Part shown: positions 1 to 64,000 of the stretch, one piece after another
How positions within the stretch are numbered: position 1 is the stretch's first letter
Layout of the letters: the number at the start of each line of letters is the position of its first letter
NCBI RefSeq assembly: GCF_026130545.1
Contig: NZ_JAMOIM010000002.1
Location: 310,001 to 374,000, forward strand
Origin: Lichenifustis flavocetrariae
GTDB taxonomy: Bacteria > Pseudomonadota > Alphaproteobacteria > Rhizobiales > Beijerinckiaceae
Length of the DNA stretch: 64,000 bases
Direction of reading: 5' to 3'
The notes under the pieces: generated by a model
Told to the model about the DNA's origin: nothing
Databases searched by the model: none
Seen by the model: the letters and a program-made list of their open reading frames with translations, nothing else
Made by a program: the position numbers and the translations under genes

Positions 1-1
1 G

Positions 2-94
2 GAACGCAGCCCGGCCGTCGAACTTGCCCCGACGCAACCCATGGCCCTCCCGGCGCCGATCCTCGTGCGTGCACTTGCGGCCACGGCGGCGTGA
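2..94 (+). CDS. C-terminal end of an unidentified protein (partial)
   Basis: An open frame enters from the left edge and ends at a TGA at 92-94, giving about 30 residues rich in Ala, Pro and Leu. The codons carry G or C in most third positions, as in the neighbouring genes, so it could be the end of a real upstream gene. No domain can be recognised in so short a tail, and a chance open frame is possible at this GC content. Confidence 0.3.
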   Translation, partial: ERSPAVELAPTQPMALPAPILVRALAATAA

Positions 95-166
95 CGCTCA
101 TCCTTCCCGGTTGAACCGTGTCGGCCCGGCCGCGTTGAGATACGAGGTCAGAGCGACAGGATTGAC

Positions 167-589
167 ATGACGAGATTGCTTGGCGTTTGCGGTTTCATGG
201 CCGCGTCGCTCCTGGCGCTCCCGGTATCGGCCAGCGCGTCAGATGGGGATCCCCTCTCGGCATCGAGATGGAAGCAACGTGTGCTTCTGGTCATGGCCGT
301 GCAGCCGGGCGATCCGAAGCTTATGCGGCAGCGCCAAATCTTTCGCACCATGGGAGCGGGGGCTCGCGAACGCGACCTCCGGCTCGTCGAGGTCGTCGGC
401 GACACGCCGAGAGCGGCCGAACTCCGTCGCCGTTTCGATATCGACGGCCTTGCGTTCCATGCCATTCTGGTCGGCAAGGACGGAGGCAACAAGCTGACCT
501 CCGACGTGCCTCTTGACGCCGACACGCTCTTCCCGCTGATCGACACCATGCCGATGCGGCAAGAGGAGATGCGCGGTGGAAGATCCTAA
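167..589 (+). CDS. Secreted DUF4174 domain protein
   Basis: A 140-residue protein with an N-terminal signal peptide (hydrophobic run about residues 8-22, likely cleavage after ASA near residue 24). The remainder matches the DUF4174 layout: an early R/L-rich strand, a central ERDL-like segment, a glycine- and lysine-containing GKDGG loop near residue 105, and the family's end motif IDTMPMRQEEMR. DUF4174 proteins are thioredoxin-like in predicted fold and of unknown role; no redox CXXC is present here. AGGA a few bases before the ATG supports this start. It stands alone, followed by an oppositely oriented transporter gene. Confidence 0.8.
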   Translation: MTRLLGVCGFMAASLLALPVSASASDGDPLSASRWKQRVLLVMAVQPGDPKLMRQRQIFRTMGAGARERDLRLVEVVGDTPRAAELRRRFDIDGLAFHAILVGKDGGNKLTSDVPLDADTLFPLIDTMPMRQEEMRGGRS

Positions 590-667
590 CCGGCGCCAAA
601 TTGTCTAAAGCCTTCGAGGGACATTCTCCGTCACCTCCTCAGACAATTCGAGCGGACCTGAAAACGG

Positions 668-1684
668 TCAGGCTTCCGCGGGGGTTCCAGACTCCACAGC
701 CACCTGCCGCGCAGCGATACGCCGGGCGATAAACGCACAGGCAATCAACTGCACCTGATGGAAGATCATCAGCGGCAGGATGGCGATGCCGACGGAAGCC
801 GCCGGCAGCAGGACGCTCGCCATGGGCACGCCGCTCGCAAGGCTTTTCTTGGAGCCGCAGAACAGAATGGCGATCTCGTCCGCCCGGTCGAAGCGGAACA
901 ACCGCCCGAGCAGGGTCGCCGCCACCATGATGACCGCGAGAATGGCGAGATCGACCGCCACGATAAAAAGAAAATCATCGACGGAGAGCTTCGTCCAAAT
1001 GCCGTTTTTTACAGCCTCGCTGAACGCCGAATAGACCACGAGAAGGATCGAACCCCGATCGAGCGGTGCGAAAAGGTGGCGATGGCGGGTGACGAAGGCG
1101 CTGGTCCAGCGGCGCAGGAGGTGGCCGACGACAAAAGGCAAAAGGATCTGCAGGAAGATCTGGCCCATGGCATCGAGCGAAACACCCCCCTTCAAATGCA
1201 GCAGCAGGGCCACCAGAGCCGGCGTCGCCACCACCCCGATCACATTCGACAGCGAAGCGCTGCAGATGGCTGCGGCGACATTGCCACCCGCGATCGACGT
1301 GAAGGCGATCGAGGACTGCACCGTCGATGGAAGCACGGCGAGAAACATGAGGCCCGTGCCGAGGATCGGGTCGAGATGTGATCCCAGGGCCTGCACCACC
1401 GCAAGACCCAGAAGGGGGAACAACCCGAAGGTGATGCTGAGAACCAGGAGGTGCAGGCGCCAGTTGCGGATGCCGCCGAGGATCGCCTCCCGGGACAGGC
1501 GCGTCCCGTACATGAAAAACAAGAGCGCGATCATGACGTTCGTGAAGAGGCCGACGCCAACGGCGGCCTCACCCCGGGCGGGAAGGATCGTGGCGAGGCC
1601 GACGGTGCCGACCAGCAGCAGCGTAAAGCTGTCCGGAAGCATCAGGCGCATCCGGTGAAAACGAGTTTTTGTCATGCTGCTCAT
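668..1684 (-). CDS. Bile acid:sodium symporter-like (SBF_like) membrane transporter
   Basis: A 338-residue polytopic protein with about ten hydrophobic segments spread from residue 17 to 325 and very short loops. The segment LLFFMYGTRLSREAI near residues 54-68 and FCGSKKSLASGVPMA near residues 275-290 are typical of the SBF-like branch (YfeH type) of the bile acid:sodium symporter superfamily. Substrate cannot be told; the family includes transporters for organic anions. The start could be the ATG at 1684 or the internal one three codons later. It lies just downstream of the aminopeptidase gene on the same strand, 38 bases away, and may share its transcript. Confidence 0.8.
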   Translation of the reverse strand: MSSMTKTRFHRMRLMLPDSFTLLLVGTVGLATILPARGEAAVGVGLFTNVMIALLFFMYGTRLSREAILGGIRNWRLHLLVLSITFGLFPLLGLAVVQALGSHLDPILGTGLMFLAVLPSTVQSSIAFTSIAGGNVAAAICSASLSNVIGVVATPALVALLLHLKGGVSLDAMGQIFLQILLPFVVGHLLRRWTSAFVTRHRHLFAPLDRGSILLVVYSAFSEAVKNGIWTKLSVDDFLFIVAVDLAILAVIMVAATLLGRLFRFDRADEIAILFCGSKKSLASGVPMASVLLPAASVGIAILPLMIFHQVQLIACAFIARRIAARQVAVESGTPAEA

Positions 1685-1722
1685 GGAATGAAAAGCGGCG
1701 CGCGACGGCCTGTCGATTACGC

Positions 1723-3588
1723 CTAAGCTGGTGCCGGCATCGAGTCTTTCGGGTTACCGGCGGGAGGCGGTGGCACAAGCTTGCGGGTCGCCTGGGCCAG
1801 CCAACGCCGCACGATAGGTTCGACGAGCGGCGACACGATTCGGCGTACCACGGCATGGTAGCTGTCAAGCCAGGCGATCTCCTCAGCCGTCATCAAGGCG
1901 GGCTCGACAAGGTTGAGGTCGATCGGTGCGAAGGACACGGTTTCGAAACCGAGCATCGGGCGCTCAGCGCCTTTGATCTCGCGCTTTTCGACGATGAGCA
2001 GATTTTCGATCCGGATGCCCCAGGCGCCCGCCTTGTAGTACCCCGGCTCGTTCGAAAGGATCATGCCTTCCACGAGCGGCGTGGTCCCGGTCTTGGCGAT
2101 CCGTTGCGGCCCCTCGTGCACCGAGAGGTAGGAGCCAATGCCATGGCCGGTGCCATGGTCGAAATCAAGCCCGGCCGCCCAGAGGAACTGGCGCGCGAAA
2201 CTGTCGAGTTGTGCGCCTGACACACCCACCGGGAACACGGCGCGGGCGATGGCGATATGGCCCTTCAGAACGCGCGTGAAACGGTCCTTCATCTCGGCTG
2301 TCGGCCGGCCCACCACGACCGTCCGGGTGATGTCGGTCGTGCCGTCCTCGTATTGCGCGCCGCTGTCGATGAGGAAGATGCCCTTGCCGATCGCCAGGTT
2401 CGATTCGGTCGTCACGCGATAGTGCGGAATCGCCGCATGGCGGCCGAAGCCCGCGATCGTCGGAAACGACACGTCCTTGAGGGCCAGAGTCTCGCGCCGG
2501 AACGATTCGAGCGCTTCGACGGTCGAGATCTCGGTCAGCTTGCCGGTCGGCGCCATCTTGTCGAACCAGTGCAGGAACCGCACCATGGCGACCGCGTCCC
2601 GCAGATGCGCGGCGCGCGAGCCCTCGCGCTCGGTCTCGTTCTTGGCCGCCTTCAGCAAGGCGATCGGATCGAGACCGACGTCGGGCTTCCCGCCGGCCTC
2701 GGTGAGCACCATCTTCAGCTTCGCGGGAGCGGTCGCAGCATCGAACCGCAGGGTCGCGCCATGCGTACCAAAGGTCGCGAGATCCTTGGCGAGTTGGCCG
2801 GGCTCTTCGATCGTGACCACGTCTTCGAGCTTGTTCCGCACGCTGTTCGAAAGCTTGCGCCCATCGAGGTAGAGCGTGGGGCGCCCTTCGCGCGGCACGA
2901 TCGCGTAGCCGAGCGGTAGCGGCGTATGGGGCACGTCCGAGCCGCGGATGTTGAACAGCCAAGCGATTGCATGCGGGTCTGTGACCACGAGGCCGTGGCA
3001 GCCTTTCAGGGCTTTGCGGATGGCGGCGAGTTTGGCCTCGGTCTTCTGGCCGGCCAATCGCTTGCGGTGCAGCGACACGGCGCCGAGCGGCGCGGCCGGC
3101 CGGTCGGGCCATATGGCGTCGATCGGATTGTCGTCGACCGCCACGAGTTCAGCCTCGGCTGCCTTGCAGGCCTGCGCCATTCTGTCGACCTGACCGGGCG
3201 TATGCAGCCAGGGATCGTAACCGAGCTTCTGGCCAGCCTTCAGGTTCTCTTCCAGCCAGCGTTCGGGCGGTGTGTCGATCAGCGACTCGGGCGTGAAGGC
3301 GCTCGTGTCGACCTGCTCGCGCACCTGGACCGTGTAGCGGCCGTCGACGAAGATGGCGGCCTGCCTGGCGAGGACGATCACGACCCCGGCCGACCCGGTG
3401 AAGCCAGTCAGCCACGCGAGGCGCTCGGCGCCTTTCGGCACATATTCATTCTGGTGCTCGTCGGCTCGCGGCACCAGGAAGCCGTCGAGGCCTCGCCGTT
3501 CGAGTTCTTGACGCAGCGTGGCGAGGCGGGCCGGTCCCAACGAGGGGTCCGCGACTTCCGTGAAGGTTTGAAACACACTTTCGAACAT
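1723..3588 (-). CDS. pepP: Xaa-Pro aminopeptidase (aminopeptidase P, M24B family)
   Basis: At 621 residues this matches the long, eukaryote-like form of aminopeptidase P, which removes N-terminal residues before proline in the cytoplasm. It has two creatinase-type N-terminal domains (about residues 15-150 and 165-320), then the pita-bread M24 catalytic domain. Metal ligands are visible: Asp residues in DSGAQYEDGTTDITR near residue 430, His in HGTGHGIG near 505, Glu in SNEPGYY near 540, and a final Glu in GIRIENL. The C-terminal M24_C extension is present. No signal peptide. The gene faces away from the HxlR gene region on the same strand with a 72-base gap. Confidence 0.92.
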   Translation of the reverse strand: MFESVFQTFTEVADPSLGPARLATLRQELERRGLDGFLVPRADEHQNEYVPKGAERLAWLTGFTGSAGVVIVLARQAAIFVDGRYTVQVREQVDTSAFTPESLIDTPPERWLEENLKAGQKLGYDPWLHTPGQVDRMAQACKAAEAELVAVDDNPIDAIWPDRPAAPLGAVSLHRKRLAGQKTEAKLAAIRKALKGCHGLVVTDPHAIAWLFNIRGSDVPHTPLPLGYAIVPREGRPTLYLDGRKLSNSVRNKLEDVVTIEEPGQLAKDLATFGTHGATLRFDAATAPAKLKMVLTEAGGKPDVGLDPIALLKAAKNETEREGSRAAHLRDAVAMVRFLHWFDKMAPTGKLTEISTVEALESFRRETLALKDVSFPTIAGFGRHAAIPHYRVTTESNLAIGKGIFLIDSGAQYEDGTTDITRTVVVGRPTAEMKDRFTRVLKGHIAIARAVFPVGVSGAQLDSFARQFLWAAGLDFDHGTGHGIGSYLSVHEGPQRIAKTGTTPLVEGMILSNEPGYYKAGAWGIRIENLLIVEKREIKGAERPMLGFETVSFAPIDLNLVEPALMTAEEIAWLDSYHAVVRRIVSPLVEPIVRRWLAQATRKLVPPPPAGNPKDSMPAPA

Positions 3589-3660
3589 GCAGCGACACTA
3601 CTGCGCGCCCCGCCTGCCTGCAACGCACGTTGAGCCGGGCGGTGTTGTTGGCTCGGAAAG

Positions 3661-4089
3661 CTACGCATTCGGGGGATGGGCAACTCCGCGTGAACTCGCA
3701 CGATCATGAGCGGCGCTCGCTTTTTCAATGGCGTCGCCATAGGCGAACGCCCAGGCGCAAAGAGCCTCGAAGGGCTGGCGCAGCGAATGGCCTAATGGTG
3801 TGATCGCATATTCCACACCGATCGGCGCTGTCGGGAGAACGGTTCGCGTGACCAAGCCGTTGCGTTCCAGTCGCTTCAGCGCGTCCGCCAGCGCCTTGTG
3901 GGTGATGCCGTCGAGCCGCCTCTTGATCGCGTTGAAGCGCGACGGCTTCGGACAAAGCACCGTCAAGATCATGATGGTCCACTTGTCGGCGATCTTATCC
4001 AGCACGGGGCGCAGGCGCGCCATATCTGAGAGGGCCTGCTGGGATAGGAGTTCGGGGTCGGTATCGTCCGCCATATCTAGGCTACTCAC
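3661..4089 (-). CDS. HxlR-family winged-helix transcriptional regulator
   Basis: A 142-residue one-domain regulator. The HxlR core runs from about residue 28 to 120: an ADKWTIMIL helix, RFNAIKRRLDGITHKALADALKRLERNGLV as the helix-turn-helix and recognition helix, then the wing with VEYAITPLGHSL. HxlR proteins often sense reactive electrophiles or quinones, some through a Cys; here the only Cys residues are in VLCPKP and ALCAWA. It is divergent from an SDR gene with 61 bases between starts, an arrangement in which the regulator usually controls its neighbour. Confidence 0.88.
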   Translation of the reverse strand: MSSLDMADDTDPELLSQQALSDMARLRPVLDKIADKWTIMILTVLCPKPSRFNAIKRRLDGITHKALADALKRLERNGLVTRTVLPTAPIGVEYAITPLGHSLRQPFEALCAWAFAYGDAIEKASAAHDRASSRGVAHPPNA

Positions 4090-4107
4090 GGTGCGTTCTT
4101 GATAGCA

Positions 4108-4124
4108 GATATAGTGGGTATATC
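4108..4124. promoter_or_regulatory. Candidate HxlR operator (inverted repeat)
   Basis: A perfect 6-base inverted repeat, GATATA and TATATC separated by 5 bases, lies in the middle of the 61-base gap between the divergent HxlR and SDR genes. It is the only AT-rich palindrome there, and HxlR regulators bind such dyads. Its role is inferred from position only. Confidence 0.45.
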
Positions 4125-4150
4125 TTCCAAGTCATCGTTCAAGAAGGGAT

Positions 4151-4888
4151 ATGACGATGGCAGGAATGACGAACAAGGTGGCGTTGGTCGTGGGCGGAGC
4201 GAAGGGCATCGGCCTTGCAATCGCGGACCGGCTGGCTGCGGAAGGCGCGAAGGTCTTCCTGACCGGACGTCGCGCCGACGAGGTCGAAAAGGCGGCGGCG
4301 AGCATCGGCCGAGGCGCACGGGGCCTAGTCGCAGACGCAAGCGTACCGGAGGATATGGAGCGTGTCGTTGCGACGGTGCGGGAGGGGCAAGCCCGGATTG
4401 ACGCCCTGGTCCTCAATGCCGGCATGTCGGAACCCGCGACCCTGATCGACGAGAGGCCCGAGCATTTCGACCGCCATTTCACAGTCAACGTCCGAGGCCC
4501 CGTCTTCGCGTTGCAGGCGGCGTTGAGCGCGATGGGCAGTGGCGGTTCGGTCGTGCTGGTTGGTTCGATCGCAGATGCGGCCGGCATCTCCCCCTACGGA
4601 ACCTATGCGGCCACAAAGGCGGCGCTGCGCTCGTATGCGCGTACATGGACCGTGGAATTGGCGCCGCGCGGCATTCGCGTGAACGTCGTAGCTCCCGGCC
4701 CGACCGACACGGACATGATGGCGAGGGTGTCCGACGAAGGACGCGCCGCGCTCATCGCGCCGATCCCGCTTGGCCGCATGGCGCGCCCGGCCGAGGTGGC
4801 AGCGGCCACATTCTTCCTGCTCAGCGACGAGGCGAGTTTCATTGCCGGAGCCGAGTTGTGCGTCGACGGCGGCATGCGTCAAGTTTGA
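4151..4888 (+). CDS. SDR-family NAD(P)-dependent oxidoreductase
   Basis: A 245-residue short-chain dehydrogenase/reductase. The cofactor motif GGAKGIG is near residues 15-21, the NAG of the family is near residue 93, the catalytic Ser is in VLVGSIADAAG near 140, and the Tyr and Lys are in YGTYAATKAAL near 152-160. The Rossmann-fold C-terminus ends in the usual CVDGGMR. AAGGG sits just before the start, with two nearby ATGs (4151 and 4157). The divergent HxlR regulator suggests induction by a toxic or reactive compound. The substrate is not predictable. Confidence 0.9.
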   Translation: MTMAGMTNKVALVVGGAKGIGLAIADRLAAEGAKVFLTGRRADEVEKAAASIGRGARGLVADASVPEDMERVVATVREGQARIDALVLNAGMSEPATLIDERPEHFDRHFTVNVRGPVFALQAALSAMGSGGSVVLVGSIADAAGISPYGTYAATKAALRSYARTWTVELAPRGIRVNVVAPGPTDTDMMARVSDEGRAALIAPIPLGRMARPAEVAAATFFLLSDEASFIAGAELCVDGGMRQV

Positions 4889-5068
4889 ACCCACCGCGCC
4901 GGGCTGAGTTCGATGCGTCTCCGCCGCCGCGCATCTGTCCGGCAGCGGTAGGCCGCCGACAAGCCTGAGCCGCAGTCGCGCGCCGAACTCTCCTCCAAGG
5001 CGCAGGACTTCAATCAGGCCTATTTAAGCTGCGCCTAAAGGCGCCACAATCAACGGTCGACATCCCCC

Positions 5069-6076
5069 TCAAAGCGCAAAGTCGAGATTGTAGAACCTCT
5101 CCCCGATCTTGCGCCGCACCCATGGGGGGGCGGCCACCAACCCGAACACGATGGCGACGTTGGCGAGCCGCCGCTTGAGCGAAAGCCGGGGCATACTCAG
5201 GAACGTGCGAGCCGCGCGGGTGGCGCAGGCCAGGGCCGGCGCCTCGGGAAGACCGAGCGACGTGATCGCACTGCCACGCAGCGTGAGGTAGAGTTTCAGC
5301 TCATAGGCGCCGTCAAGGTAAGCCCATCGCGGCAGAACCATGTCGCGCGCCGCCGCGAGTTTTCGGGCGGTCGCCTGGGCATGATAGGAATAATAGAGGT
5401 GCATCCGGGCCCGGCTCACGGGCTTGCGGGCATTGTAGATGGTCAGATTGCTGTCGTGCACCCGATAGGCCCCAAGCGCCCGTTCCGAATGGCGCGTTCG
5501 ACCGACGACCGGGGCCGAATAAGCGAGGCACGCGTCGATCGAGTGATAGCCGAGGCTCGTGGCCTCGCGGAAGACGGTCTCGACATAGGATCGCGCGTAG
5601 GCATTGCCCGAATTGGGCGCGGCCGGCACGTAGCCGCGTTCAAACAGGCTTTCGAGCTGCTGCCCCTCCTGGCAGAAGACGTCGTCGGGCCAGTAGCGAT
5701 GCTCGAATTCACCGTTGCGAAAGATCTGCAAGCGGTAGTGGAAGGCGACGAGGTCCGGCGTCCAGACGCGCGCAATCTCGGCACAGGCGTCCGGCAGCAG
5801 GAAATCGTCGGCGTCGAGGAACACGACCACGTCGCCTGTCGCGAGTGCGAAACCGGTTCGCGTCGCGGCGGCTTGGCCCGCATTGACCTGGAACACGGAC
5901 TTGACGGTCGGGTAGCGGGCGATGATGTCCCGGCTGGCATCCGTCGACCCATCGTCCACCACGATGCATTCGACCTGGGCGTAGGTCTGCGTCACGATCG
6001 AATCCAGACACTGGCCCAGATAGGCCGCATAATTATAGTTCGTGATGATGATCGAGATGGTCAGCGGCGCCGCCAT
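5069..6076 (-). CDS. Family 2 glycosyltransferase
   Basis: A 335-residue inverting glycosyltransferase of the GT-A fold. The N-terminus SIIITNYNYAAYLGQCLDSI and the VVDDGSTDAS loop bind the nucleotide sugar, and the LDADDFL (DXD) near residue 90 holds the metal. The open frame extends further upstream, but that part lacks similarity and overlaps the next gene, so the ATG at 6076, seven bases after the upstream stop and behind GGTGAATT, is the better start. It follows a GT4 gene on the same strand, so the two probably work on one surface polysaccharide or glycoconjugate. Confidence 0.87.
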   Translation of the reverse strand: MAAPLTISIIITNYNYAAYLGQCLDSIVTQTYAQVECIVVDDGSTDASRDIIARYPTVKSVFQVNAGQAAATRTGFALATGDVVVFLDADDFLLPDACAEIARVWTPDLVAFHYRLQIFRNGEFEHRYWPDDVFCQEGQQLESLFERGYVPAAPNSGNAYARSYVETVFREATSLGYHSIDACLAYSAPVVGRTRHSERALGAYRVHDSNLTIYNARKPVSRARMHLYYSYHAQATARKLAAARDMVLPRWAYLDGAYELKLYLTLRGSAITSLGLPEAPALACATRAARTFLSMPRLSLKRRLANVAIVFGLVAAPPWVRRKIGERFYNLDFAL

Positions 6077-6083
6077 GGCCAAT

Positions 6084-7223
6084 TCACCGGGGGGTCGGGG
6101 GGAAGAGCGCCGCCGTGAGGCGCGCCAGAGAGGGAGACTTTGAGGCGCCGGCCACCACAGATCGGAAAAGCGCTTCATATTGCGAGGCGGCGACATCGAC
6201 ATCGAAGTGTCGCGCGCGGGCGATGCGGGACGCCGGATCGCCCGGCTCTTCAAGAGCCCTGGAGATCGCGGCCGCCAGGGCCGCCGGATCGTCGTGCGGA
6301 ACCAGGGTTCCATAGGTCCCGTGCGAGAGGATTTCGCGCGGCCCGTCGCAATCGGTCGCAACCACGGGAAGGCCATGCGCCATGGCTTCAACCAGAACGA
6401 GACCGAACGACTCGCTGCGGGACGGCAGGACGAAGCACTTCGCCTGCTCGAAATAGCGCCAGGGCTGAGTCACATAGCCCGGCATCTCGACGCGGCCCCG
6501 CAAGCCAAGCCGATCGACCTCCACGAGAAGGTTGCGGCGCTCCGGGCCGTCGCCGATCAGCACGAGCCGCGCTTCAGCGTCGTTCATGGCCGCGAAAGCG
6601 CGGAGAAGGCCGGCGAAATTCTTGTAATCCGCGAACCGACCCGCCGCCAGCACCACGGGCGCTCGGGAGCGGAGCGCTGTGTGGTCCACCGGTCGTTCGG
6701 CGCCTTCTGCCAGAACAGGATTGTAGATCCGCAGGCTGCGGGAGGGCGACGCCCAGCAGCTGTCGCGAAGATAGCGCAACAGTCCGTCCGACACGCAGAT
6801 GGTTCGTGCGGTCAACCGCGTGAGAAGAGCGGCCAATCCGAAGCCAAGCTGGCTGAGACGCTGCGGTTCGCTCCCGGCATAGCCATGATAGGTCAGCACC
6901 GTCCGGCCCAGGCACCCAGCCAAAAGCGCGGCGAGCGTCAGCTTCACATTCGAAGCCGACAAGGCGGACAGAGCCACATCGGGCTTCTCGGTCGCGAGAA
7001 GCCGCGCGAGACGCCCAATCGTCTGCGCATGCGAACCGCCGAGAACCACGAGCCGGACGTTCGGCTGCAGGTAGGTTCGATTCTCCTCCGCCTCGTAGTC
7101 GACAGCCAGGATGACCTCATGGCCCCTCTTCGCGAGGCTGGATGCGAGGACGCTCCACACGCGCTCGGCGCCACCGCCGGCCAGGGCATGAATGTAGAGG
7201 ACAAGCCGCAAACTCTTGGTCAT
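6084..7223 (-). CDS. Family 4 glycosyltransferase
   Basis: A 379-residue retaining glycosyltransferase with two Rossmann domains (GT-B fold). The glycine-rich acceptor-side motif GGGAERV is near residues 16-22. The nucleotide-sugar domain has AAGRFADYKNF near residue 195 and the EX7E motif in SESFGLVLVEAMAHGLP near residues 285-300. No signal peptide; it should act on the cytoplasmic face of the membrane. It is the first gene of a two-gene unit with the downstream GT2 gene. The sugar and acceptor cannot be told. Confidence 0.9.
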   Translation of the reverse strand: MTKSLRLVLYIHALAGGGAERVWSVLASSLAKRGHEVILAVDYEAEENRTYLQPNVRLVVLGGSHAQTIGRLARLLATEKPDVALSALSASNVKLTLAALLAGCLGRTVLTYHGYAGSEPQRLSQLGFGLAALLTRLTARTICVSDGLLRYLRDSCWASPSRSLRIYNPVLAEGAERPVDHTALRSRAPVVLAAGRFADYKNFAGLLRAFAAMNDAEARLVLIGDGPERRNLLVEVDRLGLRGRVEMPGYVTQPWRYFEQAKCFVLPSRSESFGLVLVEAMAHGLPVVATDCDGPREILSHGTYGTLVPHDDPAALAAAISRALEEPGDPASRIARARHFDVDVAASQYEALFRSVVAGASKSPSLARLTAALFPPTPR

Positions 7224-7538
7224 CTTGGTCGAAGCATCTCACGCGGTCCAAAGAGCCGTGGTTCGGTTCTCCGTTGAGCTGCGGTGGAGCAACGGCCGTA
7301 CCGCCTCTGCTAGGCGCGCCCAGAAGTCTTGTGGTTTGGTAAAATTGCAGGCGAGAAAGCCGCGATACCGATGAAATACGGCGGACGCCGCGGTCTCTTT
7401 GCTTGCAGATTATGTGTCATGCCGGGTGATACACGCGGCCATTCGCCTCGTTTTGGGACAGGGTAAGCGCGCGAATCCGCGAGTGGGCAAAAGGGTCGCG
7501 GGACGCGTGTGCAATTCGGCTGGACGCAGGATGCCGGG
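7224..7538. other. Intergenic region between glycosyltransferase and carotenoid genes
   Basis: This 315-base gap separates two divergent units and must hold promoters for both. A loose dyad (GTGT...ACAC around 7414-7434) sits about 100 bases before crtE, but it does not fit the TGT-N12-ACA spacing of PpsR/CrtJ sites. No convincing open frame, RNA gene or strong hairpin was seen. Confidence 0.4.
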
Positions 7539-8453
7539 ATGCCCACAATGTCAACCATGATAGCCGGCGTGCACCCTTCAGGCGAACGAACCTCACGATC
7601 CGAGCCGCGGGTGCTCAGGGCAACAATCGACGACAGGCTGGCGGAGCTGCTGCCAGGTTCCCACGAACCGGACAGTCTCGGCTCGGCGCTCCGCTACAGT
7701 CTTCTCGCGCCGGGCAAGCGGATCAGGCCTATGCTGACCATCATGGCCGCCTGGGAAGTCGGACCGCGGGATCTCTCAGCGCTCGATGCCGGCTGCGCGC
7801 TGGAGATGGTGCATGCCGCCTCTCTCATTCTTGACGATATGCCGGCGATGGATGACGCGCCGGAGCGGCGGGGACAGGCTGCCACCCATGTGCGCTTCGG
7901 CGAGGATGTGGCGATGCTGAGCGCGATCGCGCTGCTCAATCAAGCCTATGCGACGATCGCCGGCATGGAGACGGTCGATGCGTCGACGCGCTGTGCGCTG
8001 ATCACCATCCTGACCCGAGCGGTCGGACTGCAAGGGCTGGCGGGGGGACAATATTCCGATCTGCGCCCCGTCGAACGTCGGGAAAACGCCATCGCGCGCA
8101 CCACGCATCTGAAAACCGGCACGCTGTTTGTCGCCGCCGTCGAGATGGCGGCCGTGATCCGGCGGATGAACGACGATATGGCTTCAATCTTACGCGGTTG
8201 CGCGACTGAACTCGGCCAGGCCTTTCAGCTGATTGACGACTTCGTGGATAGCAGTACGTTTTCGTCTCCCGGCCGGCCTGAGGATCATGGCAAGGCGACG
8301 TTCCTGGCAATCCTGGGTCAGGAGGCCGCTCGCCGTCGACTGAGGGGCCATATGGACGGCGCTCTCAACGGCCTTCATCCGGCGGGCCCGCTTGCAGGGT
8401 TCCTGCGCTCCATTTTCGAGAGCGCGTCGCTGTCGCCGGAGGCCGCGTGCTGA
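7539..8453 (+). CDS. crtE: Geranylgeranyl diphosphate synthase (polyprenyl synthetase)
   Basis: A 304-residue trans-isoprenyl diphosphate synthase that would make the C20 precursor of carotenoids from FPP or IPP/DMAPP. The first aspartate-rich motif is DDMPAMDD near residue 100 and the second is DDFVD near residue 240; GKRIRP near residue 65 is the IPP-binding segment. AGGA seven bases before the ATG at 7539 favours this start over the GTG at 7509 or later ATGs. It overlaps the next gene, a carotene hydroxylase, which supports a carotenoid role rather than quinone or hopanoid supply. Confidence 0.88.
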   Translation: MPTMSTMIAGVHPSGERTSRSEPRVLRATIDDRLAELLPGSHEPDSLGSALRYSLLAPGKRIRPMLTIMAAWEVGPRDLSALDAGCALEMVHAASLILDDMPAMDDAPERRGQAATHVRFGEDVAMLSAIALLNQAYATIAGMETVDASTRCALITILTRAVGLQGLAGGQYSDLRPVERRENAIARTTHLKTGTLFVAAVEMAAVIRRMNDDMASILRGCATELGQAFQLIDDFVDSSTFSSPGRPEDHGKATFLAILGQEAARRRLRGHMDGALNGLHPAGPLAGFLRSIFESASLSPEAAC

Positions 8454-8944
8454 GCGCGCTCTTCAGCGGCGGTGTCGCATTGGCGGCCTTCCTGACCATG
8501 GAAGTTGTCGCTTGGGCCGCGCACAAATACCTCATGCACGGCATGGGATGGGCATGGCATCGCTCCCACCACGAGCCCCATGAGGGATGGTTCGAGGTCA
8601 ACGATCTCTATGCCGTGGCATTTGGCGTGGTGGCAGTCGCGGGCTTCGTGTTGCTGGCACCTCGCTGGCCCACGTTCTACTGGATCGCGCTTGGTATCAC
8701 GGCTTATGGACTGGCCTATTTCGTGGTGCACGACGGGCTTGTCCATCAGCGCTGGCCCTTTCGCCACAGGCCCCGGAACCGCTATTTGAAGCGCCTCGTG
8801 CAGGCCCATAAGCTGCACCATGCCGTCGACGGACGGGACCATTGCGTGAGCTTCGGCTTCCTGTATGCGCCGCCGGTTCGACGTCTGAAGCGCAGGCTGA
8901 CCGAACTCAATCCCGCGGGCCTCCGCGGCGAGGCGGCGGAATGA
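8447..8944 (+). CDS. crtZ: Beta-carotene hydroxylase
   Basis: A 165-residue membrane-bound di-iron hydroxylase of the CrtZ type, adding hydroxyls to the beta-ionone rings of carotenoids. Histidine motifs typical of the family are seen: HKYLMH near residue 26, HRSHH near residue 38, HDGLVH near residue 95 and HKLHH near residue 117. About four hydrophobic segments surround them. Start is a GTG whose reading frame overlaps the crtE stop by seven bases, and the stop overlaps the crtW ATG (ATGA), so all three are likely translated in a coupled manner. Confidence 0.92.
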   Translation: MLSALFSGGVALAAFLTMEVVAWAAHKYLMHGMGWAWHRSHHEPHEGWFEVNDLYAVAFGVVAVAGFVLLAPRWPTFYWIALGITAYGLAYFVVHDGLVHQRWPFRHRPRNRYLKRLVQAHKLHHAVDGRDHCVSFGFLYAPPVRRLKRRLTELNPAGLRGEAAE

Positions 8945-9681
8945 CGACCCAAGCGCAAACGCGATCTCGCGGTCGCATCGGCCAAAGCGCGATCGGCCTG
9001 ACGCTTGCGGCCGCGATCGTGTCGGCTTGGCTTTGTGGTCACGTCTATGCCGTGTTCTTTCATCGCTGGACGCCCGCCGGGATCATCGCGGCGCCCTTCG
9101 TGATGGCGCTGCAATGCTGGCTGAGCGTGGGGCTTTTCATCGTCGCCCATGATGCGATGCATGGGTCGCTTGTCCCCTTCCATCCTTTGGTCAACCGGAC
9201 GATCGGTCGTCTCTGTCTGATCCTCTATGCTGGCTTCTCCTACGATCGATTGATCACCAAGCATTTCGATCACCACCGACACCCTGGAACAGCACTCGAT
9301 CCCGACTACAACGCGGAAGACCCCGAGCATTTCTGGGGATGGTATGTCGCGTTCTTTCGCCGGTACTTCGGTTGGCAGCCGTTCCTGACGATCAATGTCG
9401 TCACTTGGTTGTATTGGGGCTTGTTCGGCGCCAATCTCGCCAACATCCTTCTCCTATGGGCTGTGCCGGCAATTCTCTCCTCGGTGCAGCTCTTCTATTT
9501 TGGAACCTATCTGCCACACCGACGTGAGGAGGACGGGTTCGTGGACGGCCACAATGCGCGAAGCAGCGGCTATCCTTGGCTGCTCTCACTCCTCACCTGC
9601 TTTCATTTCGGCCACCACCACGAGCACCATGCGGCGCCGCATGTCCCCTGGTGGCAATTGCCTCACACCCCACTTCGGTGA
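8941..9681 (+). CDS. crtW: Beta-carotene ketolase
   Basis: A 246-residue integral membrane di-iron ketolase that places keto groups at C4/C4' of beta-carotene or zeaxanthin. The histidine clusters HDAMHG (near residue 66), HFDHHRHPG (near 106) and HFGHHHEHH (near 222) are those of the CrtW/fatty-acid desaturase-like family. The open frame extends upstream but the ATG at 8941 overlapping the crtZ stop is the natural start. With crtZ it would allow canthaxanthin, adonixanthin or astaxanthin formation. Its 3' end overlaps an opposing gene by 89 bases. Confidence 0.93.
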   Translation: MTTQAQTRSRGRIGQSAIGLTLAAAIVSAWLCGHVYAVFFHRWTPAGIIAAPFVMALQCWLSVGLFIVAHDAMHGSLVPFHPLVNRTIGRLCLILYAGFSYDRLITKHFDHHRHPGTALDPDYNAEDPEHFWGWYVAFFRRYFGWQPFLTINVVTWLYWGLFGANLANILLLWAVPAILSSVQLFYFGTYLPHRREEDGFVDGHNARSSGYPWLLSLLTCFHFGHHHEHHAAPHVPWWQLPHTPLR

Positions 9682-10630
9682 GCGTCGGCGCCGGCCGTTC
9701 GAGGTTAGGTGTCGGCTGCGCAACGGTGCCGAGGTGGCGCAGGCCGCGCCTGTCCGCCAAGCCGACCTGTCGATGCCGCTCTCTTGCGCCAGCCTGCTGT
9801 TCGGGTGAGCGCAGATCGGCGCAGCGAGCACAACTCACGCCTTCGACATAGTGAGGCGAGGCACGATCGGCCGGCGTCAGGGGCCAGCGGCAACCATAGC
9901 AGAGCGCGACGTCGGCCGTTTTCAGGCCGGCCCCGACCGCGACCCGACCGTCGAACACGAAGCAGTCACCCTGCCAAAGGCTCTCCTGGAGCGCGACACG
10001 TTCGAGGTAGGACAGGATGCCGCCTTTCAGCTGGTAGACGGTTTCGAATCCCTGATCGAGCAAGTAGGCGCTGGCCTTCTCGCACCGAATGCCGCCCGTG
10101 CAGAACATGGCGACGGCCATGTGACGCTTGGGGTCGAGTGCCTCCTCGACGAAGGTCGGGAAGTCGCCGAACGATGCGGTCCCGGGATCGATGGCGCCCG
10201 CGAACGTGCCGATCGCATGCTCGAATCCATTGCGAACATCGATGACCGGGATCGCAGGATCGCGGAGCAGGACATTCCAGTCTTCGGCTTCGACGAGCGT
10301 TCCGGTCCGGGCATTCGGATCGGTCCCCGGCACACCCAGGGTCACGATCTCCGCCTTCAGACGCACTTTCATGCGGAGGAAGGGCAGCGCGTCACAGAAG
10401 GAGGTTCGCACGTTGAACTCGGGACAACCCACGTGCCGGCGAATCTCCTCGACTGCGGTTTCAAGCCTCTCTGGCACACCCGCGAGCGTCGCATTGAGGC
10501 CCTCAGGGGCCAAAAGCAGAATCCCTTTGATGCCGTGGCGGTCGCAGATGTGCTGCAGCGGCGCCCTCAGGGCGGCGCATTCAGGCAGCGGTATGAAACG
10601 GTAGAAAGTCGAGACGGCAAAGGTTGGCAT
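9593..10630 (-). CDS. trhO: tRNA uridine(34) hydroxylase (rhodanese-related, UPF0176)
   Basis: A 345-residue protein of the TrhO/YceA family, which hydroxylates U34 of tRNAs on the path to 5-carboxymethoxyuridine. It has the N-terminal ferredoxin-like domain (VSTFYRFIPL to about residue 95), then the rhodanese domain with active Cys in MFCTGGIRCEKA near residue 180, then the C-terminal Cys cluster (CYGCRWPL and CARCADL). Conserved sequence ends near HLG; the last 45 or so residues are a Pro/Arg-rich tail read antisense to the end of crtW. Start is the MPTFAVST methionine at 10630. Confidence 0.88.
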   Translation of the reverse strand: MPTFAVSTFYRFIPLPECAALRAPLQHICDRHGIKGILLLAPEGLNATLAGVPERLETAVEEIRRHVGCPEFNVRTSFCDALPFLRMKVRLKAEIVTLGVPGTDPNARTGTLVEAEDWNVLLRDPAIPVIDVRNGFEHAIGTFAGAIDPGTASFGDFPTFVEEALDPKRHMAVAMFCTGGIRCEKASAYLLDQGFETVYQLKGGILSYLERVALQESLWQGDCFVFDGRVAVGAGLKTADVALCYGCRWPLTPADRASPHYVEGVSCARCADLRSPEQQAGARERHRQVGLADRRGLRHLGTVAQPTPNLERPAPTLTEVGCEAIATRGHAAPHGARGGGRNESR

Positions 10631-10712
10631 GGGGCAAGCTAATGTGAACAGATCGCGCTTACAGCCTGTCGAACGCTTCCGCAAACTCTCTCTTGACGGC
10701 GCGTGCTAACCT

Positions 10713-11708
10713 TCAGGCGCCTCGAAAGGCAGTCGCGAGGGCTTCGAGATCCGTCGGCATGTCCGAACGGAACATCAATTCTTCCTCGGTCACCGGATGC
10801 GTGAAACCCAGGGTCGAGGCATGGAGGGCCTGGCGCCGGAATGCCAGGACGGTGTCCCGACCCGGGGAACAGAGCCGCTCCGCCTTGGTCCGAAAGCCAG
10901 CGCCGTAGACCGCGTCGCCGACGAGCGGATGGCCGATCGCAGCGAAATGGACACGGATTTGATGCGTCCGGCCGGTTTCGAGACGGCACTGAATTCGGCA
11001 AGCCAGATCCCCGAAGCGCGCCTCGCGCCGCCAATGCGTGACAGCGTGACGACCCCGATCTTCCGGCACAACCGCAACCTTGAGACGGTTGTGCGGATCG
11101 CGCCCAAGCGGCAAGTCGATCATGCCATTGGTCCGGTCGGGCACACCCCAGATGAAAGCCTGATATTCGCGCACCAGAGAGCCCGATCGGCCATGGTCGG
11201 CGAAGAGAGCCGCCAGTCCCGCATGCGCCGCATCGCTCTTCGCCACGACCAAGAGCCCCGACGTATCCTTGTCGAGGCGATGCACAATTCCCGGCCGCTT
11301 GACCCCTCCGATCCCCGACAGGGTGTCGCCGCAATGGGCGATGAGGGCGTTCACGAGAGTTCCGTCCGCGTGGCCGGCAGAAGGGTGCACGACGAGACCC
11401 GCCGGTTTGTCGAGCACCAAGAGGTGCCCGTCCTCGAACACGACGTCGAAAGGGATCACCTGCGCCTGCGGAAGGGCGGGAGTGGGTTCGGGGACATTCA
11501 AGGACAAGATGGTGCCGAGCGGCGGCTTCTCGCTACCGGAGCGGGCCACGACGTCACCGACCCGCACGTGCCCATCAGCGATCAGCCGTTGCAACCGCGT
11601 TCGCGATAGGTTCAAGCCGGCCGCCTCGGCGGCATCGGCAAGAATGCGGTCGAGCCGCTGTCCTTCCCGACCTTGGTCGATCGAGACGTGAAAAAGGCCG
11701 GTGCTCAC
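10713..11708 (-). CDS. RluA-family pseudouridine synthase (RluD-like)
   Basis: A 331-residue rRNA pseudouridine synthase. An S4 RNA-binding domain spans about residues 15-75 (LDRILADA and SRTRLQRLIADGHVRV), followed by the RluA catalytic domain with the signature HRLDKDTSG, whose Asp is the catalytic nucleophile, near residue 145. RTHQIRVHFAAIGHPLVGD near residue 245 is the second family motif. The S4 domain and length suggest RluD, which modifies helix 69 of 23S rRNA, though RluC-like function is possible. It lies upstream of nothing obvious on its strand; DUF1150 precedes it by 79 bases. Confidence 0.9.
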   Translation of the reverse strand: MSTGLFHVSIDQGREGQRLDRILADAAEAAGLNLSRTRLQRLIADGHVRVGDVVARSGSEKPPLGTILSLNVPEPTPALPQAQVIPFDVVFEDGHLLVLDKPAGLVVHPSAGHADGTLVNALIAHCGDTLSGIGGVKRPGIVHRLDKDTSGLLVVAKSDAAHAGLAALFADHGRSGSLVREYQAFIWGVPDRTNGMIDLPLGRDPHNRLKVAVVPEDRGRHAVTHWRREARFGDLACRIQCRLETGRTHQIRVHFAAIGHPLVGDAVYGAGFRTKAERLCSPGRDTVLAFRRQALHASTLGFTHPVTEEELMFRSDMPTDLEALATAFRGA

Positions 11709-11787
11709 ACCGGCCCTACGACTGGTTCGATCGGCCGAAGGCTCAGACGTGACCGAGCCTTCGAAACCGCGTGAAGGAAAGGCAATC

Positions 11788-12048
11788 TCAGTGGAGGCTC
11801 ACGGTTTGCAGCTGGTGTTCCCAGGCGTTGGCCACGGCCGCATCCTTTGAATCCGTCAGCATGATCGGCACGCCGTCAGCCCCAAGCAGCAGAAAGAGGT
11901 CCAGGCCGGGCTGGATATTCGAGACCTGCGGGAAAAGCCTCGAAACGTCGTCCGATTTGATCGCCTTCACGTAGGCGATCGCACCCTGCCCCAGATGGGC
12001 AAAATCGTCCGGAGACAGCGGCGCCTGATGGGTGTCTTGGATGTTCAT
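11788..12048 (-). CDS. DUF1150 family protein
   Basis: An 86-residue protein. It matches DUF1150, a family nearly restricted to alphaproteobacteria: FAHLGQGAIAYVKAI near residue 15, DLFLLLGADGVPIMLTD near residue 50 and a C-terminal NAWEHQLQTVSLH. A very good ribosome site, AGGAG, lies 7 bases before the ATG at 12048. DUF1150 genes often sit next to small heat-shock protein genes and are thought to be stress-linked; no hsp20 is present here. Function unknown. Confidence 0.85.
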   Translation of the reverse strand: MNIQDTHQAPLSPDDFAHLGQGAIAYVKAIKSDDVSRLFPQVSNIQPGLDLFLLLGADGVPIMLTDSKDAAVANAWEHQLQTVSLH

Positions 12049-12208
12049 GGTCAACTCCTTACATGGCGGTCCCGAAGGCCCCGCACTCCCCTTGCGCACA
12101 TGCAGTCTCGCACGGGATGTCTTATCGTTCGTTTCTAGATTTGGTTGCCGAAGCCTATCGATTCAAGAGCGGCGATTTGCCCGGCTGGTGTGGAGGATCG
12201 GACACGTC

Positions 12209-13213
12209 TCAGACCATGCTGCGAAGAATGCGGTCCGGCGGACGATGGCCATCCACAAAGGACCGGATGTTGACGATCACTCTCTCACCCATTTCGATCC
12301 GTCCTTCGATCGTGGCGGAACCCATATGGGGCAGCAGTGTTACACGCCCGGCCTTGGCGAGGCGGACCAGCTTTGGCGAGACGGCCGGCTCCTGCTCGAA
12401 GACGTCGAGTCCCGCCCCGGCGAGCTCGCCGGCCTCCAACATACGGGTCAGGGCCGCCTCGTCGATCACCTCGCCACGCGCGGTGTTGATCACGATGGCG
12501 TCCGGGCGGAGGAGTTTCAGGCGCCGCGCTGAGAGAAGATGATAGGTCGCCGGCGTATGGGGGCAGTTGATGGATACGATATCCATGCGGGCCAACATCT
12601 GGTCGAGCGAATCCCAATAGGTCGCCTCGAGCTTCGCTTCGACAGCGGCCGGCACGCGATTGCGGTTGTGATAGTGGATCGAGAGCCCGAATGCCCTGGC
12701 GCGTTGAGCCAGGGCTTGCCCGATGCGGCCCATGCCGACGATCCCCAACCGTTTGCCGGTGATCCGATGGCCCAGCATGAAGGTCGGCGACCACCCGGAC
12801 CACGTGCCTGCCGGGACGAGACTGGCCCCTTCGACGATCCGGCGCGCCACAGACAGGATGAGCCCCATCGTCATGTCGGCCGTGTCGTCGGTCAGTACGC
12901 CGGGTGTGTTCGTCACCGTGATGCCACGGTCGAGCGCCGCACCAACGTCGATATTGTCGATCCCGGTGCCGAATTGCGCGATCAGCTTCAGGCGGGGTCC
13001 GGCTTCCGCGATCAGCGCCGCTGGCAGACGATCCGTCACCGTGGGTACCATGACGTCGATGTCCTGCATGGCCTCACGTAAGGCCGGCGGACTCATCGGC
13101 GCATCGGTATCGTTAAACCGAACATCGAAGAGCTCGCGCATCCGCGCTTCCGTTTGGTCGTGCAGCTTTCGCGTCACGAACACCCGCGGCCCTGCCTTTA
13201 CGTTCGCCTCCAT
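12209..13213 (-). CDS. D-2-hydroxyacid dehydrogenase (glyoxylate/hydroxypyruvate reductase-like)
   Basis: A 334-residue NAD(P)-dependent D-isomer 2-hydroxyacid dehydrogenase. The dinucleotide motif GMGRIGQALAQRA is near residue 155. Catalytic Arg is in NTARGEVID near 240, Glu in DVFEQEP near 268 and His in LLPHMGSATIEGR near 290. The family's substrate-binding region includes GTGIDNIDVGAA near 83. Likely reduces glyoxylate or hydroxypyruvate, but phosphoglycerate or other 2-oxoacids are possible. It has a 160-base gap to the DUF1150 gene and is divergent from the SH3 gene. Confidence 0.88.
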   Translation of the reverse strand: MEANVKAGPRVFVTRKLHDQTEARMRELFDVRFNDTDAPMSPPALREAMQDIDVMVPTVTDRLPAALIAEAGPRLKLIAQFGTGIDNIDVGAALDRGITVTNTPGVLTDDTADMTMGLILSVARRIVEGASLVPAGTWSGWSPTFMLGHRITGKRLGIVGMGRIGQALAQRARAFGLSIHYHNRNRVPAAVEAKLEATYWDSLDQMLARMDIVSINCPHTPATYHLLSARRLKLLRPDAIVINTARGEVIDEAALTRMLEAGELAGAGLDVFEQEPAVSPKLVRLAKAGRVTLLPHMGSATIEGRIEMGERVIVNIRSFVDGHRPPDRILRSMV

Positions 13214-13393
13214 TGCCCAACCCCCGACCGCAGGCCTGCCCGATACAAGACCGCGCGACGCTCACGAAGTTCCGCCATAAAGCTGCCCCGGCTCTCAGCG
13301 CTAAGCGAGCTTTAACCATCTCACAAGCATCTAAATCCGTAACCCGCCCGACGGCCTTCGGCCGACAGGCTTCCCAATTTTGCATGGGATCCG

Positions 13394-13954
13394 ATGACGC
13401 ACCATCGACAAAGCCGCATGATGGCAAGCCGCCCGCACCGTCGTCAGGTCCTGGCGCGCGCGGCGTTGCTGGTCGGTTGCCTGTTTGGAACCGCTTTGCC
13501 GGCGCGGGCCCAGCAGGTCGGGACTGCATCCGGTCTCCCGGTGCCGCGCTACGTCAGTCTGAAATCCGATCACGTCAACCTGCGGGAAGGCCCTTCCAAG
13601 GAGCATCGGACGCTGTGGATCTACCAGCGGGCCGGCTTGCCGGTGGAAATCACCGCCGAGTTCGAAACCTGGCGCAAGATCCGTGATTCGGAAGGAACGG
13701 AGGGCTGGGTCCTCCATTCGCTTCTGTCCGGTCGTCGGACCGCGCTTGTGGCCCCTTGGAAAAAGGAAGCGCTACTGCCGCTGCGCTCGTCCGCCGCCGA
13801 TGGAGCCGGCCTTGCCGCCAACCTGCAGGCGGGGGTCCTGGTCAATGTGAAGCGCTGCGACGGCTCGTGGTGCCGGGTGTTTGGTGACAATTTCGACGGC
13901 TACATGCTGCAGACCAACCTCTGGGGCGTCTATCCCGACGAGCATATCGATTAG
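13394..13954 (+). CDS. Secreted bacterial SH3-domain protein
   Basis: A 186-residue protein with an N-terminal signal sequence (positively charged start to about residue 18, hydrophobic ALLVGCLFGTALPARA to residue 37). Two SH3-like repeats follow: residues 55-115 contain DHVNLREGPSKEHR and EGTEGWVLHSLLSGRR; residues 120-180 contain LQAGVLVNVKRCDGSWCRVF and DGYMLQTNLWG. These SH3_3 domains usually bind cell-wall peptides or protein partners in the periplasm. The exact role is unknown. Two ATGs near the start (13394, 13418) are both plausible. Confidence 0.85.
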   Translation: MTHHRQSRMMASRPHRRQVLARAALLVGCLFGTALPARAQQVGTASGLPVPRYVSLKSDHVNLREGPSKEHRTLWIYQRAGLPVEITAEFETWRKIRDSEGTEGWVLHSLLSGRRTALVAPWKKEALLPLRSSAADGAGLAANLQAGVLVNVKRCDGSWCRVFGDNFDGYMLQTNLWGVYPDEHID

Positions 13955-14061
13955 GCACCACCACAAGGCCGTGCCGACATTCCGCCGGTGCAACCGGCTC
14001 CGTCATCAAGGCGCCTTGATAGCCCGATCGCAGGGTCGACGGATTCTCAGATCAGACCCGT

Positions 14062-14916
14062 TCAATCGACCGAAGCGGCAGTTTCCAGGCGAAACGGGTT
14101 CGCCGGATAGACACCGAGAATGCGCACTTCGCGTGAAAAGAACGCGAGCTCTTCGAGGGCACGGGCAAGCGCCGGCTCCTCCGGATGGCCATCGACATCG
14201 GCCAGAAACTGAGTCGCGGTGAACTCACCTTCCACCATGTAGCTTTCAAGCTTCGTCATATTGACCGCATTCGTCGCGAATCCGCCCAGCGCCTTGTAAA
14301 GCGCCGCCGGAACGTTGCGCACACGAAACACGAAGGTGGTGACCACCGGGCCGTTGTGGGGCGGCGGCGACACGGGGTCGCGCGAAAGGACCACGAAGCG
14401 CGTGGTGTTGTGCGCCGCATCTTCGACGTTCTCGGCCAAAATCTCGAGGCCGTAGATCGAAGCTGCGAGGCGTGGTGCGAGCGAGGCCCTGGTCGGGTCG
14501 CCCCACTGCGCCACCTCGCGCGCCGAACCCGCTGTGTCGCCGGCCACCTGAGGCGTGAGACCCAGCTGGCGAATGATCTTCCGGCACTGGCCCAGCGCAT
14601 GGATGTGGCTGTGCACGCTTTTCAGCCGGTCGAGCGTGGTGCCCGGGACGGCCATGAGTTGGAACCGGATCGGCAGAAAATACTCGCTCACGATGTGCAG
14701 TTGCGCATTCGGCATGAGGATGTGGATGTCGGCCACGCGGCCCGCGATCGAATTCTCGATCGGGATCATGGCGAGGTCGGCCGTTCCGCCGGTCACGGCC
14801 GCGAAGGCGTCTTCGAAGGTCGCGCAGGGCATGGGGGTCCAGTCCGGATAGACGTCCGTACAGGCGATGTGGGAATTCGCGCCGGGTTCACCCTGGTAGG
14901 CGATGGTCTTGGTCAT
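14062..14916 (-). CDS. pheA: Prephenate dehydratase
   Basis: A 284-residue enzyme converting prephenate to phenylpyruvate in phenylalanine synthesis. The dehydratase domain starts at IAYQGEPGANSH and has IPIENSIAGRV near residue 55 and the TTRFVVLSR motif near residue 175, whose Thr is catalytic. A C-terminal ACT domain follows (TTFVFRVRNVPAALYKAL near 195 and KLESYMVEGEFTATQFLADVDGH near 225) for feedback by phenylalanine. No chorismate mutase domain is fused. Start ATG overlaps the kdsB stop (ATGA), so the two are coupled. Confidence 0.95.
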   Translation of the reverse strand: MTKTIAYQGEPGANSHIACTDVYPDWTPMPCATFEDAFAAVTGGTADLAMIPIENSIAGRVADIHILMPNAQLHIVSEYFLPIRFQLMAVPGTTLDRLKSVHSHIHALGQCRKIIRQLGLTPQVAGDTAGSAREVAQWGDPTRASLAPRLAASIYGLEILAENVEDAAHNTTRFVVLSRDPVSPPPHNGPVVTTFVFRVRNVPAALYKALGGFATNAVNMTKLESYMVEGEFTATQFLADVDGHPEEPALARALEELAFFSREVRILGVYPANPFRLETAASVD

Positions 14917-15650
14917 GGTCGAGGTCTCAGAAGTTCGGTCGCGCGTTCGAGATCGTCCGGCGTGTCGACGCCGAACGGCACGGCCGAGACACATTCCACG
15001 TCGATGCGCATGCCGGCTTCAAGCGCGCGCAATTGTTCGAGCCGCTCGCGCAATTCGAGCCGGGACGGCGGCAGGGCTACAAAGCGCCGCAGGCAGTCGC
15101 GGCGATAGGCATAAAGGCCGATGTGGTGCAGCAACGGTCCGTCGCCCCACGGTACAGCACTACGGGAGAAGTAGAGTGCCCGCAGCCGTCCCGGCCCGAC
15201 CTCGGTGCCGACGACCTTGACGATGTTGGGATCGGTTCGCTCGGCAGGACGAAGGATGGTCGCGGCGAGGGTCGCCAGATCGACGGCAGGGTCGGCGAGC
15301 GGGTCCAACGCCGCCCGCACGGCAGCCGCTTCGACGGTGGGCAGATCTCCCTGGAGGTTCACCACAACGTCATGGCTGCGGTCGGGATCGACGCGCTCCA
15401 CGGCCTCGAAGATGCGATCAGTGCCCGACGGATGGTCCGATCGGGTCATGATGGCGCGACCGCCGGCCGCGGTGATCACCGAGGCGACTCGATCATCATC
15501 GACCGCCACCACAACCGGGCCGATATCGGCCTCCATGGCCCGCCGCCAGACATGGACGATCATCGGAACGCCGTGAATCATGGCGAGCGGTTTGTCGGGC
15601 AGGCGGGTGGATGCCATGCGGGCGGGAACGAGGACAATGGGCTTGGGCAT
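14913..15650 (-). CDS. kdsB: 3-deoxy-manno-octulosonate cytidylyltransferase
   Basis: A 245-residue CMP-Kdo synthetase which activates Kdo for the inner core of lipopolysaccharide. The N-terminal VPARMASTRLPDKPLA is the nucleotide-binding signature; VVVNLQGDLP near residue 98 and FGVDTPDDLE near residue 230 are further family motifs. The open frame extends upstream to 15743, but the conserved start is the ATG at 15650. It forms a two-gene operon with pheA, an order common in Hyphomicrobiales. It is divergent from the cytochrome c gene. Confidence 0.94.
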   Translation of the reverse strand: MPKPIVLVPARMASTRLPDKPLAMIHGVPMIVHVWRRAMEADIGPVVVAVDDDRVASVITAAGGRAIMTRSDHPSGTDRIFEAVERVDPDRSHDVVVNLQGDLPTVEAAAVRAALDPLADPAVDLATLAATILRPAERTDPNIVKVVGTEVGPGRLRALYFSRSAVPWGDGPLLHHIGLYAYRRDCLRRFVALPPSRLELRERLEQLRALEAGMRIDVECVSAVPFGVDTPDDLERATELLRPRP

Positions 15651-15820
15651 CCGGGTCGAAACCAAAACGCCACGGCCTGCGGAAGATCGAAGGCCGCGGG
15701 ACAAAAGGTGCGCGGGATGCGGCTTATACGTGTTGCCAAGCACGGGTCAAAGTGCGTAATCAAGCGCAAACGGAGCCAGGCAGAGCCAAGGCCGGTGGAC
15801 GTAAGGGAGCGGCACCCAGG

Positions 15821-16363
15821 ATGATGGATTCATTCGAATTCAACAAGATCGCGGGCGGTGTCCTGGCGACGCTGATGATGACCATGTTGCTCGGCATTTT
15901 CTCGGGCATGGTGTTTGGGCCCCACATTCCCGCGAAGCCTGGCTATGAGTTGCCTTCGGCACCCGCGCAGGAAACTGCGACGAATGCGCCGGAGGCGCCC
16001 GCTGAGCCTCTTCCGGTCCTGCTGGCCAAGGCCGATCCGGCGAAGGGCCAGGCCCTCGCCAAGGCCTGCGGTGCCTGCCATAATTTCGAGAAGGGCGCTG
16101 GCCCCAAGGTTGGACCGCCGCTCTATGGCGTGGTTGGCCGCAAGGTGGCCTCGATGGACGGGTTCTCCTATTCGGACGCCCTGAAGGCGAAGGGTGGGAC
16201 CTGGACCATGGACGAGATCAACAAGTTCATCACCAATCCGAAAGCCGACGTCGCCGGGACGAAGATGGGCTTCGCGGGCGAGCAGAGCCCTGAGAAGCGC
16301 GCCGACATCATCGATTATCTCCACACGCTGTCGGACAACCCGGTCCCCATGCCGAAGCCCTGA
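15821..16363 (+). CDS. cycM: Membrane-anchored cytochrome c (class I)
   Basis: A 180-residue cytochrome with an uncleaved N-terminal anchor (residues 10-33), a Pro/Ala-rich linker to about residue 65, and a single-heme class I domain. The heme site CGACH is at residues 83-87 and the likely Met ligand is in TKMGFAG near residue 150. This is the CycM/cytochrome c552 type that carries electrons between the bc1 complex and terminal oxidase. AAGGGAG lies before the ATG at 15821; the upstream open frame is not conserved. A strong terminator follows. Confidence 0.9.
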   Translation: MMDSFEFNKIAGGVLATLMMTMLLGIFSGMVFGPHIPAKPGYELPSAPAQETATNAPEAPAEPLPVLLAKADPAKGQALAKACGACHNFEKGAGPKVGPPLYGVVGRKVASMDGFSYSDALKAKGGTWTMDEINKFITNPKADVAGTKMGFAGEQSPEKRADIIDYLHTLSDNPVPMPKP

Positions 16364-16390
16364 TTTCCGGCTTCTTCGGAGAATTCATCA

Positions 16391-16414
16391 GGCAGGGCAG
16401 CGCCCTGCCTTTTT
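16391..16414 (+). terminator. Rho-independent terminator after the cytochrome c gene
   Basis: A perfect 8-base GC-rich stem (GGCAGGGC and GCCCTGCC) with a 3-base loop runs straight into five T residues. It lies 27 bases after the cytochrome c stop and separates that gene from the peptide-transporter operon. Confidence 0.9.
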
Positions 16415-16496
16415 GTTGACCAGCCAACGCGTCATCTCCGACGGCATCGTCCCACGGGCGCCCTGCCCGGTCCGGATCACCGACGGAGTTCTGTCC

Positions 16497-18386
16497 ATGC
16501 CTGACCTCACGCGCCGCGCCGCGCTGCTGGCAAGCGGCACATTGGTGGCCGCGACAGCCTGGCCTAGCACGCTCTCAGGCCTGTTCGGATCGTCCAGTCT
16601 CGCAGCCGAAGGCGAAACGGAAAGCCATGGCCTCTCCGTGTTCGGCGAATTGGCGCTGCCGCCCGATTTCAAGCATCTGCCCTATGTGAACCCGGATGCC
16701 CCCAAAGGCGGGCAGATCGCCTTGCAGTCGAGCACGACCGGCGGCAACCAGAATTTCACAACGTTCGACACGCTGAACATCTACATTCTCAAGGGCAATG
16801 GCGCCGCCGGCATGGGGCTGATCTCGGACACCCTGATGACGGGCTCGCTCGACGAGCCGAGCGCGCTCTACGGACTTGTGGCCAGGGCCGTGCGCTGGTC
16901 ATCCGACAAACTCACCTACACGTTCCTGCTGCGCCCCGAGGCGCGCTTCCATGATGGCTCGAAGCTCACGGCGGCGGATGTGGCCTTTTCGCTCAATATC
17001 CTCAAAGAAAAGGGGCATCCCGTCATTCGCACGACGTTGCGGCATCTCGATTCGGCTGTCGCGGCTGACGATGGCACCGTGGTGGTCAAGTTGAACCCGT
17101 CCCGTAGCCGGGATCTCGCGCTCATCATCGCCGGGCAACCGATCTTCTCGAAAGCCTATTACGAGACTCATCCGTTCGACGAGACGACGCTCGAAGCCCC
17201 TCTGGGATCGAGCGTCTACAAGGTCGGTCCGTTCGAACAGGGACGTTTCATCAGCTTCCAGCGCGTGAAGGACTATTGGGCCAAAGACCTGCCGATCAAT
17301 GTCGGGCAAGGCAATTTCGACGTAATCCGATACGAGTACTTCCGTGAGCGGCAGGTCGGCTTCGAGGGGTTCAAGTCGGCCGTGATCACGTTCCAGGAGG
17401 ACTTCACCTCGATCAACTGGGCCCAGGGCTATGACTTCCCGGCAGTGAAGGACGGCCGCGTCAAGAAGGAAACGATCGCCGATCAGGCACCGCGCGGCGT
17501 TCAGGCCTGGTGGTTCAACACGAGGCGCGCGAAGTTCCGGGATCCGCGCATCCGTGAAGCCCTGCGGTATGCGTTCGATTTCGAATGGACCAACCAGAAC
17601 ATCATGTTCGGGCTGTATCAGCGCACATGGTCCTATTTTCAGAATTCCGACATGGCCGCGACCGGAACGCCCGGTCCGGACGAATTGAAGTTGCTCGAAC
17701 CATTCCGCGGCAAGGTGGTCGAGACGGTGTTCGGCGAGGCCATCATGCCGCCGGTATCGGACGGCTCCGGACAGGACAGAAAGTTGCTTGGGCAAGCTTT
17801 CAAACTCCTCGCGGGCGCTGGTTGCAAGCGCGACGGCAACGTCCTGAAGCTTCCATCGGGGGAACCGTTCACGATCGAGTTCCTGGATTTCGGCGGTTCC
17901 CTCGAGCGCCACACCGCGCCGTTCATCAAGAATCTCCGCCTGCTCGGTATCGACGCAACGTTCCGCGTCGTCGATGCGGCTCAGTACCAGTCGCGGGTGC
18001 AGGACTTCGACTACGATATCGTGACACAGCGCTATGGGGCGAGTTTCACGCCCGGCGAGGATCTGCGCGTCGCCTATGGTTCGGAAGCCGCCAAGACGCC
18101 CGGCTCGCAGAACCTCACGGGCATTGCCGACCCCGTGGTGGATGCCCTCATCGAGAAGGCCCTCGTGGCGCAGAGCCGTGCCGAACTCACCACGATCTGC
18201 CGCAGCCTCGATCGCGTGCTCCGGGCCGGCTTCTATGGAGTGCTCATGTGGAACAACCCAGACCATTGGCTTGCCTACTGGGATATGTTCGCACGCCCGC
18301 AAACACCGCCGAAATATGACCCAGGCGTTCTGTCGACATGGTGGGTGGATGAAGCCAAGGCCAAGGCCCTAAAGCTGGGCGGCTAG
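16497..18386 (+). CDS. yejA: Peptide ABC transporter substrate-binding protein (YejA-like)
   Basis: A 629-residue periplasmic binding protein of the SBP_bac_5 family. The N-terminus has a twin-arginine pattern (LTRRAALL) before a hydrophobic stretch, so export could be by Tat. Family features include the lobe-1 segment LTYTFLLRPEARFHDGSKLTAADVAFS cut across residues 140-170, and YHETHPF/LGSSVYKV-like regions after residue 220. YejA captures oligopeptides, including microcin C in other bacteria. The rest of the system, yejB, yejE and yejF, lies downstream but is separated by a glycosyltransferase gene. Confidence 0.9.
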   Translation: MPDLTRRAALLASGTLVAATAWPSTLSGLFGSSSLAAEGETESHGLSVFGELALPPDFKHLPYVNPDAPKGGQIALQSSTTGGNQNFTTFDTLNIYILKGNGAAGMGLISDTLMTGSLDEPSALYGLVARAVRWSSDKLTYTFLLRPEARFHDGSKLTAADVAFSLNILKEKGHPVIRTTLRHLDSAVAADDGTVVVKLNPSRSRDLALIIAGQPIFSKAYYETHPFDETTLEAPLGSSVYKVGPFEQGRFISFQRVKDYWAKDLPINVGQGNFDVIRYEYFRERQVGFEGFKSAVITFQEDFTSINWAQGYDFPAVKDGRVKKETIADQAPRGVQAWWFNTRRAKFRDPRIREALRYAFDFEWTNQNIMFGLYQRTWSYFQNSDMAATGTPGPDELKLLEPFRGKVVETVFGEAIMPPVSDGSGQDRKLLGQAFKLLAGAGCKRDGNVLKLPSGEPFTIEFLDFGGSLERHTAPFIKNLRLLGIDATFRVVDAAQYQSRVQDFDYDIVTQRYGASFTPGEDLRVAYGSEAAKTPGSQNLTGIADPVVDALIEKALVAQSRAELTTICRSLDRVLRAGFYGVLMWNNPDHWLAYWDMFARPQTPPKYDPGVLSTWWVDEAKAKALKLGG

Positions 18387-18516
18387 TGCCGCGTCAGAGT
18401 ATCGGTTCGGCACCAGCCTCATAGAAACGCATCCTGTTTTTAATAACGTTTTAAAATTGCAACTTGTGGAAATCACGGCCATCTTCGATCGCGTCGAATA
18501 TGACCCTCATTTTGCA

Positions 18517-18522
18517 TATACT
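18517..18522 (+). promoter_or_regulatory. Possible -10 element just before the glycosyltransferase gene
   Basis: TATACT lies five bases before the ATG at 18528 within an unusually AT-rich 140-base gap. There is no Shine-Dalgarno sequence before this ATG, so a leaderless transcript is possible. No good -35 element is visible, so the call is weak. Confidence 0.3.
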
Positions 18523-18527
18523 TACCG

Positions 18528-19745
18528 ATGACGATTACAAACCCGCAAGATTATGTTACGGTTTTCTACTACGGCTCATTTCTTCCTGTAGCTAACGGCG
18601 GCAATACGAGGCTGGTCGAGCTGCTCGATCGTCTACAGGACGAGTTCGAGCGGCTCATTCTCTACTGCTACACAGACCATCCACATGCGCCCTGGAACCT
18701 GGAGACCGACGCGGCCTTCAGGGCGCGTTGGCCCGGCATCGAGCTGGTGCTGGAGCGCTACGGCGGTGTGTTGCGCTGGGTCACGCGTGCCAAGAACATC
18801 GCCATCGCACTCGCGCCAAAGAAGGCGGCTGGGCTGATCGCCACGCGGATTCCAGGGTCGACGCCTCTGTTCGACGCGGTTTTACGGCGCAGCGGTGTCG
18901 TCATCCTCAGCTATACAGAGGCACTCACCCAGGTAAACGGCATCGACGCCGCGCAGTGCCTCGTCGAGACCCATGACGTCAATTTCGTCAAATGGTCCAA
19001 GATCCACCAGAGGAGCCCGATGTCGCTCCCCGCACTGCGAAAATTCCGCAGCGAAATGGCACTGCTGGAAACAGCGGGAACCGTCCTGGCCATCTCGCCC
19101 GTGGAATACTCCTTCTTCCGGATGATGCTCCACGCCCCGAGGATCGTCTATGTCCCGACCTGGGCAAAACCGGTGCCCCTCCGCTCGCCGGTCGGTCGGA
19201 CGCCGGATTACGATCTCGTCTTCGTCGGATCGGACTATATCATGAACGTGCGCGGCCTGTGCGACCTGCTTGCGGCGCATGGCTCCTGGCTCTCGCGATA
19301 TCGAATCGCCGTCTGTGGCCGCGTCTGCGGGGTCGCGGCAGTGCGAAGCGCCGCCGTGCCCTTCCCCAATGTGGAACTGCTCGGCTTCGTCGATCATGTC
19401 GAGGATGTCTACCGCCGTAGCCGAGCCGCTCTCTCGACAGTCGATGGCACCGGCACGAAGATGAAGCTTCTCGCCGCCCTTGCGGCGGGCCTCCCGGTTT
19501 TCGCGTCACGGCAATCGCGCGACGGATTGCCATCCGGCTTTGAGGAGGCCGTGTTCGACATGGACGAAGCCCATGTCACGGCTCTGCTCGACGATGAGCC
19601 GCGTCGTCAGGAAGCCAGCCGCGCGGCTCTGCGCTACCGGGCTGTCCTCAACGAGTCCGGCGAGGCCGCGGGCGTGATCGCGGCGATACGGGCACGGGTG
19701 CCGACGAACGGTCAACCGCAGCGAGAAAGCACGCGCGCAGGCTAA
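18528..19745 (+). CDS. Family 4-like glycosyltransferase inserted in the yej operon
   Basis: A 405-residue GT-B glycosyltransferase. The N-terminal half has YYGSFLPVANGGNTRLVELL, resembling the acceptor-side glycine-rich loop, and VETHDVNFVKWSK near residue 150. The C-terminal half shows LVFVGSDYIMNVRGL near 227 and GTGTKMKLLAALAAGLPVFAS near 305-325, the nucleotide-sugar binding part. It sits between yejA and yejB, where a glycosyltransferase has no evident role in peptide uptake, and its upstream gap is AT-rich, which suggests insertion. Acceptor unknown. Confidence 0.82.
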   Translation: MTITNPQDYVTVFYYGSFLPVANGGNTRLVELLDRLQDEFERLILYCYTDHPHAPWNLETDAAFRARWPGIELVLERYGGVLRWVTRAKNIAIALAPKKAAGLIATRIPGSTPLFDAVLRRSGVVILSYTEALTQVNGIDAAQCLVETHDVNFVKWSKIHQRSPMSLPALRKFRSEMALLETAGTVLAISPVEYSFFRMMLHAPRIVYVPTWAKPVPLRSPVGRTPDYDLVFVGSDYIMNVRGLCDLLAAHGSWLSRYRIAVCGRVCGVAAVRSAAVPFPNVELLGFVDHVEDVYRRSRAALSTVDGTGTKMKLLAALAAGLPVFASRQSRDGLPSGFEEAVFDMDEAHVTALLDDEPRRQEASRAALRYRAVLNESGEAAGVIAAIRARVPTNGQPQRESTRAG

Positions 19746-19806
19746 GCGGTGCGCCCTCCCGAATTCCGTTTTGCGTCGCGGCGGCTTGCCCTTAGAGTCG
19801 CCCGCG

Positions 19807-20910
19807 ATGCTTGCCTATATCGCCCGCCGCCTCCTGCTGATGATCCCGACGATCTTCGGCATCATGCTGGTCTCTTTCATCATCATCCAATTCGCGCCCG
19901 GCGGCCCGGTCGAGCGAATCATCGCTCAGTTGCAGGGGCTCGATGGCGGCAACAGGCTCGGAGGGGGCGGCCCGGACATCGGCTCGGCCGCGATCAGCCA
20001 GGCTGGTGGAGGCGGTGACCTGTCGTCCAAATATCGAGGCGCCCAGGGGCTCGACCCGAAATTCGTCAAGGACCTCGAAAAGCAATTCGGTTTCGACAAG
20101 CCGGCCTATGAGCGCTTCTGGCTGATGATCCGCAACTATGCGGTCTTCGACTTCGGCAAGAGCTACTTCCGTGACACGCCCGTGCTGAAGCTGATCGGCG
20201 AGAAGTTGCCCGTGTCGATCTCGCTCGGCCTCTGGATGACGGTGCTGTCCTACGCGATTTCGATCCCGCTCGGCATCGCCAAGGCGGTGCGGGACGGCTC
20301 GCGCTTCGATGTCTGGACGTCCGGAGTGGTGATCCTCGGCTACGCCATTCCGAGCTTCCTGTTCGCAATCCTGCTGATCATTCTGTTCGCCGGCGGGTCA
20401 TTCTGGCAGGTCTTTCCGCTACGCGGACTCACATCCGACAATTGGAGTGAACTCGATCCGTGGCATAAGGTGACCGATTACCTGTGGCACATCACCCTGC
20501 CCGTGATCGCCATGTCGGTCGGCGCATTCGCGACCGCGACGTTTCTCACCAAGAATTCGTTTCTGGACGAAATCAAGAAACAATACGTGCAGACGGCACG
20601 CATGAAGGGTCTCAGCGAGCGGCAGGTGCTCTACGGCCATGTGTTCCGCAACGCCATGATGATCGTGGTCGCGGGCTTTCCGGGAGCCTTCATCAGCGCC
20701 TTCTTCACCGGGGCCCTGCTGATCGAAAGCATCTTCTCGCTCGATGGCCTGGGGCTCTTGTCCTACGAATCCATCCTCAACCGCGACTACCCGGTGGTTT
20801 TTGCCAACCTCTACATCTTCGCCCTGCTCGGGCTCGTCGTGAACCTGCTGTCGGACCTGACCTATACGTGGATTGATCCACGCATCGATTTCGAGACTCG
20901 GGAGGTCTAA
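19807..20910 (+). CDS. yejB: Peptide ABC transporter permease (YejB-like)
   Basis: A 367-residue inner-membrane permease of the DppB/OppB class. The first membrane segment is at residues 8-30, then a long periplasmic loop of about 100 residues typical of YejB, then five further segments. The EAA-type cytoplasmic loop that contacts the ATPase is YVQTARMKGLSERQVLYGHVFRNA near residues 258-282. ATG at 19807 fits the usual MLAYIARRLLLMIP start. Two bases separate its stop from yejE. Confidence 0.93.
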   Translation: MLAYIARRLLLMIPTIFGIMLVSFIIIQFAPGGPVERIIAQLQGLDGGNRLGGGGPDIGSAAISQAGGGGDLSSKYRGAQGLDPKFVKDLEKQFGFDKPAYERFWLMIRNYAVFDFGKSYFRDTPVLKLIGEKLPVSISLGLWMTVLSYAISIPLGIAKAVRDGSRFDVWTSGVVILGYAIPSFLFAILLIILFAGGSFWQVFPLRGLTSDNWSELDPWHKVTDYLWHITLPVIAMSVGAFATATFLTKNSFLDEIKKQYVQTARMKGLSERQVLYGHVFRNAMMIVVAGFPGAFISAFFTGALLIESIFSLDGLGLLSYESILNRDYPVVFANLYIFALLGLVVNLLSDLTYTWIDPRIDFETREV

Positions 20911-20912
20911 GC

Positions 20913-22097
20913 GTGACCGACGCCGTCCTCGAACGCGCGGCGCTACCGGCCTCGTCCCCGCTCGCGCCACCCCTGCCACGGCGGGGCTGGCTCGGCCTCT
21001 CGCCGATCAACCGTCGGCGCTTGGACAATTTCAAGCGGAACCGGCGCGGATATTGGTCTTTGGTCGTCTTCACGTTATTGTTTGTTGTCTCGCTCTTCGC
21101 CGAATTCGTGTCGAACGACAGGCCGATCGTCGCCTCCTACAAAGGCGAAATCCTCTTCCCCTTCGCGCACGATTATCCGGAAGACAAGTTCGGCGGCTTT
21201 CTGGCCACGACCGACTATCGCGATCCTGTGATCAGCAAGGAAATCAACGACAACGGCTGGATGATCTGGCCGCCGATCCGCTATTCCTACAATACCCACA
21301 ACCTTGATCTGCCGGTCCCAGCCCCCTCACCGCCGACCTGGATGCTGAGCGACGCCCAGTGCCGCGCGTCGATCGAGCGACACCACGGAACGCCGCCAGC
21401 GACGAAGCCCTGCAACGCCATCGAGTGGAACTGGCTCGGCACCGACGACCAGGGCCGGGATGTCGTGGCGCGGCTGATCTACGGGTTCCGCATCTCGATC
21501 CTGTTCGGCCTGATCCTGGCCGGGATCTCGTCGGCCGTGGGAATCGCGACCGGTGCCATTCAGGGCTATTTCGGCGGCTGGACGGATCTGATCTCGCAAC
21601 GCGTGATCGAGATCTGGTCGTCGCTGCCGCACCTCTATCTGCTGATCATCCTGTCGGCCATCATCACGCCGAGCTTCTTCGTGCTGCTCGGCATCCTCCT
21701 GCTGTTTTCCTGGGTGAACCTCGTCCATGTGGTGCGGGCCGAGTTCCTGCGGGCGCGCAACTTCGAATACGTCAATGCGGCGCGCGCGCTCGGCCTGTCG
21801 AACGCCAAGATCATGTGGAGGCACCTGCTGCCCAATGCCATGGTGGCGACCTTGACGTTCCTGCCCTTTGTGTTGAACGGTTCGATCACCACGCTGACCT
21901 CGCTCGACTTTTTGGGCTTTGGCCTGCCGCCCGGCTCGCCTTCGCTGGGAGAGATGCTGCTGCAGGGCAAGTCGAACCTGCAGGCGCCCTGGCTGGGTCT
22001 CACGGGCTTCTTCACCATCGCGATCATGCTGTCGCTGCTGGTCTTCATCGGGGAAGCGGTGCGCGATGCCTTCGATCCACGCAAGACCTTCCGGTGA
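20913..22097 (+). CDS. yejE: Peptide ABC transporter permease (YejE-like)
   Basis: A 394-residue DppC/OppC-type permease partnering YejB. It has the N-terminal OppC_N anchor near residues 50-70, the typical RLDNFKRNRRG lead-in, a long periplasmic region containing WNWLGTDDQGRDVVARLIYGFRIS near residues 170-195, and the EAA loop FEYVNAARALGLSNAKIMWRHLLPNA near 285-310. Start is GTG. Downstream, the yejF gene that normally follows directly is displaced by a toxin-antitoxin pair of about 760 bases. Confidence 0.93.
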   Translation: MTDAVLERAALPASSPLAPPLPRRGWLGLSPINRRRLDNFKRNRRGYWSLVVFTLLFVVSLFAEFVSNDRPIVASYKGEILFPFAHDYPEDKFGGFLATTDYRDPVISKEINDNGWMIWPPIRYSYNTHNLDLPVPAPSPPTWMLSDAQCRASIERHHGTPPATKPCNAIEWNWLGTDDQGRDVVARLIYGFRISILFGLILAGISSAVGIATGAIQGYFGGWTDLISQRVIEIWSSLPHLYLLIILSAIITPSFFVLLGILLLFSWVNLVHVVRAEFLRARNFEYVNAARALGLSNAKIMWRHLLPNAMVATLTFLPFVLNGSITTLTSLDFLGFGLPPGSPSLGEMLLQGKSNLQAPWLGLTGFFTIAIMLSLLVFIGEAVRDAFDPRKTFR

Positions 22098-22132
22098 GAG
22101 GTGTGTAGAGTGGCAGGCGAGGAGTTCAGGCC

Positions 22133-22501
22133 ATGAACAGGATCGTTCGCGAGCGCGACCCCGTATCGAAGCTGCCGGAAGAGCTACAAAAAGAGTTCCC
22201 GGGGCAGGATGAGGTCACATTGACGGTGGAGACCAGGGCGCCTGACAAGGATGATCGTGAAGGACCAGAACCGCCCTATGGATGGGGTCAGTTCTCACGC
22301 TTTCGTCATCTGGCGAAACCTCGATACAAGTCGATGGAGGAGATCGTCTCGCAGGTGCGCGCCATTCGTGACGAGTGGGATGAGCGTGATCGATTGATCG
22401 ACTCAGGTCGATCACTCGCACGATCTACCTTGACACGAACGCCTTCATTGCCGCTTTCGAGCACGTTGGAACGACCCAGTCACATGTCTGGTCGGTTTTA
22501 A
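22133..22501 (+). CDS. VapB-like antitoxin with read-through C-terminal extension
   Basis: A 122-residue frame whose first ~96 residues look like a small type II antitoxin: RERDPVSKLPEELQKEF and DEVTLTVETR near the N-terminus, then an acidic/basic helical region SMEEIVSQVRAIRDEWDERDR. A GAGGAG site lies 9 bases before the ATG. From residue 97 on the frame overlaps the toxin and reads as low-quality Ser/Thr/Pro/Arg-rich sequence. If base 22421 were T instead of C, the protein would end at 22423 with 96 residues. So the last 26 residues look like a consequence of lost termination. Confidence 0.7.
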   Translation: MNRIVRERDPVSKLPEELQKEFPGQDEVTLTVETRAPDKDDREGPEPPYGWGQFSRFRHLAKPRYKSMEEIVSQVRAIRDEWDERDRLIDSGRSLARSTLTRTPSLPLSSTLERPSHMSGRF

Positions 22502-22860
22502 AAGCGATCGAGACTGGAGACCTGCGTGGCGTCACAAGCGAGATCACACTCGCCGAACTGCTCCTGAAGCTCATCGTCGACGGTGAAACCGAATTGATCT
22601 CACTCTACAAGCACCTTTTCTCCGACCACAACGTCTTCGACGCCGTTCCAACTGGACTTGAGATCCTCTCAGAAGCGGCTCGGATCCGCGCGGGACGGAT
22701 GTCGATCAAGTTGCCCGACGCCATTCACCTCGCAACGGCGCAACATGCCGGCTGTTTTGCCATTCTGACGAATGATCGCCGATTGGCGACGCCCGGCGGC
22801 ATACCGCTCGTGACAATCGATCCGACATCGCTCGACCTTCTTCGCAGCCTCAATCCGTGA
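22420..22860 (+). pseudogene. PIN-domain (VapC-like) toxin without a normal start codon
   Basis: The frame from 22420 encodes 146 residues that match a PIN-domain ribonuclease toxin. All four acidic catalytic residues are in place: Asp5 in IYLDTNAF, Glu46 in TLAELLL, Asp100 in KLPDAIHLATA and Asp119 in ILTNDRRL. However the codon at the expected start is ACG, not ATG, and no ATG, GTG or TTG occurs in frame from the upstream stop (22387-22389) to 22594. Either it starts rarely at ACG or it is silenced. Its TGA overlaps the yejF GTG start. Confidence 0.75.
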
Positions 22861-24482
22861 CCATCCCCCTCCTCGCCGTCCGCGACCTCTCCATCGCCTT
22901 CACCCAAGGCGGCCGCACCACCCTTGCTGTCGACCGCATCTCCTTCTCGCTCGCGAAGGGCAAGACGCTCGCGCTGGTCGGCGAGTCCGGATCAGGCAAA
23001 TCCGTGACGGCGCTCTCCATCGCCCGCCTCCTCGCCTCCGGAGCGACCCTTCCCACGGGCGAAATCCTGTTCAAGGGTCAGGACCTCCTCAAGGCGGACG
23101 AACGCACCATGCGGGGAATCCGGGGTGAGGCGATCACCATGGTGTTCCAGGAACCCATGACGTCGCTCAATCCGCTTCATCCGATCGAAAAGCAGGTGGG
23201 CGAAATCCTGGAGCTCCATGGGACACGAGGACACGCCAAAGTCCGCGAGCGCGTGATCTCGCTTTTGAAGGAGGTCGGCATCCCCGATCCCGCCGGCCGT
23301 CTCAGCGCCTATCCCCACCAACTCTCGGGTGGCCAACGGCAGCGCGTGATGATCGCCATGGCGCTCGCCAACGAACCCGACCTGCTGATCGCAGATGAGC
23401 CCACCACCGCGCTCGACGTCACGGTTCAGGCCCAGATTCTCAAACTGTTGAAGGATCTGCAAGCCCGCCGCGGCATGGCGATCCTGTTCATTACCCATGA
23501 CCTCGGCATCGTGCGCCGCATCGCCGACGATGTCGCCGTGATGCAGAAGGGACGCATCGTCGAGGCAGGACCGACCGCCCAGGTCTTCGCGGCCCCGCAG
23601 CATGCCTATACGAAGATGCTGCTCGCGGCCGAGCCCAAAGGGGCGCCGCCGCCCGTCGACCTCACGGCCGAGACGGTGCTGACCGTCGACGACCTCAAAG
23701 TCTGGTTTCCGATCAAGAAGGGGTTCCTGCGCAAGACCGTGGGTCACGTGAAAGCCGTCGACGGCATCTCGGTCACGGTGCGTCGAGGCGAGACGGTCGG
23801 TGTCGTGGGGGAATCGGGTTCGGGCAAGACCACGCTCGGCCTGGCCCTCCTCCGCCTCATCCGCTCGGAAGGCCCGATCGCCTATCTGGGTCGCCGCATC
23901 GATGGTCTCGACGCAAAAGCCATGCGGCCTCTCCGGCGCGACATGCAGATCGTCTTCCAGGACCCGTTCGGCTCGCTCTCACCGCGCCTGTCCGTCGCCG
24001 ACATCGTGGAAGAAGGCCTGGGCGTTCAGAACAAGCGCCTCAACTACGCGGAGCGACGCGAGGTCGTGGCTCGGGCCCTTGCCGATACGGGCCTCGACCC
24101 CGCTGCGATGGACCGTTATCCGCATGAATTCTCCGGCGGCCAGCGGCAACGCATTGCCATCGCACGCGCCATGGCGCTGGAGCCGAAATTCGTCGTCCTC
24201 GACGAGCCCACCTCGGCCCTCGACATGTCGGTGCAGGCTCAGATCGTCGATCTGCTGCGCGACCTTCAGACAAAGCGGGGACTTGCCTACCTGTTCATCA
24301 GCCATGACTTGAAGGTCGTGCGAGCGCTCGCGGCCGAACTCATCGTGATGCGGCACGGGAAGGTGGTCGAGGCGGGGCCGGCAAACGAAATCTTTGCTGC
24401 CCCAAGGAGCGATTACACCAAGGCTCTGTTCGCTGCCGCCTTTCGGGTCGAGGCCGTCGCCAGCGCCGCGGTCGCGCAATAG
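22857..24482 (+). CDS. yejF: Peptide ABC transporter double ATPase (YejF-like)
   Basis: A 541-residue protein with two complete ABC ATPase domains, as in YejF. Domain 1: Walker A GESGSGKS near residue 43, signature LSGGQRQRV near 157, Walker B LLIADEPT near 177. Domain 2: GESGSGKTT near 321, [14 protein letters not shown] near 428, [11 protein letters not shown] near 450. The oligopeptide C-terminal segment follows each. Start is GTG overlapping the toxin stop. It energises the YejABE peptide importer although the toxin-antitoxin pair separates it from yejE. Confidence 0.94.
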
Positions 24483-24506
24483 GCTTTCGCTCCGGAAGGT
24501 AAGGCC

Positions 24507-24596
24507 ATGGCTGACATGCCCGACGTCGACCCGTCGGTGCTGCTCGAAACGTTGCCGGGCACGCTGACGTCGAATGTATTTTTCGCTTTGCCATGA
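24507..24596 (+). CDS. Small open frame of 29 residues, coupled to the next gene
   Basis: A short frame begins at ATG 24507 behind GGAAGGTAAGG, a good ribosome site, 24 bases after yejF. It encodes 29 residues, mostly hydrophobic and acidic, ending TSNVFFALP. Its TGA overlaps the ATG of the following 72-residue frame (ATGA), a pattern typical of coupled genes. No family is recognised. It could be a leader peptide, a true microprotein, or the N-terminal part of a single protein split by a shift. Confidence 0.4.
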   Translation: MADMPDVDPSVLLETLPGTLTSNVFFALP

Positions 24597-24811
24597 CGTT
24601 CGACGCTTATTGGCATTTCGGGCCCTTCGCGGCGGCGGCGAAAGCGGCGAGGGAGACGAAGCGGCAGTCCCTGGTGGAGCTCCAAACGGAGTTGTTTATG
24701 GCGGCCCGCGCCTCACACCACGTCGGCGGCCTTGACTACGTGGGGCGCTATAAAGTCCTCTTGCCGCTGTTCCATCGATTTCGGTCCAGCCACAAGGGTG
24801 GTGGCGAGTAG
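24593..24811 (+). CDS. Hypothetical protein of 72 residues
   Basis: The predicted protein is basic and probably helical, with an aromatic N-terminus (FDAYWHFGPF) followed by an Ala/Lys/Arg/Glu-rich helix around residues 13-40. It begins inside the stop of the 29-residue frame and lacks its own clear ribosome site, so translation would depend on coupling. A VOC-family gene starts 15 bases after its stop. No family is recognised and chance openness cannot be excluded. Confidence 0.4.
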   Translation: MTFDAYWHFGPFAAAAKAARETKRQSLVELQTELFMAARASHHVGGLDYVGRYKVLLPLFHRFRSSHKGGGE

Positions 24812-24826
24812 CAAGGTGAGGTGCGC

Positions 24827-25213
24827 ATGATCGATCATTTGGGCGTCCCGGCCAGGGATCTTGCCCGGTCAAGAGCGTTCTTCCTGGCCGCCCTCGCGCC
24901 ACTGGGAATCGGCGTCGTGATGGATGTCACGGCCGAGCAGACTGGTGGCAGCGCCCATGTGGGCTTCGGAGCGAACGGCAAACCGTTCTTCTGGCTCGGC
25001 GATGGTCATCCGGCCGGCGGTCCCGTCCACGTCGCGTTCACGGCCGAGACACCCGAGGCCGTGCGGCTCTTCCATCGGGCCGCGATCGCGGCCGGGGGAA
25101 CAGACAATGGCGCGCCAGGTTTGCGACCGCACTACCACCCCGATTATTATGCTGCCTTCATTGTGGATCCCGACGGCAACAATGTGGAAGCCGTCTGCCA
25201 TACAGCAGGCTGA
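24827..25213 (+). CDS. VOC-superfamily (glyoxalase-like) protein
   Basis: A 128-residue single vicinal-oxygen-chelate unit of two beta-alpha-beta-beta-beta modules. It starts MIDHLGVPARDLARSRAFF and ends with PHYHPDYYAAFIVDPDGNNVEAVCH, where the final Glu is the usual metal ligand. AGGTGAGG lies 6 bases before the ATG. Such proteins bind a metal and act in lyase, isomerase or resistance reactions; the reaction here is unknown. It shares its C-terminal block closely with the VOC gene at 26727, on the other side of the cyclase gene. Confidence 0.85.
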   Translation: MIDHLGVPARDLARSRAFFLAALAPLGIGVVMDVTAEQTGGSAHVGFGANGKPFFWLGDGHPAGGPVHVAFTAETPEAVRLFHRAAIAAGGTDNGAPGLRPHYHPDYYAAFIVDPDGNNVEAVCHTAG

Positions 25214-25273
25214 TTCTGCCGGATCCTCGTCATTCCGCGTGCGTTTGTATCGGTTTTGTTCTATCCTGCCGCT

Positions 25274-26698
25274 ATGCATGAGTCAGACGCACTTTTCACG
25301 GCGCTTCGCAATTTAGGTTCCGCCGATGCGGTTCGCGCCATCCAAGATCTGGTTCGCGACGGCTCTGACGAAGAGCTTGCCCGCACCAATCCGCTTTCCG
25401 TCGCGGCGGCTGCGGGCCTTCCGGAAGATGCCGTCATCGCTACCTTCCTGCATGCCGCGCGCCTTGGTCTCTTCGAGATGTCCTGGAACGTCCTGTGCCC
25501 CCATTGCAGCGGGGTGCTGAATGCGACCACGACATTGAAAACGGTGCGCGAGTCACACTATTACTGTGCCTTCTGCGATGCCGCCGAGGAGCTGCACCTC
25601 GACAATCAGGTCGAGGTGAGCTTCACGGTGAGCCCGCGTCTCCGCCACATCGGTGCTCACGATCCAGGCGGCCTTACCTTCTGGGACTATCATCGTCAGG
25701 TCTTCTTCGGCTCAGGCGTAGCCTTTCCGAAACGGGCCGTTTTCGATGCGTTGGCCCAATCCTGCATGCTTGAAACGCTCGAAGTACGACCCGGTGAGCG
25801 GATGATCCTGACCGTTCAGCTGCCGGAATCGCCGGTCGTCCTGTTCGACCCCATCACGCATACGGCGCACCTCGCGGCCGTGGAGGGTGAGCCAACGGTG
25901 GAGCGACAGGATCTCTCGATCCTGTTCGACAGCCTTCATCCCAATGTGGGGCGATCGGTCTTCCGGCCAGGCCCGCTCCGCGTGTCCTTCGACAATCGAA
26001 CGCAGGAGCGGGCGCTCCTCGGTGTCTACCGGGCAGGGCCTGAACTCGACGAGATGATCGGTGGCCGACGGCCGTTCTTGACCGCCAAGCACCTGCTGAG
26101 CAACCAGACGTTCCGGGACATCTATCGCACCGACACGCTCGACGTGGATCAGCGCCTGAAGATCATGAGCCTGACGTTTCTGTTCACGGACCTGAAAGGG
26201 TCGACGGAACTCTATGAGCGTGTCGGCGACCTCGTAGCCTACGATCTTGTCCGTGCCCATTTTCGCCTTCTGCACGAGATCGTCGCCTCGGAATCGGGCG
26301 CTGTGGTCAAGACCATCGGCGACGCCGTCATGGCAACCTTCACGACGCCGGATCGAGCCGTCTCGGCCGCCCTGCGCATGCAGGATTCCATGCGGCAGCT
26401 CAATGCCGAGCGCGGCGCTGAGGATCTGACGCTCAAGATCGGCCTGCACGAAGGGCCGTGCCTCGCCGTCTCCCTCAATGATCGGCAGGATTATTTCGGA
26501 CAGACCGTGAACATCGCTTCACGTGTGCAAAACCTCGCGACGAGCGACAGCATCTTCGCGACGGAGCCGATCCTGTTGCACGCAGCCTCGGCCGATCTCC
26601 TGGCCTCCCGACACATCGGCTCGAGGCCCTGGACCCAGGGGCTGCGCGGGATCGGAGACCGCGTACCGGTGTTCGAACTTGCGGCCAGCGACGTCTGA
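25274..26698 (+). CDS. Class III adenylate/guanylate cyclase with N-terminal zinc-ribbon-like domain (DUF5939)
   Basis: A 474-residue soluble protein. The N-terminal ~300 residues fit DUF5939 and include a four-cysteine ribbon: CPHC at residues 75-78 and CAFC at 98-101. The C-terminal class III cyclase domain begins at LTFLFTDLKGSTELYERVGD, with the first metal Asp in FTDLKGS, and has the second in KTIGDAVMATF. ERGAEDLTLKIGLHEGP and QDYFGQTVNIASRVQ complete the domain. No membrane segment. It probably makes cAMP from ATP, with the ribbon domain as sensor. ATG at 25274 is chosen over an upstream TTG. Confidence 0.86.
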   Translation: MHESDALFTALRNLGSADAVRAIQDLVRDGSDEELARTNPLSVAAAAGLPEDAVIATFLHAARLGLFEMSWNVLCPHCSGVLNATTTLKTVRESHYYCAFCDAAEELHLDNQVEVSFTVSPRLRHIGAHDPGGLTFWDYHRQVFFGSGVAFPKRAVFDALAQSCMLETLEVRPGERMILTVQLPESPVVLFDPITHTAHLAAVEGEPTVERQDLSILFDSLHPNVGRSVFRPGPLRVSFDNRTQERALLGVYRAGPELDEMIGGRRPFLTAKHLLSNQTFRDIYRTDTLDVDQRLKIMSLTFLFTDLKGSTELYERVGDLVAYDLVRAHFRLLHEIVASESGAVVKTIGDAVMATFTTPDRAVSAALRMQDSMRQLNAERGAEDLTLKIGLHEGPCLAVSLNDRQDYFGQTVNIASRVQNLATSDSIFATEPILLHAASADLLASRHIGSRPWTQGLRGIGDRVPVFELAASDV

Positions 26699-26726
26699 CG
26701 CGCAACATCTTCATGAGGGGCGGTCG

Positions 26727-27173
26727 ATGCTGTCACACGTGTTCATCGGCATCGCAGATTTCGTTCAGGCAAAAGCGTTCTACGCCGCCGTTATGGCCGA
26801 GCTCGGATTTGCTCTGAAATTTGAAGACCCGGAGCGGCAATGGGCCGGCTGGATGCAGCCCGGTGTTCCGCGTCCCCTGTTCCTGGTGGGCGTCCCCTTC
26901 GACGGCCGGCCCGCTCAACCCGGCAACGGCCAGATGGTCGCGCTGCTTGCCCCCGATCGAGGGGCGGTCAATCGATGTCATGCGGCCGCACTTGCTTTAG
27001 GTGCAGCCGATGAAGGGGGCCCTGGGCTCAGGCCGCAGTACCATCCGGATTATTATGGCGCCTACTTCCGAGACCCGGACGGGAACAAGCTCTGCGTCTG
27101 CTGTCACGATCCGGTGTCATCGTCGTCCGATGAATCCCTCCGCGCCCAAGATGTCGTGGAGCGTGCTCCATGA
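26727..27173 (+). CDS. VOC-superfamily (glyoxalase-like) protein
   Basis: A 148-residue VOC protein beginning MLSHVFIGIADFVQAKAFY behind GAGGGGCGG. The C-terminal module PQYHPDYYGAYFRDPDGNKLCVCCH closely resembles that of the VOC protein encoded at 24827, but the usual Glu ligand position is Cys or Val here, so metal binding may differ. The start lies 28 bases after the cyclase stop, so the genes may be cotranscribed. Substrate unknown. Confidence 0.83.
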   Translation: MLSHVFIGIADFVQAKAFYAAVMAELGFALKFEDPERQWAGWMQPGVPRPLFLVGVPFDGRPAQPGNGQMVALLAPDRGAVNRCHAAALALGAADEGGPGLRPQYHPDYYGAYFRDPDGNKLCVCCHDPVSSSSDESLRAQDVVERAP

Positions 27174-27336
27174 CGGCCTGAAGAAGGATGCGCCACAGCG
27201 CGGAGGACAAAGCCGGTCGACAATAACAGGGTGAAAACGTCGACATCCCAAGGCAAGCAACTTGCCGGCCGCTCGTGCGCGGGTCGAACACGAGCCCGGC
27301 TCCGGCTATAGAACGCCTTCCACCAGGATCGATCCC

Positions 27337-28554
27337 GTGCCCCGCGCCATTCTCATCGTTCTCGATTCCGTCGGCTGCGGCGCGGCGGAGGATGCCGCGG
27401 ACTACGGTGATGTCGGCGCCGATACGCTCGGCCACATCGCCGAGGCTTGCGCGAGAGGCGACGCGGCCAGGGAGGGAGTGCGATCGGGTCCGATCGTCCT
27501 CCCCTGGCTCGATCGGCTGGGGCTCGGTTCGGCGTGCCTCGCCTCGATCGGACGGGTCCCACCAGGACTGCACGCCGCGCCACGCGACACCGGCTGGGGC
27601 TACGGTGTCGAGCGTTCCGCCGGCAAGGACACGCCCTCGGGCCATTGGGAGCTGGCCGGCACGCCCGTCCCGTTCGCCTGGGGGTATTTCCCGCAGTCCG
27701 AACCCTGCTTCCCGCAAGATCTGGTCACCGCGCTCGTCAGCGAAGGCAAGTTGCCAGGCATCTTGGGCAACCGCCACGCCTCCGGCACCAGCATCATCGA
27801 GGAGCTCGGCGACGAGCACCTCCGCACCGGCAAGCCGATCTGCTACACCTCGATCGATTCCGTGTTCCAGATCGCGGCGCACGAGGAGAGTTTTGGGCTG
27901 ACCCGGCTCTACGATCTTTGCCGGATCGCCCGCCGGCTCTGCGACCCCTTGAATATCGGCCGCGTGATCGCGCGCCCCTTCGTGGGCCATTCGCATGCGG
28001 ATTTCCGACGCACGGCAAACCGCAAGGATTTCGCGGTGCCGCCACCGTCAGGCCATCTCTTGGCGCGCGCCGCTCAGGCCGGCCGCGCGGTCGTCAGCAT
28101 CGGCAAGATCGGCGACATCTTCGCCCATGTCGACACAGGCACGGAACGGAAGGGCGCCAGCAACGATGCCAATCTCGACCTTGTGCTCGAAACCCTGCCG
28201 GACCTCGCCGACGGCGGGCTGATCGTGGCCAATCTGGTCGATTTCGACACCGAGTTCGGCCATCGCCGTGATGTCGCGGGCTACGCGGCCTGCCTCGAAG
28301 CCTTCGACCGGCGCGTGCCGGAGATCATCGAGCGGTTGCGCCCCGACGATCTCCTGATCCTCGTCGCCGACCACGGGAACGATCCGACCTTTCGCGGCAA
28401 CGATCACACCCGCGAGCACGTGCCGATCCTCGCGCACTGCGCTGCGCGCGATGGGATGCGGATCGGACGGCGCGGGAGCTTGGCCGATGTCGGCGCCACG
28501 ATCGCGCGCCACCTCGGCCTCTCGCCGACGCCTGCCGGAGAGGCCTGGTTCTGA
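27337..28554 (+). CDS. deoB: Phosphopentomutase
   Basis: A 405-residue alkaline-phosphatase-fold metalloenzyme, the normal length of DeoB. It interconverts ribose-1-phosphate (or deoxyribose-1-phosphate) and the 5-phosphates. Seen features: N-terminal [17 protein letters not shown] with a metal Asp, [12 protein letters not shown] near residue 95 with the phosphorylated Thr, and [24 protein letters not shown] near 345-370 with metal Asp and His. Start is GTG at 27337, preceded by AGGA. It would complete the nucleoside breakdown path encoded near 46-55 kb, though it sits 19 kb away. Confidence 0.94.
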
Positions 28555-28591
28555 CGCTTGGCTCGCGGCGACCGGCAAGCCATCGACAACC

Positions 28592-28999
28592 TCACCAGCC
28601 GTCGCCGGCCCGGCGCCAGTCGCGCTCCGGGCAAGGCTGCCGGTGAAAACCGCGCTCGCCGTCATAGCCACCGCGATCCCATCCGTCGCGGACGACGCGA
28701 TAGCGCGGCGCCTCGCGATAGACCGGGCGGCTGGGCTCATCGAAGCCGGCCTCGTCATAGCCGGGGTCCACGAAGCGCTGCCGGTAGATCGGGCGTGGGG
28801 CCTGCTCGACGACCGTGTAATTGTCGTCGTACTCGGCCGAATGGGCCAGCGTCGAGCCGGCTGCGGCGCCCAACAGCGCGCCGATGATGAGAGCGGCGTT
28901 CTGCCCGTTGCGGGCCTCGGCGGCGTGCGGGACCAGCAGACCCAGCGACGTAACGGCAGCGAGAAGAAGAGCGGGCGCTTTGCGAGTGACGAAAGCCAT
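28592..28999 (-). CDS. Small secreted protein with glycine-zipper segment
   Basis: A 135-residue protein. The signal peptide (residues 1-28, cleavage near AEA) is followed by a short glycine-zipper helix ALIIGALLGAAAGS near residues 35-48, then a hydrophilic Tyr/Arg/Asp/Pro-rich tail with repeated Y-R-E and D-G motifs and no Cys until near the end. Such proteins are common in Hyphomicrobiales and probably associate with the envelope. Function unknown. It is convergent with deoB and divergent from the AmpG gene. Confidence 0.65.
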   Translation of the reverse strand: MAFVTRKAPALLLAAVTSLGLLVPHAAEARNGQNAALIIGALLGAAAGSTLAHSAEYDDNYTVVEQAPRPIYRQRFVDPGYDEAGFDEPSRPVYREAPRYRVVRDGWDRGGYDGERGFHRQPCPERDWRRAGDGW

Positions 29000-29204
29000 G
29001 GCTTTCACCGTCCTGAGCGGTTCCGCACCTCCCGGTGGGAGGATCATTCGGAACCATGGGGAGATCATGCCGCCGGCGGGCTGAATGCACCGGGAACGCC
29101 GCACTTATCGGCCGTTCATCTGCCCTCGATGCAACCCAGGGCTTGCCAAGCCGCTCCTCCCACCCGCGAATGGGGCCGACGTTTCGCCCTGATCACGAGC
29201 CCGC

Positions 29205-30521
29205 ATGCAAAGCCAGACCCTGCCGACCGGCGCCGACAGCCTCTCGCCCCTTCGCGCGCTGTTCGCCGACCGCCGCCTCGGCACCATGGTGGGGCTCGGC
29301 TTCTCGTCCGGCATCCCGTTCCTGCTCGTCTACATCACGCAATCGGCCTGGCTCAGCGAGGCCAAGGTGCCGCTCGGCACGCTGGGCCTGATGAGCGAGA
29401 TGACGCTCGCCTACAAGTTCAAGTTCCTGTGGGCGCCCTTTCTCGACCGCTACGATCCGCCGGTCTTCGGCCGGCTGTTGGGACGCCGGCGCGGCTGGAT
29501 CGTGGTGGCGCAGATCGGCATCGCGCTCACGCTCGCCGGCATCGCCTTCGGCGATCCCGCCCATTGGCTCACCTGGACGGTCCTGTTCTCGCTCGCATTG
29601 GGCTTCGCGGGCGCGACCCAGGATGTGGTCATCGACGGCTGGCGCATCACGGTCGCGCCCGTCGAGCGGCAGGCCCTCATGTCCTCCTGGTCGGAGGTGG
29701 GGTGGCGTATCGGCAATCTCGTGGCCGGCGCGGGCGCGCTCTATCTCGCCGATGCGTTCGGCTGGCGCGCCGCCTATCTCTGCATGGCTTTCTGCATGCT
29801 CCCCGGCTTGATCGCCGCCCTGATGGCGCCGGAACCGCAATCCGACACGGCCGCGCAGCCGCCGCCCTCGAGCTTCGTGGACACGATCGTGGCGCCGATC
29901 CGCGATCTGATCGGGCGGCTCGGGCCTCTGGCCCTCCCGACCCTGCTGCTCGTCGCCGGCTTCCGCATGCCGGGCTATATTTCGAACGCCATGGCGGTGC
30001 CGCTGTTCAAGAGCCTGCACTATTCGAATTCGGACATCGCCACGGTCACGAAGCTCTTCGGCTTCCCGGTCGCGCTCGCGGGCACATTCTTCGCAAGTTG
30101 GGTGGTCAAGCGCATCGGGCTGATGCGCAGCCTTCTCTGCGGCACGGTCTTCGCCTCGGCGTCGCACCTCAGCCTCGCCTATCTGGCCGTACACGGCGAC
30201 CATGGCGGCGGCGAGTTCTGGCTCTTCGCCACCAGCGTCAGCATCGACGATTTCGCCTATTCGTTCGCGTCGATCATCCTCATCACCTACATGTCGGCGC
30301 TGGCCACGACCGAACATGCCGCGACCCAATATGCCCTGCTGACCTCGCTCTGCGCCATGCCGGGCAGCCTGCTGGCCGGCGCTTCGGGCTTCCTGATCGA
30401 GCGGATGAGCTTCGAATGGTTCTTCACCATGACGGCGCTGATCGGCGCCCCGGTGGCGCTCCTGTGCTGGTGGGTGTCGCGGCGGCAGGGAGGTGTCGCG
30501 CCGGGGCAGAAGGGTGACTGA
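29205..30521 (+). CDS. ampG: AmpG-family MFS transporter
   Basis: A 438-residue major facilitator with about 12 membrane segments. Its N-terminus LGFSSGIPFLLVYITQSAWLSEAKV and the following YKFKFLWAPFLDRY near residue 68-82 are the AmpG signature; the A-type motif analogue and QDVVIDGWRI near 145 also match. AmpG imports anhydromuropeptides for cell-wall recycling and in some species feeds beta-lactamase induction. No ampR or ampC gene is nearby. The family also holds other solute transporters, so the exact substrate is inferred. Confidence 0.85.
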   Translation: MQSQTLPTGADSLSPLRALFADRRLGTMVGLGFSSGIPFLLVYITQSAWLSEAKVPLGTLGLMSEMTLAYKFKFLWAPFLDRYDPPVFGRLLGRRRGWIVVAQIGIALTLAGIAFGDPAHWLTWTVLFSLALGFAGATQDVVIDGWRITVAPVERQALMSSWSEVGWRIGNLVAGAGALYLADAFGWRAAYLCMAFCMLPGLIAALMAPEPQSDTAAQPPPSSFVDTIVAPIRDLIGRLGPLALPTLLLVAGFRMPGYISNAMAVPLFKSLHYSNSDIATVTKLFGFPVALAGTFFASWVVKRIGLMRSLLCGTVFASASHLSLAYLAVHGDHGGGEFWLFATSVSIDDFAYSFASIILITYMSALATTEHAATQYALLTSLCAMPGSLLAGASGFLIERMSFEWFFTMTALIGAPVALLCWWVSRRQGGVAPGQKGD

Positions 30522-30670
30522 GTGACGGCAGCCTCCGCTCTCCTCGGCTGACACACCTCACCTCACCAGGCTGACGCTACTCCGGCTTTCACAAGTTTAA
30601 TCTTGCTCCCAGAACCCGATGCAGCGTCGAATGATTGTATAGACGAGGGGATTCAAGAGGAGGCGTTCCT

Positions 30671-31063
30671 ATGAATTACAATATTGTTACATTCAGCTCG
30701 GCGTTGCTTCTCCTGGCTGGAGCCGCCACCGCGAATGCGGCGACGAGCCCCGCCAAGGCGGCGGACGCCGGCCCCGTCATCCAAAACAGCCAGGCGATGG
30801 CGGCGGCCGACCAAATGCATCCGATGAACATGCGGCAGCAGATCCAGGATCAACTCACCAAGAACGGCTATTCGGCCGTGACCGTGATGCCATCCTCCTT
30901 CTTCGTCCGCGCCAAGGACAAGATGGGCAATCCGGTCGCGATGGTGATCGGCCCGGACAGTTTTACCGAGGTGACGGACGTGGTGAAGAAAACAGCCTCG
31001 GCGACGCCCGCCCCGAAAGCCGGTGGAACCGACGACCCGACGCCGGTTGCCGCGCAGAAGTAA
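30671..31063 (+). CDS. Small secreted protein of unknown function
   Basis: A 130-residue protein with a signal peptide (hydrophobic FSSALLLLAGAATANA to about residue 23). The body holds one conserved-looking block, QIQDQLTKNGYSAVTVMPSSFFVRAKDKMGNPVAMVI near residues 58-95, which resembles short PepSY-like beta-hairpin modules found in alphaproteobacterial periplasmic proteins. The tail is Ala/Pro/Thr-rich. GAGGAGG lies before the ATG. It is followed by two strong hairpins. Confidence 0.7.
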   Translation: MNYNIVTFSSALLLLAGAATANAATSPAKAADAGPVIQNSQAMAAADQMHPMNMRQQIQDQLTKNGYSAVTVMPSSFFVRAKDKMGNPVAMVIGPDSFTEVTDVVKKTASATPAPKAGGTDDPTPVAAQK

Positions 31064-31080
31064 CGCAACCCCGATCGATC

Positions 31081-31112
31081 GCAAACGGCCCGGCCTCGAC
31101 CGGGCCGTTTGC
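31081..31112 (+). terminator. Perfect 13-base hairpin after the secreted-protein gene
   Basis: A 13-base GC-rich stem (GCAAACGGCCCGG and its exact complement) with a 6-base loop lies 17 bases after the stop at 31063. The stem carries an A-rich left and T-rich right end, so on the plus strand it can act as a terminator, although the T run is only three bases. Confidence 0.75.
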
Positions 31113-31129
31113 GCATGTCCACACCCAGA

Positions 31130-31161
31130 AGCAAGGTCGGCTCCGATGGGCCGACCTTGCT
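31130..31161 (-). terminator. Perfect 12-base hairpin between convergent genes
   Basis: A 12-base stem (AGCAAGGTCGGC and its complement) with an 8-base loop lies 7 bases past the stop of the minus-strand gene at 31169 and is followed on the plus strand by TTTG. It probably terminates one or both convergent transcripts; together with the hairpin at 31081 it forms a tandem pair. Confidence 0.7.
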
Positions 31162-31168
31162 TTGTTGG

Positions 31169-31438
31169 TTACCGGTAGTGGCAGCGGCCGTAGCGACCAC
31201 GATACATGCGGGGCGGACAACCGCGCGGCGCGCCGGTCATCATGGCGCGAATACTGCCGCGCGGGCCGCGATTGAGGCGGCAGCCGCCGTAGGGACCCCG
31301 GTGCGCGCCGAACCCGCAGCCTGCGCGCGCCAGGATCACCGGGCTGTCCTGGGCCAGCGGCGCGGCCGGCATGGCCTCGGCGCCGCCTATCGCGAACAGC
31401 ATCGCGCCCGCCGCGAGGACCAAGCTGGTGATTTTCAT
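31169..31438 (-). CDS. GCG_CRPN-type small secreted peptide
   Basis: An 89-residue protein with a signal peptide (residues 1-22, MKITSLVLAAGAMLFAIGGAEA). The mature part contains the GCGFGAHRGPYGGCRLN block, a variant of the GCG...CRPN prefix found in a group of small Arg/Gly/Cys-rich alphaproteobacterial secreted proteins, then a second Cys pair (RGCPPRMYRGRYGRCHYR). The function of the family is unknown. The strongly basic mature peptide may bind envelope polymers or nucleic acids. Confidence 0.75.
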   Translation of the reverse strand: MKITSLVLAAGAMLFAIGGAEAMPAAPLAQDSPVILARAGCGFGAHRGPYGGCRLNRGPRGSIRAMMTGAPRGCPPRMYRGRYGRCHYR

Positions 31439-31514
31439 CGTTGCTCTCCCTTGGTGAATATGGCCCTGCGTCGGGCCATCATGCGCAGGCTAGGACGCGG
31501 AAGATGAAGCGGCG

Positions 31515-32624
31515 ATGAAGCGGGCGGAGGCCGCGGCGATGCGAAGTCGCTGGGCATCGGCGCCGCGCCGTGTCATGCACGGCAGCGTGACAGATCACCC
31601 TCCCCCGGTTTCGCCGCACCCGCTTGCCAGCCTGGGGTGGTCCGACTTCTTCGAGCATCAGCGCGCGCCCGGCGACGCGGGTTTCGTGCCGCGCCGGATC
31701 GCCGAGGTTCACCGCGCCCGCCTGACCGGCCTCTCCGACGCCGGCCCGGTGCGGCTGACGATCGCGGCCAATACCAACACCGGGGACTTCGCGGTGGGCG
31801 ACTGGGTGCTGGTCGACCCTCACACCGAAACGCTGCACCGCCGCCTGCAGCGCCGGACGGTGCTGGAGCGTCACGTCGAGAACAGCCGCGTCCCGCAACT
31901 CGCCGCCGCCAATGTGGACACGCTGTTCATCGTCACCTCCTGCAACGCCGATTTCAACCCGGCGCGGCTCGAACGCTATCTGGCCCTGGCGAACCAGGGC
32001 GGCGCCGCCTCGGTCATCGTGCTGACCAAGGCGGACGACACGAATGAGGCGGACAGCTATCGACGGCAGGCCGCCGCGCTGCAACGCGATCTTCCGGTCC
32101 TGATGCTCGATCCGCGCGCCCGCGCTTCAGTCGCGACCCTCGCGCCCTGGTGCGGTTTCGGACAGACGGTGGCGATGGTCGGCTCCTCCGGGGTCGGCAA
32201 ATCGACGCTCGTGAACACGCTGGCCGGCCCCGACCAGGAGGCGCCGCAACAGACCGGCGCGATCCGCGAACACGATGCCAAGGGACGCCACACCACGACC
32301 GCCCGCTCCCTGCACGCCATCGCGGGCGGCGGCTGGGTGATCGACACGCCCGGCATGCGCACGCTGCACGTGGGCGACGCCGCGGAGGGGATCGGCACGC
32401 TCTTCGCCGAGATCACCGAACTCGCCCCCCTGTGCCGCTTCAGCGATTGCACCCACGCCCACGAACCCGGCTGCGCCGTCCAGGCCGCCGTCAAAGCCGG
32501 CACCCTCGACCCCGCCCGCCTCGCCCGCTGGCGCACCCTCTTCGACGAGAACAAGGACAACACGCCGGTGCTGGTCGGGCCGAGGGGGAATAGGACGTTT
32601 GCGGGGCGGCCGCGGAGGCGGTGA
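31515..32624 (+). CDS. rsgA: Ribosome small-subunit-dependent GTPase A
   Basis: A 369-residue circularly permuted GTPase that assists 30S subunit maturation. An OB-fold precedes the GTPase part (AVGDWVLVDPHTETLHRRLQRR near 95). G4-like VLTKADD near 175 comes before the P-loop GSSGVGKSTLVN near 222 and the G3-like IDTPGMR near 277, showing the permutation. The C-terminal zinc site CRFSDCTHAHEPGC is near residue 310-325. The start may be ATG 31515 or a GTG at 31587; the conserved part begins after both. Confidence 0.9.
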   Translation: MKRAEAAAMRSRWASAPRRVMHGSVTDHPPPVSPHPLASLGWSDFFEHQRAPGDAGFVPRRIAEVHRARLTGLSDAGPVRLTIAANTNTGDFAVGDWVLVDPHTETLHRRLQRRTVLERHVENSRVPQLAAANVDTLFIVTSCNADFNPARLERYLALANQGGAASVIVLTKADDTNEADSYRRQAAALQRDLPVLMLDPRARASVATLAPWCGFGQTVAMVGSSGVGKSTLVNTLAGPDQEAPQQTGAIREHDAKGRHTTTARSLHAIAGGGWVIDTPGMRTLHVGDAAEGIGTLFAEITELAPLCRFSDCTHAHEPGCAVQAAVKAGTLDPARLARWRTLFDENKDNTPVLVGPRGNRTFAGRPRRR

Positions 32625-33213
32625 GCCACGGACCAGCCTGGGTCGCGGCGCAACCGGACAGCGGGAGTAATTCACCGGGCCATTGTTGCAGGCGGCCATC
32701 CTTGCGCGGGCCCGCCGCGGTCGGTATCCTTGACCTCATTTCTAGAGGGCCTGCCGTGCCGCTCACTTTAGCCAAAAATTCTGTTAGCAGAACCCTGAGC
32801 CCTTCCGTGTTGGTCAATCGGGCCCATCCGAGAACGGTTGCCATTCACGCGTTCCAGAGCGTCTCCCAAGGGTCCAGGAGCCCGGTTACCATCATCGGCG
32901 GCGACGGGTGTCGATCCATCCGCCCGAATAAACCGAGTTAGGACCCGACCTTCTGCCAGACTGTCTAACATCCGTGCGCGAGAACGTCTTCTACGGCTGC
33001 TCTACAGCATTGTTGGGGCCAGCACGCAGACGCACGGGTGACCACTGCAGCGGCGCCTCATCCGAAGAGAATGGCTCCTGGGACCGCCACCAGCCCCTCG
33101 GTATCAATGTCGTTTACGTGCCATTCGCCAGCGGTCGCCAGTGTAGAATTTAGTGACGTGATGCAAAAAAGAATGTACGTAGGCTCGTCAAAACCGCTCA
33201 CTCAATCGAAGCT
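32625..33213. other. Non-coding left arm of the AT-richer island
   Basis: About 590 bases with no recognisable gene. Short frames exist on both strands but none has conserved-looking composition. Base composition falls from the high GC of rsgA toward the lower GC of the three genes that follow. A TAGAAT hexamer at 33144-33149 could be a -10 element for those genes, but no good -35 was seen. No tRNA, integrase remnant or flanking direct repeat was found. Confidence 0.5.
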
Positions 33214-33918
33214 ATGTCTCTCGAACGAAATATGGAACATGTCGAGGAGCAAGGAGCATCTGTCGTTTTGGCAGGCAACTTCAATCCAGCCATCTTTAAT
33301 CCTGACTGGCTAGTTCGCCAGGAAGTCGTCTCCTCGGCAGAACTAGATGAAGGGGGCGTGAACGTCATACATGCTGAAGTTGCCCAATTTAAAGTTGGCT
33401 CTCTTCGGTTTGAGATACTGATTGATCGATTCACGGTACACGCTCTTTCGGAGCCATTCGTTAGGGTTGCAGACGTTATCGCGGATATCTTTGCGAAGGC
33501 GCTACCGCACACTCCCATCACCGCGATGGGCATAAACTACTTCGCCCACTTCCGTGTTTTGAGCCGCCAGCAACAGACTGCTTTCGGCAGAACGCTTGCA
33601 CCAATCCAGCCATGGGGCGACTGGGGCAGCACGCTGGAAAGCGATATTTCAGAGCAGGTTGGGGGACTAACAAGCCTGTCGATGCAACAAGTTTCTCCTC
33701 CAGACCGCGCGTCCGGCCACATAATGGTAACTGTACAGCCATCCGCGCACATCCCTGCAGGGCAAGGTGTTTTCTTTCAGCACAATGATCACTTCTCGAT
33801 TGCTAAGAACGAATCCAGCATCGATTTCCCTGGCCTTTGCTTAAAACAATTAACTCCCTCGTTGCAGAGAGCGCGATCCGTTTTGTCTCATCTTATTTCA
33901 GTTGCTAGAGGCTTGTAA
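33214..33918 (+). CDS. Unrecognised protein, gene 1 of the AT-richer island
   Basis: A 234-residue soluble protein without signal or membrane segments. It looks beta-rich, with ASVVLAGNFNPAIFNP near residue 15, a central RFEILIDRFTVHALSEPF near 65-82 and MGINYFAHFRVLSR near 105-118, then SGHIMVTVQPSAHIPAG near 168-184. The layout faintly recalls TIGR04255-type proteins but no firm family is recognised. Composition is clearly lower in GC than the flanking genes. It starts the three-gene unit, and its TAA shares one base with the next ATG (TAATG). No clear ribosome site precedes it. Confidence 0.7.
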   Translation: MSLERNMEHVEEQGASVVLAGNFNPAIFNPDWLVRQEVVSSAELDEGGVNVIHAEVAQFKVGSLRFEILIDRFTVHALSEPFVRVADVIADIFAKALPHTPITAMGINYFAHFRVLSRQQQTAFGRTLAPIQPWGDWGSTLESDISEQVGGLTSLSMQQVSPPDRASGHIMVTVQPSAHIPAGQGVFFQHNDHFSIAKNESSIDFPGLCLKQLTPSLQRARSVLSHLISVARGL

Positions 33919-34508
33919 TGCCCACGGCTGCGCTTCGAGAAATAGTGCCAGAGACGGTACGGGCTAACAAGTCAAGCTACGGTTTCGTTTCTCATGAAGT
34001 GAGCATTGACCGGGATTTAAGAGTTGTCGACCGCGCTGCTAAGCGCTTTACCCTGCAACGACATCCCGAGTTTCAGCCTGAGCTGTTTACAGGGGCTCGC
34101 AAAAATGAGGAGATCCTTTTTCACGTCGAAGGCTTTTTCAAGAGATCAGAAATCACGGGCATATCGGTGAACACCCTACAGGAGTGGCAGGGCTGCGTCG
34201 AAGGCATAGAAGACAGTCGCTTCAATGCTCGAATCGTTGATCTGACTCGACCGTCAACAGACGCCGAGTTCACAACCATACCGTTCAAGATCGTCGACAA
34301 GGTTGACCGGCATAAAATCCAACGTGGTGCTCTGTTTCATCTCATAATCGGCTACACGCGAGAAAAAGGTGGAACTTACTCACGCAAGCCAATCATTTAC
34401 TTCCGCAAATATGCTCCCGAATCGACGAGAATTGGTGCAAAGGCAGCCTCTCTTTTGAGTAGTTTACGTGACGCTTCCCGCATCAAAACCAGGCCTGCAA
34501 GAGATTGA
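33918..34508 (+). CDS. Unrecognised protein, gene 2 of the AT-richer island
   Basis: A 196-residue soluble basic protein. Visible segments include EILFHVEGFFKRSEITGISVNTLQEWQG near residues 62-90 and IQRGALFHLIIGYTREKGG near 138-156, which read as beta strands and turns of a small beta-barrel-like domain; this is inference. No motif of a known enzyme is seen. Sample lines in this gene are near 45 percent GC, against near 68 percent in the gene at 36 kb. It overlaps both neighbours, by 1 base with gene 1 and about 41 bases with gene 3. Confidence 0.7.
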   Translation: MPTAALREIVPETVRANKSSYGFVSHEVSIDRDLRVVDRAAKRFTLQRHPEFQPELFTGARKNEEILFHVEGFFKRSEITGISVNTLQEWQGCVEGIEDSRFNARIVDLTRPSTDAEFTTIPFKIVDKVDRHKIQRGALFHLIIGYTREKGGTYSRKPIIYFRKYAPESTRIGAKAASLLSSLRDASRIKTRPARD

Positions 34509-35556
34509 GGTATCGATATTTAGCCGTGGATATGGCGAGTCGATCTGTATTCACGTCGGACAAGGCAAGTGGCTGATTATTGACAGCTTGCTTACTAGCA
34601 GCGGCCAGCCTGTAGCGCTGGAGTATTTAATTTCACTCGGCTGCGATCTGCAAAGTGACGTCGTGGCTATTCTGATTACTCATTGGCATGATGATCATAT
34701 TGGAGGCGCAGCCTCACTCATCGCACAGTGCTCCTCTGCAATAATCGCGTTATCGGGAGTTCTATTGGAAGACGAGTTCATTACGTTACTACAGCGGGCA
34801 GACCCGCCCTCTACGAGCACTATTTCAAGCGGCATCGATGAACTTGTGCAAGTGCTTAGTTTGATTAAGCACAGAGACTCTATGTTTTGCTGGCATAATC
34901 AAATTATTGCTGAGGATCGATCAACTTTTCCATTTAGATTCGAGTCATTATCACCGAGTAGTGGAGACTTTGTTGATTTCATGGAATCTATCCGAAATTA
35001 TGTCTTGTCTGATGAGCCCGGGCGACGCATTATTTCGCCACCCCGTAATGACGCATCAGTCGCAGCAGTCGTCGAAATCCAGGCAGACAAGCTACTGTTC
35101 GGGGCAGACTTGGAAACAAGCAAGTTGAGTACCGGCTGGGATGCGCTTAACCGAGCGGCGTGGCGTAACAGAGGTCAAGCTTGCTTCTTCAAAATTCCTC
35201 ATCACGGATCCGTAACCGGTCATCACCCTTTGACGTGGACAGACCTGTTGCTCAGTGACGTCACTTCGGGACTGACGCCTTGGAGTAGAGGTCGCAAACT
35301 TCCCTCCAATACAGATGTGGACAGAATACTACGCTATACCTCAAACGCGCATATAGCTTCGCGCGTCAGGGTTGGAAAAAGCAAAAAGCGTGATCAAAGG
35401 GTGGAGCAAACGCTTACCAAATTTGGCATCCAGGTTGAAGGAGGTGACCAGACGTTAGGCCATTTACGTTTTCGTAAATTGCTTACTTCCAAGTGGCAAG
35501 TTGAGTACGGCGGTGATAGTTCGAAGCTGTCGCATATGATCCCACCTGGAGCCTGA
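34468..35556 (+). CDS. ComEC/Rec2-like metallo-beta-lactamase-fold hydrolase, gene 3 of the island
   Basis: A 362-residue soluble MBL-fold protein. The metal motif HWHDDH is at residues 72-77, the following Asn-Asp of NDASVAA is at 194-195, the bridging Asp of LLFGADLE at 214 and the His pair of FKIPHHGS at 245-246. This set and spacing are those of the nuclease-like C-terminal domain of ComEC/Rec2, but no competence membrane domain is present. Start is GTG at 34468, overlapping gene 2. It probably cleaves a phosphodiester or nucleotide substrate. Stand-alone proteins of this class occur in mobile and defence contexts. Confidence 0.85.
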   Translation: MTLPASKPGLQEIEVSIFSRGYGESICIHVGQGKWLIIDSLLTSSGQPVALEYLISLGCDLQSDVVAILITHWHDDHIGGAASLIAQCSSAIIALSGVLLEDEFITLLQRADPPSTSTISSGIDELVQVLSLIKHRDSMFCWHNQIIAEDRSTFPFRFESLSPSSGDFVDFMESIRNYVLSDEPGRRIISPPRNDASVAAVVEIQADKLLFGADLETSKLSTGWDALNRAAWRNRGQACFFKIPHHGSVTGHHPLTWTDLLLSDVTSGLTPWSRGRKLPSNTDVDRILRYTSNAHIASRVRVGKSKKRDQRVEQTLTKFGIQVEGGDQTLGHLRFRKLLTSKWQVEYGGDSSKLSHMIPPGA

Positions 35557-35625
35557 GTAGCCGCTAGACAGATTTGCATGTCCTCTGAGCGAATCGGCGC
35601 GCGATGAGACAGCTGGAAAACGTGT

Positions 35626-37236
35626 TTAAGCCGCCACATCCACCCGTTCCGCCCCCGCATCCCCCAATTCCTTCTTCTGCGCCGCATAGAACGACGCATT
35701 GTGCTCCCCCCGCAGCGCCTCGCGGGTGAATTGGATGAGGTGGTGGCAGACGAAGCCCATGTTGTAGATGGCCTCGATCTGGCCCTTCTTCAGCGCGTGC
35801 CAGGCCGAGCGCCAGAAGACGCCGCGGTAGTCGGATTTGACGCCGATCTGCCAGATGATGTTGGCGCCCATGAAGAGGCCGCGACGCAGGTTCGCGCGGG
35901 TCAGCTTGCCCTTGGCCGGGGTCTTGATGCGGTTGCCGTAGGTCACGTCCATCTGGGTGCGGAAGCGGCTGAAGATGTTTTCCGGGCTGTAGGCATGCGC
36001 GATGGCGCGGCGCCAGCTCGCCACCACGGCATCGTGCGGGCGCAGGAATTTGACGTTCGATTCGAGCTTGGGGTCGTCGATCAGCCGGTCGGCCTTGGCG
36101 AGCCGGTCCCACAGGGGCGTCTTGGGCAGCGCCTGCAGGATGTTGATGGTGAGCACCGGCACGGCCGAGCGGTCGATGAATTCGATGAGGCGCTGCTCCG
36201 ATTCGTCGGATTCGGAATCGAGCCCCAGGATGATGCCGGAGGTCACCTCCAGGCCGTAGCTGTTCAGCGTGTTGAGCGCCTCGAACATCGGCACGGCATT
36301 GTTGTGGTCCTTGGCGATGGCCTTCAGCGCATCGAGTTCCGGCGTCTCGATGCCGACGAAGACCGTGAAGAAGCCCGCCTGCTTCATCAGCTCCAGGATC
36401 TCGGGCTGCTTCGCCATGTTGAGCGTCGCCTCGCAGGCGAATTGCAGCGGGTAGTCGTGCTTCTTCTGCCATTCCACCAGATGCGGCAGCATCTCCTTCG
36501 TGGCCTTGCGGTTGGCGATGAAATTGTCGTCGACGAAATAGATCACGGCCGGGTGCGCCGGCTGCGAGATGAAGGCGTCGAGCTCCGCCAGCAGTTGCTC
36601 GGGCGTCTTCAGCCGCGCCTGCCGGCCATAGAGGGCCGGAATGTCGCAAAACTCGCACCGGTAGGGGCAGCCGGAACTGAACTGCAGCGAGCCGAGCAGG
36701 TATTTCTTCAGCGGCAGCTGATCATAGGCCGGCAGCGGAAAGTCGGAGAGCGGCATGCGCTCGACGGTGGTGAGCACCACCTGGGCGGCCGGCGGCGTGA
36801 GGTCGGCATCGAGGATGCGGATCAGCTGGTCGGTGGCGTCGCCGATCTCGCCCGAATGCAGGTAATCGAACTCGGGGTATTTTTCCGGCGCGCCCGAGGC
36901 CGAGGAGCCGCCGATACACGTCACCTTGCCGAAGCGCTTGGCCTTCTCGTGAATGACGTGGATCTGCTTTTCCTGGATGTGCATGCCGGAGACGAAGACC
37001 GCATCGGCCCATTGATAATCCTCGTCGCTGGCCGGCCGGAGGTTCTCGTCGATGAAGCGAACGTCCCACTTCTCCGGCAGATAGGCCGCGATGACGAGCA
37101 GCCCCTGCGGGGGCATGAAGGCCTTGACGCCCGGCATCAGCGGATAAGCGTGGGAGAAGGTGCCGAAGGAGGGGGTGTAGTGCGGGAAGACGCACAGAAT
37201 GCGCCGGACATTGGAAACTTCAACGGTAGAACGCAC
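35626..37236 (-). CDS. hpnP: B12-binding radical SAM protein, HpnP-like (hopanoid C-2 methylase candidate)
   Basis: A 536-residue protein: N-terminal cobalamin-binding domain (about residues 10-140, including [16 protein letters not shown] and [13 protein letters not shown]), radical SAM domain with the cluster motif CPYRCEFC near residue 190, and a C-terminal DUF4070-like region. HpnP methylates hopanoids at C-2 in several Hyphomicrobiales. The N-terminal and cluster regions fit HpnP closely, but related B12 radical SAM methylases exist and no other hopanoid gene is in the window. It lies at the right edge of the AT-richer island yet has normal GC content. Confidence 0.65.
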
Positions 37237-37390
37237 CCAGACAACTCCTCGGCCGCGACCTGATTTTCAAGGAGATTCTAGCACGGAAAACGGCGGCGGC
37301 GAGGCCCCGGTGCATCTTCCTTGTCCCGCCCTCGCGGGAGACGGGAGAGCCGTGCTACAGGGACGCGCAGCCGTAAAGGGAGAAAGCCAA

Positions 37391-38020
37391 ATGGAAGGCG
37401 TCCACGTCGTCGATCACCCGCTGGTGCAGCACAAGCTGACCCTGATGCGGACGGACAGCCGGTCCACCAAGGGGTTCCGGCAGTTGCTGAACGAGATCGG
37501 CATGCTGCTCTGCTACGAAGTGACGCGTGACCTGCCGACGGAACTCGTCGACATCGAGACGCCGCTACAGCCCATGAAGGCCCCCATGATCGCCGGCAAG
37601 AAGCTGGTCTTCGCGCCCATCCTGCGGGCCGGCGTCGGATTTCTCGACGGGATGCTCGATCTCGTGCCCTCCGCCCGCGTGGCTCATATCGGGCTCTACC
37701 GCGACCCCGAAACGCTGCAGGCGGTGGAATATTACTTCAAGGCGCCGAGCGATCTCGCCGACCGCCTGACCATCGTGATGGACCCGATGCTGGCGACCGC
37801 GAACTCGGCCGTCGCGGCGATCGACCGGCTGAAGGCGCGCGGCGCCAAGGACATCCGATTCGTGTGCCTGCTCGCCGCGCCCGAGGGCATCAAGCGCCTG
37901 CGCGACGCGCACCCGGAAGTGACGATCTGGACGGCGGCGGTCGACAGCCACCTCAACGACCACGGCTACATCGTGCCGGGCCTCGGCGACGCGGGCGACC
38001 GGATGTTCGGCACGAAGTGA
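37391..38020 (+). CDS. upp: Uracil phosphoribosyltransferase
   Basis: A 209-residue enzyme, the family's usual length, joining uracil to PRPP to form UMP. It begins [21 protein letters not shown]; the PRPP-binding loop is [18 protein letters not shown] near residues 131-148, and the C-terminal [14 protein letters not shown] is the uracil-binding end. AAGGGAG lies before the ATG. It fits with the nucleoside salvage operon at 46-55 kb, which would release uracil. It is convergent with the sugar transporter permease gene, with a gap of only 4 bases. Confidence 0.96.
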
Positions 38021-38024
38021 GTGT

Positions 38025-39027
38025 TTAGGCCGCAGCGCCCGCCGAGGATTGCCGGGCGAGGTTTCGGGCCTCGGCCCCGGCCAGCGCGATATTGCGCTGG
38101 CGACGGCGCTGCAATTGCTGGTCGGCCAGCACGCCGAGCAGGATCACGGCGCCCATCACGGCGAAATTGAGCGAGCTCGGGATGCCCAGCATGTTGACGA
38201 GGTTCTGCAGCACCTGCAGCAGCACGGTGCCGAGCACGATGCCGATGATCGATCCCTCCCCGCCCCGCAGCGAGCAGCCGCCGAGCACCGCCGACGCGAT
38301 GGCATAGAGCTCATAGAAGTTGCCGTGCGCCGAGGGTGAGACGGACTGGGTGTAGAACACGAAGAACACGGCCGACAGACCCGACAAAAGGCCCGAGAGC
38401 ACATAGGCGGTCGTGATCACCCGCGCCGTGGGAATACCGGAGAAGCGAGCCGCCTCCTCGTTCTTGCCGACCGCGAAGAGATAGCGGCCGAAGACAGACT
38501 TATGCAGCACCACGCTCATGATCGCCGCGACGATGACGAGGAAGATGAAGGTGTGGGGCACGTTGTAGCTGCGGCCCGACATCAGCCATTCCAGGTTCTC
38601 GTAGCCGCCGCCGTAGCCGAAGCCTTGCGTCGAGTCGGCCGTGTACCAGCGCGCGATGCCGCGGTAGAGCAGCAGCCCGCACAAGGTGACCACGAAGGGC
38701 TGCATCTTGAGGCGCGTCACCAGCGTGCCGTGGATGCCGCCGAGGACCACGCCGCCGGCGACCGTGACCAGCAGCGCCAAGGGCCAACCGAGGTCGTAGT
38801 TGATCAAGAGGTCGAGGAAGATGATCCCGAGCAGAGCGAACATCGAGCCGACCGACAATTCGATGCCGCCGGTGATGATCACCAAACCTTCGCCGATGGC
38901 GAACAGGCCAAACAGCCCGATCTGGTTCGCGAGGTTCATCAGGTTGACCTGCGACAGGAACTGCGGGTTGATCGTCGCCGTCACGCCGCCGATCACCACG
39001 ATGAGCAGGAAAAGTCCAAGCTCTTTC

Positions 39028-39035
<8 letters not shown>
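38025..39035 (-). CDS. Sugar ABC transporter permease (RbsC-like)
   Basis: A 336-residue BPD_transp_2-type permease with about ten hydrophobic segments. The family cores GEGLVIITGGIELSVGSMFAL near residues 45-65 and NEEAARFSGIPTARV near 190 are visible; the latter contacts the ATPase. Start is the ATG at 39035, overlapping the ATPase stop by 8 bases. Last gene of a binding protein-ATPase-permease operon of the ribose/rhamnose/autoinducer-2 class; the exact sugar cannot be told. Confidence 0.92.
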
Positions 39036-40554
<1,519 letters not shown>

Positions 40555-40703
40555 TCCTGCCTAATTGTTCGAGCGACGAAATATGGTGGCCCGCCCGCCT
40601 CGCACGGCGAAAGCGCGGTCTGCCGGCCCGGGTTTGCGGGTACAGTCCCGAAACAGCATGACGGCGCAGGACCTCGCGGCCCCGCGCCCGCCGGTTGCGA
40701 CGC

Positions 40704-41669
40704 TTACTTCTTCAACAGATCTCGAACGCGCGTCGAGAATTCCTTCACGTTGGACTTGTCGATGATTTGCGTCGGAATAATCTGTAGTTTGTTGGCGGGA
40801 ACGACCGACTTGTCGCCCTCGATGTATTTCGCAAGGTTCTTGATCGACTGATAGCCGAACTCGTAGGGCTGCTGCACGACAGTGCCGTCGATCACGCCTT
40901 CCGCCACGCCCTTCAACGTCTGCTGATCCTCGTCGAAGCCGACGATCTTGACCTTGCCTTCCTTGCCGGCCGCCTTCACCGCATTGTAGATCTGCGGTGT
41001 ATTGTAGGCCCAGAGGCCGGCGAGCAGGTCGATGTCGGGGTATTTGGTCAAAGTGTCTTCCACATTCGCCTTGGCTTTGGCCTGATCGCCGCCGTCGGTG
41101 CGAATGTCGATGATCTCGATCTTGGTGCCGGCGATCACTTCCTTGATGCCCTGGCTCCGCTCACGCGCATTGGCGGCGTCCATGGTGCCGACGAACAGCA
41201 TGATCTTGCCGCCGTTCGGCAGCGCCTTCTTGATGAGCTCGCCCGCCTGCCGCCCCGCCGCGACATTGTCGGTGCCGATATACATGACGCGGTTCGATTT
41301 CGGCGCATCGGCATCCTGCGTGAACAGGACGGCCTTGGACGCGACCTGATTCAGGATCTCGGTGGAATTGTCGGGATTGACCGGGCTGATCGAGACGCCA
41401 GCAACGCCCTTGGCGAGAAGATCTTCGAGAATACGCTTCTGGGCGGCGGCCGACATTTCGCCAGGAATGTAGAATTCGACGTTGTAGTTCGGCAGCTCCT
41501 TCTGAGCCTTTTCCGTGCCGCGACGCGCGATGGTCCAGAAATCGGCCGGGACGTTCACCACGAAGGCAAGCGTCTTCTTGTCGGCAGCGACGCTGGGCTG
41601 GATCAACGCGGCCCCCGCGATCAGCACGGATGCAGCAGACAGCAGGGTACGTTTCGTAAAGCGATGCAT
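40704..41669 (-). CDS. Sugar ABC transporter substrate-binding protein (RbsB-like)
   Basis: A 321-residue periplasmic binding protein of the type 1 (Peripla_BP_4) class. The signal peptide runs to about residue 28 (LLSAASVLIAGAALIQPSVA). Mature sequence starts KKTLAFVVNVPADFW; ligand-pocket motifs include VSISPVNPDNSTEIL near 95 and VKIVGFDEDQQTLKGV near 233. GGGAGGAA precedes the ATG at 41669. The ligand could be ribose, rhamnose or a related sugar. First gene of the three-gene operon and divergent from the 523-residue gene. Confidence 0.92.
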   Translation of the reverse strand: MHRFTKRTLLSAASVLIAGAALIQPSVAADKKTLAFVVNVPADFWTIARRGTEKAQKELPNYNVEFYIPGEMSAAAQKRILEDLLAKGVAGVSISPVNPDNSTEILNQVASKAVLFTQDADAPKSNRVMYIGTDNVAAGRQAGELIKKALPNGGKIMLFVGTMDAANARERSQGIKEVIAGTKIEIIDIRTDGGDQAKAKANVEDTLTKYPDIDLLAGLWAYNTPQIYNAVKAAGKEGKVKIVGFDEDQQTLKGVAEGVIDGTVVQQPYEFGYQSIKNLAKYIEGDKSVVPANKLQIIPTQIIDKSNVKEFSTRVRDLLKK

Positions 41670-41907
41670 TGGCGTTCCTCCCGCGGACTTATCATTCACC
41701 GCCAGCGACCGTTGGACTGCTGGCGCCGACACGTCCCGCACCGTGCCGATTTTCGCGTTTCTTCGAACGCGCTCCAGAAAAGTTTGCGCATTTTTCCCGC
41801 AACCCGTCCACTAGAATTTTAGTGCGGTCGTAGAGAGAGATTCCGGGATGCGTAGTTGGCATATAAACCGATACGCTCCGACCATCGGCTCGACAATGGA
41901 GAGAGAT

Positions 41908-43479
41908 ATGGCCCGATCCGGCGGCAAGGTGCCTGCCACCAAACGGCCCCGAGGCGGCGGCGGCGGTCTGGAAGCCCAGTCGAGCATGATGAGTGTCGCT
42001 CAGAGCCTTGCGGAACTGGCGCGTCTGCTCTTCCAAGAGATGAGCCGTAAAAAACCACGGGACGCCATGGTCGAGCGCTACAGCATCCTGTTCCAGGACG
42101 GCCTGACGGAACTCCGCATCGCAGCCAACGGCGGTGACGTCGCGGCGGCTCGCGATATCGGGGAAGTCCAGAAGGCCGTCGCGGCCGCGCTGCCGGCCGG
42201 CAATGGCGAGCCGGTCGCGATCATGCTTTTGGCACGGGCCTTTGCGGAGGCTCAACTCGATCCTGGACCGGCCTTGCGCGACGTCATGATGCAGGCGCTC
42301 GCTGATCTGCCGGAAGCATCCGAAGATGAGAGTCCGGAAGGTTCAGTCGACCCCTTCTCCGACCTCGCGGCGGCGCTTGGGGACGATCCTTTCGCGCTGC
42401 ACGCCGAGCTTGCCGCCACAGGTTCGGCGTTGCCGAGCGAACATCGCGCCGCGATGGCCACCCTCTTGGCCGCGTCGCCGAACCCGACGGTCTGCAAATC
42501 GACCTTGGGATTTGCGCTGTCGCCTGACGCCGTGGTGGCTCACGCGGCGCTTACGGCCTTGAAAGACGCCAAGATCGATGGACCGGTCGCTACGGTCCTG
42601 TCGGCGTGGCTTATGCAGATCCGGTTTTGGGTCGGAGAGAAACGCCGGCCAGAGATCGACGCCGCGATCCGCAGTCTGCGCGCGAAATCGTCGCAGGGCG
42701 TCGAGCGCCCACCCCGCTCGGAGGTTCGACTTGTGCTGGCCTCGATCTGCGATGGTGCCGGTGCCCAAAGCCTGTTTGCCATGGTCAAGCGTGGCCGACG
42801 CTTCGCCGTGGCCTGTGTCCTGGTCAAACTCGGGACCGGCATCGCGGATGCCTGGATTCGCGACGCGCTGACCAAGGCGGACGCGGAGGCCTTCATCAAC
42901 GACGTTCTGGCCGGCGTCGAAAGCGTCGAAATCTCCATGGTGTTGTTTGAACGGCGGCTCGCCGATGCCCTCGTGGCTCATCTTGACACCGGCACGCCAC
43001 CGCCCTTCCACCTGCTTCAGGCCATGGATGTCCTGGGGCTTTCCAGCCTGCGACCGGACGCTTCACCGCCTGCGGTGCTCGCCGAGGCCCTGCTGGCGGG
43101 ACTGCCGGCGGACCTGACAGGTCCCGCTGCCGTGGAGGACGCACATCGGCGTTCCCTGACATGGATGCAGGAGTTCGAGACAGTCGCATCCTGGTTCGAG
43201 GCCGGTGAAGACGTCGAGGCTCTGCTCCGCCCCTTGAAGTCCCGCAAGCAGCGGCTGGTCGCGGTGACGACCAAGCTGCTCCCGGGGCGGCGCAAAGCCT
43301 GGGCGGAGCGTTGCGCCTGGACGTCTGCCGTTCTTAAAGAGGAGGCGGAGCCCGACGAACTGTTGTGGGTCGATTTTGCTCTCGTGTCCCGCGATCTGGC
43401 GGGAACGAGGCCACTTGAGGAAATCCCGCTGGCGGGCTTCATCGCGAGCGCAACCGTCGAAGCTTTTCTGCAGCGCTGA
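41908..43479 (+). CDS. Unrecognised 523-residue helical protein
   Basis: A soluble, Ala/Leu-rich protein after a basic, glycine-rich N-terminus (residues 3-25, with a run of glycines). The remainder reads as consecutive amphipathic helices, with regularly spaced ALTALKDAKIDGPVATVLSAW-like segments that recall HEAT-type repeats; this is inference. No catalytic motif, signal peptide or membrane segment is seen. GGAGAGAG lies directly before the ATG at 41908, with an upstream ATG at 41896 possible. It is flanked by a sugar transporter operon and ada, neither of which hints at a role. Confidence 0.7.
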   Translation: MARSGGKVPATKRPRGGGGGLEAQSSMMSVAQSLAELARLLFQEMSRKKPRDAMVERYSILFQDGLTELRIAANGGDVAAARDIGEVQKAVAAALPAGNGEPVAIMLLARAFAEAQLDPGPALRDVMMQALADLPEASEDESPEGSVDPFSDLAAALGDDPFALHAELAATGSALPSEHRAAMATLLAASPNPTVCKSTLGFALSPDAVVAHAALTALKDAKIDGPVATVLSAWLMQIRFWVGEKRRPEIDAAIRSLRAKSSQGVERPPRSEVRLVLASICDGAGAQSLFAMVKRGRRFAVACVLVKLGTGIADAWIRDALTKADAEAFINDVLAGVESVEISMVLFERRLADALVAHLDTGTPPPFHLLQAMDVLGLSSLRPDASPPAVLAEALLAGLPADLTGPAAVEDAHRRSLTWMQEFETVASWFEAGEDVEALLRPLKSRKQRLVAVTTKLLPGRRKAWAERCAWTSAVLKEEAEPDELLWVDFALVSRDLAGTRPLEEIPLAGFIASATVEAFLQR

Positions 43480-43546
43480 GCGTGGCGGCGGCTGATCCCG
43501 CAGTTGCTTGGAGACAGTCGGCCGGCACAGGCATTATACCCTCGTC

Positions 43547-44632
43547 TCAGCGCTCGGCTTCGCGATCGAGAAGCGCGCGTTTGCGATCCACCCCCCAGCG
43601 ATAGCCCGACAAACCGCCGTCGGAACGCACCACCCGGTGGCAGGGGATCGCCACCGCCAGAGCATTGGCGGCGCAAGCTTGCGCCACGGCCCGCACGGCA
43701 CGCGGCAGGCCGATGGTTGCCGCGATCTCCGCATAGCTCGCAGTGCGGCCTGGCGGGATGGCCCGCAGGGCCTCCCACACCCGCCGCTGGAACGCCGTCC
43801 CGGCGATGTCGAGCGGCAGGTCGAGGCGGCCGCCTGGGGCCTCCACCAGTCCGATGACCGTGGCGACGTGCCGCTCGAAGTCCGGGTCGCCGCCGATGAG
43901 TTCCGCCTTCGGAAACCGGTCCTGCAGATCGCGAACCAGCGCGTCCGGGTCGTCGCCGAGCAGGATGGCGCAGAGCCCGCGTGGGGTCGCGGCCACCAGG
44001 ATCGCGCCGAGCGAACAGGCCCCGACCGCGAAGCGGATCACCGTCTCCCTCCCGCCCGTCCGATAAGCCGAGGGCGTCATGCCCAGCGCCTCATCGGCTG
44101 CCGCATAGGCGCGACTGCTCGCATTGAAGCCGGCTTCGTATATGGCCTGTGTCACGTTTGCGTCGGGCGCCGCCAGGGCCGCCTGCAAGCGGCCCGTCCG
44201 GTGCGCCACCGCATAGGCTCGGGGCGTCACCCCTGTCGCGGCCTTGAACACGCGATGGAAATGGAACGGGCTCAACCCAGCCTGACGGGCCAGCACGGCG
44301 AGGCTCGGCAGGGTCTCGGCCGCCGCGATGGTCCGGCACGCGTCAGCCACAACAGCGGCATGAGCGTCGGCCTGTCCGTGCTGGTCGGGCCGACAGCGCA
44401 AACAGGGACGGAAGCCGGCTCGGGCCGCCGCTGCCGCGCTGCCGTAGAAGCTGACATTCTCGGCCTTCGCGCGCCGAGACGGGCAGGAGGGACGGCAATA
44501 GACCCCGGTCGTCGCCACCGCATAGACGAAGCTTCCGTCGAGCGTGGCGTCACGCTCCATCACAGCGCGCCATCGCGCGTCCTGCTGCGTTTGAACCGTC
44601 TTGGTGGTGTCTCCCATCGCCATCGCCGACAT
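43547..44632 (-). CDS. ada: Bifunctional alkylation response regulator / O6-methylguanine-DNA methyltransferase
   Basis: A 361-residue Ada protein. The N-terminal zinc domain has four Cys: 46 and 50 in VYCRPSC and 77 and 80 in PCLRC; one accepts methyl groups from phosphotriesters. An AraC-type helix-turn-helix region follows (LARQAGLSPFHFHRVFKAATGVTPRAY near 110-137). The C-terminal methyltransferase has the active PCHRVV near 332. In Ada the methylated N-terminal domain turns on its own gene and other repair genes. Several ATGs lie close together; 44632 is taken. Confidence 0.92.
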   Translation of the reverse strand: MSAMAMGDTTKTVQTQQDARWRAVMERDATLDGSFVYAVATTGVYCRPSCPSRRAKAENVSFYGSAAAAARAGFRPCLRCRPDQHGQADAHAAVVADACRTIAAAETLPSLAVLARQAGLSPFHFHRVFKAATGVTPRAYAVAHRTGRLQAALAAPDANVTQAIYEAGFNASSRAYAAADEALGMTPSAYRTGGRETVIRFAVGACSLGAILVAATPRGLCAILLGDDPDALVRDLQDRFPKAELIGGDPDFERHVATVIGLVEAPGGRLDLPLDIAGTAFQRRVWEALRAIPPGRTASYAEIAATIGLPRAVRAVAQACAANALAVAIPCHRVVRSDGGLSGYRWGVDRKRALLDREAER

Positions 44633-44916
44633 GTCGTTTCCCGCTGACCAGAGTAGCATCACCGGACCGTAGACGCGCCTTTGGCCCGCCGCACCCCGGA
44701 CCTTGCTTTCGAATTCCGAGGCCGTTGTGTCTTGCGGGCCGGCAGATCGGCAAGGCGGCCGAGGGTCGGCTACCGACCGAACTTGGACTCTGAGATTGTC
44801 ATCGGTGTTGAGCCGCTTGCGGATCACAAGCAGGACTTCGGGCTGTGCAAACTCAAGCCTACGCACCATACTGCTCCCTCGACCTGCCGCGGAAAGCTTT
44901 CATTCCGCTATGCTGG

Positions 44917-45876
44917 TCAACGAAGCGACATCTCTCCGCCATGTACGCCAGTTGCGGAGTCCAACAATGGCTTGCCAGGCCCTGCCAGCCAGTCGGAGAG
45001 ATGATACAGCTTTCCGAACTCGGCCCTGAGCGACGCGATATCCGCATGGCCTGCGAGGCGGCCATCGTCGATCAAGGATGCCAAACCGCCCAGGAACGCG
45101 TTCTCCTGAAGAAGGCTGTCCGGCAATCGTTGATAGGTGATCGGCTTACCGGCAGCGCGGGTGAGCTCTTTCTGGAGATCGATCCCTGTCACCTGGTCGC
45201 CTGCGATCTCGATGGTGCGACCGGCATATCGTACCGGGTCGGCAAACACGCCGGCCACGATCTTCCCGATGTCGTCGGCCGCGATGATCTGCGCGGATTG
45301 GTCAGGACGTAGGAAGAATGTGAAAACGCCCTGGTCGAGCCCCATGCCCGGCAGCGTCAGCAGTTCCATGAACGCGGCCGGACGGACAATCGTGCTGCGC
45401 AGAGGCAGGCCGCGGATGTGTTCTTCGATCTGGGTCTTGCTATCGAAGTGGCCCATGCCGGTAGGGCCTTGCCCAGCCGCGTTGACCGACGTGTACACGA
45501 GGTGTTGAACGCCGTGAGCAAGCGCGAGATTGGCGATCGTCGTGCCATAGCGAACCTCCTGCTCGTCAGTGACACCATAGGCGGGTCCTTGACCCGAACT
45601 GGGTTGCACGCTGAACACTCCGTAGACACCCGACATGGCAGCCTCGATCGAGACGGGATCGGCCAGGTCGCCGGGAACAACGGCCACGCCTGCCGATGCC
45701 AGGGCACGGGCCTTCGCGCTGCGCGGATCGCGGACAAGAGCTCTGACCGACCATCCTTTCGCCTTGAGCGCGGCTGTGACGGCCCCACCCTGCTGCCCGG
45801 TCGCACCGAACACCAGCACGGTCCTTTTGCCCGAACCGCTTTCGGCGTCGCTCAATCTTTGCGCTTTCTCGACCAT
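44917..45876 (-). CDS. NmrA-family NAD(P)-binding protein
   Basis: A 319-residue atypical short-chain-dehydrogenase-fold protein. The dinucleotide motif GATGQQGGAV is near residues 24-33, VRALVRDP near 43 binds the cofactor phosphate, and YTSVNAAGQGPTGMGHFDSKTQIEEHIRG near 128 lies where the extended SDR active site would be; a Tyr-X3-Lys is not evident, so it may be a redox sensor or non-classical reductase. AGGAGG precedes the ATG at 45876. Divergent from an HxlR gene, as in the SDR pair at 4 kb. Confidence 0.87.
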   Translation of the reverse strand: MVEKAQRLSDAESGSGKRTVLVFGATGQQGGAVTAALKAKGWSVRALVRDPRSAKARALASAGVAVVPGDLADPVSIEAAMSGVYGVFSVQPSSGQGPAYGVTDEQEVRYGTTIANLALAHGVQHLVYTSVNAAGQGPTGMGHFDSKTQIEEHIRGLPLRSTIVRPAAFMELLTLPGMGLDQGVFTFFLRPDQSAQIIAADDIGKIVAGVFADPVRYAGRTIEIAGDQVTGIDLQKELTRAAGKPITYQRLPDSLLQENAFLGGLASLIDDGRLAGHADIASLRAEFGKLYHLSDWLAGPGKPLLDSATGVHGGEMSLR

Positions 45877-45948
45877 CGTGCCGACCTCCTGTCGCTGAAA
45901 GCCGAATAGGTATATAAATCGTACTAGTATGCAATTAGGCACCTGAAG

Positions 45949-45961
45949 CGTACCAGGTACG
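45949..45961. promoter_or_regulatory. Candidate operator in the NmrA/HxlR divergent gap
   Basis: A perfect palindrome, CGTACC and GGTACG around one central A, lies 14 bases before the HxlR ATG. A second dyad, TACTAGTA at 45922-45929, lies 20 bases further upstream. Two close dyads in a 99-base divergent gap fit binding of a dimeric HxlR regulator. Role is inferred from position. Confidence 0.45.
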
Positions 45962-45975
45962 TTGGAGTATCCCGC

Positions 45976-46338
45976 ATGGCGCAAGCGGCACCCGAATCCA
46001 TCGAACTCAACCGTCTGGTGTTGGAAGAGCTGACCGGCAAGTGGACGCTGCTTGTTCTTGATGCCCTTTGTGCCGGTCCCATGCGGTTCAACGCGCTGCG
46101 ACGAACGCAAAAGGGCATCACGCAACGCGCGTTGACGCAGTGCCTCAGACGGCTTGAGGCCAGCGGCTTCATCAAACGCATGGTCGTCAGCACGGCGCCG
46201 GTCGCGGTCGTGTACGAAATTTCAACGCTCGGCCGTTCGCTTGAACCTCATCTGCAGGCGATGCTGCGATGGGCGGAAGAGCATCGAGGGGAGGTCATGG
46301 CCGCTCAGGCCGCATATGCAGCGTCTGCTGCCGTATGA
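45976..46338 (+). CDS. HxlR-family winged-helix transcriptional regulator
   Basis: A 120-residue regulator: LTGKWTLLVLDALCAGPMRFNALRR near residues 18-42, the helix-turn-helix recognition segment GITQRALTQCLRRLEASGFI near 46-65 and the wing VVYEISTLGRSLEPHL near 78-93. A Cys lies in each of the two helices, at about residues 31 and 55; a Cys at these sites senses oxidants in some HxlR proteins. It is divergent from the NmrA-family gene, which it probably controls. Confidence 0.9.
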   Translation: MAQAAPESIELNRLVLEELTGKWTLLVLDALCAGPMRFNALRRTQKGITQRALTQCLRRLEASGFIKRMVVSTAPVAVVYEISTLGRSLEPHLQAMLRWAEEHRGEVMAAQAAYAASAAV

Positions 46339-46615
46339 GTACATTGATGTGCGAATGAATAGTCTTGCGCCGTTTCGCAGCCGCCGCGAAACGGAGGGTT
46401 GGGAGTTGCATCACGCAGGTTCAAATGTCTGCTGCTGTCTCGCGCAGCGGACGCAAGTGACGGCCCCCTACACACTGCCGTTACCGCAGGCACCCCACGG
46501 CAACAAAACACGCAGGTTCCGGCGCTTGCGCCCTTTCCCGACCTCGAAGTCTCGTGCCATGTTGCACGCGGCTGAGCTTCGCGGCTCCCGACCTTGTTTT
46601 GGTGGAGTGATCCTG

Positions 46616-47629
46616 ATGATGACGCGTTGCACGCGTGGTGCGGCTGTCCTGGCCGGTGCGAGCCTTCTGGCGCTCTGTGCGACGGCGGCGTCCGCCGCCA
46701 GCGTCAAGCCGGCCGTGGTCTATGACATCGGCGGCAAATTCGACAAATCCTTCAACGAAGGCGTGTTTCACGGCGCCGAGAAGTTCAAGTCCGACACCGG
46801 CATCGACTTCCGCGACTTCGAGGTGACCAACGACGCCCAGCGCGAACAGGCCTTGCGCAAATTCGCCCGCGACGGCTTCAACCCGATCGTGGCAGTGGGC
46901 TTCGGACAGGCGCAGCCGCTTGAAAAGGTCGCGGCCGAATTCCCCAACACCCATTTCACCATCATCGATTCCGTGGTCGACAAGCCGAACGTGCAGTCGA
47001 TCACGTTCCGCGAGGAACAGGGCTCGTTCCTGGTCGGGCTTCTGGCCAGCAAAGCTTCGAAGGACGGCAAGGTCGGCTTCGTCGGCGGCATGGACATCCC
47101 CCTGATCCGCAAATTCGGCTGCGGCTATGTCCAGGGTGCGAAATACGCGAACCCGAAAGCCGACGTGTACCAGAACATGACCGGCACCACCGGCGCCGCA
47201 TGGCGTGATCCGGTGAAGGGCGGCGAACTCGCCCGCTCGCAGATCGACCGCGGCGCAGAGGTGATCTATGCGGCTGCCGGCGCGACCGGCCTCGGCGTGC
47301 TTCGCGCTGCGGCCGACGGGGGTAAGCTCGGCATCGGCGTCGATTCGAACCAGGACGGCCTGTTTCCGGGCAAGATCCTAACCTCCATGCTCAAACATGT
47401 CGACGTGGCGACCTACAAGACCTTCATGGACGCCAAGGACGGCACCTGGAAGCCGGGCAGTCAGGTTCTTGGCCTCAAGGAAGATGGCGTGGGCTATTCC
47501 TACGACGACTATAACAAGGCGCTGATCACGCCCGAAATGAAGGCGGCAGCCGACGCTGCCGCCAAGGACATCATCGACGGCAAGATCCAAGTGCACGACT
47601 ACATGTCGGACTCGAAGTGCCCTGAGTAG
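46616..47629 (+). CDS. BMP-family nucleoside-binding lipoprotein-like ABC transporter component
   Basis: A 337-residue binding protein of the PnrA/BMP (basic membrane protein) family. The N-terminal signal peptide ends near ASA at residue 28; a Cys is present but the lipobox is poor. Mature start VKPAVVYDIGGKFDKSFNEG and later VGFVGGMDIPLIRKFGCGYVQGAK near 158-180 and GVDSNQDGL near 240 are family hallmarks. BMP proteins bind purine or pyrimidine nucleosides. GGTGGAGTGATC precedes the ATG. It heads a nine-gene nucleoside import and salvage operon. Confidence 0.93.
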   Translation: MMTRCTRGAAVLAGASLLALCATAASAASVKPAVVYDIGGKFDKSFNEGVFHGAEKFKSDTGIDFRDFEVTNDAQREQALRKFARDGFNPIVAVGFGQAQPLEKVAAEFPNTHFTIIDSVVDKPNVQSITFREEQGSFLVGLLASKASKDGKVGFVGGMDIPLIRKFGCGYVQGAKYANPKADVYQNMTGTTGAAWRDPVKGGELARSQIDRGAEVIYAAAGATGLGVLRAAADGGKLGIGVDSNQDGLFPGKILTSMLKHVDVATYKTFMDAKDGTWKPGSQVLGLKEDGVGYSYDDYNKALITPEMKAAADAAAKDIIDGKIQVHDYMSDSKCPE

Positions 47630-47635
47630 GCGCGA

Positions 47636-49183
47636 ATGCCCGTTGCGGCGGCCATCGAACTCGAAGGCATCGACAAGAGTTTCGGCGCGGTTCACGCCAA
47701 CAGGAACGTGACCCTGAGCGTGGCGGCAGGCTCGATCCACGGCATCGTGGGCGAGAATGGCGCCGGCAAGTCGACCCTCATGTCGATCCTGTACGGCTTT
47801 TATGAAGCCGATGCGGGCGAGATCCGGGTCGGCGGCACGCCTGTGAAGATCGGCTCGTCGCGACAGGCCATCGCGCACGGGATCGGCATGGTGCACCAGC
47901 ACTTCATGCTGGTAGATACGTTGAGCGTGCTCGACAATGTCATGCTCGGCGCCGAGGGCGGCGCGCTCGTGGCCCGAGGCGCCGCGGCGATCCGGGTCAA
48001 ACTCGCGGAGCTTGGCCGCGCCTACGGTCTCGTGGTGGATCCCGACGCGCTTGTCGGCGATCTCGGGGTGGGCCTGCAGCAGCGCGTCGAGATCCTGAAG
48101 GCGCTGGTGCGCGGGGCCACGATCCTGATCCTCGACGAGCCGACCGCCGTGCTCACCCCGCCCGAGGCCGACCAGCTGTTCGGCATGCTCGATACGCTGC
48201 GGCGCGAGGGCAAGACGGTGATCTTCATCACCCACAAGCTGCGCGAGATCATGCACATCACCGATCGTGTCTCGGTGATGCGGCGTGGCGAGATCGTACT
48301 GACGACCGAGACGGCCGCGACCTCGCCGGCCCAACTCGCCGATGCCATGGTGGGTCGCCGGGTGCTGCTGACCGTCGCCAAAGGCCCCGCCACGCCCGGC
48401 CCCGTGCGCCTGGAAGCACGCGGCCTGACGGTTCTAGGCAGCAACGGCGTGGCGCTGGTCGACGATGTCTCGTTCACCTTAAGGGCCGGCGAAATCACCG
48501 GGCTCGCCGGCGTCGCGGGCAACGGCCAATCGGAGCTGCTGGAAGCGCTTGCCGGAATCCGCCCGATCGCGGCGGGCGAGATTCTCATCGACGGGAAAGT
48601 CGTGCCTGCGACGAGCCACAACCCAAAGGCGATCCGGACCCTCGGCCTCGCCCATGTGCCGGAGGACCGGCACCGCATGGGCCTCATCATGCCGTTCGAG
48701 GCCGCCGAAAGCGCCATCCTCGGCATTCATACCGATCCAGCTTTCGGGCGCGGCCCCTGGTTGTCGCGCAAGTCCATCATCGCGGATCTCGCCCGCAAGA
48801 TGGCGGGCTACGACATTCGGCCGCCAAATCCGCGGCTGAAGACGGCGAATTTTTCCGGCGGCAATCAGCAGAAGATCGTTCTCGCCCGCGAGATGGAGCG
48901 CGATCCCGGCATCGTGCTCGCCGGGCAGCCGACGCGGGGTGTCGACATCGGCGCCATCGAGTTCATCCACAGCCGCCTCGTCGCCTTGCGCGATGCCGGC
49001 AAGGCCGTGCTGGTCGTCTCGGTCGAGCTCGACGAGATCATGGCGCTCGCCGATCAGATCCTCGTGATGTGCGGCGGCCGTCTCACCGGCGCGCGCACGC
49101 CGCCGCCTGACGCCGCCAACGATGAGCGTTTCGTCGGCGACCTCGGTCTGCTGATGGCCGGCGTAACGGAGCAAGCGGCGTGA
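47636..49183 (+). CDS. Nucleoside ABC transporter double ATPase
   Basis: A 515-residue protein with two ABC domains of the NupA/YufO type. Domain 1: Walker [12 protein letters not shown] near residue 40, unusual signature [11 protein letters not shown] near 144, Walker [12 protein letters not shown] near 163. Domain 2 has a degenerate P-loop [14 protein letters not shown] near 290, signature [14 protein letters not shown] near 405 and [11 protein letters not shown] near 425, as usual for this family. It starts 6 bases after the binding-protein stop and its stop overlaps the VOC GTG. Confidence 0.93.
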
Positions 49184-49608
49184 TCGCACCGCGCGTCAGC
49201 TTCGTCACGCTCGGCGTCGCTTCCGTGGCGGTCAGCCGTGCCTTCTACGAGAGGCTCGGTTGGACGGCATCCGGCGCCAGCCAGGAGGGCGTCGCGTTTT
49301 TCCAGCTCGGACCCGTGGTGCTGGCGCTGTTCGGCCGACAGGACCTCGCCGACGATGCGCAAGTCGCAAACACCCCGGCAGGCTTTTCCGGCATCAGCCT
49401 CGCCCAGAATTTTGCGAGCCCCGGTGAGGTCGACCTTGCTTATGAGGCCGCGCTTTCGGCGGGCGCCACACCGCTGAAGCCGCCCGGGCCGGTCTTCTGG
49501 GGAGGACATACGGCCTATTTCGCCGATCCCGACGGATTTGCCTGGGAACTGGCCCACAATCCGTTTTTTCCGTTGGACGACACCGGGGCCGTGATCCTTC
49601 CACCATGA
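49180..49608 (+). CDS. VOC-superfamily protein embedded in the nucleoside operon
   Basis: A 142-residue glyoxalase-like protein: ISFVTLGV-like start (VSFVTLGVASVAVSRAFYERLGW) and a C-terminal module GGHTAYFADPDGFAWELAHNP with the usual Glu ligand near residue 125. Start GTG overlaps the ATPase stop and the stop overlaps the permease ATG (ATGA), so it is firmly coupled inside the operon. VOC proteins act in lyase or isomerase chemistry; its link to nucleoside uptake is unknown. Confidence 0.85.
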   Translation: MIAPRVSFVTLGVASVAVSRAFYERLGWTASGASQEGVAFFQLGPVVLALFGRQDLADDAQVANTPAGFSGISLAQNFASPGEVDLAYEAALSAGATPLKPPGPVFWGGHTAYFADPDGFAWELAHNPFFPLDDTGAVILPP

Positions 49609-50717
49609 GCGCCCCCATCACTCTGCCCCGCTGGGCCGACCTCGTGCTCGTGCCCGTGCTCAGCGTTCTCACGGCCTTCGTGGTCGGCGGCCTCGTGGTC
49701 GCGGCCATCGGGGTCAGCCCTTGGGACGCCACCAGGACCCTGATCACCGGCAGCCTCGGCAGCGGCGAGGCGCTCGGCTTCACGCTCTATTACACCACCG
49801 ACTTCATCTTCACGGGTCTTGCGGTGGCGCTCGCCTTTCAGGCCGGGCTGTTCAACATCGGCGGCGAAGGACAGGCAACGCTCGGCGGCCTCGGCGCGGC
49901 GCTCGTCTGCCTGCACGGTGGCTTCCTGCCCGGCTGGCTGCTGATCCCCCTGGGGATCGTCGCCGCGGCGGTCTTCGGCGGCATCTGGGGCCTCGTGCCC
50001 GGCTATCTGCAGGCCAAACGCGGCAGTCACATCGTCATCACCACCATCATGTTCAACTGGCTGGCCTCCACCCTGATGGGCTACCTGCTGGTCAACGGCA
50101 TGCGGGCACCACAGTCGATGGAACCGGAAACCGTCCCGTTCCCGCCGCAGGCCGCGATCCCGACCGTGCACGGCATCCTGGAGGCGCTCGGGATTCCCTC
50201 TGCCACCACGCCGCTCAACCTGAGCTTCCTGCTGGCACTCGCCTGTGCTTTCGCGATGTGGCTCTTCATCTGGCGCACCCGGACCGGCTACGAGATCCGG
50301 ACCACCGGCGCGAACCCGACCGCCGCCGTCTATGGCGGCATCGCACCAGCCTGGATCATCATGCTCACCATGGGATTGTCGGGAGCACTCGCGAGCGGGG
50401 TCGCGGTCAATGAGATCATGGGCGTGCAGAACCGGCTGCTGCTCGAATTCACGGCCGGCTACGGCTTCGTCGGCATCGCGGTGGCGCTGATGGGGCGCGC
50501 CCATCCGGTGGGGATCGTCTTCGCGAGCTTATTGTTCGGCATCCTCTATCAGGGCGGCGCCGAGCTCGCCTTCGACCAGCCGAAGATCTCGCGCGACATG
50601 ATCGTGGCCATCCAGGGCTTCGTCGTGCTGTTCGCCGGCGCCCTCGATGGCCTCTACCGCCCCCACCTCGCCCGTATCTTCACCGCCCTGCCCCGCACCC
50701 GCTCGGGGCCGATTTGA
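49605..50717 (+). CDS. Nucleoside ABC transporter permease
   Basis: A 370-residue BPD_transp_2-type permease with about ten membrane segments. The N-terminal region includes FQAGLFNIGGEGQATLGGL near residues 78-96, the substrate-path motif of NupB/YufP proteins; IWRTRTGYEIRTTGANPTAA near 222-242 is the cytoplasmic coupling loop. It starts within the VOC stop codon. The gap of 338 bases to the second permease gene is unusual because all other genes of the operon overlap or nearly touch. Confidence 0.92.
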   Translation: MSAPITLPRWADLVLVPVLSVLTAFVVGGLVVAAIGVSPWDATRTLITGSLGSGEALGFTLYYTTDFIFTGLAVALAFQAGLFNIGGEGQATLGGLGAALVCLHGGFLPGWLLIPLGIVAAAVFGGIWGLVPGYLQAKRGSHIVITTIMFNWLASTLMGYLLVNGMRAPQSMEPETVPFPPQAAIPTVHGILEALGIPSATTPLNLSFLLALACAFAMWLFIWRTRTGYEIRTTGANPTAAVYGGIAPAWIIMLTMGLSGALASGVAVNEIMGVQNRLLLEFTAGYGFVGIAVALMGRAHPVGIVFASLLFGILYQGGAELAFDQPKISRDMIVAIQGFVVLFAGALDGLYRPHLARIFTALPRTRSGPI

Positions 50718-51055
50718 ATGAGAATCGCCTGCATTCGAAACCGAAAGCGAGGCACGCTTTCCCAGTTGCCCTCCTTGCGGCCCTTCCATTCACAACACTT
50801 GGCGGGACATGAGAAATCTCCGTCTCGCTTGTGGAGAGGGGTTGGGGGTCGAGACAATGGAGGCACTTGGTCTGCTGATCAGGCTCCAGGATCGTTGCGA
50901 CCTTCACCCCCTGCCCCTCTCCACAAGGGAGAGGGGAGAAAACCACGGCCCAGCCTTCATAAGAGGTGTAACTCCGATAGGCGCATGCAGGGCAAAGGAG
51001 TGGATGCCCAGCGTTACGCCCTAGGTTCTCAGCCGGCCGCAGGGACATCGGCCTC
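50718..51055. repeat. Palindromic repeat region between the two permease genes
   Basis: This 338-base spacer holds no convincing gene. It carries a 14-base inverted repeat: CTTGTGGAGAGGGG at 50828-50841 and its exact complement at 50914-50927, about 72 bases apart, with further C/T-rich and G-rich flanks. The second arm also forms a local CCCTCTCC...GGAGAGGG hairpin. Such elements resemble dispersed extragenic palindromes seen in Hyphomicrobiales, so this is probably an inserted repeat. Its effect on the operon is unknown. Confidence 0.65.
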
Positions 51056-52036
51056 ATGTTGACCGGACTGGCATCCGACACCGCACTGATCCTCGCCTCC
51101 AGCCTGCGGCTCGCGGTGCCGCTGATCTTCGCCTGCATCGCCGGCCTCTGGTCGGAACGCTCCGGCGTGGTCGACATCGGGCTTGAGGGCAAGATGCTGG
51201 TTGCGGCTTTCGCGAGCGCGGTCGTGGCCTATCAGGTGGACAGCGCCTGGGCGGGCCTTGCGGCCGGCATCCTGGCGTCGGTGGCGTTGGGACTTGTGCA
51301 CGGCTTCGCGGTGATCGACCAGCGCGGCAACCAGATCGTCTCGGGCGCCGCCATCAATCTCGTGGCCGCCGGGCTCACGGCGCTGCTCGGCAATGCCTGG
51401 TACGGCGAAGGCGGCCGGACACCGCAGCTCGATTCAGTGGCGTCCCGCTTTCATGAAATCCCCTGGCCCGGAGAAGCGAGCCTCGGTGCGATCCCGGTCC
51501 TCGGACCATTCTACAGCAATCTCCTGGCCGGCCATGTTGTCCTGACCTACCTGGCGATCCTGCTGGTGCCTTTAACGTCTTTCGTGCTCTACCGCACCCG
51601 GTTTGGCCTGCGACTTCGGGCGACGGGGGAGAACCCGGCCGCCGTCGACACGGCTGGCATTTCCGTGCGCGGTTTGCGCTACGCGGGGGTCGTCATCTGC
51701 GGGGTGCTGTGCGGATTTGCCGGCACCTACCTGTCTGTTGCCCAGGCCGCCAGCTTCCTGCCCTCGATGACAGCCGGCAAGGGGTTCATTGCCCTCGCGG
51801 CTCTCGTGTTCTCGAAATGGCGGCCTTGGCCCGCCCTTTTCACCTGCCTGCTCTTCGGCTTTCTCGACGCGATCTCGATCCGGCTTCAAGGTGCCGTCAT
51901 TCCGGGTGTGGGCGAAGTTCCGGTTCAGGCGATCCAGGCGCTGCCATATCTCCTGACAGTGATCCTGCTGGCCGGTTTCGTGGGCCGCGCCATCCCGCCC
52001 AAGGCGTCCGGGATACCGTATGTGAAAGAACGATAA
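51056..52036 (+). CDS. Nucleoside ABC transporter permease (second)
   Basis: A 326-residue NupC/YufQ-type permease. RSGVVDIGLEGKMLVAAF near residues 36-53 and YRTRFGLRLRATGENPAAVDTAGISV near 178-203 are the family's substrate-path and coupling motifs; QAASFLPSMTAGKGFIALAALV near 222 is also conserved. It pairs with the permease at 49605 to form the heterodimeric channel. Its TAA shares a base with the ATG of the cytidine deaminase gene. Confidence 0.93.
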   Translation: MLTGLASDTALILASSLRLAVPLIFACIAGLWSERSGVVDIGLEGKMLVAAFASAVVAYQVDSAWAGLAAGILASVALGLVHGFAVIDQRGNQIVSGAAINLVAAGLTALLGNAWYGEGGRTPQLDSVASRFHEIPWPGEASLGAIPVLGPFYSNLLAGHVVLTYLAILLVPLTSFVLYRTRFGLRLRATGENPAAVDTAGISVRGLRYAGVVICGVLCGFAGTYLSVAQAASFLPSMTAGKGFIALAALVFSKWRPWPALFTCLLFGFLDAISIRLQGAVIPGVGEVPVQAIQALPYLLTVILLAGFVGRAIPPKASGIPYVKER

Positions 52037-52437
52037 TGACCGACCTCGATCCGCTTTTCGACCTCGCCCGGCAGGCGCGGGAGAGGGCCTATGCGCCCTA
52101 TTCGCACTTCAAGGTCGGGGCGGCGATCCGCACACCGTCAGGCGCCTTGTTCGCCGGTGCCAATGTCGAAAACGCCGCTTATCCGCAAGGTGCCTGTGCG
52201 GAAGCTGCGGCGATCTCGGCCATGATTCTGGGCGGAGAAACCCGCATCGCCGAGATTTTGGTGATCGGCGAGGGGGACGGGCTCGTCACGCCATGTGGAG
52301 GATGCCGGCAGCGCATCCGTGAATTCGCCTCGGCCGACACGCCGATTCATATCGCGAGTCTCAAAGGCCGTCGTGCAAGCTTCACCTTGACCGAACTCTT
52401 ACCGCATAGCTTTGGACCGGAAAACCTGATGACATGA
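52036..52437 (+). CDS. cdd: Cytidine deaminase
   Basis: A 133-residue homotetrameric-type zinc deaminase converting (deoxy)cytidine to (deoxy)uridine. The zinc ligands and catalytic Glu are in GACAEAAAIS near residues 53-62, with Cys-Ala-Glu, and in PCGGCRQ near 88-94. The substrate segment YAPYSHFKVGAAI is near residue 19-31. It starts at TAATG overlap with the permease. Together with the phosphorylases that follow it funnels imported cytidine towards uridine and uracil. Confidence 0.96.
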   Translation: MTDLDPLFDLARQARERAYAPYSHFKVGAAIRTPSGALFAGANVENAAYPQGACAEAAAISAMILGGETRIAEILVIGEGDGLVTPCGGCRQRIREFASADTPIHIASLKGRRASFTLTELLPHSFGPENLMT

Positions 52438-52459
52438 CGACATGGCGGGAGGGGGAGCG

Positions 52460-53305
52460 ATGGATCCGGGCGTAGGAGTGAAGGAGGACACCACCGAAGC
52501 CGCGGTGGCGGTTCTGCGGGCGCGCGGGATCAGGCAGCCGATTTCCATGGCCTTCATACTCGGCACGGGCCTCGGCTCGATCACTGAGGAATTGGTTGAG
52601 CCGATCCGCATCGACTACGCCGACCTGCCCGGCTTCCCGAAAGCCAATGTTTCAGGCCATGCCGGCCGGCTGTGGATTGGAACCTGGGAAGGAACCCACG
52701 TGGCCATCATGGAAGGGCGGGCGCATTACTACGAGACCGGAAATGCGCGCGCCATGGCGGCGGCGCTCGCCGTGCTCAAGGCGATCGGCGTGACGACGCT
52801 CGTGATCACCAACTCGGCTGGATCGGTCAATCTCGATTGGCACCCGGGCTCCGTCGCGATGATCAGCGATCATATCAATTTTTCAGGTGCAAACCCCCTC
52901 ATCGGTGACAGGACCGAATCTCGCTTCGTCAACCTGCGCGAAGCCTATGACCGCCGCCTCCGGGCTCGCTTCAAGCAGGCGGCTGCGGCGGCTGGGAAAG
53001 TCATGCTGCGCGAAGGTGTCTACATGTGGTTCTCAGGCCCGTCTTTCGAGACTCCGGCGGAGGTGCGGGCCGCGAAAATCCTCGGCGCCGATCTCGTCGG
53101 CATGTCGACAGTTCCCGAGGTGATCCTGGCGCGCCAGCTCGACATGCGGGTCCTGGCGCTATCACTCGTGACGAACTTCGCCACAGGGATCAAGACTGGC
53201 GATCCGTCGCACAGCGAAACCAAGTCTGTGGCGAGCACCGGCGCCATCACGCTGAAGCGCCTTCTGCGTGCCTTCATGCGCGAGGGACCCGTCGCCTATG
53301 CGTGA
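52460..53305 (+). CDS. punA: Purine nucleoside phosphorylase
   Basis: A 281-residue trimeric-type PNP that splits inosine and guanosine with phosphate. Phosphate and ribose motifs GTGLGSI near residue 35 and GRAHYYETG near 82 are seen; NSAGSVN near 115, MSTVPEVILARQL near 213 and the base-specifying Asn in TNFATGI near 235 follow. GGAGGGGGAGC directly before ATG 52460 makes it a better start than the ATG at 52442. It overlaps the next gene by 8 bases. Confidence 0.95.
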   Translation: MDPGVGVKEDTTEAAVAVLRARGIRQPISMAFILGTGLGSITEELVEPIRIDYADLPGFPKANVSGHAGRLWIGTWEGTHVAIMEGRAHYYETGNARAMAAALAVLKAIGVTTLVITNSAGSVNLDWHPGSVAMISDHINFSGANPLIGDRTESRFVNLREAYDRRLRARFKQAAAAAGKVMLREGVYMWFSGPSFETPAEVRAAKILGADLVGMSTVPEVILARQLDMRVLALSLVTNFATGIKTGDPSHSETKSVASTGAITLKRLLRAFMREGPVAYA

Positions 53306-54647
53306 AGACGCGGACGCGGCTCGACGCCCCCTGCCGCAGGAAACAATTCGTCGGAAGCGGGACGGCGGCTCACTGGCGGCGGCCGAGATCGACGCCTTCG
53401 TGTCCGGCGCACTCGCCGGGCGTGTCGCGCCGGAGCAGGTCGCGGCCTTCTTGATGGCCGCGTTTCTCCGCGGGCTCGACCGTGACGAGACCGTGGCGCT
53501 GACCGAAACCATGATGCGGTCCGGATCGCGCCTCTCTTGGTCCGGCCTCGACGGTCCAGTGCTGGACAAGCATTCGACCGGGGGTGTCGGGGACGTGGTC
53601 AGCCTGATGCTCGCGCCCGCCGTCGCGGCCTGCGGCGCTTTCGTGCCGATGATCTCCGGGCGAGGCCTCGGTCATAGCGGCGGCACGCTCGACAAACTCG
53701 AAGCGATTCCAGGTTACGAGATCAGCCCCTCGCCTGAGCGGTTTCGCAAGGTGGTGGCCGAGATCGGCTGCGCCATCATCGGCCAGACGACCGACCTGGC
53801 GCCCGCCGACCGCCTCCTCTACGGCATCCGCGACGTGACCGCGACGGTCGAGTCCATCCCGCTGATCACCGCCTCGATCCTGTCGAAGAAGCTGTCGGCA
53901 GGTCTCGGCCGGCTCGTGATGGACGTCAAAACCGGGTCCGGCGCCTTCATGGTCGACCTGGACGACGCGCGGGCGCTCGCGCGAAGCCTGGTCGAGGTCG
54001 CGGCCGGTGCTGGTTTGCCGACCAGCGCCTTGATCACAGACATGGACCAGCCGCTCGCCCGCGCGGCCGGTAACTCACTCGAAATCCGGACGGCTGTCGA
54101 CTACCTGACCGGTACGGTCCGTGACGCACGCCTGCACGCCGTGGTCCTGGCGCTTGGCAGCGAAATGCTCCGCCTCGGTGGCCTTGTGGCAAGCCGCGCC
54201 GAGGGGCAGGTCAGGATCGAACGCGCGCTTTCGGGAGGAGCAGCGGCGGAGTGCTTCGGCCGCATGGTGGCCGCTCTGGGCGGCCCTTCGGATCTTCTGG
54301 ATCATGTCGAGGATATCTTGCCTCGGGCTCCGGTCTGTCGGCCCGTCAACGCCGACAAGGCGGGGGTTGTGACCAACATCGAGACACGCGCGGTCGGGTT
54401 GGCGGTCGTGTCGCTCGGTGGGGGACGCACCCGCGCGTCCGATGCGGTGGATCCACGCGTGGGCTTTTCGGCCCTGTTACCGGTGGGCACCGTCGTTGCG
54501 GCCGATACGCCGCTCGGCTTCGTTCATGCCGCGACGCTGGATGCGGCAGAGCAGGCGGCAGTTAGCCTCCGCAAAGCCTACGGGATCGCGGATGTTGCAC
54601 CCGTTGAGCGACATCCCGTCATTGAAATCATGGAGGCTGCCTCGTGA
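53298..54647 (+). CDS. deoA: Thymidine phosphorylase
   Basis: A 449-residue enzyme splitting thymidine, and often other pyrimidine deoxynucleosides, to base and deoxyribose-1-phosphate. The signature DKHSTGGVGDVVSLMLAP is near residue 90-107 (phosphate binding), SGRGLGHSGGTLDKLEAIPG near 124-143, and the C-terminal PYNP domain includes FVHAATLDAAEQAAV near 410. The start at 53298 lies inside punA. Its TGA overlaps the GTG of the following reductase gene. Confidence 0.95.
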   Translation: MREDADAARRPLPQETIRRKRDGGSLAAAEIDAFVSGALAGRVAPEQVAAFLMAAFLRGLDRDETVALTETMMRSGSRLSWSGLDGPVLDKHSTGGVGDVVSLMLAPAVAACGAFVPMISGRGLGHSGGTLDKLEAIPGYEISPSPERFRKVVAEIGCAIIGQTTDLAPADRLLYGIRDVTATVESIPLITASILSKKLSAGLGRLVMDVKTGSGAFMVDLDDARALARSLVEVAAGAGLPTSALITDMDQPLARAAGNSLEIRTAVDYLTGTVRDARLHAVVLALGSEMLRLGGLVASRAEGQVRIERALSGGAAAECFGRMVAALGGPSDLLDHVEDILPRAPVCRPVNADKAGVVTNIETRAVGLAVVSLGGGRTRASDAVDPRVGFSALLPVGTVVAADTPLGFVHAATLDAAEQAAVSLRKAYGIADVAPVERHPVIEIMEAAS

Positions 54648-55609
54648 GTGAACCCGACGTGCTGGTGGTCGCTTACGGCCGCGATGGCGCGGGCGCCGCG
54701 CCCTGGGTCGAGGCCTTGGCGGATCGTGTCCCTGGTCTGCATGTCCAGTCCCTGAATGGGCCGGTTGATATCGCGCGTGTGCGTTATGCGGTCACCTGGC
54801 GTCACCCACCCGGTTCCCTGACGGGCTTTCCCAACCTGAAAGCCATCTTTTCTCTCGGCGCGGGCGTCGACCACCTCGTCTCCGATTCGAACCTACCTGC
54901 GGATGTGCCGATCGTCCGGATCGTCGATCCCGATCTGCGGGACCGCATGAGCGAATGGGTGGTCCTCCACACGCTCATTCATCACAGGCAAGTCCGCCTC
55001 TATGATTGGCACCAAAGCGAGAAGATGTGGGTCGAAGATCCCTTCCAGCCCGCGGCCGGCGAGGTTCGCGTCGGCGTGATGGGATTGGGAGTTCTTGGCG
55101 CGGATGCGACCCGCAAGCTGAAGATGATCGGTTTCGACGTGGCCGGATGGAGCCGGACCGCGAAGACGCTCGACGGTATCGAGACCTTTTCGGGCCAGGA
55201 GGGTCTCGATCGCTTTCTGGCCCGTACGCAGATCCTGGTCGTGCTCTTGCCGCTCACGCCCGAGACACGCGGAATCCTCAATCACTCCCTTTTCAGCAAG
55301 CTGGCTCGTGATTCCTATTTCGGCGGTCCGATCCTGCTCAATGCGGGCCGCGGCGGCTTGCAGAACGAGGCCGACATCCTGGCGGCGCTCGACGATGGAA
55401 TCTTGAAGGCCGCAACGCTCGACGTGTTCGAGACCGAACCGCTGCCTGAAAGCTCTCCCCTGTGGCATCATCCGGCCGTGACGATCACGCCGCACAATTC
55501 CGCGATCTCGAATTACGGGTCGATCACCGGCTTCATTGCGGGCGAGATCGCGCATCTGGAAAGCGGCGGAGCGCCGCGACATACGGTCGATCGGCAACGC
55601 GCCTATTAG
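54644..55609 (+). CDS. ghrA: GhrA-like glyoxylate/hydroxypyruvate reductase
   Basis: A 321-residue 2-hydroxyacid dehydrogenase of the short GhrA branch. GLGVLGADATRKLKMIGFDVAGWSRT near residues 147-172 is the nucleotide-binding site, NAGRGGLQNEADIL near 230 holds the catalytic Arg, DVFETEPLPE near 258 the Glu, and PHNSAI near 283 the His. It closes the nucleoside operon by GTGA overlap, an odd setting for glyoxylate reduction; it may handle an aldehyde- or oxoacid-type by-product. Function in context is inferred. Confidence 0.88.
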   Translation: MSEPDVLVVAYGRDGAGAAPWVEALADRVPGLHVQSLNGPVDIARVRYAVTWRHPPGSLTGFPNLKAIFSLGAGVDHLVSDSNLPADVPIVRIVDPDLRDRMSEWVVLHTLIHHRQVRLYDWHQSEKMWVEDPFQPAAGEVRVGVMGLGVLGADATRKLKMIGFDVAGWSRTAKTLDGIETFSGQEGLDRFLARTQILVVLLPLTPETRGILNHSLFSKLARDSYFGGPILLNAGRGGLQNEADILAALDDGILKAATLDVFETEPLPESSPLWHHPAVTITPHNSAISNYGSITGFIAGEIAHLESGGAPRHTVDRQRAY

Positions 55610-55643
55610 GGACAGGTCGTGGCGTTCAAAAAAGCCATCCTGA

Positions 55644-57464
55644 TCATTGCAGGCTGTAGACGCGAAAGAGGGTCGGCCCGAGCGGCACAGGCCGAAGCCA
55701 AGGCGGCGGATCTCCGGCAAGGAGATGCGCCGCAAGTCCCTGCGGCGCATAATCCGCCAGAGCCTTGGCCTGCGCCTCGCCGGGGCAGATAGCGACATAT
55801 CGGGCGCCGGTGCGCCGCACGAGCGATTCGGCAGCAATCGGATCGGTCGAAAACCCATCGATGACCGCGCGATTGCCGGCATTGTTGCGGTGGTAGGGTG
55901 CGCCCAGCACCGACAGGCCGGTGTGGACCAGAAGATGCGAGCCCGCGTCGATCGGCGCGAAGACGATCCCGGGTGGCAGGTTGGCAAGAGGCGCAAGAGC
56001 GTCGGCGTCGTGACACGCCTGGGCCGCCGCGGTGGCGTCGCGAACAGCGGGGAGTTCCTCGGGCACGGGCACGAAAATCCAGGTGAAGGGAGTGAAGGGC
56101 AGAAGGCAAAGCCCCGTCCGGAGCCACGGAAGGCGGAATAGACCGGAGGGACGCATGTGCGCGGCGCGCGTCATGGCCCAGACGCCGCCCAGAGCCGCGA
56201 GCGGCATGGCCGATGAAGCCACGCGTACTTCCCAAAACGCCCCGGCGAGCCCGATCGCGGTCAGGACGGCGATCAGACGCCACGCGTCACGTGCTTCTGC
56301 CTTGCACGAGGCCGCCGCCCAAAGGTTGGCCGTAAAGCCAGCCAGCAAAGGCGCAAGAATGAGGGTCGAGGCTCCGGGATGCAATCCGATGGTCGTGGAG
56401 AGCGGCATCGCCTCGGTCACATGTGCCAGCCAGATCTGGCGGACCAAGGGGTCCACGTCGCCATAGGGGCTCGCCAGCAGTCCTGGACAGAGCATCAGCA
56501 CAATCGCGCCGATTGCCAGACCTGACAGAGAGAGCCCCACAAGGCGCATGGACCAATGCGGCAGCTGACAGGCGGACGACGTCAAGAAGAAGGTCGCCGT
56601 GCCGCCGAGGATCGCGAACAGGACGTGCGGCGCCGAGAGAGCGTCGGCCGCCACGACAGTATAGCGCGATGGCGGGATCGTGGCTGCGGCGACGAGCGGC
56701 ACCAGAGTCGCCAGCGAAAGTCCGAAGCCGCGGACGAATTCAGCCGCACCGGCACCCCGTGCGACCCAGACGACCAGAACGCCGATGACGATCGCCGCAA
56801 TGAACGGGAGATTTTCGAGGCTGATGCCGAGCGACAGGGCGATCGCCAGCGCGCAGACAAAGGCCGGTCCTTTGCCGCCACCTCGAAGCCCCGTACTTGC
56901 CGCTCCGACCATCGTGACAAGGAGCACGATTTGCGGCGCATGGTGGTCGATCCGCCCGGCCACGAACTGTCCGTACTGGAATCCGCTCAGCACGATGACC
57001 AGCAGAGCGGACACGGACGCCTGCCTGCCGCACAGAACTTGCGACGTTCGGAGGAAGGCGGTGATCAGGAGCGCCTGACAAGCCAACGGGAACAGAATCC
57101 TGGCCAGCCGCTCGGCGTCGGGCGGCGAAGCCACACTCCTGAAGGCCAGGATCAGCGCGCTCACCGGCACATCCACGATCCGTGACCAGTGCATGAGGAC
57201 CCCGCTTGGCGGATTCATCCTGTGGGCCGTCAGATCGAACCAGCCTTGACCACCAAGCCACGCACGGATCTGCACCATTCGCATGGCATCATCCGTGTCA
57301 AAGAACGTTCCCGTTTGCCAGACACTTAGGAGATGCGGCCATGACAGACTGAGTGAGATGACGCTCCCAATGACAACCAGGGTGAGCAGTCCGGGACCTT
57401 TGGAACGTGCATCGGACACACCGGTGACCGTGCGTTCGTGCTTCGCCATTCCGCTCATCGCCAT
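55644..57464 (-). CDS. Multi-spanning GT-C-like membrane protein
   Basis: A 606-residue protein with about 12 hydrophobic segments across residues 25-500 and a C-terminal soluble domain of ~140 residues. The first extracytoplasmic loop carries FDTDDAMRMVQIRAWLGG near residues 54-71 and MHWSRIVDVP near 92, an acidic DD-containing loop like that of GT-C enzymes such as STT3, ArnT and PMT, which use polyprenyl-linked sugars. It is divergent from a GT2 gene of the dolichol-phosphate-mannose synthase type, which supports the same pathway. Exact acceptor unknown. Confidence 0.65.
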   Translation of the reverse strand: MAMSGMAKHERTVTGVSDARSKGPGLLTLVVIGSVISLSLSWPHLLSVWQTGTFFDTDDAMRMVQIRAWLGGQGWFDLTAHRMNPPSGVLMHWSRIVDVPVSALILAFRSVASPPDAERLARILFPLACQALLITAFLRTSQVLCGRQASVSALLVIVLSGFQYGQFVAGRIDHHAPQIVLLVTMVGAASTGLRGGGKGPAFVCALAIALSLGISLENLPFIAAIVIGVLVVWVARGAGAAEFVRGFGLSLATLVPLVAAATIPPSRYTVVAADALSAPHVLFAILGGTATFFLTSSACQLPHWSMRLVGLSLSGLAIGAIVLMLCPGLLASPYGDVDPLVRQIWLAHVTEAMPLSTTIGLHPGASTLILAPLLAGFTANLWAAASCKAEARDAWRLIAVLTAIGLAGAFWEVRVASSAMPLAALGGVWAMTRAAHMRPSGLFRLPWLRTGLCLLPFTPFTWIFVPVPEELPAVRDATAAAQACHDADALAPLANLPPGIVFAPIDAGSHLLVHTGLSVLGAPYHRNNAGNRAVIDGFSTDPIAAESLVRRTGARYVAICPGEAQAKALADYAPQGLAAHLLAGDPPPWLRPVPLGPTLFRVYSLQ

Positions 57465-57588
57465 GGTGCGGTTCTGGCTTCATTAAGCATCACTGACGAG
57501 CATGGCTTCGGCGTTCTGATTTTTTTCGGCCGCTTAACTCTCCGGTGCGAGGCTTGAATGAAGCGTTACACCGTTTGTAGATCGCCAG

Positions 57589-58617
57589 ATGAGCCAGCCT
57601 CTTTCAGCCCTCGCGCTCCAGCAGGTTCTCGCTCAGCATTTCGACCACTTGGCTGAAGTAAACCGGGACGAGAAGCAGCCTGGTCCTATCCGCAAGGTCC
57701 CTTTGCTCGCGGTGGTCATCCCCTGCCGCAACGAGGAAAGCACCATCGCGCAGGTGGTGGCGGATTTCCGGCAGGCATTGCCGGAAGCCCGTATTGCCGT
57801 GTTCGACAATGCTTCGACCGATGAGACAAGCGTTCTTGCCCGCGCGGCGGGTGCTGAGGTGTTTCGCGAAGCAAGGCCGGGAAAGGGCCACGTGGTCCGC
57901 CGGATGTTCGCGGATGTCGAAGCCGATATCTATCTGATGGCGGATGGCGACGGGACCTACGATGCGGCCTCCGCTCGTCGGCTGGTCGATCTCGTGGCCT
58001 GCGGCGGCTACGATATGGTTGTCGGTGCGCGGGCCGATATCGGGCGGAACGCCCATCGCCGCGGCCATGCCGTCGGCAACCGACTCTTCAACCACCTCTA
58101 CGGTCGCCTGTTCGGGGCCGAGTTCGGTGACATCTTCTCGGGCTATCGCGCCTTTTCGCGCCGCTTCGTGAAGAGCTTTCCCGCTTTGTCGTCAGGGTTC
58201 GAAATCGAGACCGAACTCTCGGTTCATGCACGTCAGCTCAAACTGGCGACGGCGGAAGTCTTGTTGCCCTACTGCGAGCGCGTGAACGGGTCGGTCTCGA
58301 AGCTGCGCACTTTTCGCGATGGCCTGCGGATCCTGGGCGTCCTGCTGTATCTCCTCAAGGAGACGAGGCCGATGTTGTTCTTCGGACTGCCCGCAGCACT
58401 GACCGCGCTTTTGGCGGCCGTGCTGTCGATTCCGCTTTTCGATACATATCTCACCAGTGGAACGGTGCCCCGACTCCCCACCGCCGTACTTTGCACCGGC
58501 CTCAGCCTTGGCGCGGCCCTGCTGGCTGTCTGCGGCATCATTCTCGATAGCGTGGCACGCGGACGGGCGGAGCAGAAACGGATGCTGTTCCTTGCCGTTT
58601 CCCAGACGCGGATTTAG
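57589..58617 (+). CDS. Membrane-associated family 2 glycosyltransferase (polyprenyl-phosphate sugar synthase type)
   Basis: A 342-residue GT-A enzyme with the N-terminal catalytic domain LLAVVIPCRNEESTIAQVV near residues 39-57, VFDNASTDET near 70, a DXD in LMADGDGTYD near 113-122, and FSGYRAFSRRFVK near 180-192. Two or three C-terminal hydrophobic segments (about 262-285 and 300-322) anchor it, as in DPM1/ArnC-like proteins that load sugar onto a lipid carrier. The nearby GT-C-like gene on the other strand is a natural partner. Confidence 0.85.
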   Translation: MSQPLSALALQQVLAQHFDHLAEVNRDEKQPGPIRKVPLLAVVIPCRNEESTIAQVVADFRQALPEARIAVFDNASTDETSVLARAAGAEVFREARPGKGHVVRRMFADVEADIYLMADGDGTYDAASARRLVDLVACGGYDMVVGARADIGRNAHRRGHAVGNRLFNHLYGRLFGAEFGDIFSGYRAFSRRFVKSFPALSSGFEIETELSVHARQLKLATAEVLLPYCERVNGSVSKLRTFRDGLRILGVLLYLLKETRPMLFFGLPAALTALLAAVLSIPLFDTYLTSGTVPRLPTAVLCTGLSLGAALLAVCGIILDSVARGRAEQKRMLFLAVSQTRI

Positions 58618-58630
58618 TTTCCCCCGCGCG

Positions 58631-59470
58631 TTAATCGCTCCCGTCGGCGCGGGTCGATTCACCCGATTGCAAGTTCTCCGAGCGCGGCATGCCGATGAAA
58701 TTGTAGCCGGCGTCGACGAAGTGGATTTCGCCCGTCACGCCGCTCGATAAATCCGACAGCAGATAGAGGGCGGATCCCCCCACGTCATCGATCGTCACGG
58801 TCCGGCGCAGCGGGCTGTGCGCCTTGGTGTAGTTGAACATGAAACGCGCATCCGAGATGCCGGCGCCGGCCAGCGTCCGGATCGGCCCGGCCGAAATCGC
58901 GTTGACCCGGATCGCATCGGGTCCGAGATCCGCCGCGAGATAGCGCACACTGGCTTCAAGCGCCGATTTGGCGACGCCCATAACATTGTAGTTAGGCGTC
59001 ACACGCGACGAACCCCCGAAGGTCAGCGTCAGAAGCGATCCGCCCTTGGGCATCAGGGCGGCGGCACGCTTGCTGACTTCGGTGAACGAAAAGGCGGAGA
59101 TCACCATGGTTTTGATGAAATTCGCCCGTGTCGTATCCGCATAGCGTCCCTTGAGCTCGGTGCGGTCCGAATAGGCGATGCCGTGCACCAGGAAGTCGAT
59201 GCCGCCCCATTCCTGCTTCACGGCCGCGAAGGCCGCATCCACGGTTTCGACATCCTCGACATCGCAGGGGAACACAAGCCGCGACCCGAGCGATTCGGCC
59301 AAAGGCTTCACGCGTTTGCCGAGCGCCGCGCCCTGATAGGTGAACGCAAGCTCCGCGCCCTCACTCCCCAGCGCCTTGGCGATTCCCCAGGCGATGGAAT
59401 GGTCGTTGGCCACACCCATGACGATGCCGCGCTTGCCGGCCATGAGGCCGGACCGATGGATGTCGCTCAT
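58631..59470 (-). CDS. fabI: Enoyl-[acyl-carrier-protein] reductase (NADH)
   Basis: A 279-residue FabI reducing the enoyl intermediate in each cycle of fatty acid synthesis. The N-terminal GVANDHSIAWGIAKAL near residues 19-34 binds NADH, and the catalytic Tyr161-X6-Lys168 pair lies in NYNVMGVAKSALE. The C-terminal GEIHFVDAGYNFIGM matches the family. Start at 59470 lies eight bases after the fabB stop, so it belongs to fabA-fabB-fabI. The upstream frame extension is not conserved. Target of triclosan in related bacteria. Confidence 0.95.
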   Translation of the reverse strand: MSDIHRSGLMAGKRGIVMGVANDHSIAWGIAKALGSEGAELAFTYQGAALGKRVKPLAESLGSRLVFPCDVEDVETVDAAFAAVKQEWGGIDFLVHGIAYSDRTELKGRYADTTRANFIKTMVISAFSFTEVSKRAAALMPKGGSLLTLTFGGSSRVTPNYNVMGVAKSALEASVRYLAADLGPDAIRVNAISAGPIRTLAGAGISDARFMFNYTKAHSPLRRTVTIDDVGGSALYLLSDLSSGVTGEIHFVDAGYNFIGMPRSENLQSGESTRADGSD

Positions 59471-59478
59471 GGCGCGCC

Positions 59479-60702
59479 TCAGAGGTCGGGGTGTTGGAAG
59501 ACGAGGGCGGCATTGGTGCCTCCGAACCCGAAGGCATTGGACAGAACCGTACCGAGCTTCACGCCGTCGCGGCGTTCGCGCACGATATTCATATCCGCGA
59601 AGGCCGGATCGAGCTCTTCGATATGGGCGCTCTTGCAGATAAAATCGTTGTTCATCATCAGCAGCGAGTAGATCGCCTCGTGGACGCCGGTCGCCCCTTG
59701 GGAATGACCCGTCAGCGACTTGGTGGCCGAGATCGGCGGACACTTCTCTTCCGCGCCGAAGACCTCGCGCAGAGCCTCGATCTCTTTCTCGTCCCCCTTG
59801 GGGGTCGAGGTCGCATGCGGGTTCACGTAATCGATGGGCGCCTTCACGTCCGCGAGGGCCGCCCGCATGCAGCGAATGGCACCTTCGCCAGACGGCGCGA
59901 CCATGTCGTAGCCATCGGACGACATCCCGTAACCGATGATCTCGGCATAGATCTTCGCGCCGCGGGCCTTAGCTCTCTCACGCTCCTCAAGCACCAGCAC
60001 GCCGCCGCCCGCCGAGATCACGAAGCCGTCGCGGTTGCGATCGAAGGCGCGGGAGGCTACGGCCGGACGATCGTTGAAGTTCGACGACATCGCGCCCATG
60101 GCGTCAAAGAGTTCCGAGAGCGTCCAGTCGAGTTCCTCGCAGCCACCGCCGAACATCACATCCTGCTTGCCGTAACGAATCGCCTCGTAAGCGTTGCCGA
60201 TGCAATGGTTGGAAGTCGCGCAGGCGGAGGCGATCGAATAGTTGATGCCTTTGATCTTGAACCATGTCGCGAGGGTGGCTGAGGCGGTCGACGACATGGA
60301 TTTCGGCACCGCGAAAGGCCCGATCTTCTTCACGCCCTTGCTACGCGCGATATCGGCAGATTCCACGATCGTTCGCGTGGACGGGCCGCCCGATCCCATG
60401 ATGATGCCGGTGCGCTCGTTCGAGACTTCGTCCGGAGCGAGCCCGGCATCGGCGATCGCCTGATCCATCGCCACATGGTTCCAGGCCGACCCGAGCCCAT
60501 GAAACCGCATGGCACGCCGGTCGAGCACTTTCTCGGGATCAAGCGTCGGGGCACCGACCACCTGAGACCTGAATCCCATCTCGGCATACACATCCGATCG
60601 CACGATCCCGGATCGGGCCTCGCGCAGGGATTGCAAAACCTCGCTGGTATTGTTGCCGATCGAGGAAACTATCCCCATCCCGGTCACGACGACGCGCCGC
60701 AT
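59479..60702 (-). CDS. fabB: 3-oxoacyl-[acyl-carrier-protein] synthase I
   Basis: A 407-residue condensing enzyme. The Cys-His-His triad is seen as [14 protein letters not shown] near residue 163, [11 protein letters not shown] near 298 and [13 protein letters not shown] near 333. FabB elongates the cis-3-decenoyl product made by FabA, so this pair gives unsaturated fatty acids. It lies 40 bases after fabA and just before fabI, an order common in alphaproteobacteria. Confidence 0.95.
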
Positions 60703-60742
60703 ATCTCTTCAACTCCGCTGTGTCGGTATGCCTCTGCCCGCC

Positions 60743-61264
60743 TCAGGCCGGCACGGGCTCCGGCTTGAAAAGTCCGACGCGAAGATCCTTGGCTTCGTAG
60801 ATCCGTCGTCCGTCTGCTTCAAGCCAGCCGTCCGCGATGCCCAGGATGAGCTTTCCGCGAAACACCCGCTTGAAGTCGATGCCATAGACCACGCGCTTGA
60901 TGGCCGGCGTCACCTGATCGGCGAACTTGACCTCACCCACCCCCAAGGCCCGGCCCCGGCCTTGCAGCCCCAACCACCCAAGATAGAAGCCGCAAAGCTG
61001 CCAAAGCGCGTCGAGCCCGAGGCAACCCGGCATCACCGGATCGTTCTTGAAGTGCACCGGGAAGAACCACAGGTCCGGCTTGATATCGAGAGCCGCCTTG
61101 ATGAAGCCTTTGCCGTTCGCGCCGCCCTGCTCGTCAATCTCTTCGATCCTGTCGAACATCAACATCGGAGGCATCGGCAGTTGAGCATTGCCTTGTCCGA
61201 ACAGCTCGCCCCGCCCGCAGGCCAGCAGATCTTCAAAATCAAAAGTCGAGCGTTTGTCGCCCAT
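60743..61264 (-). CDS. fabA: 3-hydroxydecanoyl-[acyl-carrier-protein] dehydratase/isomerase
   Basis: A 173-residue hot-dog-fold enzyme which dehydrates 3-hydroxydecanoyl-ACP and isomerises it to the cis-3 form. The active His71 and Asp85 lie in [21 protein letters not shown] split across residues 70-90, matching His70 and Asp84 in E. coli numbering. ATG at 61264 agrees with the known N-terminus; the frame continues upstream without conservation. It heads fabA-fabB-fabI. The upstream gene is mutT on the other strand. Confidence 0.96.
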
Positions 61265-61457
61265 CACGGATATCGCTTTCCCAGTGCTGGCTAAGGGCTC
61301 AAACCTCAAGCCCACCTGTCTGCGCTCTCCTAACATAGGGTTTCGGCGCCCGAAAGCCGCGTCGGCGAAACGGCTTTTTCACTGGCGCACCACCGTGGAG
61401 GCCAACAGAGCCTCCGAAACCGGCTATGTCTAGCGTGACATTGTGAGGGAGGATCGT

Positions 61458-61862
61458 GTGCACCTGTTGCTCGTCGTTGCCGTGGCCCTGGTCGACGCGG
61501 ATTCGCGTGTCCTCATCGCGCAAAGGCCGGTCCATAAGGCGCTTGGCGGCTTATGGGAGTTTCCGGGTGGGAAACTGGAGTCCGGCGAGCGGCCGGAACA
61601 AGCACTGATCCGGGAACTCGACGAAGAACTCGGGATTGCAGTCCAGGAAGCCTGTTTGGCACCGCTGACGTTCGCGAGCTACGGCTACCCCGACATGCAT
61701 CTTCTGATGCCGCTCTATATCTGCCGCCGCTGGGAGGGGCAGCCCCAGTCGCGTGAAGGGCAGGCGCTAAAATGGGTGCGGCCCCGCGCGCTCCGCGACT
61801 ATCCGATGCCCCCGGCGGACGAACCTCTCATCCCGGCCCTCATCGACCTGCTCGGGCCTTGA
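61458..61862 (+). CDS. mutT: MutT-type Nudix hydrolase (8-oxo-dGTP diphosphatase)
   Basis: A 134-residue Nudix enzyme. The box GX5EX7REUXEEXGU is complete: it runs from GKLESGE through REL to EELGI at about residues 32-54. Such short enzymes hydrolyse oxidised nucleotides such as 8-oxo-dGTP. A GTG at 61458 follows GGGAGGA at a good distance and is preferred to the GTG at 61443. Its TGA abuts the complementary stop of the EVE-domain gene without any gap. Confidence 0.88.
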   Translation: MHLLLVVAVALVDADSRVLIAQRPVHKALGGLWEFPGGKLESGERPEQALIRELDEELGIAVQEACLAPLTFASYGYPDMHLLMPLYICRRWEGQPQSREGQALKWVRPRALRDYPMPPADEPLIPALIDLLGP

Positions 61863-62276
61863 TCACGCCGCCGCCATGCGAAGCACTGTGTCCCATTCGG
61901 CCTCGGTCACGGGCTGGACCGAAAGCCGCGAGTTCTTGACCAGAACCATGTCCTGCAAGGCCGCCTCTTTCTTGATGGCGTCGAGCGTCACAGGCTTATC
62001 CAGCGGGCGCACGACGCTGAAGTCCACCATTCCGAACTTGCCTTTGGCGTCGGTCGGGTCGGGATAGTAGGTGCGAGACACCGCCACGATCCCGACGATC
62101 TCCTTGCCGTCGTTGGAATGGTAGAAGAAGGCTTCGTCCCCCATGGCCATGGCCATCAGATATTGCTTGGCCGTGTGATTGCGCACGCCGTTCCACGACG
62201 TGCCAGCTTTCCCGGCCTCGATCTGCTGGGCGAAGGACCAACTCGACGGCTCGCTTTTGACCAGCCATTTGGCCAT
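61863..62276 (-). CDS. EVE-domain protein
   Basis: A 137-residue single-domain EVE protein of PUA-like fold. It begins AKWLVKSEPSSWSF and has TSWNGVRNHTAKQYLMAMAMGDEAFFYHS near residues 29-57, and SVQPVTEAEWDTVL near the end, all standard for the family. EVE proteins bind modified bases in nucleic acids; bacterial ones are linked to RNA modification and translation or to restriction. It lies 14 bases after gpsA on the same strand, as is usual in Hyphomicrobiales. Confidence 0.9.
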   Translation of the reverse strand: MAKWLVKSEPSSWSFAQQIEAGKAGTSWNGVRNHTAKQYLMAMAMGDEAFFYHSNDGKEIVGIVAVSRTYYPDPTDAKGKFGMVDFSVVRPLDKPVTLDAIKKEAALQDMVLVKNSRLSVQPVTEAEWDTVLRMAAA

Positions 62277-62290
62277 CCGTTCATTTCTCC

Positions 62291-63274
62291 TCAGTCTTCC
62301 GCCCTCGGCGGTCGCGTCAAAAGCGCCTCAATGGCATCCGCGATCGTCAGCCGCTTGGCCAGGATCGCGTCGACACTCTCCACGATAGGCATTTCAACCC
62401 CGATTTTGCGTGCGGCCGCATGCAGCACGGGCGCGGTGGCGATTCCCTCGACAAGCTTGTCGCGACTGGCAGCCGACGCATCCAGCCCCTGCCCCAGCGC
62501 GACCCCGAAGGCGAAATTGCGCGACTGCGGCGAGCCGCAGGTGAGAACGAGATCCCCGAGACCCGACAAGCCCATCAGCGTTTCGGCTCTCGCGCCGCTG
62601 GCCCGCCCGAAGCGTAGCAACTCGGAAAATGCGCGTGCCATCAAGGCCGCACTCGCGCTCGCACCGAGAGCCCGCCCTTGTGCGATCCCACACGCGATAG
62701 CCAGCACGTTCTTGGCGGCGCCGCCGATCTCGACCCCGAGGAGATCGTCCGTGTGGTAGAGGCGAAAGGTTGGCGTTGCGAGACGCCGCGCCATTCTTCC
62801 GGCGCCATCGAGCGTTTCGGCCGCCAATGTCACGGCTGTCGGCAGGCCTTTCGCCACATCTGCAGCGAAACTTGGGCCGGACAGTGCGGCCGGTGGACAT
62901 TCGGGACAGCAGGAGCGAACGACGTCGCGCATCGAGGCCCCGGTGCCGCGCTCGATCCCCTTCGCGCAGACGACGATCGGGGTTCCGGCCCTGATCAGCG
63001 GCCCGACCGCGAGAAGCGTTTCGCGCAGAGCTTGGGCGGGAACCACGGCGAGAACGAGATCACAACGGCCGAGCGCGTCGGGCACCGCGGACACGGTGAT
63101 GCCCGCCGGGAGCGTCACGCCGGGAAGGGAGCGCTTGTTTTCGCGTTCAACCTGCAACCGATCGGCCCAACCCTCGAAGCGCGACCAGAGCGACACGGAT
63201 TGACCGTTCCGGGCTAAGGTCACCGCAAGCGCCGTGCCCCAGGCCCCCGCCCCGATGATCCCGATGGAAGCCAT
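62291..63274 (-). CDS. gpsA: Glycerol-3-phosphate dehydrogenase [NAD(P)+]
   Basis: A 327-residue enzyme making sn-glycerol-3-phosphate for phospholipids. GAGAWGTALAVTLARNG near residue 7 binds the cofactor, VVCAKGIERGTG near 100 and AALSGPSFAADVAKGLPTAVT near 130 form the active site with catalytic Lys and AIACGIAQGRALGASASAALM near 190-210 completes it. ATG at 63274 shares a base with the tsaD stop (TGATG). A GTG one codon earlier is an alternative. Confidence 0.94.
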   Translation of the reverse strand: MASIGIIGAGAWGTALAVTLARNGQSVSLWSRFEGWADRLQVERENKRSLPGVTLPAGITVSAVPDALGRCDLVLAVVPAQALRETLLAVGPLIRAGTPIVVCAKGIERGTGASMRDVVRSCCPECPPAALSGPSFAADVAKGLPTAVTLAAETLDGAGRMARRLATPTFRLYHTDDLLGVEIGGAAKNVLAIACGIAQGRALGASASAALMARAFSELLRFGRASGARAETLMGLSGLGDLVLTCGSPQSRNFAFGVALGQGLDASAASRDKLVEGIATAPVLHAAARKIGVEMPIVESVDAILAKRLTIADAIEALLTRPPRAED

Positions 63275-64000
63275 CACGCCTTGCCGTAAAGCGCGGGCGT
63301 TCCCCGCGTGTCGAGAGGCCAGCGCGGCCGCGCCGCGAAGGTAAAGTCATCGCCAAGCCCGAGGTTCAACCGCTCGATCCCGGCCCAGGCCAGCATAGCG
63401 CCATTGTCGCTGCACAGTGCGGGCGGCGGCACGACGAGGACAAGCCCGCTTTCCGCGGCAAACCGTGCCAGCGCTCGGCGAAGTGCCCCGTTCGACGCGA
63501 CACCGCCCGCGGCCACCAGGGCCTGGGCGCGGCCGGCCACGTGCCGGAAGGCACCGAGACCCGCGCGGGTGCGGTCGATGACCACGTCGACCACCGCTGC
63601 CTGAAACGAAGCACAGAGATCGGCAATGGCCGTTTCGCTCAAGGGGGCGATCCGCTCGGCTTCCAGCCGCACCGCTGTCTTTAGCCCCGACAGCGAGAAA
63701 TCGGGGACTGGCCGGCCCATCATGGGTCGCGGGAACGCGAAGGCTTCGGGGTCGCCGCTCTGCGCCATCCGCTCGAGTGCCGGGCCGCCCGGATAGGGCA
63801 GCCCGAGCGTTTTGGCCACCTTGTCGAAGGCTTCGCCGATCGCATCGTCGAGCGTCGTGCCGAGCCGAATGTAGTCGCCGACGCCCATGACAGCCACGAG
63901 CTGGGTGTGACCTCCCGAGACGAGAAGCAGCAGGTAGGGAAACTGCACGTTGTCGGTCAACCGAGCCGTCAGCGCATGCGCTTCGAGATGGTTGATCGCG
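63274..64000 (-). CDS. tsaD: tRNA N6-adenosine threonylcarbamoyltransferase (partial)
   Basis: The 3' two-thirds of tsaD; the frame runs off the right edge. TsaD transfers threonylcarbamoyl to A37 of ANN-decoding tRNAs. The visible protein opens with [14 protein letters not shown], containing the metal His-X3-His, then [14 protein letters not shown] and [26 protein letters not shown], both typical. The C-terminal [13 protein letters not shown] and the [11 protein letters not shown] metal Asp are intact. It is upstream of gpsA in the common tsaD-gpsA order. Confidence 0.95.

Follow-up and report, generated by a model that had tools for sequence, protein, structure and literature searches.

What do three overlapping genes of low GC content, lodged between an rsgA-like GTPase gene and a putative hpnP gene of Lichenifustis flavocetrariae, encode, and do they act as one unit? 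A preliminary description of the window (the whole stretch of 64,000 nucleotides analysed here) had proposed an undescribed defence or DNA-processing module, in which the first two proteins (g1 and g2) recognise a target and the third (g3) cuts it. Our analysis indicates that the trio is probably an anti-virus system that has received little study and whose two binding-type proteins govern an enzyme that cuts DNA.

Layout and composition of the locus

The three same-strand genes (33214–35556) overlap by 1 and 41 bases, as had been described, and the long non-coding arm reported to their left is equally present (Table 1). The trio has 49.8% GC vs 63.6% for the whole window; in 400-base windows, GC content is 45–54% at ~33.0–35.6 kb and, outside this island, 59–72% at 28.0–32.8 kb and 61–66% at 35.8–37.6 kb. 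An AT-richer island had been placed at 32640–35600; the low GC content stands, but the onset lies near 33.0 kb and not at 32.64 kb, because the left arm (32640–33213) has 59.2% GC. The arm gave zero matches in Rfam at gathering scores and was dropped as a candidate RNA gene; presumably it contains the operon promoter. A long arm is no fixed feature of the module, since at many other loci a neighbour is predicted within 100–500 bases upstream of g1. A search for flanking repeats returned three weak two-copy families and no att-like pair.

Table 1. Features of the trio locus, in positions of the window.
Feature	Position	Strand	Description
Left flank, rsgA-like GTPase gene	31515..32624	+	name from the preliminary description
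Non-coding left arm	32625..33213	no strand	589 bases; rsgA stop (32624) to g1
g1	33214..33918	+	234 aa, ATG; TBP-like two-repeat alpha/beta saddle (predicted)
g2	33918..34508	+	196 aa, ATG; disordered N-terminus, OB-like barrel, C-terminal helix (predicted)
g3	34468..35556	+	362 aa, GTG; ComEC-type MBL-fold hydrolase, predicted nuclease
Right flank, B12-binding radical-SAM-type gene	35626..37236	-	putative hpnP (name from the preliminary description)

The trio is a conserved operon

The three genes form a conserved operon and are jointly inherited. Homology to g3 retrieved 111 loci, and 104 of them carry g1, g2 and g3 in this order. This proportion holds for the present g3 clade, because the searches started from g3 proteins known to sit in a trio and the best 80 of at least 146 relatives were kept. 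The other seven comprise five loci cut by contig ends, one without detectable g1 (L128) and one representing another MBL (L050). Homologues of g3 are accordingly not confined to unrelated neighbours, and the single module postulated earlier is borne out by the retained gene order; some of the viral trio loci are near-copies of each other. A sweep of 398 genomes with g1 yielded five matches, the window's own and four others, and g2 and g3 lie alongside in all five. Median spacing is −4 bases at both junctions (102 loci; starts set by a custom script). Pairwise distances of g1, g2 and g3 correlate with r = 0.83–0.87 across 94 sets, a level that none of 2,000 shuffles attained; the sets represent the window and 93 loci, selected from 108 loci (L016–L130) with g1 and g3 called by leaving out 15 that were near-duplicate, truncated or frameshifted.

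Horizontal spread

The trio has spread horizontally. It is sporadic, being present in four of the 397 further genomes from the window's phylum (~1%) and in one of 59 other relatives, and g3, by record title, is found in 18 phyla and forms mixed-phylum clades on its tree. Phylum labels are clustered on this tree (24 changes vs a shuffled mean of 37.9), so vertical transmission inside phyla contributes as well. Among the five congeners searched, one (G002, L. minor) has the trio, on another contig and adjoining an integrase, a neighbour confirmed by the integrase positions retrieved for 45 genomes. This copy occupies a site different from that of the window, and its g3 is not the nearest to the window's g3 on the tree. 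The rsgA–hpnP interval, which the preliminary description had singled out for comparison, is not common to the relatives, and its flank genes occur there without the trio: the trio is absent beside rsgA in G002 and G003 and beside the radical-SAM gene in G004. A clean empty site was not found in the congeners; since rsgA and the radical-SAM gene never occur together in one of them (E <= 1e-30), absence of the trio is established for each flank and not for an exact junction.

Annotated recombinases lie near the trio on an Adhaeribacter plasmid and a Pantoea plasmid, and the trio is present on predicted viral contigs as well as at 80 loci from genome contigs. In E. coli it occurs in 14 of 5,426 genomes (at >=99%). 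The four E. coli regions that we opened have it in a prophage, between holin and Q and opposite to the phage genes, and in ECOR29 the GC content is 33% vs 53–54%. The mobile setting claimed beforehand is thus documented by the L. minor integrase, the plasmids, the predicted viral contigs and the E. coli prophages. The g3 proteins of the window and of locus L034 gave zero matches against GenBank phages.

g3 is related to gated MBL nucleases

Both properties that had been ascribed to g3, a full MBL metal set and the lack of a membrane part, hold. The ligands are HxHxDH at 72–77 (H72, H74, D76, H77), D214 and H245/H246, each position being conserved in 99–100% of 94 sequences, and the Pfam scan gives Lactamase_B and Lactamase_B_2 only, with no competence, channel or membrane family. 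The closest solved relatives are ComEC chains; reading g3 as a ComEC or competence protein was ruled out by the absence of the channel domain in the Pfam scan. In PADLOC, g3 matches LmuA (8.4e-13) and RTasMBL (1.7e-11), and in NCBIfam Avs1a with 28 bits (cut-off 420) and 6A-MBL with 17.9 bits (cut-off 220). Its sequence thus suggests a relative of the gated MBL nuclease families (LmuA/Avs1a etc.). Assignment to 6A-MBL was rejected, the score being far under the cut-off, and a literature search on the name returned no paper.

Predicted folds and annotation of g1 and g2

The model of the window's g1 (pLDDT 94.2) has strands and helices in TBP-like order, repeat 2 being one strand short of repeat 1; the g1 motif is G-x-F-N-P-x-x-F-x-P-x-W. 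Foldseek matched it to TBP 1vol_B (E 1.9e-3, TMt 0.39), with AdoMetDC and a Rep protein ranking above TBP and low TM-scores for the top matches (0.23–0.39), and the TBP likeness is that of a single structure model. By sequence, g1 showed no link to TBP: PF00352 (TBP) found archaeal TBP genes and zero g1 in 12 trio-carrying genomes, and hhalign of g1 against two archaeal TBPs, a comparison of low power, was negative. Comparing the g1 halves by sequence revealed no link that would point to internal duplication, and solved structures gave three sequence matches at chance level (0.25 or worse). One literature lead to TBP, PMC10910872, was dismissed because "Tbp" in the part of that article concerned means tera-base pairs.

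For g2, the model predicts a disordered N-terminal region of ~80 residues, an OB-like barrel (residues ~84–162, pLDDT mostly >90), whose strands and helix follow the OB arrangement, and a C-terminal helix. The top Foldseek matches include an exosome subunit, lysyl-tRNA synthetase and SSB-like proteins; against the PDB the best matches all miss E 0.001, and most of the top ones are what we take to be OB-containing proteins. Solved structures gave zero matches by sequence. Structure prediction would therefore assign both proteins to folds often used on nucleic acids, in agreement with the recognition role suggested for them at the outset. Most g1 and g2 proteins are acidic (median pI 5.4; 9.8 for the window's g2), which mildly disfavours them as plain DNA binders.

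Neither g1 nor g2 of the window has any match in Pfam, NCBIfam or PADLOC at E <= 1. None of these databases has a family matching more than one g1 relative, and no family matches more than two of 75 g2 relatives; phrog_36401, a function-unknown PHROG family, matches 47 of 77 g1 relatives but not the window's g1. The characterisation of the module as undescribed is weakened by RefSeq, which names an E. coli g1 (WP_000143147.1) "anti-phage protein" in two of the 14 genomes. A search for an experiment behind this label came up empty: none of the papers searched contains the five accessions looked for, and the searched portions of Vassallo 2022 (PMC9519451) and of DefensePredictor (PMC13092281) describe no such trio.

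Genomic neighbourhood

The neighbour scan covered 147 of 180 selected proteins (gene calls by custom script, long proteins cut to 450 residues). Among the 147 neighbours, PADLOC helicase-type families occur three times each, and the Pfam families ResIII four times, DruA twice and Methylase_S twice. DUF499 genes lie upstream of g1 on the same strand in 6 of 45 genomes vs 0.11 expected, the matched part being 1.2–6.4 kb from g1; this test used 45 of the 80 genome-contig loci and was chosen after the PADLOC tally had been seen, and some of the six loci are related to each other, L057 and L095 both coming from Entotheonella. Several contexts are thus defence-like, as had been anticipated. Ordinary neighbours, some of them metabolic, are found too; a TRAP transporter set, for instance, occurs on two occasions. 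Pfam gave 147 matching families for the 147 neighbours; the 25 commonest of these families include no protease, and no competence, recombinase or replication family is frequent among them.

Proposed function and alternatives

On balance, we favour reading the trio as a mobile three-gene module that wards off phages and other invaders, with the predicted g3 nuclease controlled by g1 and g2. The defence role, DNA cutting by g3, sensing and control by g1 and g2, and a three-protein complex are what we infer. As a soluble ComEC-like MBL nuclease, g3 would be the effector, and g1 (TBP-like saddle) together with g2 (OB-like barrel, disordered tail) would be the sensing and gating part. They might bind a nucleic-acid structure made by infection or a phage protein and, once bound, release or direct g3, which would then degrade DNA, either the invader's or the invader's and the host's. 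Because the operon has no protease gene, gating by binding is likelier than the proteolysis of related MBL systems. A bolder version, possible but doubtful, is that the TBP-fold and OB-fold proteins recognise an infection-specific nucleic-acid structure and gate the MBL nuclease directly, with no protease, ATPase or nucleotide signal, and that the trio represents a widespread uncharacterised class of prokaryotic immunity, a counterpart of the eukaryotic MBL nucleases that are paired with TBP-type domains.

The significance of the trio lies in its being hardly ever split across 18 phyla, with two of its three genes outside any Pfam, NCBIfam (June 2026) or PADLOC family. If defensive, it would exemplify control of an MBL nuclease without a protease and bring in a TBP-type fold as sensor or scaffold. 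Natural E. coli copies (ECOR29) open the question to direct testing.

An unlikely alternative is that the trio is cargo for superinfection exclusion or element maintenance, which serves the prophage or plasmid carrying it through attack on the DNA of competing elements. Its place in the four E. coli prophage regions, flanked by holin and Q and on the other strand, the predicted viral contigs and the two plasmids near recombinases fit this, whereas the 80 loci on genome contigs, which may include unrecognised prophages and of which some lie beside chromosomal defence-type genes, do not. It differs from the favoured defence reading mostly in who benefits.

We regard it as unlikely that the OB and saddle proteins bind RNA or an RNA–DNA hybrid in a TOTE-like manner, g3 being an RNase or a non-nuclease hydrolase. 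Although an exosome subunit and lysyl-tRNA synthetase stand beside SSB among the top g2 matches, and TOTE systems, as outlined in PMC12458937, combine TPR, OB, TBP and effector, the trio has no TPR gene, PF00352 does not recognise g1, and in Hachiman and AVAST, according to PMC12799240, it is DNA that the MBL nucleases cut once activated.

Processing, repair or uptake of DNA, with g3 and the OB and saddle proteins trimming or recombining the mobile element's own DNA, would suit the ComEC proteins closest to g3 and the SSB-like matches of g2. The lack of competence, recombinase and replication families among the 25 commonest Pfam families of the neighbours, the absence of the trio from most genomes and its carriage on unlike elements make this improbable.

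That the trio is an ordinary accessory operon of unrelated metabolic function, carried on mobile elements by chance, is very improbable: MBL superfamily enzymes are diverse, so that the fold alone leaves the substrate unfixed, and the neighbours are partly metabolic, but the trio is sporadic in 18 phyla and recurs on viral contigs and beside defence-type genes.

Comparison with known systems

Defence systems with protease-gated MBL nucleases include Hachiman, AVAST type 1 (Avs1a), Lamassu, DRT and Canu, according to the pertinent sections of PMC12799240. Judged by these sections, the trio resembles them in its ComEC-like MBL hydrolase as likely effector, its defence-type contexts and its co-inherited partners, and the prototype Canu locus likewise comprises three genes. 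It differs in lacking a protease, its partners being predicted TBP-fold and OB-fold proteins: no protease family in Pfam or PADLOC matches g1, g2 or their relatives, and the sole NCBIfam trace is a weak, chance-level match (0.045) to an aminopeptidase model by one of 74 g2 relatives. With regard to DRT with RTasMBL, Pfam places no RT family on g1, g2 or their relatives, and the PADLOC match of one g2 relative to RTasSLATT (0.015) is at chance level. ComEC/Rec2 proteins are linked to g3 through its closest solved relatives, but g3 has only 362 aa and no channel or competence domain in Pfam.

Pairing of an MBL-type nuclease with TBP-type domains is also seen in CPSF73/CPSF100 and Integrator IntS11/IntS9, which carry such domains C-terminally (PMC10688271, in the part relevant here). 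This is an analogy only, as these proteins are eukaryotic and have the TBP-type domain fused to the nuclease. Oligonucleotide binding by those domains was undetected and peptide binding is proposed in the same part of that paper, which calls for caution in assuming DNA binding for g1.

TOTE, which combines TPR, OB, TBP and Effector and is treated alongside TALON in the portion of PMC12458937 concerned, resembles the trio in joining an effector to an OB protein, which g2 matches as a predicted fold only, and to a TBP-fold protein, for which g1 is a candidate through the strand and helix order of its model. In contrast to TOTE as outlined there, the trio has an MBL hydrolase as effector and no TPR, Pfam TPR families matching neither g1–g3 of the window nor the g1 and g2 relatives, and its g1 is missed by PF00352. 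Assigned to neither class, the trio is best read as close in kind to both the protease-gated MBL nucleases and TOTE.

The locus in the window

The placement of the three genes, their shared strand, the overlaps of 1 and 41 bases and the non-coding left arm were all reproduced as the preliminary description had given them; the arm is a stretch of 589 bases between the rsgA-like GTPase gene and g1. The AT-richer island it had described is real in composition (trio 49.8% versus window 63.6% GC), but the drop in GC comes at about 33.0 kb instead of 32.64 kb.

Positions of the three overlapping genes in the window
Gene	Position	Strand	Remark
g1	33214-33918	+	follows the 589-base non-coding arm
g2	33918-34508	+	overlaps g1 by 1 base
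g3	34468-35556	+	overlaps g2 by 41 bases

When window positions 28430-35677 are compared with the congener genome G004 (locus L140), the end of the DNA matching 27.3-28.4 kb of the window and the match of the radical-SAM-type gene are separated by about 0.8 kb in G004, so that about 7 kb, with rsgA and the trio among them, are missing at this place. On this alignment, the stretch is variable within the genus.

Conservation of the trio as a unit

That the three genes belong together was borne out across genomes. The same trio lies on another contig in congener G002, presumably Lichenibacterium minor NZ_QYBB01000001.1 (locus L103; identity 33% for g1 and 34% for g3), and on plasmids of Adhaeribacter swui and Pantoea agglomerans. 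Viral contigs yielded two loci by the g1 scan and 31 by the g3 scan, and the g3 scan of a species-genome collection returned at least 146 relatives, the best 80 of which were kept. With iterated profiles, g1, g2 and g3 stand in this order in 104 of 111 g3-selected loci, part of the viral loci among these being near-copies of one another; five of the 111 end at a contig edge. In the reverse direction, g1 found five matches in 398 genomes of the window's phylum, including the window's own, and g2 and g3 adjoin g1 in all five. The median spacing at gene junctions is -4 bases (102 loci, starts picked by script), and pairwise distances over 94 sets correlate at 0.83 (g1-g2), 0.87 (g1-g3) and 0.86 (g2-g3), with none of 2,000 shuffles above 0.20. 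The trio is a real, conserved module whose genes are inherited together as one unit.

The other two of the 111 loci are a clostridial bin (L128:1-1250) with g2 and g3, g1 being undetectable in the 1.25 kb upstream, and a 248-kb viral contig that carries only a distant MBL (L050:5989-6102), without g1 or g2. In an alphaproteobacterial bin (L068:1252-3027), about 1.3 kb separates g1 from the g2 domain, which forms the end of one open frame of about 590 codons; this suggests that g2 has a large extension at its N-terminus or is part of a fusion. Reading frames are broken for g1 in L081 and L085 and for g3 in L088, these being either decaying copies or assembly errors.

The three proteins

Among solved proteins, ComEC chains score best with g3, which is also matched by the PADLOC models LmuA and RTasMBL. 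In a set of 94 sequences, 99-100% have H72, H74, D76, H77, D214, H245 and H246, and equally D39, E125, P163, N194, W224, K242 and P279. The median pI of g3 is 7.8, unlike the mostly acidic g1 and g2 (median 5.4 for each); the window's own g2 is basic (pI 9.8).

The AlphaFold2 model of g1 (76 rows) has a pLDDT of 94.2. Its first half (strand, short helices, four strands, helix) shares the element order of the five-stranded TBP domain as described in PMC10688271; its second half (strand, helices, three strands, long helix) is one strand short of that number. Foldseek against PDB placed TBP (1.9e-3, TMt 0.39) below AdoMetDC (1.6e-4) and below a Rep protein (5.7e-4); the best structural match is BFVD A0A515MGR4, an unnamed 202-residue viral protein (E 1.1e-9, TMq 0.58, 14% identity), followed in the viral library by matches that include giant-virus early-transcription-factor proteins. 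Since sequence tests linking g1 to TBP and searches for internal repeats were negative, "TBP-like" is used here of the predicted fold only, and the likeness could be convergence or over-reading. In PHROGs, g1 is a family without function (47 of 77 rows matched).

The g2 model is disordered from residue 1 to about 80, whereas residues 84-162 form a barrel in OB order (pLDDT mostly above 90), followed by a helix. Its top PDB structural matches (exosome subunit, LysRS, mitochondrial SSB and Stn1-Ten1, E 0.008 or worse) are mainly OB-containing proteins.

Distribution and transfer

The trio is sporadic: beyond the window's own genome, 4 of 397 genomes in the phylum and 1 of 59 relatives carry it. 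Labels in a g3 tree (69 rows, quick method) span 18 phyla, taken from record titles, mostly of metagenome bins, so that single cases may be binning errors, as may the archaeal case L102, a 4.4-kb contig. Judged by 24 phylum changes versus a shuffled mean of 37.9 (minimum possible 17), the tree is clustered by phylum. Transfers between phyla are suggested by starred clades of mixed composition, for example Gemmatimonadota with an alphaproteobacterium, or a Thermodesulfobacteriota row nested in Chloroflexota. The window's g3 clusters (support 84) with two alphaproteobacterial sequences, one of them from a Hyphomonadaceae, that of L. minor is placed elsewhere (support 88), and the sites of the two trios differ; separate acquisitions would fit.

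Mobile and defence-type surroundings

A tyrosine integrase lies directly downstream of the L. minor trio on the other strand, and annotated recombinases lie near the trio on the plasmids, flanking it on both sides in Pantoea. The trio is present at 99% identity or more in 14 of 5,426 complete E. coli genomes, with three further matches of 67-70% identity over 78, 20 and 20% of the query. In the four E. coli regions examined (ECOR29, E8, MEI148-20EC and SX45) it is located among prophage genes, between the holin and antiterminator Q genes and on the opposite strand; GC content in ECOR29 is 33% for the trio versus 53-54%. The position is one of cargo, and defence genes may more generally be carried as cargo in the holin-Q interval (L150:12001-14401, L151, L152 and L153). 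On the viral contig IMGVR_UViG_2921114623_000001 (L019/L026), putative QueC/QueE-like 7-deazaguanine synthesis genes and a putative VRR-NUC-like nuclease were seen by eye near the trio.

Putative restriction-type endonuclease and Dam-like methylase ORFs, likewise read by eye, flank the trio in L018. We compared 147 neighbours of the larger loci with PADLOC and Pfam: several helicase-type families and DUF499 occurred three times each among 25 of 376 PADLOC families listed, and among 25 of 147 Pfam families listed there were four cases of ResIII and two each of DruA and Methylase_S, alongside ordinary families, for example a TRAP transporter set seen two times. Of 45 genomes, 6 have DUF499 upstream of g1 on the same strand, the matched part being 1.2-6.4 kb away (contigs of L100 and L113 assigned via coordinates and frame length), versus about 0.11 expected within 9 kb (28 DUF499 genes in 204.5 Mb). 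The comparison was made post hoc on cases that are not fully independent; if they are counted as four, the Poisson chance is still 6e-6. RefSeq names g1 (WP_000143147.1) "anti-phage protein" in two E. coli records and both small genes "hypothetical protein" in the remaining 12 of the 14 near-identical copies. The name suggests that the trio may already have been implicated by someone; the open-access literature searched in PMC contains no description of it.

Proposed mechanism and comparison with known systems

As a module, the trio very likely serves defence or conflict between elements, and g3 is probably a nuclease. Whether g1 and g2 bind nucleic acid is an even call. CPSF73 illustrates that the ligand of a TBP-type saddle beside an MBL nuclease may instead be a protein (PMC10688271). 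The combined reading, a defence or conflict module with a predicted nuclease g3 and nucleic-acid-binding g1 and g2, is slightly favoured. Under this combined reading, g1 and g2 would either keep g3 inactive or deliver it; the switch would be a nucleic acid or protein specific to infection, and switched g3 would degrade DNA.

The trio is not ComEC. Neither g1 nor g2 is described by any family in Pfam, NCBIfam or PADLOC. At E <= 0.1 the family matches of their relatives were scattered, with a single member per family except for DUF7239 (two members); Rep_Org_C was the best (1.8e-4, 1 of 75), and the relatives of g1 matched nothing in PADLOC. The evidence does not place the trio in TOTE: it has no TPR, and g1 is not matched by PF00352. 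The related MBL hydrolases of Hachiman and AVAST are, according to PMC12799240, gated DNases freed by a partner protease. Nor does the evidence place the trio among these gated nuclease-protease systems: it has no protease, and g3 scores far below the NCBIfam cut-offs. What constantly accompanies g3 is a saddle protein and an OB protein, and from these together with protease gating in the related MBL systems we infer that g1 and g2 may control g3.
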